From Synechococcales cyanobacterium M55_K2018_004 (lineage in GTDB: Bacteria; Cyanobacteriota; Cyanobacteriia; Elainellales; Elainellaceae): a stretch of DNA of 39,472 nucleotides. Positions 1-39,472 of the stretch are shown here, piece after piece. Location: the NCBI GenBank assembly GCA_015295905.1, contig DVEB01000176.1, positions 1 through 39,472 of the forward strand, in the 5' to 3' direction. The notes beneath the pieces are model-generated. The model ran no database searches, was not told the origin of the DNA, and was given only the letters and a program-made list of their open reading frames with translations. How positions within the stretch are numbered: position 1 is the first letter of the stretch; the number at the start of each line of letters is the position of its first letter. A program made the position numbers and the translations under genes.

Positions 1-117
1 TAACGTGAATTCGGGATACGCTGAACCCCTTGCTTTTCCGTGCGCGACGCGCACGGAAAAGCAAGGGGTTTGGGGCACCGCGCCGTCCCAAACCCCGCTC
101 AACCAGAACTGACGTTA
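1..117. repeat. MITE-like palindromic element, copy A
   Basis: The ends are imperfect inverted repeats: TAACGTGAATTCGGG at 1-15 against TAACGTCAGTTCTGG read on the minus strand from 117 to 103. The interior holds a perfect 23-bp palindrome (24-46 / 48-70) and a second stem (65-74 / 87-96). A shorter relative with the same ends lies inverted at 3394-3443. No ORF is inside, so it would be non-autonomous if mobile. It may extend left beyond the window edge. Confidence 0.6.
24..70. repeat. Perfect 23-bp hairpin with 1-nt centre
   Basis: The left arm 24-46 and right arm 48-70 are exact reverse complements around A47. The core is CG-rich (GTGCGCG/CGCGCAC). It lies about 100 bp before the rsmB start. 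It forms the core of repeat copy A, and could also act as a transcription or mRNA-structure barrier. There is no T-tract, so a classical terminator is not obvious. Confidence 0.8.
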
Positions 118-173
118 AAATCATTGTTTCTCTGACATTTTTTCTGCAATCTCTTTAAGTGCTGAAGTACAGT

Positions 174-1592
174 ATGCGGCAAACATCTACCAATCCCAGG
201 CAGTTGGCGTTGCTGGCTCTGCAAGCTATTCACCGGGGGAAGTTTGCTGATGCTGCACTCGATCGAGTGTTACAACAATCTTCAGCTAGCCCTGTTGATC
301 GGAGGTTAATCACTGAGTTGGTGTATGGGTGTGTGCGGCGATCGCGCACTCTCGATACCTTAATCGACCAGTTAGCGACCAAACCAGCCGCGCAGCAGCC
401 CCTCAATCTGCGCCTAATCCTGCACCTAGGGTTATATCAGTTACGCTACCTGAGTCACATTCCCGCCGCCGCTGCGGTGGATACGAGCGTCGAACTGGCC
501 AAGCAAAATGGCTTGGGTGGTCTTTCCGGGTTTGTCAATGGTCTGCTGCGGCGCTATCTGCGGCAACAAGAGGCGATAGGAGATCCCCTCAAACTGCCTC
601 CAGACCCCGTGCAAGCGCTGGCGGTGTCCCAGAGTTTCCCTGACTGGATTGTGCAGGTGTGGGTTGACCAATGGGGGCTTGAGGGCGCTACTCAGCTTTG
701 TGAGTGGATGAATCAGTCGCCCCATATTGACCTACGGATCAATCCCCTGGTCACTTCCCGTGCCCAAGTAGCGGCGGCTATGCAGGCGGCGGGGATCGCC
801 GTCCAACCGATCGCGGGGATTCCCCAGGGATTGCGCCTGCCTACAGGACTAGGGGCCATACAACATCTGCCAGGGTTTGCCGAAGGGTGGTGGACCGTGC
901 AGGATGCTAGCGCTCAGTTGGTGGGACACCTGCTCGACCCCCAACCGGGCGAAACGGTGATCGATGCCTGTGCTGCACCGGGGGGAAAGACGATGCACCT
1001 GGCAGAATTAATGGGCGATCGCGGCACAATTTGGGCGTGCGATCGCAACCCCAACCGCCTCAAGAAGCTAGAGGAGAACGTTCGTCGCCTGCATTTGCGC
1101 AACATTCACATCCAAATCGGCGATAGTCGCGACCTAGCTCAGTTCACGGGCAAGGCAGACCGTGTGCTAGTGGATGCCCCCTGCTCTGGTTTGGGAACAT
1201 TACACCGTCATGCTGATGCCCGTTGGCGACAAACCCCTGAAAATATTCAAGAACTGGCTCGCCTGCAAACAGAATTACTAGATAGGGTTGCCGCCTGGGT
1301 CAAGCCCTACGGAGTCCTAGTCTACTCAACCTGCACGTTGCATCCGTTGGAAAACGAGGGGGTCGTCCAGGCGTTTTTGCGACATCACCCCGACTGGTCA
1401 ATTCTGCCTATCAACTCTGTTCCTTTGGCGACTTCTGCCGATTGTCCTGTTCAAGATCAGTGGGCAACGCTAGCAGCCCCAGAGGGCTGGCTCAAAATTG
1501 CCCCCCATCAGCAGGACATGGATGGGTTTTTCATGGTGCGGTTGCAAAAACAGTCGCCAAGCGACTCAACACTCCTACACCAGGGCTGCTAA
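174..1592 (+). CDS. rsmB: 16S rRNA (cytosine(967)-C(5))-methyltransferase RsmB
   Basis: This enzyme transfers a methyl group from SAM to C5 of C967 (E. coli numbering) of 16S rRNA. The protein has 472 residues, near the usual length for the family. The N-terminal part is the NusB-like RNA-binding domain (about residues 5-135). The C-terminal part is the Rossmann methyltransferase: SAM loop DACAAPGGKT near residue 265, motif IV DAPCSGLGTL with Cys337, and motif VI STCTLHPLENE with Cys387. Those two cysteines are the pair used in the RNA m5C mechanism. I chose ATG 174; a non-ATG start at 159 is possible. There is no strong ribosome binding site. It ends 8 bp from the convergent LabA-like gene. 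Confidence 0.93.
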   Translation: MRQTSTNPRQLALLALQAIHRGKFADAALDRVLQQSSASPVDRRLITELVYGCVRRSRTLDTLIDQLATKPAAQQPLNLRLILHLGLYQLRYLSHIPAAAAVDTSVELAKQNGLGGLSGFVNGLLRRYLRQQEAIGDPLKLPPDPVQALAVSQSFPDWIVQVWVDQWGLEGATQLCEWMNQSPHIDLRINPLVTSRAQVAAAMQAAGIAVQPIAGIPQGLRLPTGLGAIQHLPGFAEGWWTVQDASAQLVGHLLDPQPGETVIDACAAPGGKTMHLAELMGDRGTIWACDRNPNRLKKLEENVRRLHLRNIHIQIGDSRDLAQFTGKADRVLVDAPCSGLGTLHRHADARWRQTPENIQELARLQTELLDRVAAWVKPYGVLVYSTCTLHPLENEGVVQAFLRHHPDWSILPINSVPLATSADCPVQDQWATLAAPEGWLKIAPHQQDMDGFFMVRLQKQSPSDSTLLHQGC

Positions 1593-1600
1593 ACGCTCTA

Positions 1601-2257
1601 TTAGTTATTAAGTGCCGATACGCAGCTTTCGGGTTGTTTTGCCACAATCGATTGAATATCTGCCAGATTCACGTAGCAGTCCGAAACATTGATCAGTTGG
1701 TCGCTGGTCATCGATCGCAGGCTCACCAGTTCCACCCGTACTCCCTGATACCCGATCGCATTGACTGCATAGGTCAAGTCGCCATCCCCACTCACCAGCA
1801 CAGCCGTATCATAGCTGCCGACTAGCTTCATCATGTCTACCGCAATTTCAACTGCTAGGTCTGCCTTGCGAGATCCATCGGGAAACTGGACGAGGTCTTT
1901 TGTAACGACTCGATAGCCATTACGACGCATCCATAGCAAAAAGTTCTGTTGTTTTTCATTGGTGCGATCAACGCCGGTGTAAAAGTAGGCTCTCAGGAGG
2001 CGAGATTCTCCAACTAGGCATTGCAACAGGCGAGAATAGTTGATTTCAATGCCCATTTGCAACGCCGAATAGAACAAATTGGCACCGTCGATGAAGATGG
2101 CAACGCGCCCCCGGTTAACCCCTCGAAAAATGGAGGGATCACTACCCGTATCCATTTCATCGGCTTCTTCTGGGGACATAGGCTTGGGTTCTTTCAGACT
2201 GACCGTCTTCGGCCTAGTCGGTTGGAGCAATGGTTCGAGTTTTTGATCACTTGGCAT
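1601..2257 (-). CDS. LabA-like NYN domain protein (DUF88)
   Basis: The 218-residue protein has a disordered, Pro/Glu-rich N-terminus (1-48) followed by an NYN/PIN-like domain (about 50-205). Acidic residues of the fold are visible: Asp57 and Asn60 in IFIDGAN, Asp133 in KADLAVEIAVD, and Asp158/Asp160 in VSGDGDLTY. These are expected to bind metal in this nuclease-related family. In cyanobacteria LabA relatives include a clock-output repressor acting downstream of KaiC, but this family has several paralogues, so a clock role is only a possibility. The start at 2257 is favoured by a GGGAG ribosome binding site 7 nt upstream. The frame stays open upstream to 2350 without support. Confidence 0.85.
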   Translation of the reverse strand: MPSDQKLEPLLQPTRPKTVSLKEPKPMSPEEADEMDTGSDPSIFRGVNRGRVAIFIDGANLFYSALQMGIEINYSRLLQCLVGESRLLRAYFYTGVDRTNEKQQNFLLWMRRNGYRVVTKDLVQFPDGSRKADLAVEIAVDMMKLVGSYDTAVLVSGDGDLTYAVNAIGYQGVRVELVSLRSMTSDQLINVSDCYVNLADIQSIVAKQPESCVSALNN

Positions 2258-2264
2258 CGTAAAT

Positions 2265-2269
2265 CTCCC
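2265..2269 (-). promoter_or_regulatory. Ribosome binding site of the LabA-like gene
   Basis: GGGAG on the minus strand, separated by 7 nt from the ATG at 2257. It decides the start over the longer open frame reaching 2350. Confidence 0.6.
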
Positions 2270-2340
2270 TGTTTTGTTTAGTTGTTTTGATTCGCAATGA
2301 GTTGTTAAACGATCTGAAACGGTCGGTTTTGCTTTTCCTT

Positions 2341-2381
2341 GAAGGTGCATTAGCCGTACGGTGTACGGCTAATGCACCTTC
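2341..2381. repeat. Perfect 19-bp inverted repeat, 3-nt loop
   Basis: Arms 2341-2359 and 2363-2381 are exact reverse complements (GAAGGTGCATTAGCCGTAC type) around GGT. The repeat sits in the gap between the broken Mo-nitro_C-type gene and the LabA-like gene, both on the minus strand. It may terminate the former before the latter begins, or be a short dispersed palindrome. Confidence 0.75.
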
Positions 2382-2394
2382 GGGTCATTTAGAC

Positions 2395-2427
2395 GCTACA
2401 CACGTTGGTTTTCCCACGACGTGTAGC
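2395..2427 (-). terminator. Imperfect hairpin downstream of the pseudogene
   Basis: GCTACAC (2395-2401) pairs with GTGTAGC (2421-2427), with extra ACG/CGT pairing inside. It lies 13 bp past the restored stop codon of the minus-strand pseudogene, which fits a relic terminator. There is no clear U-tract. Confidence 0.35.
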
Positions 2428-2439
2428 CGAGCCTCAGTG

Positions 2440-2809
2440 TTAACAATATTCGGTGATATCTTCAGTGCATTCATCGGCGAGGCACCTCAGCGCACGAAAC
2501 CTGAGGTCAACCAGTTGTTCGTAAAACGGATTGAGTTTACGGATTGAGTTTACAGAGGGGGGGAATGCGGAACAGCGTGCGATTGAAGAATACGATGTCA
2601 CGTTCAAAGGGACACTGGGCAGGGATCAAGCGGCACAACAAACGGGCAGTTTGGGGTCGGGTAATTTGAAAGCAGGAGAGCCACTCACGAATGGGTTGTT
2701 GAGGATGGGTGAAGGAGGATGGCAGTGAAGCAGGAAAGAGAAAACGCATGACGATAAAACCAAGGCAATGAGTCGGCGGAGTCAATGGCTGAGGGCAGAG
2801 AGTTGCCAA
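2440..2809 (-). pseudogene. Mo-nitrogenase C-terminal-like (Mo-nitro_C) protein, frameshifted
   Basis: The upstream part reads LCRLIPAQCPFERDI and IPPLCKLNP, the typical core of the cyanobacterial Mo-nitro_C family (PF06967), and then stops. The rest, starting FYEQLVDLRFRALRCLADEC and ending in EYC plus a stop at 2440-2442, continues in another frame. The break is an exact tandem copy of a 13-bp unit (2526-2538 and 2539-2551). Removing one unit joins the two parts seamlessly into LCKLNPFYEQ. The family name comes from a domain of nitrogenase-associated proteins; the small cyanobacterial members have no established function. The start may be 2809 or the ATG at 2749. It lies 33 bp after the unrecognised gene on the same strand. 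Confidence 0.8.
2526..2551. repeat. 13-bp tandem duplication that breaks the gene
   Basis: ACGGATTGAGTTT occurs twice, at 2526-2538 and 2539-2551, with no spacer. Thirteen is not a multiple of three, so the copy shifts the frame and brings in a TAA on the minus strand. Confidence 0.9.
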
Positions 2810-2842
2810 AACGTGGCGTGGCGTACTAGATGCTGGTTGGAG

Positions 2843-3265
2843 TTAATCTGCTGCCAACAGAATATCGTCTAGGAGTAGACGATCGAGGGGTGAGAGGTGC
2901 TTTGGGGCGTGGCTTTTTGCCGCTGAGGTCAGGAGCAACTTGCCGTTGGGCAGGGTGCTAAAGTCCTTACCTAGAACAAATCCTTCTTTTAGGAGTTCTT
3001 GCACAACAACCATTAGGGTTCCCTCTCGCAGGGCTGCACAATCTTCAGGAGTGTAAAGGTTTTGCAAGGTCCACTGACAGGTTGATGGGTTGCGTTCAGC
3101 CAGTTGCACCACAGAGGCTGTCAGGAGGGCGGCAGTAAATTCAGCACCGAATTGAGCAGCGATCGCCTCCGAGAAGGTTTTTGCGAGTTCGCGGTCGTGT
3201 AGTTCCAGGGTGTTGATGGTAAAACTCACCAGCCGATTGAAATGCAGAATTTGATGGATGCCAAA
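2843..3265 (-). CDS. Hypothetical protein, about 140 aa
   Basis: I do not recognise this family. The product is a soluble-looking protein without signal peptide or membrane segment. It has an amphipathic central part (residues 15-60, with repeated Ala/Leu and charged residues) and a Leu/Asp-rich C-terminus ending LLLDDILLAAD. The ATG at 3265 (MFGIHQILHF) is more natural than the track-length start at 3352, whose first 29 codons look unrelated. Codon use resembles that of its neighbours. It is followed on the same strand by the broken Mo-nitro_C-type gene, so the two may once have been co-transcribed. Confidence 0.5.
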   Translation of the reverse strand, partial: FGIHQILHFNRLVSFTINTLELHDRELAKTFSEAIAAQFGAEFTAALLTASVVQLAERNPSTCQWTLQNLYTPEDCAALREGTLMVVVQELLKEGFVLGKDFSTLPNGKLLLTSAAKSHAPKHLSPLDRLLLDDILLAAD

Positions 3266-3393
3266 CATAAGTACAACACACTTGCCCTTGATCTCAGCAA
3301 CTAGGTTGTATGGTAGGCGGCAAACATGGAGAAGTTGTGGAGGCGCTTGCACGATGTCTGGAACGCTACCACGTCTGGAACGCTGGTGGTGTT

Positions 3394-3443
3394 TAACGTC
3401 AGTCCGGGTTCAGAGGGGGTCAGCCTATCCCGAATTCACGTTG
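3394..3443. repeat. MITE-like element, short copy B (inverted)
   Basis: Read on the minus strand this 50-bp stretch begins with AACGTGAATTCGGGATA, identical over 17 bp to positions 2-18. It continues GGCTGACCCCCT (2-18 copy: CGCTGAACCCCT) and ends GGACTGACGTTA, matching the end of copy A (GAACTGACGTTA). It lacks the palindromic core of copy A. Confidence 0.65.
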
Positions 3444-3534
3444 TTGCAGCTGGGGATCCATTTTGGGAATGAGAGACGCATGGAGTGTGCCACGCATGCC
3501 AAAATGCATCCTGCCAGTCAGCAACGCTGGAATG

Positions 3535-3906
3535 TCACCAGTGGAGGATTGCTGCGATCTCGTCGGGCAATGTCAGGGGGTTAAAGGGTTTGGGGATGGT
3601 GGCAATCGCCCCCAGGGTAGATAACTTGCGCTGGTCAGCCGCTTGCACCTTCGCCGTCAGCAAAATCACCGGGATCGCTTGAGTTGACGGGTTGGCCTGC
3701 AGTTGTTGAAACACCTCGATGCCATCCATCTCCGGCATCATTACATCCAGCAGAATTGCGTCGGGGTGTTGGGCTTGGGCGATCGCCAGTCCTTCTTGTC
3801 CTGACGCTGCCGAGAGCGAGTCCCATCCCCCCACCGTTTCTAAGGCAACCGTGGCAATGGTGCGGATATCTTCCTCGTCGTCAATGATTAGGATGCGGCG
3901 AGTCAT
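3535..3906 (-). CDS. Single-domain response regulator (CheY-like receiver)
   Basis: The product is essentially one receiver domain with no output domain, so it should act by protein contact or as a phosphate shuttle. The acidic pair is in ILIIDDEED, the phosphoacceptor Asp in AILLDVMMPEMDG, the switch Thr in ILLTAK, and the conserved Lys in IPKPFNP. All key residues are present. I prefer the ATG at 3906 (MTRRILII) over that at 3918. It follows the hybrid kinase on the same strand after about 230 bp with a strong hairpin between, so it may be read only partly with the kinase. It is a plausible partner of the adjacent Hpt and kinase domains. Confidence 0.9.
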   Translation of the reverse strand: MTRRILIIDDEEDIRTIATVALETVGGWDSLSAASGQEGLAIAQAQHPDAILLDVMMPEMDGIEVFQQLQANPSTQAIPVILLTAKVQAADQRKLSTLGAIATIPKPFNPLTLPDEIAAILHW

Positions 3907-4084
3907 GGCAGCAAACAAAGAGGAACTGGATTCTATGGCACTGTGTGCGTTGCTTCAGCACGGTGCTTAGCGAAACTGCACACCGCTATAAGAACCAACT
4001 TAACAAGTCCCCGCCCACGAAAAACCTCCTGATCCAGAAGGTTTTATTTTTCTCGCCAAGCCTGTCTATGGCGCTACGCGCTGT

Positions 4085-4127
4085 CCAGGAGGTTTTGCAG
4101 GGTCGAAGACTCTGCAAAACCTCCTGG
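4085..4127. terminator. Hairpin just after the hybrid kinase gene
   Basis: CCAGGAGGTTTTGCAG (4085-4100) is the exact reverse complement of 4112-4127, and GTC/GAC extends the stem inward to a GAA loop. It starts 8 bp past the kinase stop on the minus strand. A weaker relative, AAAACCTcCTG/CAGaAGGTTTT, lies just upstream near 4020-4045. It may be a terminator or attenuator before the receiver gene, without an obvious U-tract. Confidence 0.55.
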
Positions 4128-4135
4128 ATGGAACT

Positions 4136-7100
4136 CTAGTCAAGGGGCACTTGTCCCACTGTGCGGTTGAGCAGGTCCATCACCCGTTGCTCAAACTCTT
4201 CATGGGTGATGCGGCCTTTGGTGAGAAACAGCGTTTGCCCCAGCTTGAGGCGATCGCGCTCCCGATCGTTCAGATCCCGCGCTGTGTAGACCACCAACGG
4301 CACCCACCGCAGCCGGTTTTGCTGGCGCAACCAGTCCACGACCGCAAAACCATCCCGATCGGGCAGTCCCAAGTCCAGCACTAGCAAACTGGGCGAAATG
4401 GCCTGTGTCAGGTGAATGGCATCACTGCCAGTGCGAGCATAGCTGGTCTCAATGCCGTGGCGCTCAAATAACGTTAGGATCACCTGCGCGAGGTCGGGAT
4501 CATCCTCCACCACCAGCACACGCGGGTGAGCGTGCTGCGCGTTGAGCGCCCGTTCTAGCGAAGCAAAGAGCTGGTCTTCTGTGGGGGGCTTGACCAACCA
4601 ATCGACGATTCCCCCTGGAAGCGTTTGCTGCCCCGACGGTTGCAGCCCACTCAGGATGATCACCGGGATCTCTTGGGTCTGAGGGTGCTGCTTCAATTGC
4701 TCCAGGGTTTGCCAGCCATGCATTTCTGGCATCATTAAGTTAAGCAGAATGACGTTGGGGTGGCGGGCGATCGCCTGCTGAATTGCCTCTCGCCCCGACC
4801 CAACGGCGATCGCCCGATAGCCTCGCTGCTCCAGCATTGCTTGCAGCACTGTCTGCACCGAATCGTCATCATCGCAGACCAGCACCAGTGGCCCCGCGGC
4901 TGCATGGACATTGGTCGGCCCTGTCTCTTCGGTCAACGGCAACGTAAAGTAAAACGTACTGCCCCCACTGGGGTTATTCTCTGCCCAAATGTGCCCACCG
5001 TGATGTTGCACAATGCTCCGACAAATGGCCAACCCCAAGCCTGTCCCCCCTTTGCGACGGGAGTCGGAGGCATCCACCTGTTGAAACCGCTCAAAGATTG
5101 TCTCCAACTTATCGGGGGGAATGCCCCGCCCTTGGTCACGCACTGCAAACCGCAGGTAGGCGGGCGGCACGGCCATTGCGTCTGTTGCCCTGGAGGAATC
5201 CATCGGGCCGGATGGCGCTGGCATCTCAGAGGCTCCTGGTGGAACTGCCCGATCGGTTGAGGCCATCGGTTCTCGTTTAGGCAATCTACTGTCCTTCTCA
5301 AAAACCACCGCAGCACTCAGATCTACACAGGCACCAGGATGAGAAAACTTGATGGCATTGCTGAGCAGATTGGTCAGCGTTTGCAGAATGCGGTCAGGGT
5401 CAGCCCATAGGGACACTGCCAGCGACCTGACAGTGAGCTGGACTTCGGAGCGATCGGCAAAACTTTGCATGGCTTCCACTGCCTGATTCATCAGGTTGGC
5501 AGCGTTGCAAGACTGCCAGTTCAGGGTCACCTTGCCCGATTCAATCCGCTCAATGTCCAGAATGTCGTTGATCAGCCGCACCAAGCGGTCAGTATTGCTG
5601 ACTGCAATGTTGAGCATTTGCTGGGCGCGCTCGGGCTGTGCCTGCAGGACTCCACTCGCTAACAAGCGCAGCGCCCCGCTAATGGAGGTCAGCGGTGTTC
5701 GTAACTCATGGGAAACGATGGAAACGAACTCGTCCTTGAGGTGTTCAATTTCGCGGCGATCGCTAATATCCACACAGGAGCCGATATATCCGGCAAAATT
5801 GCCCTCGGCCAGAAACCGAGGGAGGCCGCTGCTGAGCATCCAACCGAAAGTCCCATCGACGCGACGCAGGCGATACTCCATCTGAAATGGCTGGCGATCG
5901 CGGAAGACCTGGAAAAACCGGCGCCGATATTCCGGTTGATCATCAGGGTGAATGGCGGTCAGCCAACCGTCGCCCAGGCTCTCCTCCAGCGACAGGCCGG
6001 TGTACTGTTGCCATTGTTGATTGACGAACGTGCAATTCCCCTCTTCATCGGTCAGCCATAGGAGCACCGGAGCGCTGTCCGCCATGGTCCGAAAGCGAGC
6101 TTCGCTCTCGCGGGTTGCCTCCACTAGTTGACTTTGCGCCAGGGCAATGCCCACTTGGTTGGCTAGTTGCAGCAATAACTCCGTTTCAAACTCTGTCCAA
6201 GGACGGATATCCCGACAGTGGTGGGCAATCAGCAGCCCCCAGAGTTGGTCTCGAATCAAAATCGGCACCACCAAGTTGGCCCGCACCTGGATCTGTTCCA
6301 GAAATTCTACGTAGCACGCTTGGATTGGGGCGGTGTAAATATCCGCCACGGCGCTCACCCGTCCCTGGCGATAGAGGTCTAAATAAGCCTCTTGAAAGCA
6401 GGGATCCACCAAGTCGCGGTGCAGCAATGGCTCTACCCCGGGCACCACTGCTTCCTGCACCACTCGTCCAGACCCATCGGGCCACAGTTGAAAAATTACC
6501 ACCCGGTCGGTCTGCAGCAGGTGTTGAATTTCGGTGACGGTCGTTTGCAAAATGGTCTCCAGCTTGAGGGAGCGCCGAATTCGCACGGTGATGTCGGCAA
6601 ACAACTGCGATCGCCGATTCTGCAACCGCAGGTCAGCCTCTACTTGCTGCCTTTCTTCCTGGATCCGCATCCGTTCGCTAATATCCGTCAAGGAACCCAC
6701 CATGCGGATGGGATTGCCCTGTGCATCCCAGACGGCCTGTCCTCGTCCCAACACCCATTTATAACTGCCATCTTTACAGCGCAAGCGGTATTCCACTTCG
6801 TAGAAGGGAATTTTGCGGCTGAGGTAATCAGCGTTGACCTGCAGAACGCGCTCCCGGTCATCGGGGTGCAGGCGACTCAGCCAAGCTTCATTGCTATTGT
6901 CCAGTTCCCCCTCGGCATAACCGAGAATTTCTAGAAACCGGGGCGATCGCAACACCGTATTCGAGCGGATATCCAAATCCCACAGGCCATCATGATTGCC
7001 TTCTAAGGCTAACTGCCAGCGTTCCTGCGAATCTCGCAACTCCGCCTCAATCTGCTGCCGTTCTACAATCTCTCTGGCCAAGTCTTGGTTGATGCGCTCA

Positions 7101-7318
7101 AGCTGACGACTCTGCTGCTGTTTGGCCTGCATCAGGTATACTGCCCAGCCCAACAACACCGACAACCCCACCCCCGCCCCCAGCAACACCTCAGACACTG
7201 GCACCACCGACCGATCCAAACTGCGGAGCAACACGAATTCCCCCAACACCACCAGGGCAATTCCGCCAGCGGTGACGAGCAGGGGAAACCAGAGACGGTG
7301 CCAGAAAGCGGTAGGCAT
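4136..7318 (-). CDS. Hybrid sensor histidine kinase: 2TM-PAS-GAF-PAS-HisKA-HATPase-REC-REC
   Basis: This is a 1060-residue membrane kinase. Two TM helices (about 10-32 and 42-63) and a coiled coil (64-97) precede PAS1 (98-215), a phytochrome-like GAF (235-398) and PAS2 (403-520). HisKA carries His537 in VSHELRTP. The ATPase has Asn654 in NAIKF, DQGRGIPP at 728-735 and GGTGLGLA at 757-764, with a Pro/Ser/Ala-rich insert (about 672-720). Receiver 1 (810-925) has Asn860 where the phosphoacceptor Asp is expected. Receiver 2 (932-1050) keeps Asp982 and Lys1034. The GAF domain holds DPCF (305-308) and Cys335, positions used for bilin in some cyanobacteriochromes, but Tyr336 replaces the usual His. 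It is 96 bp after the Hpt-containing regulator on the same strand, a likely phosphorelay partner. Confidence 0.93.
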   Translation of the reverse strand: MPTAFWHRLWFPLLVTAGGIALVVLGEFVLLRSLDRSVVPVSEVLLGAGVGLSVLLGWAVYLMQAKQQQSRQLERINQDLAREIVERQQIEAELRDSQERWQLALEGNHDGLWDLDIRSNTVLRSPRFLEILGYAEGELDNSNEAWLSRLHPDDRERVLQVNADYLSRKIPFYEVEYRLRCKDGSYKWVLGRGQAVWDAQGNPIRMVGSLTDISERMRIQEERQQVEADLRLQNRRSQLFADITVRIRRSLKLETILQTTVTEIQHLLQTDRVVIFQLWPDGSGRVVQEAVVPGVEPLLHRDLVDPCFQEAYLDLYRQGRVSAVADIYTAPIQACYVEFLEQIQVRANLVVPILIRDQLWGLLIAHHCRDIRPWTEFETELLLQLANQVGIALAQSQLVEATRESEARFRTMADSAPVLLWLTDEEGNCTFVNQQWQQYTGLSLEESLGDGWLTAIHPDDQPEYRRRFFQVFRDRQPFQMEYRLRRVDGTFGWMLSSGLPRFLAEGNFAGYIGSCVDISDRREIEHLKDEFVSIVSHELRTPLTSISGALRLLASGVLQAQPERAQQMLNIAVSNTDRLVRLINDILDIERIESGKVTLNWQSCNAANLMNQAVEAMQSFADRSEVQLTVRSLAVSLWADPDRILQTLTNLLSNAIKFSHPGACVDLSAAVVFEKDSRLPKREPMASTDRAVPPGASEMPAPSGPMDSSRATDAMAVPPAYLRFAVRDQGRGIPPDKLETIFERFQQVDASDSRRKGGTGLGLAICRSIVQHHGGHIWAENNPSGGSTFYFTLPLTEETGPTNVHAAAGPLVLVCDDDDSVQTVLQAMLEQRGYRAIAVGSGREAIQQAIARHPNVILLNLMMPEMHGWQTLEQLKQHPQTQEIPVIILSGLQPSGQQTLPGGIVDWLVKPPTEDQLFASLERALNAQHAHPRVLVVEDDPDLAQVILTLFERHGIETSYARTGSDAIHLTQAISPSLLVLDLGLPDRDGFAVVDWLRQQNRLRWVPLVVYTARDLNDRERDRLKLGQTLFLTKGRITHEEFEQRVMDLLNRTVGQVPLD

Positions 7319-7414
7319 GGGGGTGTGGGGAGTGGAAGGAGGGGGAGCGAGACAGGGTGACCTTTAGGTCTTTGTGATTCTGTTCATGATGGCATCTTGG
7401 TTCATGTACATGGC

Positions 7415-9922
7415 TTAGTGCTGGTGCTTAACCTGCAGGAGGGCACGACGTGCAGCCTGATAGAGCGTGGGGACGGTGGTGCCGTCTTGAGGAGCCTGCG
7501 CGATACCAATGTTGAAGGTGAGCGGATGGAGCAGTTGCTGAGGAGGTGGCGCGGTTTGCAACTGCTGCTGCAGGTCATTGAGCCATGCGGCAGCCTGCCC
7601 AGAACCCACCCCGGGAAAAGCGATGACAAATTCTGCCCCGCCCCAACGGGCACCTAGGAGGGGGTGCGCTCTTGGTAGTGCAGACAGCGGTAGTTTTTCG
7701 GGGGAAGCAGAAGAGACGGGGCGGTTGGCAACTAGTGGCAAGGTTTGGCTGGAGAGCAGGGGTCGGAGTTGTTCTCCTAGGTAGGTGAGCAGGCGATCGC
7801 CCCCTTCGTAACCGGATTGGTCATTGACATCTTGGAGATGATCGACTTCCAGAATGGCCAGACAGAGGGGCATCTCTGGGGTGGTGTAAAGCGGCAACAG
7901 CAGTGAGAGGTCGTGGATAAACTTCTGGCGGTTGGGCAGCCCCGTCAGCAGGTCTAGGTCGGCCCGCTGGCGTTGCAGTCGCGATCGCTCTAGCCGGTTG
8001 AGCAGGCGTGTCACCAGTTCTGGCCCCACAATGGGTTTGCTGACAAAGTCATCTGCCCCTGCTTCAAACACGCGGTGCATTGTCTCCGCATCGGTGTAGG
8101 CCGTCAAAAACAGAACAGGCACACTGCCCCAAGTGGCATCGTTGCGCACCACCCGGCATAGCTCAATGCCGCTCACTTGGGGCATCTCTACATCCAAAAT
8201 CAGCAGGTCGGGGGCACTGGCCTCCAACACTTGCCAGAAGCGCAGCGGATCGGTCAGGGTCACCAAACTAATGCCCCAGGGTTCCAGCAGGGTCCGCAGT
8301 TGAGTCAAGACCTGGGGGTCATCGTCTACTGCCAGCACTCGTGCCTCGCCCCGGTGCGATCGCTCCAACACTTGCATGGCAACTTCCAGGACTTGCGCCG
8401 GGGCAATAGGCTTCTGCAAAAACGCCTGCCCACCCAACCGCACCACCTGGAGGCGATCGCTCAAGCTATCGCGGCTGTCTAGCACAACGGTGGGAACCGC
8501 AGGCTGACAGCGGTTTAGCGCTTGCAGCAGGTGCAGGAGCTGGGGCGAGAGGGCGGTAGAACCAGCGGCGGGAGACAGGTCGAGCACCACCAGATCGGCA
8601 TGACAAAAGGTGGGTGGGAGTGTCCCACGACTCGCGGCAACGCTGGGTTGAGACGGGTCGGCCTCAGGGGGGGCGGCGATCGCCACTCGCATCCCCCAGG
8701 CTTCGGCTTCTGCCTGGAGGCCAGCCAGAAGTTGCTGGTCAGAACTAACCAGCAGCAGCAAGGGTTGGGGGTTGAGAGCAAGCAGGTCGGGAATTTGCGC
8801 CGATTGGGTTTGCTGCATGAGTTGACGCAGGGCGATCGCCATCTGTTCAAGGCGCTGTCCCTGGGCGATCGTCAACGGCTCTGCCGACTGCAGCAGTTGT
8901 TCGACGTCGCGGGCCAGTTGGGTGCCCTCTGCCAACCCAAACATCCCTAGGGAGCCGGCCAGACGGTGGGCTTCGCGCCTAGCCTGCTGCTGTTGTTCTG
9001 GCGAGAGCCGCTGCTGTTTGATCTGATCGGCAGCCTCGGCAATCTGATCAACCCGCTGCAAAAATTTTTCCCGAATACGTTGCCAAACCTGGGTGACGAC
9101 TGTGAGGGTGTGTTGCTCTGCCTCTGAACGAGTGGAGCCGGGACCAGCCCTGGCCTGATCCCGCCCCACTGGGCTGGTGGTGGCGATCGCCCCGCTAGTT
9201 GATTTCTTCGGGCGTTGCGGCGATGTAGGCGTGGCTTTGTCGGCCTGCGGCAGTGGTCGCAAGCGGTAACCCAGTCCGTAGACCGTTTCGATTGGGTCAT
9301 TGGGGAGTCCTGCTGCCCGCAGTTTTTGGCGTAAGCCCTTGATGTGAGAGCGCACTGTCTCTTCCGTAGGGGGTTCTTCAAACGACCATAGGTGGTCAAT
9401 AATGGCACTACAACTGAAGACCCGCTGGTTGTTGCGCAAAAATAACTCCAGCAAGTTGTATTCCTTGCGGGTCAGGCTGAGGGGCCGCTCATCGTAGGCT
9501 ACCTCACAGGTGCTGGGGTCGAGGCTCAAATGATCCCAGGTGAGGATTGGGGTGAGATTGGCACTGCTCCGCCGCAGCAATGCCCGAATGCGAGCCAGCA
9601 ACTCTGGTACATCGACTGGCTTAATCATATAGTCATCCGCTCCGGCATCCAGCCCCAACACCTTCTGGGTGCTCTGGTCCATGCCAGTGAGCAACAGAAT
9701 GGGAGTGTGGATGTGGTGCGATCGCAACCGCCGACACAGGGCCAGTCCATCGAGCCGGGGCAAATCCACGTCCATCAAGATCAGGTCGTAGGGAGTAGAT
9801 TCGGCCAGCAACCAGCCTTCTTCACCATCCCTGGCAATATCCACGACATACCGATTTTCCGTCAGGGTGCTGGCTAATCCCTGCGCGAGCAGCTCATCAT
9901 CTTCAACCAACAGAATCCGCAT
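7415..9922 (-). CDS. Multidomain regulator: REC-wHTH-Hpt-REC-REC-GGDEF(degenerate)
   Basis: This 835-residue cytoplasmic protein starts as an OmpR-type response regulator. REC1 has Asp51 and Lys101, and the winged-helix DNA-binding domain (about 125-224) ends ETVYGLGYRLRP. A linker follows, then an Hpt domain (270-372) with His319 in REAHRLAGSLGMFG. REC2 (385-520) is divergent, with Asp448 and Lys504; REC3 (527-645) is canonical, with Asp577 and Lys629. The last domain is GGDEF-type (652-835; DLLTGLPNR at its start) but reads RWGGAEF at 759-765, so cyclase activity is doubtful. It is probably a DNA-binding hub of a phosphorelay with the kinase gene that follows. Such long fusions occur in cyanobacteria. 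Confidence 0.92.
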   Translation of the reverse strand: MRILLVEDDELLAQGLASTLTENRYVVDIARDGEEGWLLAESTPYDLILMDVDLPRLDGLALCRRLRSHHIHTPILLLTGMDQSTQKVLGLDAGADDYMIKPVDVPELLARIRALLRRSSANLTPILTWDHLSLDPSTCEVAYDERPLSLTRKEYNLLELFLRNNQRVFSCSAIIDHLWSFEEPPTEETVRSHIKGLRQKLRAAGLPNDPIETVYGLGYRLRPLPQADKATPTSPQRPKKSTSGAIATTSPVGRDQARAGPGSTRSEAEQHTLTVVTQVWQRIREKFLQRVDQIAEAADQIKQQRLSPEQQQQARREAHRLAGSLGMFGLAEGTQLARDVEQLLQSAEPLTIAQGQRLEQMAIALRQLMQQTQSAQIPDLLALNPQPLLLLVSSDQQLLAGLQAEAEAWGMRVAIAAPPEADPSQPSVAASRGTLPPTFCHADLVVLDLSPAAGSTALSPQLLHLLQALNRCQPAVPTVVLDSRDSLSDRLQVVRLGGQAFLQKPIAPAQVLEVAMQVLERSHRGEARVLAVDDDPQVLTQLRTLLEPWGISLVTLTDPLRFWQVLEASAPDLLILDVEMPQVSGIELCRVVRNDATWGSVPVLFLTAYTDAETMHRVFEAGADDFVSKPIVGPELVTRLLNRLERSRLQRQRADLDLLTGLPNRQKFIHDLSLLLPLYTTPEMPLCLAILEVDHLQDVNDQSGYEGGDRLLTYLGEQLRPLLSSQTLPLVANRPVSSASPEKLPLSALPRAHPLLGARWGGAEFVIAFPGVGSGQAAAWLNDLQQQLQTAPPPQQLLHPLTFNIGIAQAPQDGTTVPTLYQAARRALLQVKHQH

Positions 9923-10207
9923 GCTATCGACACTTCACGCAGATTGGTAAGACTACGCAAGCGGTCGGACAATGCCATGAGCAACCGACGAACTCTGCTG
10001 CATTTTAGGGCTTTTTGGCGGAGCTTGATAAGGAACGTAACGTTTCATAAGAATTTTGTGACGAAAGATGAAATCAAGCCCTGCGGCAGCGCCACCCCAG
10101 CGATAGAAGCCAGTTTGCCGTCAAAAATTGGGAGCAAGGCAGGATAATGCTGGTGGAGTGGTCCTTCAGTGCTCTAGCAGTCAATCCATCCTCATCCATT
10201 CTCACTC

Positions 10208-11515
10208 ATGGTTATGATGATTCGTCGGCTTTTAGGCGATCGCCCCTGGCATTCCCCGCTAGATTGGGGAGTGGGCAGAATGGTCGCCGCCCTCGCTCTG
10301 ATTGCTCTCCTCTTGAGCGGTGGCTTGCTGAGCGGTTGTTCTTTGCCGCAAGTCAGCGCTGAGGACCGGCTGTTTCTCAAGTTGTCCGTTGACTTCTTGG
10401 GGGCTGCTGAATTGCCCAAAACCCCGATTGAGGGGGTGCCCGTTGGTGGCCTTTCGGGACTTGTGTATGACCGAGTGAGCGATCGCTTTTATGCCATCTC
10501 AGACGACCGCAGTCGCAATGGCCCTGCCCGCTTTTACACACTGAAGCTGAACCTCGATACTAGCGATGCCAGCACGCCCAAGATCAGCAGCCTAGATGTT
10601 GAACGAGTGACGCCACTCAAAGCACCGGATGGCCAGCCCTATCCGCCCGACAGCCTAGACCCAGAGGGCATCGCCCTGTCTCCCCGGCAGACCCTCTACA
10701 TTGCCAGTGAGGGCATTGCCCGTCAGGGGGTCGCCCCCTTTATCGACGAGTTTGCCTTGGAGAGTGGACGGTGGGTGTCGCGGCTACCCATTCCCGATCG
10801 CTTCCTCCCCAAGACCGTCAACGATCAACCCCAGGGCGTGCAGGACAATCTGGGCTTTGAAGCCCTCACCCTCAACCTGCCCGGTTTCAACCCTAGTCCC
10901 GGTTTCCTGGAACCCTTTCGCCTCTTTGCAGCCACCGAAGCGCCGCTGTGGCAAGACCTCCCCCCAACCCCGCCCCCGTCGAGTTCTGCGATCCGTTCGG
11001 GAGCGATCGCGAGTCCCCCAGCAACCTCCGCTGAGACTTTAGTCACTACACCTGCTCCCATTCCAGTCCGGCTGCTGCACTATTTAATTGGCGAAGACCT
11101 ACCCAGCCTCATCGCAGAACACCTGTACGTCCTGGAACCGGCACCCGTGGGGGCGCTCTCCCACGGACTGAGCGATATTCTTGTCCTCAGTCAGGCAGGG
11201 CACTTTCTCAGCCTAGAACGCTCCTTCGGGCTAGAGGGCACTCGCGTCCAACTCTTTCAGTTTGTCATCAGTAACGCCACCGACACCTCAGGCTACCCTG
11301 CCCTGAGGGGCGATCTAGCAGGGATTCAACCCGTTCGCAAACGATTGCTGCTCGACCTGAACACCCTCGACATTCCCCTCGATAACCTGGAGGGACTCTC
11401 CCTTGGCCCCCGCCTGCCCGATGGCTCCCAAACTCTCCTCATTCTGAGCGACGACAATTTTAGTGATGTCCAGAAAAACCAGGTCTTGCTGTTTCGGCTG
11501 CGAGGAATGCAATAG
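10208..11515 (+). CDS. Phytase-like esterase-domain lipoprotein (PF13449 type)
   Basis: The 435-residue product begins with a basic region, a hydrophobic stretch (about 25-42) and the lipobox LLSGC with Cys44, so a lipid-anchored envelope protein is likely. The rest resembles the esterase-like phytase family of beta-propeller proteins: GGLSGLVYD and AISDDRS near the start, LDPEGIAL in the middle, and NLEGLSLGPRLPDGSQTLLILSDDN at the end in two short blocks. Members are thought to hydrolyse phosphoesters, but substrates are rarely known. A Pro/Ser-rich insert lies near residues 255-285. It is convergent with the REC-GGDEF-EAL gene, and no partner is evident. Confidence 0.8.
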   Translation: MVMMIRRLLGDRPWHSPLDWGVGRMVAALALIALLLSGGLLSGCSLPQVSAEDRLFLKLSVDFLGAAELPKTPIEGVPVGGLSGLVYDRVSDRFYAISDDRSRNGPARFYTLKLNLDTSDASTPKISSLDVERVTPLKAPDGQPYPPDSLDPEGIALSPRQTLYIASEGIARQGVAPFIDEFALESGRWVSRLPIPDRFLPKTVNDQPQGVQDNLGFEALTLNLPGFNPSPGFLEPFRLFAATEAPLWQDLPPTPPPSSSAIRSGAIASPPATSAETLVTTPAPIPVRLLHYLIGEDLPSLIAEHLYVLEPAPVGALSHGLSDILVLSQAGHFLSLERSFGLEGTRVQLFQFVISNATDTSGYPALRGDLAGIQPVRKRLLLDLNTLDIPLDNLEGLSLGPRLPDGSQTLLILSDDNFSDVQKNQVLLFRLRGMQ

Positions 11516-11525
11516 ATCGCTCGTA

Positions 11526-11565
11526 TGGGGCACATCCCCCACTCGCTGTAACCAGCGCTGCCCCA
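11526..11565. terminator. Possible shared terminator between convergent genes
   Basis: TGGGGCA (11526-11532) pairs with TGCCCCA (11559-11565) in the 51-bp gap between the phytase-like gene and the REC-GGDEF-EAL gene. Inside, CGCTG/CAGCG (near 11544-11559) can pair too. There is no T-run, so confidence is low. Confidence 0.35.
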
Positions 11566-11566
11566 G

Positions 11567-13276
11567 CTACAGCATGGCCTCAATCTGTTCTGCACTCACT
11601 GGCGGGCTGAAATAGTAGCCGCGCACTGCATAACAACCGAGCTGCTTCAAAACTAGCAGTTGCTGTTCCGTCTCTACGCCTTCTGCAATCACTTTTAGGG
11701 ATAGGTTCTGCGCCATTGCCAAAATCGCTCGCACAATTGCCGTCATTTCTGAGTTTGTGGCGATCTCTTTAAGAAACGCCCGGTCGATTTTCAGCCCATC
11801 TAGGGGGAATCGTTTCAGAGAGGCAATACAGGAAAAGCCTGTGCCAAAGTCATCCAAAAATAGCTTTACACCTAGCTGGTTGAGCTGTTCCAGGGTTTTC
11901 AGGCTGAGGTTGCCGTTTTCCATCAAGGTCGTCTCGCTCAGATCCAGGGTGAGCAGACGGGGGGACAGTCCAGTTTCGCGTAGGATGGCCGTCATGTCGG
12001 CGATCGCAGCAGGAGGCGCATTGTTCCTGCCGAAGCCTGGTCGTCGGAAGTAGCTGCCACTCAAATTCACCGAAACCTCGATGGAGGGAGAGCGCCGAGA
12101 TTGCCATCGGCTGGCATCTGTGCAGGCTGTCCTTAACACCCAATTGCTCAGCGGAATTAAACTCTGTTGGGCCTCGGCGATCGCCAAAAACTCGTTTGGG
12201 TAAAGAATACCCCGCTCCGGATGCCGCCATCGTAGGAGGGCTTCGACCCCAATCATGCGCCCAGAGGTCAAGCGGATTTGGGGCTGGTATTCCAGGAAAA
12301 ACTCATGGCGCTCTAGGGCGGCCCTAATCTCTAGGGACGTCTGGGCAGTTGCCTGTTCGGCTGCGTAAACACCGAGGGACAGCATCGTTGCCTGCTTGGC
12401 CCGATTCATCCAAACTTCAGCCCGCTGCATCAGTTCCTGTGCAGTGCTGCCGTGGTTTGGATACATGGCCAAACCCACGTAGAGATTCGCTTGGATTTGC
12501 TGTCCATCGATGGCATAGGGCTGCAAAAGCGTGTCTCGGATATGCTGGGTTAGGGTGTCTGGCTGGTCTGATGGGGCCAGACTGTCAAACACCAGGCCAA
12601 ACTCTCTGGAACTGATCTGCGCCACCGGATGGGCGCGCTTGAAGGACTGAGCTAGGCGGTTAGTCGCAGCTTGTAGCAAAGCGTCAGGCGGTACAGACAG
12701 GCATGTTCCATCTGCACAGGATGCTCCAAATCCCAGCATGAGCACTGCAACGCTCCGCTGAGTTTGCTTCGCTCTCTCTAAGGCACGCTGCAACCAGTGA
12801 TGCAGTTGCAGGCGATTGGGCAAATTGCTCTGAGACGCCAGATAAGGCAGCAGAGACAGGCTGTCTGTAACTCGCTTAAGTTCTGTGAGGTAGGGCTGGG
12901 TGACGGCGGCCTTCTTTTTCAAGCGAGCAGCGATCGCTCCCAGTAATTCATCGCGTGTAAACGGTTTCGAGAGATAATCATCCGCCCCTAACTCCATCCC
13001 CAGGCGCTGTTCTGATCGCTCTGACTTGGCTGTCAGGAAAATAAACGGAATGCTGCTCATCTGAGGAGTCTGCCTTAGATGCTCCAGCACCTCGTAACCA
13101 TCCATCTCTGGCATCATAATGTCGCACAGGATGAGGTCAGGTTCTTCTGTTTGAGCGAGTTCTAAACCACTATGCCCCTCCCGTGCTAACAATACCTCGT
13201 ACTTTTCAGCTTGCAACAATCTAACGATAAGGGTGCCAATGGTCAGGTCATCTTCAATGACAAGAATCTTGCTCAC
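11567..13276 (-). CDS. Response regulator with degenerate GGDEF and EAL domain
   Basis: The predicted role is a receiver-controlled c-di-GMP phosphodiesterase. REC (1-120) is intact, with Asp52 and Lys104. The GGDEF-type middle domain (about 140-305) has SSREF (222-226) instead of GGDEF and probably lacks cyclase activity. The EAL domain (315-569) keeps Glu345 (EALLRWRHPE), Asn404, Glu448, the DD pair 475-476 (LDDFGTG), Lys496, Glu532 and Glu535 (AEGVET). Arg552 sits where QGY usually has Gln (here RGYYF). A 12-residue insert follows SVNLSGSYF. I chose the GTG at 13276 (MSKILVIEDD); TTG starts up to 13300 are possible. A tandem 15-bp repeat lies 51-80 bp upstream. Confidence 0.9.
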   Translation of the reverse strand: MSKILVIEDDLTIGTLIVRLLQAEKYEVLLAREGHSGLELAQTEEPDLILCDIMMPEMDGYEVLEHLRQTPQMSSIPFIFLTAKSERSEQRLGMELGADDYLSKPFTRDELLGAIAARLKKKAAVTQPYLTELKRVTDSLSLLPYLASQSNLPNRLQLHHWLQRALERAKQTQRSVAVLMLGFGASCADGTCLSVPPDALLQAATNRLAQSFKRAHPVAQISSREFGLVFDSLAPSDQPDTLTQHIRDTLLQPYAIDGQQIQANLYVGLAMYPNHGSTAQELMQRAEVWMNRAKQATMLSLGVYAAEQATAQTSLEIRAALERHEFFLEYQPQIRLTSGRMIGVEALLRWRHPERGILYPNEFLAIAEAQQSLIPLSNWVLRTACTDASRWQSRRSPSIEVSVNLSGSYFRRPGFGRNNAPPAAIADMTAILRETGLSPRLLTLDLSETTLMENGNLSLKTLEQLNQLGVKLFLDDFGTGFSCIASLKRFPLDGLKIDRAFLKEIATNSEMTAIVRAILAMAQNLSLKVIAEGVETEQQLLVLKQLGCYAVRGYYFSPPVSAEQIEAML

Positions 13277-13326
13277 GGTTGGGTATGTACTCAAGAGCAA
13301 CCCTAGGATGCCCAGGGAATTCGCCT

Positions 13327-13356
13327 AGTTATCAGCAATCCAGTTATTAGCAATCC
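13327..13356. promoter_or_regulatory. Tandem 15-bp direct repeat upstream of the REC-EAL gene
   Basis: AGTTATCAGCAATCC (13327-13341) is followed directly by AGTTATTAGCAATCC (13342-13356), with one mismatch. It lies between two minus-strand genes, just after the stop of the 169-aa hypothetical and before the REC-EAL start. It could be an operator; it could also be a random duplication. Confidence 0.4.
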
Positions 13357-13366
13357 AGACTTGCCC

Positions 13367-13876
13367 TCACTCAGCTTTGTCTGATTTGCGTTTGGGAGTC
13401 TCTGTTTCGGAGCGCAGGGCTTGGTCAAGCACAGTGCGGGCATGCTCAGCCTGAGCGCGGGCCTCGCGATAGCGCAGGTTGGCTTGGGCATAGGCCTTGA
13501 GCACCTTAAAGCCTTCTTTGAGATCGGAGATCTCTGCCTCACTCACATCCTCATCCGTAAACAGTTTGTCAATTTGGGCCCGAATTTTCAGCGCGTCTAC
13601 CCGTGATGCCTGCACCTTGAGTTTCAGGGTCGCTAGGTTGCTGAGGACTTGCACTGCTTGGGTAATGGCATCTTCTTCTTCAGGATTAACCAAATCAAGC
13701 TCCTTTACTTCAATAAACTGGTGCGGGCCAAATCCCTCAGACAGATCGGTGGGCAGCTTGCCCGCTTCCATCAATTCGATCAACTGGTCCATCGCCTTCT
13801 CACGGGCTTTGGCCGAATCTTTACCGGGAACTGTAAGTTTGACTTCTGGGCTTTGGGCAAGGGTGTACTGAACCAT
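13367..13876 (-). CDS. Hypothetical protein, 169 aa, charged and helical
   Basis: I cannot name this family. The protein is soluble, with no signal or membrane segment. The N-terminal half is a short beta/alpha region (SPEVKLTVPGKDSAKAREKA, then a GFGPHQFIEV turn), and the C-terminal half (about 75-160) is a long, charged, coiled-coil-like helix rich in Ala, Glu, Lys and Arg. The start at 13876 (MVQYTLAQ) is preferred to 13888. An AGGAG at about 13913-13917 lies too far upstream for ideal use. Its stop lies about 90 bp before the REC-EAL start on the same strand, so the pair could be co-transcribed. Confidence 0.6.
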   Translation of the reverse strand: MVQYTLAQSPEVKLTVPGKDSAKAREKAMDQLIELMEAGKLPTDLSEGFGPHQFIEVKELDLVNPEEEDAITQAVQVLSNLATLKLKVQASRVDALKIRAQIDKLFTDEDVSEAEISDLKEGFKVLKAYAQANLRYREARAQAEHARTVLDQALRSETETPKRKSDKAE

Positions 13877-13953
13877 AGGATCAATCAATTTAGTTCATTT
13901 GTACTAATTTTAGCTCCTCTTCCTGATGGAAGTTGCGGCGTTCCTGTGCTTGA

Positions 13954-15219
<1,266 letters not shown>

Positions 15220-15430
15220 TTTTGCGAGGCGGAATTGATCGACTACATTTATCGACTACAATGAGGCTGAAAACGTGTCTTTGTTCAAGGTATACTGCGT
15301 CAGTCCATACTCTTCAAGCTTGGAGTCTCCCCTGGAGTGGGCTGAATCAATCAGTACGACAAGCAACGCCTATGACAGGGTGGTTTAGACCTGCTTTAGG
15401 CGAGTGACCCCTTTGTCATTCTGATTGTCT

Positions 15431-15504
15431 GGGGCTGTAGCTCAGTCGGATAGAGCGAGCGCCTCCTAAGCGCTAGGCCGCGCGTTCGAATCGCGCCAGT
15501 CCCG
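15431..15504 (+). tRNA. trnR-CCU: tRNA-Arg (anticodon CCT)
   Basis: A full cloverleaf can be folded by eye: acceptor GGGGCTG / CAGTCCC (one G-T pair), D-arm GCTC/GAGC, anticodon stem AGCGC/GCGCT with loop CTCCTAA (anticodon CCT), and T-arm GCGCG-TTCGAAT-CGCGC. The discriminator is G and no CCA is encoded. It should read AGG codons. Confidence 0.95.
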
Positions 15505-15576
15505 TTTGTTGCAAGCCTGATAGAGGGGTGAGCCCCACTCCAGACGACGGGCTTGAGCACCTGAAAGGTTCAGGGT

Positions 15577-15640
15577 TGCACCACAGAGGCACAGAGGGCA
15601 CAGAGCCAGTTCTCTGTGTTCTCTGTGCCTCTGTGGTGCA
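15577..15640. repeat. Long hairpin of the CCACAGAGGCACAGAG repeat type
   Basis: The arms TGCACCACAGAGGCACAGAG (from 15577) and its complement (to 15640) pair over 20 bp. Two G-T positions and seven more pairs (CACAGAG/CTCTGTG) follow around a CCAGTT loop. Repeats with this wording are found scattered in many cyanobacterial genomes. It lies between the tRNA (plus) and the end of the kinase gene (minus) and could serve as a shared terminator. Confidence 0.75.
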
Positions 15641-15685
15641 GCTTCAGGCCATGGAGTCCCGATTTCTCAGCGACAATGAGCGTTT

Positions 15686-17437
15686 TTATGGCTTAATTAA
15701 GTGCCGCTGGGTTTCCCGATAATCGTTGATTAACCGAATCCGCTGCACAACGGAGTAGGACACTAACGCAACTAGGGGAAGACTGCCCCCCAAGAGCGGC
15801 AGCAGCACCCATAGGTTGAGGATGCCAAAGGTTAAACCAATCCCTAGACTGCTCGCTGTTACTAGGGTGAGGAAGGACACTGTGCTGGCAACGGGTGACG
15901 CCACATGCCTACGGAGCATGGCTTCGATTGCTACTCCAGTTGCCACCCCTGCCAGCGTTCCTGGAATGAGGCCAAGGAATGCCCCCATCATGGTGCTGCC
16001 AAAGGCATTAAATAACTGCCCTGTGCTGGTCATCAACAAGGCCAAGGCCCCCAGAGAAAAACCAGCAATAATACTGGGTTTGGTGCCTTCTGAAGCTTCT
16101 ATTGCTTCTAGGATGACGGCAGCAAGGATGAACCCAATCGCGGCTCCGGCGATCGCTCCACAGGTCAATGCCAGCGACGACTCTGCCCCAAATGCCACTA
16201 ACAATTGGGCAAAGCCAAAGGCGATCAAGCCGAGGAAGCCAAACAGCAACAAAAGCGGCCCAGTGGGCAAGGACTGGCTTTTCTGCGAAGCCGATGGTGC
16301 GGTTTGCACCTGCAGGTCAACGGTGTAGGTCTGTACTGCGGTGTTGGTGTGCAGTCGCAGTTGTCGCCGAAACAGACGACCATGACAGAGCTGGCGGGTA
16401 TCTACCGTGACCTGACAGGTGGGTTGGTTATCCGCAAAGGCGGGAGGATAGACCTCGATCCAGGCATGAAAGGAAGCGTCTGGCGGATCGCTGGGATGAG
16501 GCACCACTTCCCACTCTCCCCGCAGCAGCGTATCGGGGATAGGGTTGCGAATGGTGATGGCTTGGGTTAGCCTTTGGCGCGAGCGTTTGGCCACAAAGAC
16601 CAGTTCGGTCTGGCTGAATTTGGCATCGGGGGCGTAAAACTTGTCCTGGGGCATGGCTTCCAGGGCGGCGATCGCGTTGGGAAAGCGATTTTTGAGGCGT
16701 GGCTCGACCATCCGCTCCAGCCAGTGAATCCAGTGGGGGCTGATTTTCGGCAGCACTTCTTTGAAGTTGACCTTGTAGGTAATATCAACCAGATTGCCGA
16801 CATCAACCGATTTTGTGCCAGTCAGTAAACAGATCAGCGTCATCCCCAGTCCGTAGAGGTCCGACGCTTCAGTGAGTTGACGGTTAAATAATTGCTCCGG
16901 TGGCATAAAACCGAGCGTCCCCTTGACGACGCTACTCATGCCAATTTCTCCCTCTCCCACGCGGGCAAACCCAAAATCAACCAGGTATACGTTGAGTCGG
17001 TCATCCACCAAAATATTGTCGGGCTTGAGGTCGCGGTGAATGATAGGCGGCACTCGGTTTTGCAGGTAGACCAGGATCTGGAGGACGGCGATCGCAATCT
17101 GTCGAATTTCTTCTAGGTCAAAGGTTGAGAAGGCCCCCAAAGACTGAGCTGCCTTATACTCCTGCACCATGCAGAAGCCATCTCGCGTCTGAAAGGAATT
17201 GAGATATCGGGGAATGCCGGGATGGTTTAGCCCGCGTAGGACGTCAATTTCTCGCTTGTAGGAATCGTACTCGGCCCAAGTAGACCCGCTCTTGGCAAAC
17301 TGAAACTCCTTGATGACCACCTTTTCCCGTGATTCTAGTTCCGTTGCGAGATACGTCACCCGCCCACCCGAACGGTTGGCGCCGAGTTCCTGAGTAACTC
17401 GGTAGCCGTGTCTAGAAAAGTCTGGAAATTGGCTCAT
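15686..17437 (-). CDS. Membrane-anchored Ser/Thr protein kinase
   Basis: This eukaryotic-type kinase has 583 residues from the ATG at 17437. The kinase domain (about 10-265) has a Gly-rich loop (GANRSGGRV), Lys43 in VVIKEF, Glu63, the catalytic HRDLKPDN with Asp136, and DFG with Asp154, so activity is expected. A beta-rich middle part (about 280-380) with no recognised name follows. The C-terminus (from about 394) has roughly six hydrophobic segments, Gly/Ala rich, followed by a short basic tail. The catalytic domain would face the cytoplasm. The longer open frame to 17500 is rejected because MSQFPDFSRHGYRV is a typical kinase start. The Wzc-like gene ends 78 bp upstream of it on the same strand, so polysaccharide-linked control is possible but unproven. 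Confidence 0.9.
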   Translation of the reverse strand: MSQFPDFSRHGYRVTQELGANRSGGRVTYLATELESREKVVIKEFQFAKSGSTWAEYDSYKREIDVLRGLNHPGIPRYLNSFQTRDGFCMVQEYKAAQSLGAFSTFDLEEIRQIAIAVLQILVYLQNRVPPIIHRDLKPDNILVDDRLNVYLVDFGFARVGEGEIGMSSVVKGTLGFMPPEQLFNRQLTEASDLYGLGMTLICLLTGTKSVDVGNLVDITYKVNFKEVLPKISPHWIHWLERMVEPRLKNRFPNAIAALEAMPQDKFYAPDAKFSQTELVFVAKRSRQRLTQAITIRNPIPDTLLRGEWEVVPHPSDPPDASFHAWIEVYPPAFADNQPTCQVTVDTRQLCHGRLFRRQLRLHTNTAVQTYTVDLQVQTAPSASQKSQSLPTGPLLLLFGFLGLIAFGFAQLLVAFGAESSLALTCGAIAGAAIGFILAAVILEAIEASEGTKPSIIAGFSLGALALLMTSTGQLFNAFGSTMMGAFLGLIPGTLAGVATGVAIEAMLRRHVASPVASTVSFLTLVTASSLGIGLTFGILNLWVLLPLLGGSLPLVALVSYSVVQRIRLINDYRETQRHLIKP

Positions 17438-17515
17438 ACAGCTTGAGTGGGAGCAAGATACTCGGCGATCGCAAATGCTCTCGAACCGCAAATGAATCAA
17501 CAGAATGAAAAACAG

Positions 17516-19867
17516 TTAGTGAGGCTTCAAGCGAAACCGAAAGGCCGGCTTGGCTGACACTACCTGACGCCGAGGGGGGCGCTGAAACGGTTTGTAGTAC
17601 CCAAAAGAGGCGATCGCCTGACGACGCGGATGGTTTGCCACCACCCCTAGACTTTGCAGCCTATAGGTAGTGATGTGCTGCATCACTTGCAGCGCAACCG
17701 AGCGCTTGGTTTGCCGCACCCCAACCACCATCAAAATGCCATCGGTGTTCGCCGCCAGAAATTCAGCATCGGTAAGACCAAGGAGATGGGGAGTGTCGTA
17801 AATAACAAGATCGAAGGACTGGCGAAGCTTGGCCATCACCTCTTGCATATGCTTGGAGGCCAGCAACCGGACTGCACCAATCGACACTTGACCGGCTGCA
17901 AGAATGGAGAGGTTTTTAATTGCAGTCGGTTGAATCACACTCTCCGGGTCGAGCCCGTCAAGGAGGACTTCACTCAGCCCCTTCTGGCTGATTAAGTCAA
18001 ATCGATTGTGTAGGTCAGGGTGGCGGAGATTACCGTCCACCAGCAGAACGTTTCTACCCATACTGGCAACAGTGTCGGCCAAATGGAGGGCGATCGTTGT
18101 CTTGCCGTCTCCCGGTGCCGCAGAGCAGACCGCTAAAGACCGAACCGGAACCCCTTCCGAGAGAAAGCAAAGACTGGCATACAGCGTGCTAAATCCTTCT
18201 TGAAACAGACTGACAGGAACACCCTCGTCGTCAGGCAGATCGTCTTCCAGTAGATCGTCGTCAGGTAGTTCGTCTTCGCGCGGGGGGAGGTTATCCTGCA
18301 GGTAGCCAGCATCCCGGTCGTAGGGAACTACCCCCAACACAGGTAGATCGATTGCATCCTGGACATCTTCAACCGTGAAGAAGATATCTCGGAGCTTGTC
18401 CAGCAGGAGCGCCAGACCAGCCCCTAGAATTACTGAAGCCAGCATCATCGCAATCAACCGTCTGCGATCGGATGGAAAGGGAATAGGATTTCCTGCTGCA
18501 TCTTTGGGAAGAGAGGGGGGCACGACCAGTTCCCAAGGCACCTCTGTTTGAGCAGACTCAATCCTTAACGTCTCACGTTGACTACTAAGCTGGTCAAGAT
18601 TGCGAGTGGCAATTTGCAGTTGTCGGGTTAAGTCCGTATATCGACGGGCAATTTCAGGGAACTGCTGAAATCTTGCCTGGAGCTCTCTCCTAACCCTTGC
18701 CACTTCCTCATTTCTGGCTTGTAGAACACGAATTTGATTCGAGGCATCGACCATCTTCTGAATCAGCCCCAAGCGCACATCATTCTGGAATGCCATGACT
18801 TGAGGATTGCTCGTGGCACCGCTCAAATTTTGTCCCAGAATTCGTTGGGCGTTTTGGGCCATCAAGTTCTGTAGATTACGCTGCTTGGCCCGGTGAGCGC
18901 GCATCACTGGACTCTCTTCACTGAGTCGAGCAGAATCGATGGCAATCTGTTGCTCAAGAGATTGCATTTGCTGCTGTAGGTTCCGATAGCCTGGATCCTG
19001 GCTGAGAGCAGAGGCGGCAATTCCTTCTTCGGGAGATAGAGACAGTTGGCTGCGCAGCGTTGTGTAAAGGGTTGCCTGTTCTCGGAGTTCCTTACGTGCT
19101 TGATTTTCCTGCTGCGCAATCTCATTCAACTGGCCAGAAATTTGGGCGGCCTGTGCATCAGGGCTAATGACGTCATACTGCTGCTGCAGTGATTGCAATG
19201 CATTCTGCAAAGTATTGACTCTCTCCCGGAGTTCAGGGAGCTGACTGTCGATAAACTTAATCCCTTCACTGAAACGGGTTTTGCGGTCTTCCAAACTGTA
19301 TCTCAAATACCGTTTAGCAGTTTCCTCAAGGACAAGTTCAACCAAGTGAGGGTCTGAACCCGTGTAGCGAACCTCAATGATCTTGGGTGACTCAATCAAG
19401 ACATCACCCACTCGGCCTACCGTTAGTCCACTGCGGAGTTGACCTTCTGAAAAACTTGGATATTCTTTGCGTACCGCCTCAACAATGGAAGCCAACACAC
19501 CAGGACTTTGCAACACTGCGATCTGGCTCGGATAATCTAATCCAAAGGCTTCACGGTTGGGTACACCGCCATCAGCACGGGTCACTGCCAATGGGTTTGC
19601 GACCCGTGCTTCCGTCGTCAACGGCTCAACCAACAATTGAAACCCCCCTCCATAGACGGGAGGTTGAGACGCACTACGAAGCACAGTAAACGTACTGAGT
19701 GCCGTAGCAAACCCTGCAACCAACCACAGGTTGCGGACAATACTCCGCACATAGGGACGAAAATTCAGCCCTTTCCGAATAAGTTCATCAAACTCGTTAG
19801 CAGGTTGCTGGGGCGCTTTACTTAAGTTGTGATTCGAACTGGCTTCGAGTGTGTGTTCGTTTTCCAT
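17516..19867 (-). CDS. Wzc-like polysaccharide co-polymerase / BY-kinase-like protein
   Basis: This inner-membrane protein should regulate chain length and export of exopolysaccharide. Numbering follows the longer frame, which starts 5 codons earlier. TM1 (about 51-70), a Wzz-type periplasmic region with long coiled coils (200-440), the proline-rich PPSLPKDAAGNPIPFP segment and TM2 (about 477-495) precede an acidic stretch (527-553). The ATPase domain has Walker A APGDGKTT (589-596), Walker A-prime VLLVDGNLRHP (Asp616, Asn618) and Walker B VIYDTP (Asp696). Asn618 replaces the second acidic residue. The tail has only Tyr762-763 and no Tyr-rich cluster, so autokinase activity is uncertain. It follows the exporter gene on the same strand after about 270 bp. 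Confidence 0.9.
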   Translation of the reverse strand: MENEHTLEASSNHNLSKAPQQPANEFDELIRKGLNFRPYVRSIVRNLWLVAGFATALSTFTVLRSASQPPVYGGGFQLLVEPLTTEARVANPLAVTRADGGVPNREAFGLDYPSQIAVLQSPGVLASIVEAVRKEYPSFSEGQLRSGLTVGRVGDVLIESPKIIEVRYTGSDPHLVELVLEETAKRYLRYSLEDRKTRFSEGIKFIDSQLPELRERVNTLQNALQSLQQQYDVISPDAQAAQISGQLNEIAQQENQARKELREQATLYTTLRSQLSLSPEEGIAASALSQDPGYRNLQQQMQSLEQQIAIDSARLSEESPVMRAHRAKQRNLQNLMAQNAQRILGQNLSGATSNPQVMAFQNDVRLGLIQKMVDASNQIRVLQARNEEVARVRRELQARFQQFPEIARRYTDLTRQLQIATRNLDQLSSQRETLRIESAQTEVPWELVVPPSLPKDAAGNPIPFPSDRRRLIAMMLASVILGAGLALLLDKLRDIFFTVEDVQDAIDLPVLGVVPYDRDAGYLQDNLPPREDELPDDDLLEDDLPDDEGVPVSLFQEGFSTLYASLCFLSEGVPVRSLAVCSAAPGDGKTTIALHLADTVASMGRNVLLVDGNLRHPDLHNRFDLISQKGLSEVLLDGLDPESVIQPTAIKNLSILAAGQVSIGAVRLLASKHMQEVMAKLRQSFDLVIYDTPHLLGLTDAEFLAANTDGILMVVGVRQTKRSVALQVMQHITTYRLQSLGVVANHPRRQAIASFGYYKPFQRPPRRQVVSAKPAFRFRLKPH

Positions 19868-19980
19868 ACGTCCTGGTTTCAACTTAATAGTACAGCGGTA
19901 TCAGCATTGCAAAGATACTTGGTAAGAGTGCCACTCTTATGTAACTGACTGCAACCGACCTTACGCTTCGTCAGAGAACG

Positions 19981-20028
19981 GTTTGTGGTTCTCACCTTAG
20001 TCAGCCCACTCAAGTGGGAACCACAAAC
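19981..20028. terminator. Hairpin between exporter and Wzc-like genes
   Basis: GTTTGTGGTTC (19981-19991) pairs exactly with GAACCACAAAC (20018-20028), and further inner pairs give about 15 bp. It lies about 110 bp past the exporter stop on the minus strand. It may reduce read-through into the Wzc-like gene. Confidence 0.5.
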
Positions 20029-20140
20029 TTAGAGATTGGAGGCTGACATAACATATAACGAGAGATCACAATGAGTCATGCTTCACACGTCGGTCTTGAT
20101 TGAGCCTCAATCACAGTAGGTACCAGTTTAGCGGCTGGCA

Positions 20141-21370
20141 CTAAAAACCTCCAAACAATCGAAGAATACTGAAAATGCCAACTAGAGGGTTGAGTGGCCC
20201 TAACAGAGTATTTAAGAAATCGCCCGTCGAGGCCAGTCCCGAACGCCCGACCACAACAATGTCATTGTTCCGGAGAGGCGGATTAGTTTCGGCATTAACA
20301 CCTGCTGAGAGATCAACCTCAATAGCCTGACGGGTTGCCGTTCCATCAGGGTTGATCCGAATCAATTGCACCCGATCAACCCGAGCGCGACTCCGGTCAA
20401 AGCCACCTGCTGCAAGGATGGCTTGGTTAAGAGAAACGTTGGAGGGGAGAGAAAGCGTTCCTGGTTGTTTCACTTCTCCAACCACATTGACGCTGATCGA
20501 TTGAGGGGAGAAATTGGCTGCTGCAAGACGAGTTGCTTCTGCGGCGTCAATGGCAGATATGGTTGGAATGATCAAAGTGTCTCCGTCTCGCAGGGTTCGA
20601 TCCTGGTTCAACTCACCTCGGTTTAGGAATTCCCACAGATCGACTCGCAGGACTTCTTCTCGATTATCAATACGAGGACGGCGAATTTGTATATTGCGCA
20701 CATCCGCCAGTTGAGTAATGCCACCTGCTGCTTGAATTGCTTGTGTGACTGTGCGAATTTGGGTTGTGTTGGCCTCTGAGGTAATAGTTCCGCCTGCAGT
20801 TTGGCCAGTAATGTAAGCGCCGGGGCGATTGACCTCACCAACAATGGCAATGCGAACCGGCCGGGGAGCAAGCAGACTGATGGTAATTAACGGATCCCGC
20901 ACAAAGCGCGCATACCGTTGGCTGAGCAATGCGGCTGCCTGTTCAACAGTCAAACCGTGTACGGAAGTCTTGCCAATCCAGGGCAAGTTAAGAGACCCAT
21001 CGACCAAGATGGTATAGGTTGTTCCAGACAGTTCTGGAATATCAAAGACATCAATGCGAACTTGGTCTCCAGCCCCCAGCGTGTAATCGTCCTCTCTGGA
21101 TGCTGGATTTACATCCTGTGGAATGGTGTGAAAGGGGAGGAAGGCAGGACTAGTCTGACTCAGGTTTGTCTCAGCGGTTGTAGGTTGGGATGCGATCGCA
21201 GGAGGCAAAACCACCCCACAGCTCATCAGACTCAGGCCAAGGTACGTAAATACCTGCTTGGCAGTTGCCCCAATATCCTTGGAAAAACCAATTTGACGAG
21301 AAGTTACGGTTTCGTTATTTTTCCCGTTATTAAAAGACTGACCAGACCTAGTTGCTCGAAACCGTGACAT
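20141..21370 (-). CDS. Wza-like polysaccharide export protein (OPX)
   Basis: The protein forms the outer-membrane end of the polysaccharide export channel. It has about 409 residues: a basic N-terminus, a hydrophobic signal (about 40-61) with likely cleavage after AIA near residue 61, a Poly_export domain (YTLGAGDQVRIDVFD to SLLAPRPVRIAIVGEV, about 95-185), and two SLBB domains (around 185-280 and 295-380; GEVKQPGTLSLPSNVSLNQA begins the second). The start at 21370 has AGGA 9 nt upstream; the ATG at 21379 lies too close to it. A cysteine in the signal (LMSC) could be lipidated, but the context does not look like a strict lipobox. Pairs with the Wzc-like gene downstream. Confidence 0.9.
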   Translation of the reverse strand: MSRFRATRSGQSFNNGKNNETVTSRQIGFSKDIGATAKQVFTYLGLSLMSCGVVLPPAIASQPTTAETNLSQTSPAFLPFHTIPQDVNPASREDDYTLGAGDQVRIDVFDIPELSGTTYTILVDGSLNLPWIGKTSVHGLTVEQAAALLSQRYARFVRDPLITISLLAPRPVRIAIVGEVNRPGAYITGQTAGGTITSEANTTQIRTVTQAIQAAGGITQLADVRNIQIRRPRIDNREEVLRVDLWEFLNRGELNQDRTLRDGDTLIIPTISAIDAAEATRLAAANFSPQSISVNVVGEVKQPGTLSLPSNVSLNQAILAAGGFDRSRARVDRVQLIRINPDGTATRQAIEVDLSAGVNAETNPPLRNNDIVVVGRSGLASTGDFLNTLLGPLNPLVGIFSILRLFGGF

Positions 21371-21414
21371 AAAGCGCATTCCTATGATTCAGATGCAGTC
21401 CTAACTAACTTAAC

Positions 21415-21447
21415 TTGATCCCCGTCTGAGCGATCAAGAGCGATCAA
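21415..21447. promoter_or_regulatory. GAGCGATCAA tandem repeat with inverted TTGATC
   Basis: GAGCGATCAA occurs twice in tandem (21428-21437, 21438-21447). TTGATC at 21415-21420 is the inverse of its GATCAA end. The cluster lies 45-77 bp upstream of the exporter start, a typical operator distance. No factor can be named. Confidence 0.4.
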
Positions 21448-22233
21448 ATTGCAGAGATCACTGGCGATCGTCATCTCTTGACTTCTTCACTCGACTTCTT
21501 CAATAGATACCCTGAGCCGCCGTGAACACCTTCCATAACGTCATTCCAGGATTTCTCGACAATACTATTACCTGTGAAAACACGGTTGCTACTAATTCAT
21601 CGAATCTTTAACGTTCCTGTGCAACATGTCAAGTTTCATAGGATTGGCTCAAAGTTTTGCGGTTTCGAGCAAGTGTAACTTGGCATTCAGCAGCATCCCA
21701 CTCAATGATTGCAGTTGAGGGCAAGTCAGTCCTTAAGCAAAAGGTGAACAGAGCGCCCCACTGAACCGTTGTTGTCTGTGACAGGGTGACGGAGAACACA
21801 ATTTTGCTTTTCTTAAAGATTTAATGAACTCATTGACTCACTTGGTCAAAGCATAGAATCATTGAGGGAGTATAGCCTAGTAAGATTATTGACTGTGCTC
21901 CGAGTTAAGTTTCCAGTTCCTGCCTACCACTTGCTTGATTTGGGAGGTTTTTCGCCAAGCCATTGATGGGTTTCCTGGCTCATCTCATAAAGTATGCTTC
22001 AGTAGTTAAAGTTTTTGGGTACCTTGAGTCTTGTCATCTCCTGATGATTTCTGACTCGTCTCCTGAGGCTTTCTAACTGTAATGAACTCCTTGCTTTAGA
22101 GATTGGGTTTGAGGGCATTTAAGTCTCAAAATCTCACAGGAAATTGCGCCAGAGTTGTCATAGAACATGAAAATTCTGTTGCTTTTTCGTTAGACTCTAA
22201 GGCATTGCGGTCTTAAGGTGGAAAGTTTTGGCT

Positions 22234-22238
22234 AGGAG
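22234..22238 (+). promoter_or_regulatory. Ribosome binding site supporting a TTG start
   Basis: AGGAG lies 9 nt before the TTG at 22248. The next in-frame ATG is inside the conserved GT2 domain, so the TTG start is favoured. Confidence 0.5.
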
Positions 22239-22247
22239 ATTGGGTTC

Positions 22248-23480
22248 TTGGCCCTTAGTGACTTGATTATCGTGCTTTGTGAGCCAGACGAGCATTATCT
22301 AGTTTCAGATCTTCCTCCTCTAAAGGAAGATAGTGTCACACTGTTATTCTCACTAGTTATTCCGACCTACAACGAGATTCAAAATATTGAGAAAATTGTT
22401 GAAATCCTCACAACAATTCTAGACAGCTTTATTCCAAACAGTTATGAGTTGATTATTGTTGATGATGACAGTCCTGACCGCACTTGGGAAGTTGCACAAC
22501 ATCTAATGCTTTACTATCCACAACTCCGAGTTATGCGTCGTGAACGGGAGCGAGGGCTGTCTTCAGCAGTTGTGCGAGGATGGCAGGCAGCAAGGGGTGA
22601 AATTTTAGGGGTGATTGATGGTGATTTACAGCACCCCCCGGAAACCCTGATCAAGCTACTCAAAGAAATTGACAACGGTGCAGATCTGGCGGTTGCAAGT
22701 CGTCATATTGAGGACGGTGGAGTCAGTAACTGGAGTCTAATGCGACGTGTTCTTTCAAGGGGGGCCCAACTCTTGGGATTATTGATATTACCTGATGTGT
22801 TAGGTCGAGTGAGTGATCCCATGAGTGGCTACTTTCTAGTTCGTCGTAGCGCGATCGCCAATTGCTATATGAACCCAACGGGGTACAAAATTCTCCTAGA
22901 GGTGTTGGGTCGTGGAAACGTGCATCAGGTGGCCGAAGTTGGATACGTCTTCCAGGAACGCCAGGAAGGTGAGAGCAAAGTTACCTGGAAACAGTACGTT
23001 GAATACATTACTCATCTCCTGAGGCTGCGTTCGCGTGGTCGCATTGGTCGTTTACAGCGTCGGTTCCAACCGCCGATTACGCGTTTCTTGCGGTTCGCAC
23101 TAGTCGGGTTAAGCGGCGTTTTTGTGGACATGTTTGTCTTCTACCTGCTGAGCGACCCCACCAAGCTAGGCTGGGGATTGACTCGGAGTAAGGCGATCGC
23201 AGCCGAAATTGCCATTATCAACAACTTTTTGTGGAATGACCTGTGGACATTTGGCGATCTGTCTCGGAAGCAACGCGGCTGGCAGCAGCGCTTCAAGCGC
23301 TTCATCAAGTTCAACATTATTTGTCTTGCAGGTCTGGTTCTCAATATCTTAATCTTAAATCTCCTCTTTAACGTATTTGGGCTGAATCGATATCTTGCAA
23401 ATTTGATTGCGATCGCTGCGGTGACGGTGTGGAATTTCTGGGTCAATCTGAAGCTTGGATGGCGAGTTACAGAGATTTAG
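22248..23480 (+). CDS. GT2 glycosyltransferase fused to GtrA-like membrane domain
   Basis: The product is a dolichol-phosphate-mannose-synthase-like enzyme, expected to charge a polyprenyl phosphate with sugar, and a GtrA domain that is linked to flipping such lipids. The GT2 domain (about 34-260) shows LVIPTYNE (36-43), the acidic VDDDSPD (71-77) and DGDLQHPPE (124-132), plus the DPMSGYF motif. The C-terminal part (about 270-405) has four hydrophobic segments with FLRFALVGLSGVFVD at its start, typical of GtrA. The start is TTG at 22248, with AGGAG 9 nt upstream. It is the first plus-strand gene of the assembly group and probably feeds the two GT39-like membrane transferases that follow. Confidence 0.92.
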   Translation: MALSDLIIVLCEPDEHYLVSDLPPLKEDSVTLLFSLVIPTYNEIQNIEKIVEILTTILDSFIPNSYELIIVDDDSPDRTWEVAQHLMLYYPQLRVMRRERERGLSSAVVRGWQAARGEILGVIDGDLQHPPETLIKLLKEIDNGADLAVASRHIEDGGVSNWSLMRRVLSRGAQLLGLLILPDVLGRVSDPMSGYFLVRRSAIANCYMNPTGYKILLEVLGRGNVHQVAEVGYVFQERQEGESKVTWKQYVEYITHLLRLRSRGRIGRLQRRFQPPITRFLRFALVGLSGVFVDMFVFYLLSDPTKLGWGLTRSKAIAAEIAIINNFLWNDLWTFGDLSRKQRGWQQRFKRFIKFNIICLAGLVLNILILNLLFNVFGLNRYLANLIAIAAVTVWNFWVNLKLGWRVTEI

Positions 23481-23654
23481 ATAGATCTTGAAATAAATTG
23501 CATCTTTTGGAATCTCTTAAAAATAATCATTAATATGACTGTGAGCTTTCAGACGCATAAATAGATGAGAAAGGTAAGAAATAACAAGCTTGAGCTGTAG
23601 CTTAGGACAGAAGAAAGAGTCGTTCACTTGATGAGCTTTTCTCAAGAGGTTGCT

Positions 23655-25337
23655 ATGAAACTATGCTATCTCGACTTTTGCTGTACCTTACTAATTAAGA
23701 AACACTACTATATGTTGCAGAAAATTGTGAATAGAGCATCTAGAGGTTTGAGAGGACTGAACAATCTCAATTGGTATTACGTTCTAGGAATTGTTGTCAT
23801 AGGACTTGGAATATTCTTTCGTTTTTTTAACCTGGATCATAAGATTTACTGGGGAGATGAGGTTTTTACCTCCTTATGGATTTCGGGCCGCGCTCAAGCA
23901 GATATCATTACAACGCTTTACTCAGGTCAGTTGCTAAGCCACAGCGATCTGCAAAATTTTCAGACACTTCAGCCTGGGACTAACCTTGTTGATACAGTCC
24001 GCTCTCTTGCGAAAGATGCTTCATTAATTACACCTTTGTATCATATCTTTTCAAGACTCTGGGTTGTACCTTTTGGTGATTCTATTGCTAGTGTGAGAGC
24101 TTTATCCGCTGTTCTAAGTGTGTTGGCCTTGCCATGCATGTACTGGTTGTGCATAGAACTTTTCCAATCGTCAACCGTCGCTTGGACAGCCGTTGTGATA
24201 TCCGCTGTCTCACCTTGGAATGTGCTTTTTGCACAGGAAGCAAGGCTCTACAGTTTAGCTGCTGCAACTATTCTGTTGTGTAGTGCTTGCTTAATTAGAG
24301 CGACTCGTATCAGCTCCTTAGGAGCTTGGTTTTGGTATTCCCTGACTTTGGCATTAATGTTTTACAGCTTTTTTCTCAGCTTGTTTGTTGCTTTTGGGCA
24401 TGGGATTTATGTTTATTTCACACAAAAGATACAGGACGGAGAAAGTAGAAGGACGATACTGCTTTACACAATTTCCTCATTGTTTGGTTTCTTGCTATTT
24501 AGCCCATGGTTTCTAATAATTTACCTGGTTAAACCAGGTAGCCAGACCCCCGATGAGGCCTCAGTAGTCCCTTCATCTTTGTCTCTGGTTACTGTGTTTG
24601 TGAGGCTCGCTGGTATCAGCAGTCGTGTTTTTTTTGACGCTGGCTTGAATTCTACTGATTCAATCTCTCGGATAATTCAATTTACTATTCCCTTGCTTTT
24701 TACGTTAGTAGTTATCGCGTATTCATTTTACTTTCTTTTTTTTGGCAAAAACACTACGATTTGGCTCTTTCCTGTTTCTTTGACAGTAATAGTGACACTA
24801 CTCCATGCCCTGATTGATGTTTTGAAAGATTATGGTTGGTCTTTTCTAACAACTCCGCGTTATCTAGTTTCTCTTGTTTTGGGAATTCAGATATCGGTTG
24901 CTTACCTACTAGCTTCTAAAATTTTTAGTTCTTATGAGAAGAGAACAGTCGGCTGGAAAGTCATCTTGTGTATACTTTTATCTCTCAGCATTGCTTCGTG
25001 TCTCATCTCTTCTCAAGCAAGAGTCTGGTGGAATAAGGGTGCATCTATAACTGCTGATGATTACAAAATGTCTCTTATTATTAGTCAATCTAAGAATAGT
25101 TTGGTGATAAGTGATGCAATGCTCTGGCATACGATGAGCTTACATCATATGCTTCCAGCAGATACGTATCTTCAGTTGGTTGGAGAGTCACTCTATCCAG
25201 GCAAGTCCCAGAACTTTGAAAATATATTCTTATTTAGACCTTCTGATAAGTTGCTTGAAAATTTCGCACAGGCTGGAAATTACCAAATGATTCCTTTGTA
25301 TCAAAATTACTTATGGAGCGTACAACACAAAAAATAG
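23655..25337 (+). CDS. GT39-like membrane glycosyltransferase
   Basis: This is a polytopic membrane protein of about 560 residues. TM1 (about 42-58) is followed by KIYWGDEVFTS with Asp68-Glu69, the acidic catalytic-type motif found in the first loop of PMT/ArnT-type enzymes, which use polyprenyl-phosphate sugars. About ten further hydrophobic segments follow. The C-terminal part (from about 440) is soluble and has KSLVISDAMLWHTM. The ATG at 23655 has AGAGG 5 nt upstream, so I prefer it to the upstream starts at 23628 and 23631. Base composition is AT-rich and HIP1-free. The acceptor is unknown; with the GT2-GtrA gene upstream a lipid-phosphate sugar donor is reasonable. Confidence 0.82.
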   Translation: MKLCYLDFCCTLLIKKHYYMLQKIVNRASRGLRGLNNLNWYYVLGIVVIGLGIFFRFFNLDHKIYWGDEVFTSLWISGRAQADIITTLYSGQLLSHSDLQNFQTLQPGTNLVDTVRSLAKDASLITPLYHIFSRLWVVPFGDSIASVRALSAVLSVLALPCMYWLCIELFQSSTVAWTAVVISAVSPWNVLFAQEARLYSLAAATILLCSACLIRATRISSLGAWFWYSLTLALMFYSFFLSLFVAFGHGIYVYFTQKIQDGESRRTILLYTISSLFGFLLFSPWFLIIYLVKPGSQTPDEASVVPSSLSLVTVFVRLAGISSRVFFDAGLNSTDSISRIIQFTIPLLFTLVVIAYSFYFLFFGKNTTIWLFPVSLTVIVTLLHALIDVLKDYGWSFLTTPRYLVSLVLGIQISVAYLLASKIFSSYEKRTVGWKVILCILLSLSIASCLISSQARVWWNKGASITADDYKMSLIISQSKNSLVISDAMLWHTMSLHHMLPADTYLQLVGESLYPGKSQNFENIFLFRPSDKLLENFAQAGNYQMIPLYQNYLWSVQHKK

Positions 25338-25457
25338 GAATCATACCTTTCAAGTTAGGGTTAAAATTCTTCGCAAAAGTTTCCAGTAAGTTCTTTTATC
25401 TTGTTTCTCTATGACCTTGCCTGAGAATTTCTTCCAGTAGTAATCACAATTTGTCAC

Positions 25458-27233
25458 ATGAAGCACTTTATCAAAGATCAGAAGTCACAAAAAGGGTTTC
25501 ACGATATCTACTCCTTCTGGATTTACTTCTTGTATGAGTCACTTCTGTTGCCGCTCATACTGCTATTCATTGTGACAACATTGATTGTTTCTCCCGTTGG
25601 AGAGTTTGCCTTAAATGATGATTGGATTTTTGCACAGGTAGTTAAGGAAATCTTAGAGACTGGTTCTTATCGTGGCCATCCTTATCTGTCAGCAACATTT
25701 GTTGCCCAAGCTTACTGGGGGGTATTCTTTTGCAAAATTTGGGGGTTCAGCTTTACAACGTTGAGGGCCTCGACGCTCGTTTTGAGCTGTATTGGTGCAT
25801 GGTTGGTAGGGAGATGTGCTTTATCGCTTGGCTTAGGTCGCAACTTGGCTCTGGCCTGTGCTTTCCTTGTTGCAGCGAACCCAATCTATCTCTCTCTGTC
25901 ATATAGCTTCATGACAGATGTGCCGTTCTTTACAGCGTGTGCTTTGTCTGGATGGTTATTGCTGGAAGCGCTGAGAAAACAGGATTTTCGTTTGATTTTT
26001 TTGGGCAATGTGTTTGCAGTGATTGCCTTCTACGTTCGTCAATTTGGAGTTTTGATTCCGCTTGCATTTGTCATTACACTTGGAATCCTTTGGTGGAAGA
26101 AACAGTACCGCTTCTCCTGGCAGTGGCTTGCTGCATTGCTGCTACCTTGGTTTTTTGGAGGCTTGATTCATCTTTATCTAAAAGCAATTCAAGTGCCTGG
26201 ATCAGGCGTTTTCCAGCCCATTGGTGAGCGTCTCCCTATGGTCATCATGGATGGGGTTCGCATATTTCCAATTGCTTTTTGCTATCTAGGATTATTTTGC
26301 CTTCCGATTGGTTCGGCAATGCTTTGGCAGTATTTTTGTGAAAAGAAAACATGGTTAACAAAACAAGTCATCATCCTGATGTCATCCATCGCTTTGACGC
26401 TTCTAGTCTTTTTTCTGCCACACCTCCTCTCTCACCTTTTATTCGATGGACAAAAGCTCTGGCTTAATTCCTATCCCGTCCGATTGCCACTGCTACGGGA
26501 ACCCAAAACCCTGCGGGATTTAGGTCTAGGGGGGCCTTTACTACATGATGCACCGCCACCTGTGCAGATTCATGATTTTTGGTGGCTTTTTACACTCGCT
26601 GCTCTTGTTGTCCAGGCTTTACTTGTGCTGAAATTCTTTGATATTGCCCAAAAGGCTTTTGCACAGCAGTCAAATCGTGTTGAAACGATTCAGGTTCAGC
26701 AGCAATTGTTCTTGGTCGTTTGGATATTCCTTTTTATCGCGACTGCATTCAACCCCTGGCGAACAGTCATCCCTGATCGCTATTTCTTGAGTTGCTTAAT
26801 GCCTGCACTAATTTTGCTTGCCTCTGACCTGAGAGAATTTAGATTAAGAGGAGCTTTTCAAGGATTTGTTTTAACTGCTGCCTGTTTCTATGTCTTCAGC
26901 ATTGTTGGCATTCAAGATTTTATGGCCTGGAATGGGGCAGCTTGGGCGGCGAGCTACAAATTAGTGAATCAGTATGGTGTGTCTTCTCATGTGATTAGTG
27001 GGGTAGGCACCTTTAATGGATGGCATAATAGTGAGGCCTATATGCAGCGATACAATACAACGGATTGGAATAAATCTAATGAAGGTGGATTTGGAGATTG
27101 GGCACTTGATAATCAATATGTTATAACGATGGATGAACCTAAAGCAGGTTACGAGGAATTCGATCGGGTGTCCTACTTCTCCTGGCTGGGGATGACTGAG
27201 CGAAACATGACAATTCTAGAGCGTATTGATTGA
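25458..27233 (+). CDS. GT39-like membrane glycosyltransferase (second)
   Basis: This 591-residue polytopic protein has a first TM around 28-45 followed by GEFALNDDWIFAQ with Asp54-Asp55. This resembles the loop-1 acidic pair of PMT/ArnT-like enzymes. About ten more hydrophobic segments follow, and the C-terminal end is soluble with many Trp and Asn (NGWHNSEAYM, FGDWALDN). The sequence is not a close copy of the upstream transferase, so the two probably act on different residues of the glycan. A ribosome binding site is not obvious. It is AT-rich with no GCGATCGC. Confidence 0.78.
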   Translation: MKHFIKDQKSQKGFHDIYSFWIYFLYESLLLPLILLFIVTTLIVSPVGEFALNDDWIFAQVVKEILETGSYRGHPYLSATFVAQAYWGVFFCKIWGFSFTTLRASTLVLSCIGAWLVGRCALSLGLGRNLALACAFLVAANPIYLSLSYSFMTDVPFFTACALSGWLLLEALRKQDFRLIFLGNVFAVIAFYVRQFGVLIPLAFVITLGILWWKKQYRFSWQWLAALLLPWFFGGLIHLYLKAIQVPGSGVFQPIGERLPMVIMDGVRIFPIAFCYLGLFCLPIGSAMLWQYFCEKKTWLTKQVIILMSSIALTLLVFFLPHLLSHLLFDGQKLWLNSYPVRLPLLREPKTLRDLGLGGPLLHDAPPPVQIHDFWWLFTLAALVVQALLVLKFFDIAQKAFAQQSNRVETIQVQQQLFLVVWIFLFIATAFNPWRTVIPDRYFLSCLMPALILLASDLREFRLRGAFQGFVLTAACFYVFSIVGIQDFMAWNGAAWAASYKLVNQYGVSSHVISGVGTFNGWHNSEAYMQRYNTTDWNKSNEGGFGDWALDNQYVITMDEPKAGYEEFDRVSYFSWLGMTERNMTILERID

Positions 27234-27282
27234 AGATATTACTCCCACAATATGAGCAAAAAGAATATCGAGTCTTGTTTTC

Positions 27283-27378
27283 TCTCATCTCCTAGCCTCT
27301 TCTCCCTTTTTGGGAGAAAGAGAGTTGGTTTGGAGAGTCCCTCTCCCCACGTAAGAGGGAAATTTAGGGTGAGGAGAA
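27283..27378. repeat. Short double-hairpin intergenic repeat
   Basis: TTCTCCC/GGGAGAA (27300-27306, 27312-27318, loop TTTTT) and CCCTCT/AGAGGG (27339-27344, 27354-27359) form two stems. CCCTCTCC...AGGGTGAGGAG wording of this kind is common in dispersed cyanobacterial intergenic repeats. It lies in the gap between the second GT39-like gene and the flippase. Confidence 0.45.
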
Positions 27379-27446
27379 TTGCATTTCATTTGATTGCCGG
27401 AATAATAGTTGACGCAGTCATAGCTGTAAACTTCTGGGATTAATTT

Positions 27447-28811
27447 ATGGAAATTGCCAAAGGGCCTTCTCTCAAAAAATTGGCGATTAAAGGTATCGCT
27501 TGGACTGTGGTTGGCTACGGTGCTAGCCAAATCCTTCGCTTTGGCAGTAATTTAATCCTGACTCGGCTGCTCTTTCCAGAGTTGTTTGGCCTGATGAGTC
27601 TAGTATACGTTTTTATTACTGGCTTACATCTATTCTCTGATTTAGGGTTAAATGCGAGCATCATTAAAAGCAAACGAGGCGACGAACCTGACTTTTTAAA
27701 TACGACCTGGACATTGCAAGTTATTCGTGGCACCATTCTGTGGTTCTGCTGTCTAATCATTGCGCTTCCAGCCTCTCGTTTCTATAACGAACCTAGTCTA
27801 ATGTGGTTGATCCCGGTGGTTGGGTTTAATACCTTCATTTCAGGTTTTAACTCAACTTATTTTGCAACACTTGAGCGGCATCTTGCTGTCAAGACTAAGT
27901 CCCTATTAGAGCTGGGTTTTCAGGTTATTGGGCTCGTGATTACTGTGGCCTGGGCGTGGCTTAACCCATCGATTTGGTCCCTTGTCGGAGGTGCCTTGAT
28001 AGTTTCACTGCTTCAACTATTTGTAAGCCACTGGATTAACAAAGGCGAAGCCAATCAATTTGCTTGGGATCAGAGTGCATTTCAAGAAATTTTCTCATTT
28101 GGTAAGTGGATGTTTTTATCTACTGTAATCTGGTTCTTTGCCTCCCAAACGGATCGATTAATTTTGGGTAAGCTTTTCTCACTTGAGATGTTAGGAGTCT
28201 ATGGAATAGCCTTTACTCTAGCCGATATTCCCCGTCAGATAGTTTTTGCAATTGCAGCAAGAGTGATCTATCCTACTTACTCCAAATTAGTAGACCTGCC
28301 ACGGGAACAATTCCGAGCGAAGATTATGCATTATCGTAAACCCCTACTAATTGCTGCAACGGTAGGAATTGCCTTGGCTGCGGGGTTAGGTGATTTAATC
28401 ATTGATTTCTTGTACGATGAGCGCTACGCAGCTGCTGGCTGGATGTTTCCGCTATTATCCTTAGGGGTATGGCCGCTTGTGTTGATTCAGACTATTGACC
28501 AAGGATTATGGGTTTTGGAAAAACCATTCTATTGGACTATCGGTTTGTTCTTCAGTTTTCTGTTCTGTTTCATTGGAATACCGTGGGGGTTCCACTCCTC
28601 ATTGGGCAACAAAGGAGCAGTGTTGGCAGTGGCTGTCAGTAATGTTCCAATTTGGATTGTTGTACTTTATGGGCTCTGGCGAGAAAAGCTTTTAGCGCTC
28701 CGACAAGATCTCCTGATGACGGTTGTTCTCATGATAATTTTTGCTATGGTCGTCGCAATTCGCTTGAGTTTGGGTCTTGGCTCACCCTTTAATGGATTGA
28801 TGGGTGCATAA
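27447..28811 (+). CDS. Wzx-like oligosaccharide flippase
   Basis: The 454-residue product belongs to the MVF/polysaccharide-biosynthesis family (PF01943/PF13440 type), which moves lipid-linked repeat units across the inner membrane. Early blocks are GIAWTVVGYGASQILRF, NLILTRLLFPELFGLM and LGLNASIIKSK, typical of O-antigen and exopolysaccharide flippases. About 10-12 hydrophobic segments are visible. The ATG at 27447 follows a repeat-bearing gap and has no clear ribosome binding site. It stands between GT39-like and GT4 genes, as expected for a Wzx/Wzy locus, and partners the Wzy-like polymerase at 32927. Confidence 0.9.
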   Translation: MEIAKGPSLKKLAIKGIAWTVVGYGASQILRFGSNLILTRLLFPELFGLMSLVYVFITGLHLFSDLGLNASIIKSKRGDEPDFLNTTWTLQVIRGTILWFCCLIIALPASRFYNEPSLMWLIPVVGFNTFISGFNSTYFATLERHLAVKTKSLLELGFQVIGLVITVAWAWLNPSIWSLVGGALIVSLLQLFVSHWINKGEANQFAWDQSAFQEIFSFGKWMFLSTVIWFFASQTDRLILGKLFSLEMLGVYGIAFTLADIPRQIVFAIAARVIYPTYSKLVDLPREQFRAKIMHYRKPLLIAATVGIALAAGLGDLIIDFLYDERYAAAGWMFPLLSLGVWPLVLIQTIDQGLWVLEKPFYWTIGLFFSFLFCFIGIPWGFHSSLGNKGAVLAVAVSNVPIWIVVLYGLWREKLLALRQDLLMTVVLMIIFAMVVAIRLSLGLGSPFNGLMGA

Positions 28812-28926
28812 ATATGCAATACTTCAGTAGCTGAACCCATTTAGAAATCTAAGAGATTGAGTTTATCATCCGTTGTCACCTATCAAAAAAGATAACTGTG
28901 GTTTGCGTTCTTACCTCAAAGGACTT

Positions 28927-30234
28927 ATGCAGGAATCTAAATTAAGTTTTGCTAACGTATCACAACAAATTAACAGTATGGATAAAGAATACACCCGTGT
29001 TCTTTCTGTTGGCTACTTTTCACCAGGTTGGCCGCGAGAAGCATACCCCAACGGTATTGTGTCCTACGTCGCAACAATGGTTGAAGGACTACACGCGATT
29101 GGGCATCGCCCCTATATTCTGTGTGAAAACCTATCTCCTTCCAAGGGAGATAGCACCACTCAAGCAGAGATTGTTCCATTCTCTACCAGATCAACTTCGT
29201 TTACAATTCGGCTGTTTGACGCAGTTTCCTATCGGTTGCGATCGGATATTGCGATCGCAAATACATTGGCCCGGGGGTTGAGCAGGGCAGTGAATGACCT
29301 TGCGAACACCTCGAATTTAGACCTTTTAGAGATGGATGAGAGCTTTGGTTGGGCCGAGTTTGTGAGGAGAAAGCTATCAATTCCTATCCTCATCCGTCTT
29401 CATGGTCCCCATTTTCTCAATGGAGCAGTTTCGGGAGCTGTTGAAGATAGAGTTTTTACCCGCCGAGTTGAACTGGAAAGGCAAGCGATCGCGAATGCAT
29501 TTGCAATTTCAGCCCCTTCCCTCAATGTTCTAGAGCAAACTCGCCATTACTACAATTTGCCCTTAGAAAAAGCCGTTGTTGTTCCTTGTCCAGTTGCTCA
29601 AGTCTCTCAAGAGGAACGTTGGAAAGCAGCCGATTGTGATCCTAATTTAATTGCCTTTGTTGGTCGATTTGATCGACACAAGGGAGGAGATTTGATGATT
29701 GATGCGTTTGTTAAAGTTGTACAACGGTATCCAGCGGCGAGGCTGCAGTTTGCTGGACCTGATAGTGGGTATGTTGATGATATCGGAAAGAAGTGGCAGT
29801 TTAAGGAGTATGTTCAAGCTCGATTACCAGGAGCTTTAGAGTCTGGCCAAGTTGAATATTTAGGGCATCAACCACCAGCTAGATTGAATGCCTTACGTAA
29901 ACGCGCCCAAGTCACGGTTATTGCATCCCGTTATGATAACTTCCCGTATACAGCGCTCGAATCCTTAAGCCTAGGATGCCCGATGGTTGCCTCCTGTGCA
30001 GGTGGCATTCCTGAAATTGTGACCGATGAAGTTTCAGGATTACTATTTCAGGCCAGTGACGCTGAGAGCCTAGCTTCACAGATTATACGAATGCTTGAGA
30101 ATCCTGGACTGGCTGCCCGCTTAGGAGAACGTGCAAGTGTTGAGTGTGGAAAAAGATTTACACCAGAAGTTGTTGCCAAACAATCTGTTGCTCTCTACGA
30201 AGAAACCTTAGATCGCTGGTCTCAGCGCCGCTAA
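28927..30234 (+). CDS. GT4 family glycosyltransferase
   Basis: A soluble GT-B enzyme of about 435 residues from the ATG at 28927; the open frame runs upstream to a TTG at 28873 and a later ATG at 28978 is also possible. The N-terminal half has PNGIVSYVATMVEGLHAIGHR, the usual donor-loop region. The C-terminal half has LIAFVGRFDRHKGGDLMIDAF and SRYDNFPYTALESLSLGCP followed by GGIPEIV, the nucleotide-sugar binding block. It should add a sugar to the cytoplasmic lipid-linked unit. It follows the flippase by about 115 bp. HIP1 octamers reappear here (29252 and 29485 areas). Confidence 0.9.
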   Translation: MQESKLSFANVSQQINSMDKEYTRVLSVGYFSPGWPREAYPNGIVSYVATMVEGLHAIGHRPYILCENLSPSKGDSTTQAEIVPFSTRSTSFTIRLFDAVSYRLRSDIAIANTLARGLSRAVNDLANTSNLDLLEMDESFGWAEFVRRKLSIPILIRLHGPHFLNGAVSGAVEDRVFTRRVELERQAIANAFAISAPSLNVLEQTRHYYNLPLEKAVVVPCPVAQVSQEERWKAADCDPNLIAFVGRFDRHKGGDLMIDAFVKVVQRYPAARLQFAGPDSGYVDDIGKKWQFKEYVQARLPGALESGQVEYLGHQPPARLNALRKRAQVTVIASRYDNFPYTALESLSLGCPMVASCAGGIPEIVTDEVSGLLFQASDAESLASQIIRMLENPGLAARLGERASVECGKRFTPEVVAKQSVALYEETLDRWSQRR

Positions 30235-30845
30235 TTCTTTGATGTCACTTTATTTGCCAGAAGATTCTTGAAACGCCCACCTAGAAAGGATTTCAAGGAT
30301 TTCCGAACCCATTACCCAGCAACTCTAACACATTAAACACATTTCACAAAGCCATTGAATCGGCAAGAAGATAGGAAAAGAAAAATAACATACACCGATC
30401 TCTTCTTTGTCTCAAAGTAGGAAAGATGTAGATTTGGTGCACTAGGCTGGAAAAGATCTTCATCAAATCTTCATTTGGCTCTTCATAAAGTGAAATCTTT
30501 GTACAGTGTATTCACGGATCTCTTTACATCACATACCTTTTCATTAAAGTAAAAAGGTGTACTCTGAAGATGCTCTGAGTATGTTTTGCGGAGCCTTGAG
30601 CGCAGCGCTTAACACTCGAATGGAGCAATGTAGCAGAGTCAAGCTCGATGATGGAAATGAGTTGGATTGCATGAGGCAGTGCGTTTCTAGTGTTTATGCT
30701 TGATTTAACTTCTTCTGAGAAGTTTTGAGCGTTTCGTCACTATTTAAGCTCTTGTACCCCTGCTCAAACCTTCTGCCTATTGATGAAGTATCTGTTCTAG
30801 GATTTCTGATCTCTCCCTCCTAACCTGTGGTTTCAAGTTTTAATT
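30235..30845. other. Gene-free stretch, about 610 bp
   Basis: No coding ORF was found on either strand. ACCTTTT (30535-30541) and AAAAGGT (30552-30558) can form a weak hairpin, which might end the GT4 transcript. The rest is AT-rich and probably holds the promoter of the 2OG oxygenase gene. I cannot place its boxes. Confidence 0.4.
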
Positions 30846-31691
30846 ATGCTTGCAACAAACGAGATTAAGACAACTTTACCCTTTTGCCTAGATAGTGAAT
30901 ATTTGATGGAACTCGCTGAGAAGTACCGACTTGCTTATGCTCAGGCTGATCCATTCCCTCACATTGTGCTTGATAACTTCCTGCCAGAACCTATCCTAGA
31001 TGCTGTTTTGCAAGAGTTTCCTCAGCCCAATCAAATAGATTGGCAGCAGTTTAATAATCTCGCTGAGAAGAAACTCGCATCTAAGAGTGAGTCTCATATG
31101 GGAGACATGACTCGGTTTCTTCTCTATCAACTCAACTCTTCAATCTTTATTGATTTTCTAGAGAAGTTAACAGGCATCGACGGATTGCTCCCTGATCCGC
31201 ATTTTGTTGGAGGTGGTTTACACCAAATACAGTCGGGTGGTTATCTAAAAGTGCATGTAGATTTCAACCGTCATGAGCGTCTAAAGCTCGATCGCAGACT
31301 TAATCTTCTAATATACCTAAACAAAGATTGGCATGAAAGCTACGGTGGTTGCCTAGAACTCTGGGATCGACAGTCTAAGATTTGCCATCGTAAGATTCAC
31401 CCCTTTTTCAACCGTTGTGTCATTTTTAGTACGACTGATTTTTCTTATCATGGTCATCCAGAGCCATTGACTTGTCCTAAAGATCGTACACGAAAATCGC
31501 TAGCCCTCTACTACTATTCTAATGGTCGCCCGCAGGAGGAAGTATCCGACGAGCACAGCACGATTTTCTGTGATCAAAACGGTGCCATCACCCCAGACGA
31601 ACACCTGTTCAAATCATTCTCAGGTAAATCTCTCATCAAAAAGCTGCTTCCACCCATCCTTTTCGATATCTTATCCGCTGCCAAGAAGTGA
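30846..31691 (+). CDS. 2OG-Fe(II) oxygenase (prolyl-4-hydroxylase-like)
   Basis: This 281-residue enzyme should use 2-oxoglutarate and iron to oxidise an organic substrate. The double-stranded beta-helix shows the HxD pair His137-Asp139 in LKVHVDFN, the distal His202 in SYHGHPEPL, and Arg216 in TRKSLALYYYS, which binds 2-oxoglutarate. All iron and cosubstrate ligands are present. The N-terminal HIVLDNFLP is typical for this subfamily. Length is usual. Its location among glycan genes suggests a sugar or protein-linked substrate, but this is inference; such genes often appear in bacterial surface-glycan clusters. No ribosome binding site is obvious. Confidence 0.88.
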   Translation: MLATNEIKTTLPFCLDSEYLMELAEKYRLAYAQADPFPHIVLDNFLPEPILDAVLQEFPQPNQIDWQQFNNLAEKKLASKSESHMGDMTRFLLYQLNSSIFIDFLEKLTGIDGLLPDPHFVGGGLHQIQSGGYLKVHVDFNRHERLKLDRRLNLLIYLNKDWHESYGGCLELWDRQSKICHRKIHPFFNRCVIFSTTDFSYHGHPEPLTCPKDRTRKSLALYYYSNGRPQEEVSDEHSTIFCDQNGAITPDEHLFKSFSGKSLIKKLLPPILFDILSAAKK

Positions 31692-31894
31692 GTTTCCGCC
31701 CATTTTTTCATCAATCTTTGTTGCACTAGCATCAAATTCGTTTCAAAAGCCTAGTCAAGCTTGAGGAGCTAGGATAAAGCCCTTAACACATAGTAAGATT
31801 CTTTAATTCTAATCAGAGGCGATCAACTAGGCTTGATAGGATTTGTTTGAGTAGAGACTAGAGATGATTGCTAATCTTTGCTGCTTTTAGAGCT

Positions 31895-32857
31895 ATGAAT
31901 ACTGTCAAGTGTCCGGTATGCTTGTCTACCCATACTCATACGCATACAGAGGTCGATACTGCGCAACTGGCTGCGCTCTACTCAGAAGAGGTACGTATTG
32001 ATGTTGCCCCTTATTTCTCAGGTAAGATTAAACTTACAATGAGATTGTGCTCTGATTGCGATCTGCGTTTCTTCGAGCCCATGTTTCCGGGTGATGAACT
32101 TTTCTACGAGCATTTGCAGCAATTTGACTGGTACTACCGGGACGACAAAACTGAGTACGAGTTTGCCAAAAACTACATAGGGGAGCGTGCAAAGGTTTTA
32201 GATGTTGGTTGTGGTCGAGGAGCGTTTAGAGCCTGGCTACCTGAATCTATCTCTTATACTGGTCTTGAGTTTAACGATCGGGCAATCGAGAAAGCAAATT
32301 TTAAAAGGCTGAACGTTATCAAGCAATCTGTTCAGGTTCATGCAGATCTTTGTCCAAGCACTTATGATGTGGTTTGCTCATTTCAAGTTTTAGAGCATGT
32401 CACTGAACCAGAAGCTTTCGTCAAAGGGTGTATTAAGGCATTGAAGTCGGGTGGTGTTCTGATCCTGAGCGTGCCAGCAGAAGATAGTTTTTTGCAATTT
32501 GCAGTCAATAACTGTCTTAATATGCCCCCCCATCATGTAACAAGATGGACTGATCTAGCGCTGAAAAACCTTGCTCAGCGGGAAAACCTATCAATAATTA
32601 ATCTTTGGCATGAACCAGTTTCCGATCACATTCGAGATTGGCATACATTTGTATTGGCACAGTACGGTCTTTCAGTGTTTAAGCCCAATCCGAAGCGGAA
32701 CTTAGTTAGATGGGAAACATCTGATCTGCGGACAAAATTAATTAACCATTTACTAGGAAAAAAAATCATTCGATCTTTCGTAGCTTCAGTTGTTGCCGCT
32801 CGCCATCCCGCTGCGAAAAATGGACATACGGTAATGCTTATTGCAAAGGTTCCTTGA
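31895..32857 (+). CDS. Class I SAM methyltransferase with Cys4 zinc ribbon
   Basis: The 320-residue protein starts with a likely zinc ribbon: Cys6-Cys9 (CPVC) and Cys52-Cys55 (CSDC), with THTHTHT between. The methyltransferase domain begins with motif I VLDVGCGRGAF (101-111), then TGLEFNDRAI and CSFQVLEHV, the typical Methyltransf_11 arrangement. Such two-part enzymes often methylate sugars in polysaccharide loci, sometimes as terminal capping. I chose the ATG at 31895 because the ribbon starts right after it; the frame opens at 31868. A soluble cytoplasmic protein is expected. It is 69 bp upstream of the Wzy-like gene. Confidence 0.85.
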   Translation: MNTVKCPVCLSTHTHTHTEVDTAQLAALYSEEVRIDVAPYFSGKIKLTMRLCSDCDLRFFEPMFPGDELFYEHLQQFDWYYRDDKTEYEFAKNYIGERAKVLDVGCGRGAFRAWLPESISYTGLEFNDRAIEKANFKRLNVIKQSVQVHADLCPSTYDVVCSFQVLEHVTEPEAFVKGCIKALKSGGVLILSVPAEDSFLQFAVNNCLNMPPHHVTRWTDLALKNLAQRENLSIINLWHEPVSDHIRDWHTFVLAQYGLSVFKPNPKRNLVRWETSDLRTKLINHLLGKKIIRSFVASVVAARHPAAKNGHTVMLIAKVP

Positions 32858-32926
32858 TACTTGATTTAGTCTATTTTGGTGACGTTTGGAATCGGCGTCA
32901 GCATAAAGATTTACTGGTACCCTACT

Positions 32927-34321
32927 TCGATGCTTCCTCCTAATCTCGCTCTGATTCTGGGTTTTTTCTGTGTTGTTTACCTGTTTAAGTGGGTGCCAAC
33001 GCAGCAAGCCGCGATTACGAGCTATATTGTAGGTTACACGCTTCTTCCCCAATTTGGCTTCGTGTTCCCCATGCTGATTCCTGGTGGAAGAATGGCAATT
33101 GTGACCTATGCTGTCATTCTAGGAATCTTGTTATTTGATATTAAATTCGTTAAAAACTTTCGATTTGTCTGGCTGGATCTGCCTATTATCATCTTCTGTA
33201 TTTGCCCATTTATCTCATCGATTGATAATAACTTGGGCGTATTTGACGGCGTCAAAGAAGTTTTTTCTCGAACGATCAGTTGGGGAGCTCCTTACTTTAT
33301 TGGGCGTATTTTTTTGAGCAGCCTTCATGGAATGCGGAAACTGGCAATCACATTTTTTGCAAGTGGTGTGGCCTACATTCCGCTTTGCTGGTACGAAAGC
33401 TTCCGAGGGCCATTATTGCACTGGCAACTTTATGGAATTAGTCCATTTCCTGATTGGAGTCAAGCGCAACGATGGGGAGGATGGAGACCCATCGTTTTCT
33501 TGAATCATGGTCTTGAGGTAGGGCTGTGGATGATGGCAACTGCACTCATTGGCATCTGGTTATGGAAAACAGGAAGCCTTAGGCGGTTTTTGGGGATGCC
33601 TATGAAACAATTGTCTCCAGTTCTGTTCCTTACATTTCTGTGGGTGAAGTCAACAGGAGCATGGATACTCATGGCAATTGGATTGGCTGTTTTCTTTACA
33701 GGCCGCTGGTTGCGTACTAGCTTTTTGATGCTAGTGCTTCTTATTAGCATCTCCTTTTACTTGTATTCAGCAACATTAACGCCTGAAGCAACAGTTGGAT
33801 CTCAGATTCTTCCAATCATGCAGAGTACTTTTGGTCAGGATCGAGCTAGCTCTCTACAGTTCAGGCTGATGATGGAGGATATGCTAGTCGAAAAAGCCCA
33901 CCAGCGTCTTTTATTTGGTTGGGGTGGCTCTGGGCGTAGCCGTGTTTTAGATCCGATAACCGGTAGAGACAAAGTAGTTACAGATAGTCACTGGATTATG
34001 ATTTTTGGAGAAAATGGTCTGCTAGGGATTTTTAGTTGGCTGACATCGTTTCTACTTCCGCTAGTTGCATTTATGAAATGCTATCCTACTTTTTTGTGGT
34101 ATCACCCAAAAGTTGCTCCAACTGCCGCACTAGCTGTGGTCGTGTTACTTTTCATGGTCGACAGCTTGCTAAATGCTGCATCTCCTACAATTTATTTAAT
34201 GGCTGTTGGCGGAATCGCTGGTGTTTCTAGTGGTTTTCACGCAATTGAAGGCTTATGGGGGACAAGCACAAAAGTTGCATCGAATTATGCAAATCATGAC
34301 TCACAGACGGCAGTTAAATAA
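32927..34321 (+). CDS. Wzy-like O-antigen polymerase / ligase family protein
   Basis: This is a polytopic membrane protein of about 464 residues with roughly ten to twelve hydrophobic segments. A large periplasmic-type loop (near residues 285-345) contains FRLMMEDMLVEKAHQRLLFGWGG, split as FRLMMEDMLVEKA and LFGWGGSGR, and then DSHWIMIFGENGLLG. These match the conserved blocks of O-antigen ligase and polymerase proteins (Wzy_C-type). It should polymerise flipped repeat units. The ATG at 32927 has no clear ribosome binding site; TTG at 32876 keeps the frame open. It ends the plus-strand assembly group just before the palindromic element. Confidence 0.85.
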   Translation, partial: SMLPPNLALILGFFCVVYLFKWVPTQQAAITSYIVGYTLLPQFGFVFPMLIPGGRMAIVTYAVILGILLFDIKFVKNFRFVWLDLPIIIFCICPFISSIDNNLGVFDGVKEVFSRTISWGAPYFIGRIFLSSLHGMRKLAITFFASGVAYIPLCWYESFRGPLLHWQLYGISPFPDWSQAQRWGGWRPIVFLNHGLEVGLWMMATALIGIWLWKTGSLRRFLGMPMKQLSPVLFLTFLWVKSTGAWILMAIGLAVFFTGRWLRTSFLMLVLLISISFYLYSATLTPEATVGSQILPIMQSTFGQDRASSLQFRLMMEDMLVEKAHQRLLFGWGGSGRSRVLDPITGRDKVVTDSHWIMIFGENGLLGIFSWLTSFLLPLVAFMKCYPTFLWYHPKVAPTAALAVVVLLFMVDSLLNAASPTIYLMAVGGIAGVSSGFHAIEGLWGTSTKVASNYANHDSQTAVK

Positions 34322-34330
34322 GCACATCTC

Positions 34331-34434
34331 ATACGGAATCCGTTGCTTGTAGGGTCGGTTAGTTTTTGGTAGAACGCGCGCTGCGCGCGCGTTCTACCAA
34401 AAACTAACCGCTACTTTATAGGCGGATTCCGTAT
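34331..34434. repeat. MITE-like element with long CG palindrome
   Basis: The ends are ATACGGAATCCG (34331-34342) and its exact complement (34423-34434). Inside, arms 34356-34381 and 34385-34410 are exact 26-bp reverse complements around TGC, with a CGCGCGC/GCGCGCG core. No ORF lies inside. It sits directly after the Wzy-like stop and could double as a terminator. Confidence 0.75.
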
Positions 34435-34611
34435 CAAACCTGATTCTGATTGACAGCTGAGAAGGCAACTAACTTGCTACTCATAATCTGAGTGAGAGAA
34501 TGCGGATACGCAACTACAACGAGTTGCTTACTGGCAGACAATTCGTCCAGTTTTGCCAGAAAACTTATAGCAATCCCAAATCAGATGTGAGAATCTAGAG
34601 ACGACTGCAAT

Positions 34612-35130
34612 ATGGTTGGAAATGGTTCTATGCTAGAAGACCTGAATGACTTCATCAAGTCTAATCCAGATGCGCGTGAACTCAAACGAGCAGTAGCGGT
34701 CCAAATGTTTCTCAAAGGATATAAGCATCGAGAGATTGGGGAGAGTATCGGTGTGAGTTCAGGTTTCATTAGCAAATGGAGTCAGATCTACGAACAGTTG
34801 GGGGTTTCTGGGTTGCAACTGGGGTATTGCGGTTCAGTCGGCTATCTAGACCCAGAGCAACGGCAGGCGGTGATTAGCTGGTTAAAGCACAAGAATTACT
34901 GGAATCTGGCTGAGTTGCAAGCGCATATTGAACAGGAGTATGGAGTAGTCTTTGACTCCAAGCAAAGTTGCTACACCCTGTTTGAGCAAGCTGGGATTAG
35001 CTGGAAGAAAACGCAAAAGCGCAATCCCAAGGCAGACCCAGCGTTAGTAGAGAAAAAAACAGGAGATTACGGCTTGGTTGGAGGCGCATCGGCAGGAGAT
35101 CATCTCGGGCGAGTTGGTGGTCTTCTTTGA
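34612..35130 (+). CDS. IS630-type transposase, N-terminal part (ORF A)
   Basis: This 172-codon frame holds the helix-turn-helix DNA-binding part (KGYKHREIGESIGVSSGFIS, about residues 33-54) and the linker up to LVEKK. After the seven-A run (35053-35059) its own frame is non-homologous and ends soon. The start may be 34612 or the ATG at 34630 (MLEDLNDF). Together with the following frame it makes a full transposase. Confidence 0.85.
   Translation: MVGNGSMLEDLNDFIKSNPDARELKRAVAVQMFLKGYKHREIGESIGVSSGFISKWSQIYEQLGVSGLQLGYCGSVGYLDPEQRQAVISWLKHKNYWNLAELQAHIEQEYGVVFDSKQSCYTLFEQAGISWKKTQKRNPKADPALVEKKTGDYGLVGGASAGDHLGRVGGLL
35053..35059 (+). promoter_or_regulatory. A7 run: frameshift or slippage site
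   Basis: In the first frame the codons are GAG AAA AAA ACA. Skipping one A gives GAG AAA AAA CAG GAG, which joins EKK to QEITAWLEAHRQ, the natural continuation in the family. So either a one-base insertion inactivated the gene or slippage on A7 restores it. Confidence 0.6.
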
Positions 35131-35659
35131 GGATGCATGCCATCTGTTGTGGGGGGACTTATGGGGGTATGTGTGGGGCAAAACAAACGAACGCATCGAG
35201 GTTCCCATCACCAATGAACGCAGCAGGCAGACTTACTATGGAGCCGTGAATATCTACACACAGCAGTGCCTGATTCAAGCATCTGAAACTGGCAATAGCG
35301 ATGGCACGATTGCTTTTCTGCAATATCTGCTGAGCCAATGTCCGAACAGTCGGATTGCGTTGATTGGGGATGGAGCCAGCTATCATCGCTCCCAAGAGGT
35401 AAAACAGTATCTTGAATCGGTCAATCAAGGACTCGATGAGTCCAACTGGAAAATCACTTGCATTCGCTTTGCGCCCAATGATCCCAAGCAAAACCCAATT
35501 GAGGATATTTGGTTGCAGGCAAAGCGATTCATTCGAGAGTACTACCACTTGTGTCAATCGTTCAATGTCGTTAAGTTCCTCTTTGAGCTTGTGACTCACC
35601 ACCAAACCTTTAGCTTTCCAAAGCTTTTTACCTATGGCTTTTTCTCACAATCCATTTAG
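35078..35659 (+). CDS. IS630-type transposase, catalytic DDE part (ORF B)
   Basis: This frame encodes the DDE integrase-like domain: FFEDACHLLWGD with the first Asp, LIGDGASYHRS with the second, and NPIEDIWLQAK with Glu. All three catalytic acidic residues are present. Family homology begins about 25 bases before the ATG at 35078, in the KKQEI stretch, which points to production as a fusion with ORF A. The C-terminus FFSQSI is near the right inverted repeat. Confidence 0.85.
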   Translation: MEAHRQEIISGELVVFFEDACHLLWGDLWGYVWGKTNERIEVPITNERSRQTYYGAVNIYTQQCLIQASETGNSDGTIAFLQYLLSQCPNSRIALIGDGASYHRSQEVKQYLESVNQGLDESNWKITCIRFAPNDPKQNPIEDIWLQAKRFIREYYHLCQSFNVVKFLFELVTHHQTFSFPKLFTYGFFSQSI

Positions 35660-35714
35660 GATCGCTATAGTAGTTCTTAAAAAAGATTAAACATCTTTTC
35701 ACCTCTCAACTCGC

Positions 35715-36698
35715 TTATTTATATTCAATTAACCTGCTTGGCTTACCGAGAAGGTTGTGCCAGTAAAATTGGATCTGGCCTATGAAGTTCGGAAATTTTC
35801 CAAGTACACAAGTGGTGCCATAGAGGATTGCTTCAGACCAGGAAAAACCCTGCCGAGCAATCCAATGACTGATGCGCAAGCTCAACAATAGATAAGCCAG
35901 CAGCAACAACAAACTAAGGGAGTGAGTGAAGGGCACCAGGAACAGAGCAATGAGAGGTAAACCTAGTGCCCAGAACCAGATACTTAACGTATCCTTGAGC
36001 CAGTAACGCTCAGGTTCTTGACCATGCATCCAGGCACCCTCAGCATAGGCATGCCCTGCCCGCACCATGCGTTGCCACCACTGGTGAAAATGCATCATCT
36101 GAGCATCGTGGAGCGTCATGGGTACCTGAAGGGGAAGTAGTTGCCAGCCAAGCTGCCGCATTCGTAGGCAAAGTTCTGGTTCCTCTCCAGCAATTAATGC
36201 AGGGTTGAAGCCACCCGTTTGTTGCAGAGCTTCAACCCGCATCATGGCATCTCCACCACAGTGGCCTGCGTAGTTCAGGAGGTTGTGCCACTCCATGTCA
36301 CACAGGCGATTGTAAAGGGTACGGTTGCGATCGCGCTCTATCCGTCTTCCATAAACCACCGCAACTCCTGGGTAATCACTTAAAGCTTGCGATGCCCGTT
36401 CTAGCCACCCCTCGACCAATTCACAATCGCCATCGATAAACTGGATGTATTGAACATCCGGAAAGTGTTTCACTAGATACTCGTAGCCAGCATTACGGGC
36501 ACGGGCGGCGGTAAAGGGCATAGACAGATCTAATTCAATGACTTCGACACCAAGCGATCGCGCTATTTGCAGACTATTATCTGTAGAGCCGGAATCGACA
36601 TAAACGATCCGGTTAACTTGTTGCAACGCCACTGTCAGACAACGCTGCAAACGTTCTCCCTCATTTCGTCCAATTGCAACCAGACCTACCTGCGCCAT
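35715..36698 (-). CDS. GT2 glycosyltransferase with C-terminal membrane part
   Basis: The 327-residue enzyme has a GT-A domain (about 1-230): VGLVAIGRNEGERL at the start, VDSGSTDNS, and the metal-binding IDGDCELV. The acceptor-side block is AGEEPELCLRMRQLGW. After it come two hydrophobic segments (about 240-285) and an amphipathic end. GAGGTGA lies before the ATG at 36698 and supports this start. It is the last gene of the minus-strand group, 14 bp after the next GT2 gene, so they are surely one transcription unit. The sugar and linkage cannot be read from the sequence. Confidence 0.9.
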   Translation of the reverse strand: MAQVGLVAIGRNEGERLQRCLTVALQQVNRIVYVDSGSTDNSLQIARSLGVEVIELDLSMPFTAARARNAGYEYLVKHFPDVQYIQFIDGDCELVEGWLERASQALSDYPGVAVVYGRRIERDRNRTLYNRLCDMEWHNLLNYAGHCGGDAMMRVEALQQTGGFNPALIAGEEPELCLRMRQLGWQLLPLQVPMTLHDAQMMHFHQWWQRMVRAGHAYAEGAWMHGQEPERYWLKDTLSIWFWALGLPLIALFLVPFTHSLSLLLLLAYLLLSLRISHWIARQGFSWSEAILYGTTCVLGKFPNFIGQIQFYWHNLLGKPSRLIEYK

Positions 36699-36712
36699 AG
36701 TTCACCTCAGGG

Positions 36713-37687
36713 TTACCAAAAACGCCCCTTTAACTTCCAAGCTAAATGTCCAAATTCACGATCGCGGATGCCCTTGACTGCTAGTAGGTAGGCATACCAG
36801 TATAGTAAATACCGCACAATGGTTTTAGGCGAGTACCAAGCTCTCAAGCTAGGCGGTTCAAGCGGCGGCCATTGAAAGGGGCTTTGCTCGAGAAACTTGA
36901 GAAACCATTTTGGATTTTTGCGAGAAAGTTTGACAGCAACCTCTCGTGCAGTTGCCCCACCCCCAAACAGCGTTCTCATACAGTAATCTATCTGGGCTTG
37001 GGTATAGGCCAACATGATTGTTCGCTTGCGTCCAGCAATGTTGTAGCTGGTAAAACTGTTATCCCGAGGAGTATGTCCGCAACTAATAGTGATATTTTCA
37101 AGCTGACGCACAAAGCCTCTCCTAAGTCCCTCATCAAAATCTGTCTCGTACCAATTAGTTGCGATTGTAACCGCGACGTAGGCATCATCCGAGATAATTC
37201 CTTCTGGAATGATCACATCTCTGAGAATTTCGCCGCGAGTGGCATAACATTTACCATTAATAATTTCTGGCAAAAGTTCTCCCCGTTGATTAATAATTTT
37301 TCCACCACAGATGCGACACTCTGGATGTTTCTCTAAAATGCCAACAAGTTCAGCAAGTCCATTTGGGTTTACTAAAACCACATCAGCGTCCAGCAGGATA
37401 TAGTAGTCTGCTTCGCAAGATACCTGATGGACAAAGTGATTCCACGCCGCACACTTATCGGCAATGGGTAGCTCAATCACCTGAAACTTCAACCTGACAG
37501 TTTCAGCTAGAGCGGCTAGTTTTTCCCTGGCAACTGCTGCTGTTTTATCGGTAGAGCCATTGGATACTACGATAATTTCTACAATATTTTGATCCTGAAA
37601 GATCGTTTGCTCCTGAAAGGATTGAAGCAGTTGACCAATACCATATTCTTCATTAAATCCGAGGATCCCGATTGAAATTCTAGGCAT
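36713..37687 (-). CDS. GT2 family glycosyltransferase
   Basis: This 324-residue protein has the GT-A signs ISIGILGFNEE, VSNGSTDKT and the metal-binding LLDADVVLV. A Cys-rich CRICGGK patch follows. The C-terminal part is basic and has one hydrophobic stretch (YLLYWYAYLLAV). The ATG at 37687 has GGAG about 10 nt upstream. It lies 14 bp before the second GT2 gene and 70 bp after the GT87-like gene, so it is part of one operon. Donor and acceptor are unknown. A GT2 protein next to a lipid-linked-sugar (GT87-like) transferase suggests surface glycan work. Confidence 0.88.
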   Translation of the reverse strand: MPRISIGILGFNEEYGIGQLLQSFQEQTIFQDQNIVEIIVVSNGSTDKTAAVAREKLAALAETVRLKFQVIELPIADKCAAWNHFVHQVSCEADYYILLDADVVLVNPNGLAELVGILEKHPECRICGGKIINQRGELLPEIINGKCYATRGEILRDVIIPEGIISDDAYVAVTIATNWYETDFDEGLRRGFVRQLENITISCGHTPRDNSFTSYNIAGRKRTIMLAYTQAQIDYCMRTLFGGGATAREVAVKLSRKNPKWFLKFLEQSPFQWPPLEPPSLRAWYSPKTIVRYLLYWYAYLLAVKGIRDREFGHLAWKLKGRFW

Positions 37688-37757
37688 AGTTCAATGCTCC
37701 ATTGGTTGTGGATCAATGAGTCGATGAGAACAGGGACGGGACAACTATCTAAAAAAG

Positions 37758-38921
37758 TTAAAGGATAAAGCTCTGTCCCTCAGATTTCTTCAAAACTTGC
37801 ATGGATTTGCTCTGCAAGCTCAGAAAAGCAACTAAGCTAACTGTAATAAGAACGACAATGGTGCGCCAGTGATTAAGCACAGGAATCCCAAAAATTCGGA
37901 CAAATCGCTGAGGAAATGTTAACAAAAATATAGAAGGAAACAGATAGAACCAGAGTCGGAATTCTTCTGATGCATAGATAAGGAGCGAGGTAAAGAGAGG
38001 AATTAGACAGACATAATCATAGTCATGTCCATACACAAAAGTTAGGGAGGTTCCCATGAGCAGGCCAAACAAATCGACCTGATTAAAACGACTTCGAAAA
38101 TACCAGAGCATGAAAGCTAACAGCACACCTAGTGGTTTTAGCGTGGGCATATTAATGCCAGCAGCTTGGAAGAAACTTTCAAGCCCGACAACATGCTGAG
38201 CACCAGCCTCATTAAACACTGAAGCTTTGTAAGTAGTAATGCCTTGGTACCAGTCAACCCACATATCAACAGGACCACTTGTTAACAACAGATAAATACA
38301 CATCATGCCAATTGTTCCGGCAGAAACGAAAAGTACCTTCCAATTTCGCTCCAGCAGAAACCATAGAAACAAAAGGATAGAAAGTTGCGGCTTAAAGCTG
38401 GCCAAACCCAGGAAAATTCCTGACAACACCCAACGCTCCCGTAGACTAAAGTGCCAACTTGCCATTGTTGCAGCAAAGGCAATAAGAGAAGTTTGCCCCA
38501 TCCAAACGTTGTGGTTGGTGAATGGGTTCCCAATAATAAAGGCTGCCATCAATATCATGAAGGGATGCCCACGATCGCCCAAACGATTTTTAATCGTGTC
38601 TGCGGTCATGAAAATCAAAGCAGCAATCGACACTAGATTTAGCAGAAGCAGCCCAATTTTTGCAATTTGGAAGTCCAACAGGGCAAGCGGGATAAAGAGA
38701 GCAGCAGACTGGGGTGGATAGGCAAATAGCCCATCTGTGGGATTGGCCTGCACATAAGGATCTTCAAAGTTCAGCCATTTACGTCCAGCTTGATACAAAA
38801 TAGCAAAATCGCCACTGAACGCACTGCCACGACCAATGCCAACAATTCCAAATAATATAAGGGATGCAGTACTACATAGCACCACCCCTATGAGTAAATT
38901 TCGTATAAATGCTTGCTTCAT
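37758..38921 (-). CDS. GT87-like membrane mannosyltransferase (DUF2029)
   Basis: This 387-residue polytopic protein has about nine hydrophobic segments. GSAFSGDFAILYQAGRKWL in its N-terminal loop, then DPYVQANPTDGLFAYPPQ, and later LGLASFKPQLSILLFLWF are typical of the GT87/DUF2029 family, which uses polyprenyl-phosphate mannose-type donors in actinobacterial relatives. The start ATG at 38921 is supported by AGGA with about 8 nt spacing. It belongs to the minus-strand group, between a partial methyltransferase (upstream) and two GT2 genes (downstream). Together they probably build a second glycan or a lipid-linked part of it. Confidence 0.82.
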   Translation of the reverse strand: MKQAFIRNLLIGVVLCSTASLILFGIVGIGRGSAFSGDFAILYQAGRKWLNFEDPYVQANPTDGLFAYPPQSAALFIPLALLDFQIAKIGLLLLNLVSIAALIFMTADTIKNRLGDRGHPFMILMAAFIIGNPFTNHNVWMGQTSLIAFAATMASWHFSLRERWVLSGIFLGLASFKPQLSILLFLWFLLERNWKVLFVSAGTIGMMCIYLLLTSGPVDMWVDWYQGITTYKASVFNEAGAQHVVGLESFFQAAGINMPTLKPLGVLLAFMLWYFRSRFNQVDLFGLLMGTSLTFVYGHDYDYVCLIPLFTSLLIYASEEFRLWFYLFPSIFLLTFPQRFVRIFGIPVLNHWRTIVVLITVSLVAFLSLQSKSMQVLKKSEGQSFIL

Positions 38922-38984
38922 TGTTCAATTCCTAATTTCAAATATCAAGAAAAGCAGTGATCTGCTCGAATCGTTTCTCCGTCT

Positions 38985-39472
38985 CTACATTTGCTCTATA
39001 TACCCCTCTACAGTGGATGTTAGACCAAACCAATGGTTATATTGAGTCAATAACATTTCAATGCCCAATAGCTGCTTAAGAATTTCATTCACAACTGGGT
39101 TGACAGGCTTCATATCATTCTTGGCCTGGGAAGACTTATTGGCCAACTTTCGCAGAAAATAAACGATAGGGAAAATCATTCCGAACTGATAATAACTTTT
39201 TCTTGGAAAAAAATTAGCTTTAATTAAAGAGTGTTTAATTTCGGAAAGCGAATATCGACGAAAATGGCCTAAGAAAACATCATGTCCAGACCACAGTTGT
39301 CTGAAGGCCGGAACCGTTACAAAGAAGTAACACCTTCCCTTCACTCTTGATGTAACATCCTTTAAGAAGGAAACATCATCTTCAATGTGTTCAAGGACAT
39401 CCATCATGATGATAATACTGTTCTCGATAGAGTCAGGTAAATTTCTGATCTTTTGCACAACTTGTCCCTTTG
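38985..39472 (-). CDS. SAM methyltransferase, C-terminal part (cut by window edge)
   Basis: The frame is open at 39472, so the N-terminus including motif I lies outside the window. Visible are the MMDVLEHIEDD motif, FVTVPAFRQLWSGHD and LGHFRRYS, typical of the class I methyltransferases found in polysaccharide loci. An in-frame GTG at 39458 is internal. The end at 38985 is 63 bp before the GT87-like start on the same strand, so it heads or precedes the minus-strand group. Confidence 0.85.
   Translation of the reverse strand, partial: KGQVVQKIRNLPDSIENSIIIMMDVLEHIEDDVSFLKDVTSRVKGRCYFFVTVPAFRQLWSGHDVFLGHFRRYSLSEIKHSLIKANFFPRKSYYQFGMIFPIVYFLRKLANKSSQAKNDMKPVNPVVNEILKQLLGIEMLLTQYNHWFGLTSTVEGYIEQM

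Follow-up and report, generated by a model that had tools for sequence, protein, structure and literature searches.

The window, i.e. the whole stretch of 39,472 nucleotides from Synechococcales cyanobacterium M55_K2018_004 that has been analysed here, starts at the first base of contig C194 and contains near its beginning two short sequences in opposite orientations, which the first-pass annotation had described as copies of one miniature element with common ends, one copy with a palindromic core and the other without it. The questions raised by this locus are what kind of element this is, and whether the core has been lost or gained. Both copies are present in the window, with the following features:

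2-116, + strand: long MITE copy, 115 bp, from AACGTG to GACGTT, 9 bp below the 124-bp form of the family
3-115, + strand: transposon proper of the long copy, ACGT...ACGT
2-21, + strand: left terminal repeat of the long copy, IS982 type
24-70, + strand: hairpin 1 of the long copy, perfect 23-bp arms (24-46 and 48-70), centre A47
65-96, + strand: hairpin 2 of the long copy, damaged, 9 bp gone after family column 83
97-116, + strand: right terminal repeat of the long copy
3395-3442, - strand: short MITE copy without hairpins, 48 bp
3415-3420, - strand: direct-repeat remnant in the short copy, here ACCCCC (AAACCC in the family, columns 23-28 and 99-104)

The 17-base end of the element has two mismatch-free matches in the window, and two matches with up to 3 mismatches are obtained in none of 100 shuffles. 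The long copy is identical to the gapped family consensus at 106 of 115 positions, and the sequence GGGGTT is common to its two hairpins. The perfect 23-bp palindrome of the first-pass annotation is correct with regard to the arms, but these enclose one base, so that the palindrome extends over 47 bp. Because the window starts with the contig, the long copy has no readable left flank and its target duplication is not demonstrable; the same is true of the short copy, since its flanks match at just 4 of 6 bases. A search of the window against Rfam has given 0 matches above the gathering score, and a search of a plasmid collection with the long copy has given no match.

The family in the source genome and its relatives

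The search for further copies that the first-pass annotation had proposed has returned many: with up to 2 mismatches, the 17-base end occurs at 606 places in the 5.0-Mb source genome (control: 0), while in other genomes it occurs at 102 places in G009 (up to 1 mismatch) and at 24 in G021. In a 728-kb sample of the source genome, we have found 78 distinct two-ended copies, located equally on the two strands (39 and 39), where three copies seen on both strands have been merged and 49 unpaired left ends, many of them truncated or diverged, have been excluded; 36 of the 78 are exactly 124 bp long. The 124-bp form consists of terminal repeats that enclose two hairpins, with the terminal inverted repeats being paired at 16 of 20 positions in the family consensus. 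The element is thus a MITE: it is short, present in many copies and has no transposase gene. The copies are mostly intergenic, with only 4 of the 78 located within ORFs of at least 150 aa (55.5 expected), and contigs often end inside the element, as 14 truncated copies occur at the ends of 41 sampled stretches of the source genome.

The two-hairpin layout is also found, with different stem letters, in two other genera, where a 122-bp form with two hairpins is found in 19 and in all 20, respectively, of the 20 copies fetched from each; the fetched copies were the best-matching hits, and the equal length of the G003 and G015 copies is therefore partly selected. The 20 best-matching copies fetched from G015 have a mean difference of 1.2%.

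Boundaries, insertion sites and the IS982 transposase

The ends of the element coincide with its insertion boundaries, as the first-pass annotation requires: target duplications of 5-9 bp (mode 7) flank ACGT...ACGT, and at a score of at least 4 they are found in 34 of 77 copies, both-strand duplicates having been removed, against a mean of 1.25 and a maximum of 5 in 1000 shuffles. Of these 34 duplications, 24 begin with T and end with A. Among the best matches fetched, duplications at a score of at least 5 occur in 17 of 20 copies in G003 and in 19 of 20 in G015. Related empty sites, which had also been sought, have been found for one of the 74 copies whose joined flanks were tested: the joined flank of L193:12915 aligns through the junction, and 20 bases beyond it, with a different repeat that is present without interruption in about 20 stretches. 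No orthologous empty site has been obtained for an intergenic G003 copy compared with 8 other genomes, as its two flanks are adjoining in none of the genomes listed; among the matches listed, the right flank aligns with same-genus G021 over 501 bases at 65%, and pieces of 95-130 bases of the left flank are matched in G001, G005 and G023.

The same ends bound IS982 elements of ~1 kb in relatives and in other phyla, and we therefore assign the family to the IS982-type MITEs, a known kind of element. The MITE ends of the source genome agree with those of the IS982 element L041 at 17 of 19 positions on the left and 18 of 19 on the right, retaining the left/right asymmetry of the IS. In the published account of the IS982 family, the ends begin with AC, the autonomous elements are ~1 kb long, the direct repeats are of variable length and cyanobacterial members are included (ISNsp1) (PMC7335449); the AC ends and the variable-length direct repeats are also found here, whereas the present element is a non-coding 124-bp derivative, which has the AC, T9 and T15 of the end consensus AC(N)6T(N)5TT, with A at position 16. 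Both ends have been located in 17 IS982 elements, and in 7 of these the flanking 6-7 bp are, by eye, identical on the two sides; six are of the type T..A (L074, L204, L130, L062, L081 and L092) and one is of the type A..A (L205).

An IS982 transposase inside the same ends is found in other genomes only: in L041 it is broken, an open piece of 170 aa matching NF033520 at 1.3e-43 and PF13612 at 4e-59, in L204 it is an open frame of 303 aa with an IS982 transposase match of 261 bits, and there are others. The matching transposase anticipated by the first-pass annotation thus exists as an IS982 family in relatives, but no match over the cut-off occurs in the source genome, where the best match to the L041 piece and the NF033520 model reaches 26.5 bits (cut-off 130), a negative that is not final because the assembly is a draft of 362 contigs. 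The transposase may be absent or unassembled there: an IS of 1 kb that occurs repeatedly may be missing from fragmented assemblies, or the driver may have been lost. In two other copy-rich genomes, the best match is at 8.3e-5 (G003) or there is no match (G009). The best of the weak matches, on contig C360 (L162), resembles by eye another type of transposase, and the ends of the element are not seen beside it. We have not counted an autonomous partner in the same genome as a requirement for an already dispersed MITE family.

An IS982-family transposase, the putative mover, would recognise the asymmetric ends of ~19 bp, ACGTGARTTCGGGATAA...TTAACCMGAACTGACGT, and insert the element mostly between genes, usually at T...A sites, duplicating mostly 6-9 bp; such insertion is supported by the boundaries, the duplications and the full-length IS982 elements elsewhere. 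MITECca01 of Cardinium cOegib, which originates from ISCca4 of the IS982 family and has 169 copies of about 240 bp, is likewise mostly intergenic and without a transposase gene; its genome contains intact parental ISCca4, whereas here the parental IS of ~600 copies has not been found, and the word “hairpin” does not appear in the main text of that report, whereas here two conserved hairpins have loops in both orientations (PMC9769881). The Nezha elements are also cyanobacterial MITEs (PMC3733652). As small, palindromic, intergenic sequences in hundreds of copies, the present elements could also be taken for REP/REPIN elements, moved by RAYT (a Y1 transposase). REP/REPIN elements are not known to have a target duplication, and the duplications and IS982 ends that are present here make this reading hardly credible; we have set it aside. 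REPINs share with our family the many short intergenic hairpins with compensatory changes, but are RAYT-associated inverted REP pairs, as opposed to elements with IS982 ends and target duplications (PMC3116915).

The short form and the probable loss of the core

Hairpin-less 48-bp places occur 45 times in the source genome (25-base pattern, up to 3 mismatches). In the family, the short form corresponds to the long form minus one copy of the 6-bp direct repeat AAACCC and everything between the two copies, and the sequence of the short copy in the window fits a deletion of both hairpins between these repeats; neighbouring deletion points fit this copy about equally, as it is identical to the consensus minus 76 columns at 41 of 48 positions (deletion after column 28) or 42 of 48 (after column 29). 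At the breakpoints of the shorter forms, the matching repeats are only short, with a mean length of 2.0 bases against 0.98 at random, in a scoring that left out AAACCC for the 48-bp form (column 105 is variable), where the consensus has been relied on instead. The best-matching 20 of the 45 places were fetched, the window copy aside; 19 have been read as two-ended, one of them a wrongly paired 92-bp row (L278), and duplications at a score of at least 5 are found in 11 of the 19.

The first-pass annotation had left open whether the core was lost or gained, and the evidence favours loss, since the form with two hairpins recurs at equal length in two other genera and the short form is the long form minus a repeat-bounded block. 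If instead the 48-bp MITE were ancestral, the hairpin block would have been inserted with AAACCC as its target duplication. Such a gain would agree with the direct repeat that flanks the block in the consensus, and with two diagnostic bases that are shared by 5 of the 18 copies of 48 bp that were fetched and by 2 of the 36 long ones (p 0.034, chosen post hoc); three of the five have clear, differing duplications, and the short form may thus be mobile. The gain is very improbable, given the 122-bp length shared by the best hits of the two other genera, the minority status of the 48-bp form (45 places against 606 left ends) and the further deletions that occur in the same region.

Stem pairing and loop orientation

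The stems of the hairpins covary: 83 cells have changes on both sides, where shuffles give 21.3 (none of 500 reaches 83), and 29 of 52 pairs covary, with these counts being inflated by the relatedness of the copies. G-T and A-C pairs number 28 and 28 in hairpin 1, and 23 and 26 in hairpin 2, unlike the terminal repeats, where G-T exceeds A-C by 27 to 13. Among the 36 source-genome copies of 124 bp, all 36 hairpin pairs are Watson-Crick in only 6, and there are 77 compensated against 138 non-Watson-Crick cells. Covariation of this strength could reflect RNA pairing, with the hairpins acting in transcripts as terminators, in mRNA stability or as small RNAs, and the intergenic position of the copies would be in line with it, as would the fact that intact copies fold strongly (as DNA, z -12 to -14); selection at the RNA level is nonetheless quite unlikely, as neither hairpin shows a preference for G-T over A-C, the loops are found in both orientations, the copies are equal on both contig strands (39:39) and the window has no Rfam match.

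In G003, where 100 of 312 readings are listed and 13 read from the other strand have been removed (leaving 59 and 28), the hairpin-2 loop of the copies with exact arms (n=39) is GAA in 25, TTC in 13 and TTT in 1, while in a second subfamily (n=28) it is AAC in 18, GTT in 7, GTC in 2 and GAC in 1. Beyond exact arms, other triplets occur in 7 of 59 listed hairpin-2 readings and, besides GAC/GTC, in 11 of 56 hairpin-1 loops (56 of 57 rows; the omitted row has a changed arm base beside the loop). Hairpin-1 GAC/GTC and hairpin-2 GAA/TTC occur in all four combinations (23, 9, 5 and 2 of 51 paired copies), and the reversed loop of L231 is its sole difference from the G003 consensus. In G015, hairpin 2 with exact arms (n=46) has GTC in 31, GAC in 14 and AAC in 1 (68 of 89 rows were tallied, namely these 46 and 22 from one subfamily), and a hairpin-1 subfamily (n=25) has GAT/ATC in 3/3 and GGT/ACC in 12/1 (61 of 96 rows: 36 exact and these 25). 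In the source genome (n=36), the centres are A14:T16 and G5:C1 in hairpin 1, and G16:C15 and A3:T2 in hairpin 2; one-base changes such as these and the GTC/GAC of G015 are indistinguishable from a point transversion, whereas the three-base cases are distinguishable.

The loop reversals could be artefacts of the assembly of palindromes from short reads, a reading suggested by the source-genome contigs that often end inside the element, as the assembly is evidently troubled by it (14 truncated copies, 41 stretches). We find this unlikely: the arms, at 17-23 bp, fall short of the word length with which assemblers usually end, the reversed loops accompany other copy-specific differences (L241 and L242), and other triplets are nearly absent in exact-arm copies (1 of 39 among the listed readings, 1 of 46).

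The deletions and both loop orientations are read directly from the sequence. Between the ends, the two nearly perfect DNA hairpins would form a region that is copied inaccurately in three ways, each with a scar of its own: one hairpin or both would be lost by slippage between short direct repeats (giving the 48-bp and the 76-92-bp forms), a loop would be turned round when the strand or the template is switched within its hairpin, and the same switching, by copying one arm from the other, would change the stem letters and keep their complementarity. According to a study of template-switch mutations in hairpins, one event explains compensatory changes and whole-loop inversions (PMC8794818); the complete loop inversions that it describes in rRNA are very rare (69 loop-only cases, enriched over simulation), whereas here about a third of the exact-arm copies in two genomes (listed readings in G003) have the rarer hairpin-2 loop. 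Template switching in replication is the likely cause of the scars, rather than a step of transposition. Alternatively, the hairpins could be selected as folded DNA for transposition, with loop reversal as a by-product of each transposition; the layout and length retained in three genera despite the letter changes, and the mixed loops even among G015 copies with a mean difference of just 1.2% (20 fetched), speak for it. We regard it as a lesser possibility, as the 48-bp copies have target duplications, some with shared diagnostics, and hairpins are therefore seemingly not required; full-length IS982 elements also share the ends without such an interior.

We consider it probable, with good confidence, that the family consists of non-autonomous IS982-type MITEs with an inaccurately copied hairpin region, where deletion, loop turning and arm rewriting occur. 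For a broader reading we see even chances: the hairpins would be invertible DNA cassettes that are kept paired by copying and not by RNA selection, with switching repeatedly turning loops and rewriting arms well above the ordinary substitution rate; the two-hairpin 122-bp layout would persist from genus to genus despite the replacement of its letters, and older families would approach equal orientations, while younger ones would lean to that of the founder. A loop-flipping two-hairpin MITE variant has not been found in the literature searched.

The family is an IS982-type MITE in hundreds of copies where the assembly yields no partner transposase, and it bears on the question of a one-step origin of compensatory hairpin changes by template switching; the 2022 PNAS study termed its own evidence for maintenance circumstantial (PMC8794818). 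Very similar mobile hairpins are present here at numerous independent sites, where both orientations of the loop occur and signs of RNA selection are lacking; they constitute a natural replicate experiment, and the loops in both orientations are a natural record of mirror-image DNA that has been copied and kept paired.

Copies of the element in the window and the genome

The left-end sequence of 17 bases matches the window twice, once on each strand, whereas 0 of 100 shuffles attained two matches; the long and the short, inverted copy that the first-pass annotation had attributed to one element are thus both recovered. The palindrome that it had claimed for the long copy is indeed perfect, but the 23 bp given as its length belong to each of its arms.

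Features of the window (coordinates, strand, description)
2-18, + strand: first match of the 17-base end, from the sequence search
2-116, + strand: long copy
24-46 and 48-70, + strand: perfect 23-bp arms of the hairpin of the long copy
3395-3442, - strand: short copy
3426-3442, - strand: second match of the 17-base end, from the sequence search

The left flank of the long copy is unreadable, because base 1 of the window is also base 1 of its contig (G000:C194:1-39472). The window also contains a further palindrome at 2341-2381 (GAAGGTGCATTAGCCGTAC..GTACGGCTAATGCACCTTC, 19-bp arms, 3-base loop) and 42 occurrences, with 0.5 expected, of GCGATCGC, which we take to be the HIP1 word, typical of cyanobacteria.

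The genome search for further copies that had been proposed has returned 606 places with the 17-base end (at most 2 mismatches) in the same genome, against 0 for the reversed control. In a sample of 40 stretches of this genome and the window (727,634 bases), we have located 131 left ends (at most 3 mismatches). A right end follows within 260 bp in 81 cases, which correspond to 78 distinct two-ended copies after the merging of three that were counted on both strands; 49 more left ends have no right end in range. The copies are divided evenly between the strands (39 and 39), only four are located within open frames of at least 150 codons (random expectation 55.5), and 36 are exactly 124 bp long, with a mean pairwise difference of 18.6%.

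The consensus consists of 20-bp terminal repeats (16 of 20 positions paired), hairpin 1 (23-bp arms) and hairpin 2 (20-bp arms), each hairpin with one centre base; the segment 64-69 is common to both hairpins. Folded as single-stranded DNA, one copy each from this genome and from the genomes G003 and G015, of two other genera, reaches z-scores of -12 to -14 (equalled by 0 of 200 shuffles), the long copy of the window reaches -6.5 and its short copy -0.6, with 47 of 200 shuffles equally good.

Contigs of this genome, including the window, often stop inside or at a copy (e.g. L003, L005, L011, L018 and L019), and the element is therefore probably one cause of the 362 pieces of the assembly. Several more palindromic repeat families occur in the sampled stretches L164-L203, for example TTTTGTGGGAAACCC..GGGTTTCCCACAAAA adjoining GTCCTAACCTATGCGTGTAGCGCTAT, TTTTGATGGGGAGGCGTGC.., GGTTAGTTTTTGGTAGAACGCGC.. 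and TTGTTGTGGTGTAAAACGTGCGC..; outside the detected copies, the sample holds 104 palindromes with arms of at least 16 bases, 20 of which resemble the cores of the element.

Insertion boundaries and the IS982 parent family

With the boundaries set at ACGTG...GACGT, a flanking direct repeat (score of at least 4) is found in 34 of 77 copies, compared with 1.25 in shuffled pairings, i.e. the ends coincide with insertion boundaries, as the annotation had supposed. The repeats measure 7 bp (18 copies), 6 bp (9), 8 bp (4), 9 bp (2) and 5 bp (1), and 24 of the 34 have T as their first and A as their last base; at a score of at least 5, repeats flank 17 of 20 fetched copies in G003 and 19 of 20 in G015. 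The suggested search for empty sites has succeeded for a single copy, L193:12915, which sits inside another repeat of the same genome: in about 20 stretches, unbroken copies of that repeat align to its joined flanks across the junction (74-84% identity), but the remaining 73 joined flanks yielded no comparable set.

A matching transposase, also sought at the annotation's suggestion, is present in relatives, of the IS982 type, but none above the family cut-off is found in this genome, nor in G003 or the compared genome G009, despite the richness of all three in elements with such ends. In the relatives, these ends also bound elements of about 1 kb; those of G015 (L035, L041) have a broken transposase, whose longest open piece matches NF033520, an IS982 model, at 1.3e-43 and PF13612 at 4e-59. 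In the genome G021, the open frame of the element L204 measures 303 aa (261 bits), and the ends and duplication of this element are of the same kind. IS982-like genes are also located between ACGTGAGTTCGGGATAAG and CTTAACCCGAACTCACGT, or near variants, in records of several phyla (Phormidium tenue FACHB-1050, an acidobacterial bin, two Sphingobacterium). Among 17 elements with both ends located, seven have flanks of 6-7 bp that are identical by eye, T..A in six; in the miniature element, the left end still differs from the right end as it does in such insertion sequences. In Cardinium, a MITE that derives from an IS982 element has already been described (PMC9769881).

There are three side observations. 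The long open frame of L162, on a contig assigned to this genome (G000:C360), matches the IS982 model weakly (26.5 bits) and by eye looks like another transposase type. L206 (G015:C7) is an IS982 element whose frame of 250 aa is unbroken; its ends (ATCTCAGTTCGGG...CTCAGAT) are diverged and may represent a second end specificity. Lastly, L033, L036, L039, L042, L047 and L052, from G009 and G021 (102 and 24 end matches, respectively), combine the same IS982-type ends with different palindrome-rich interiors; there may have been more than one capture of hairpin blocks by IS982 ends.

Origin of the short form

The 48-bp form corresponds to the 124-bp form minus 76 columns, the deleted block being bordered by AAACCC at consensus columns 23-28 and 99-104; the short copy of the window is identical to this reduced form at 41-42 of 48 positions. 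In the same genome, 45 places resemble it (at most 3 mismatches; control 0), and 18 of the best 20 of these, which were fetched, measure 46 bp from ACGT to ACGT; other variants, of 76-92 bp, lack one hairpin or are hybrids. The two-hairpin element has matches in 2 of 35 other genomes of the taxonomic family, and 19 of 20 fetched copies in G003 and 20 of 20 in G015, picked from the best matches, have the two-hairpin form at the same length as here (122 bp from ACGT to ACGT). Of the core loss or gain that the annotation had offered, this equal length favours loss over gain. Two diagnostic bases are common to 5 of 18 short and 2 of 36 long copies (p 0.034, post hoc), and three of these five short copies have different clear duplications, a hint that the short form is itself mobile.

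Hairpin stems and loop orientation

Alignment of the 36 copies shows changes on both sides in 29 of 52 pairs; covarying cells number 83, compared with 21.3 in shuffles and 8 to 23 in slid structures, counts that are not independent events, because related copies are counted repeatedly. Mismatches of G-T and A-C are equally common in the two hairpins (28:28 and 23:26), which points to pairing at the level of DNA, because RNA pairing tolerates G-U but not A-C; in the terminal repeats, G-T is commoner (27:13). All 36 hairpin pairs are Watson-Crick in 6 of 36 copies of this genome, where decay is visible, and all 20 fetched G015 copies are fully paired over the 35 pairs examined.

The three centre bases of the hairpins occur in opposite orientations.

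Loop triplets in G003 and G015
G003, hairpin 1 (n=56): GAC 36, GTC 9, others 11
G003, hairpin 2, exact arms, among the matches listed: GAA 25, TTC 13, TTT 1
G003, hairpin 2, at most 2 arm mismatches, among the matches listed (n=59): GAA 35, TTC 17, others 7
G003, second hairpin-2 subfamily, among the matches listed (n=28): AAC 18, GTT 7, GTC 2, GAC 1
G015, hairpin 1, exact arms (n=36): GAC 29, GTC 3, GAT 3, GGT 1
G015, hairpin-1 subfamily (n=25): GGT 12, GAC 5, GAT 3, ATC 3, GTC 1, ACC 1
G015, hairpin 2, exact arms: GTC 31, GAC 14, AAC 1

A point transversion would look identical to a loop reversal in the GTC/GAC difference, and likewise in the more diverged family of the own genome, where both hairpin centres are divided about 50:50; within GAA/TTC and within AAC/GTT, each triplet is the reverse complement of the other and none of the three positions is identical. 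Since the fetched copies differ on average by 1.2% in G015 (20 copies) and 6.8% in G003 (19 copies), the loop is far more variable than the rest of the element. The orientations of hairpin 1 and hairpin 2 are combined in all four possible ways in G003 (23, 9, 5 and 2 of 51) and in G015 (21, 11, 3 and 1 of 48); therefore, the orientation has changed more than once, or copies have recombined. With exact arms, the rarer orientation in G015 is more frequent in hairpin 2 (14 of 45) than in hairpin 1 (3 of 32; p 0.028).

The main technical caveat is the draft state of the assemblies. In the accessible parts of the open-licence literature, including PMC9208149, PMC8794818, PMC3116915, PMC3733652, PMC9769881 and PMC7335449, we have found no MITE with reversed hairpin loops. 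The main rival explanation is a step linked to transposition that reverses the loop; we infer template switching between strands as the cause, which would account both for the loop reversal and for compensatory change of the stem in one step (PMC8794818).
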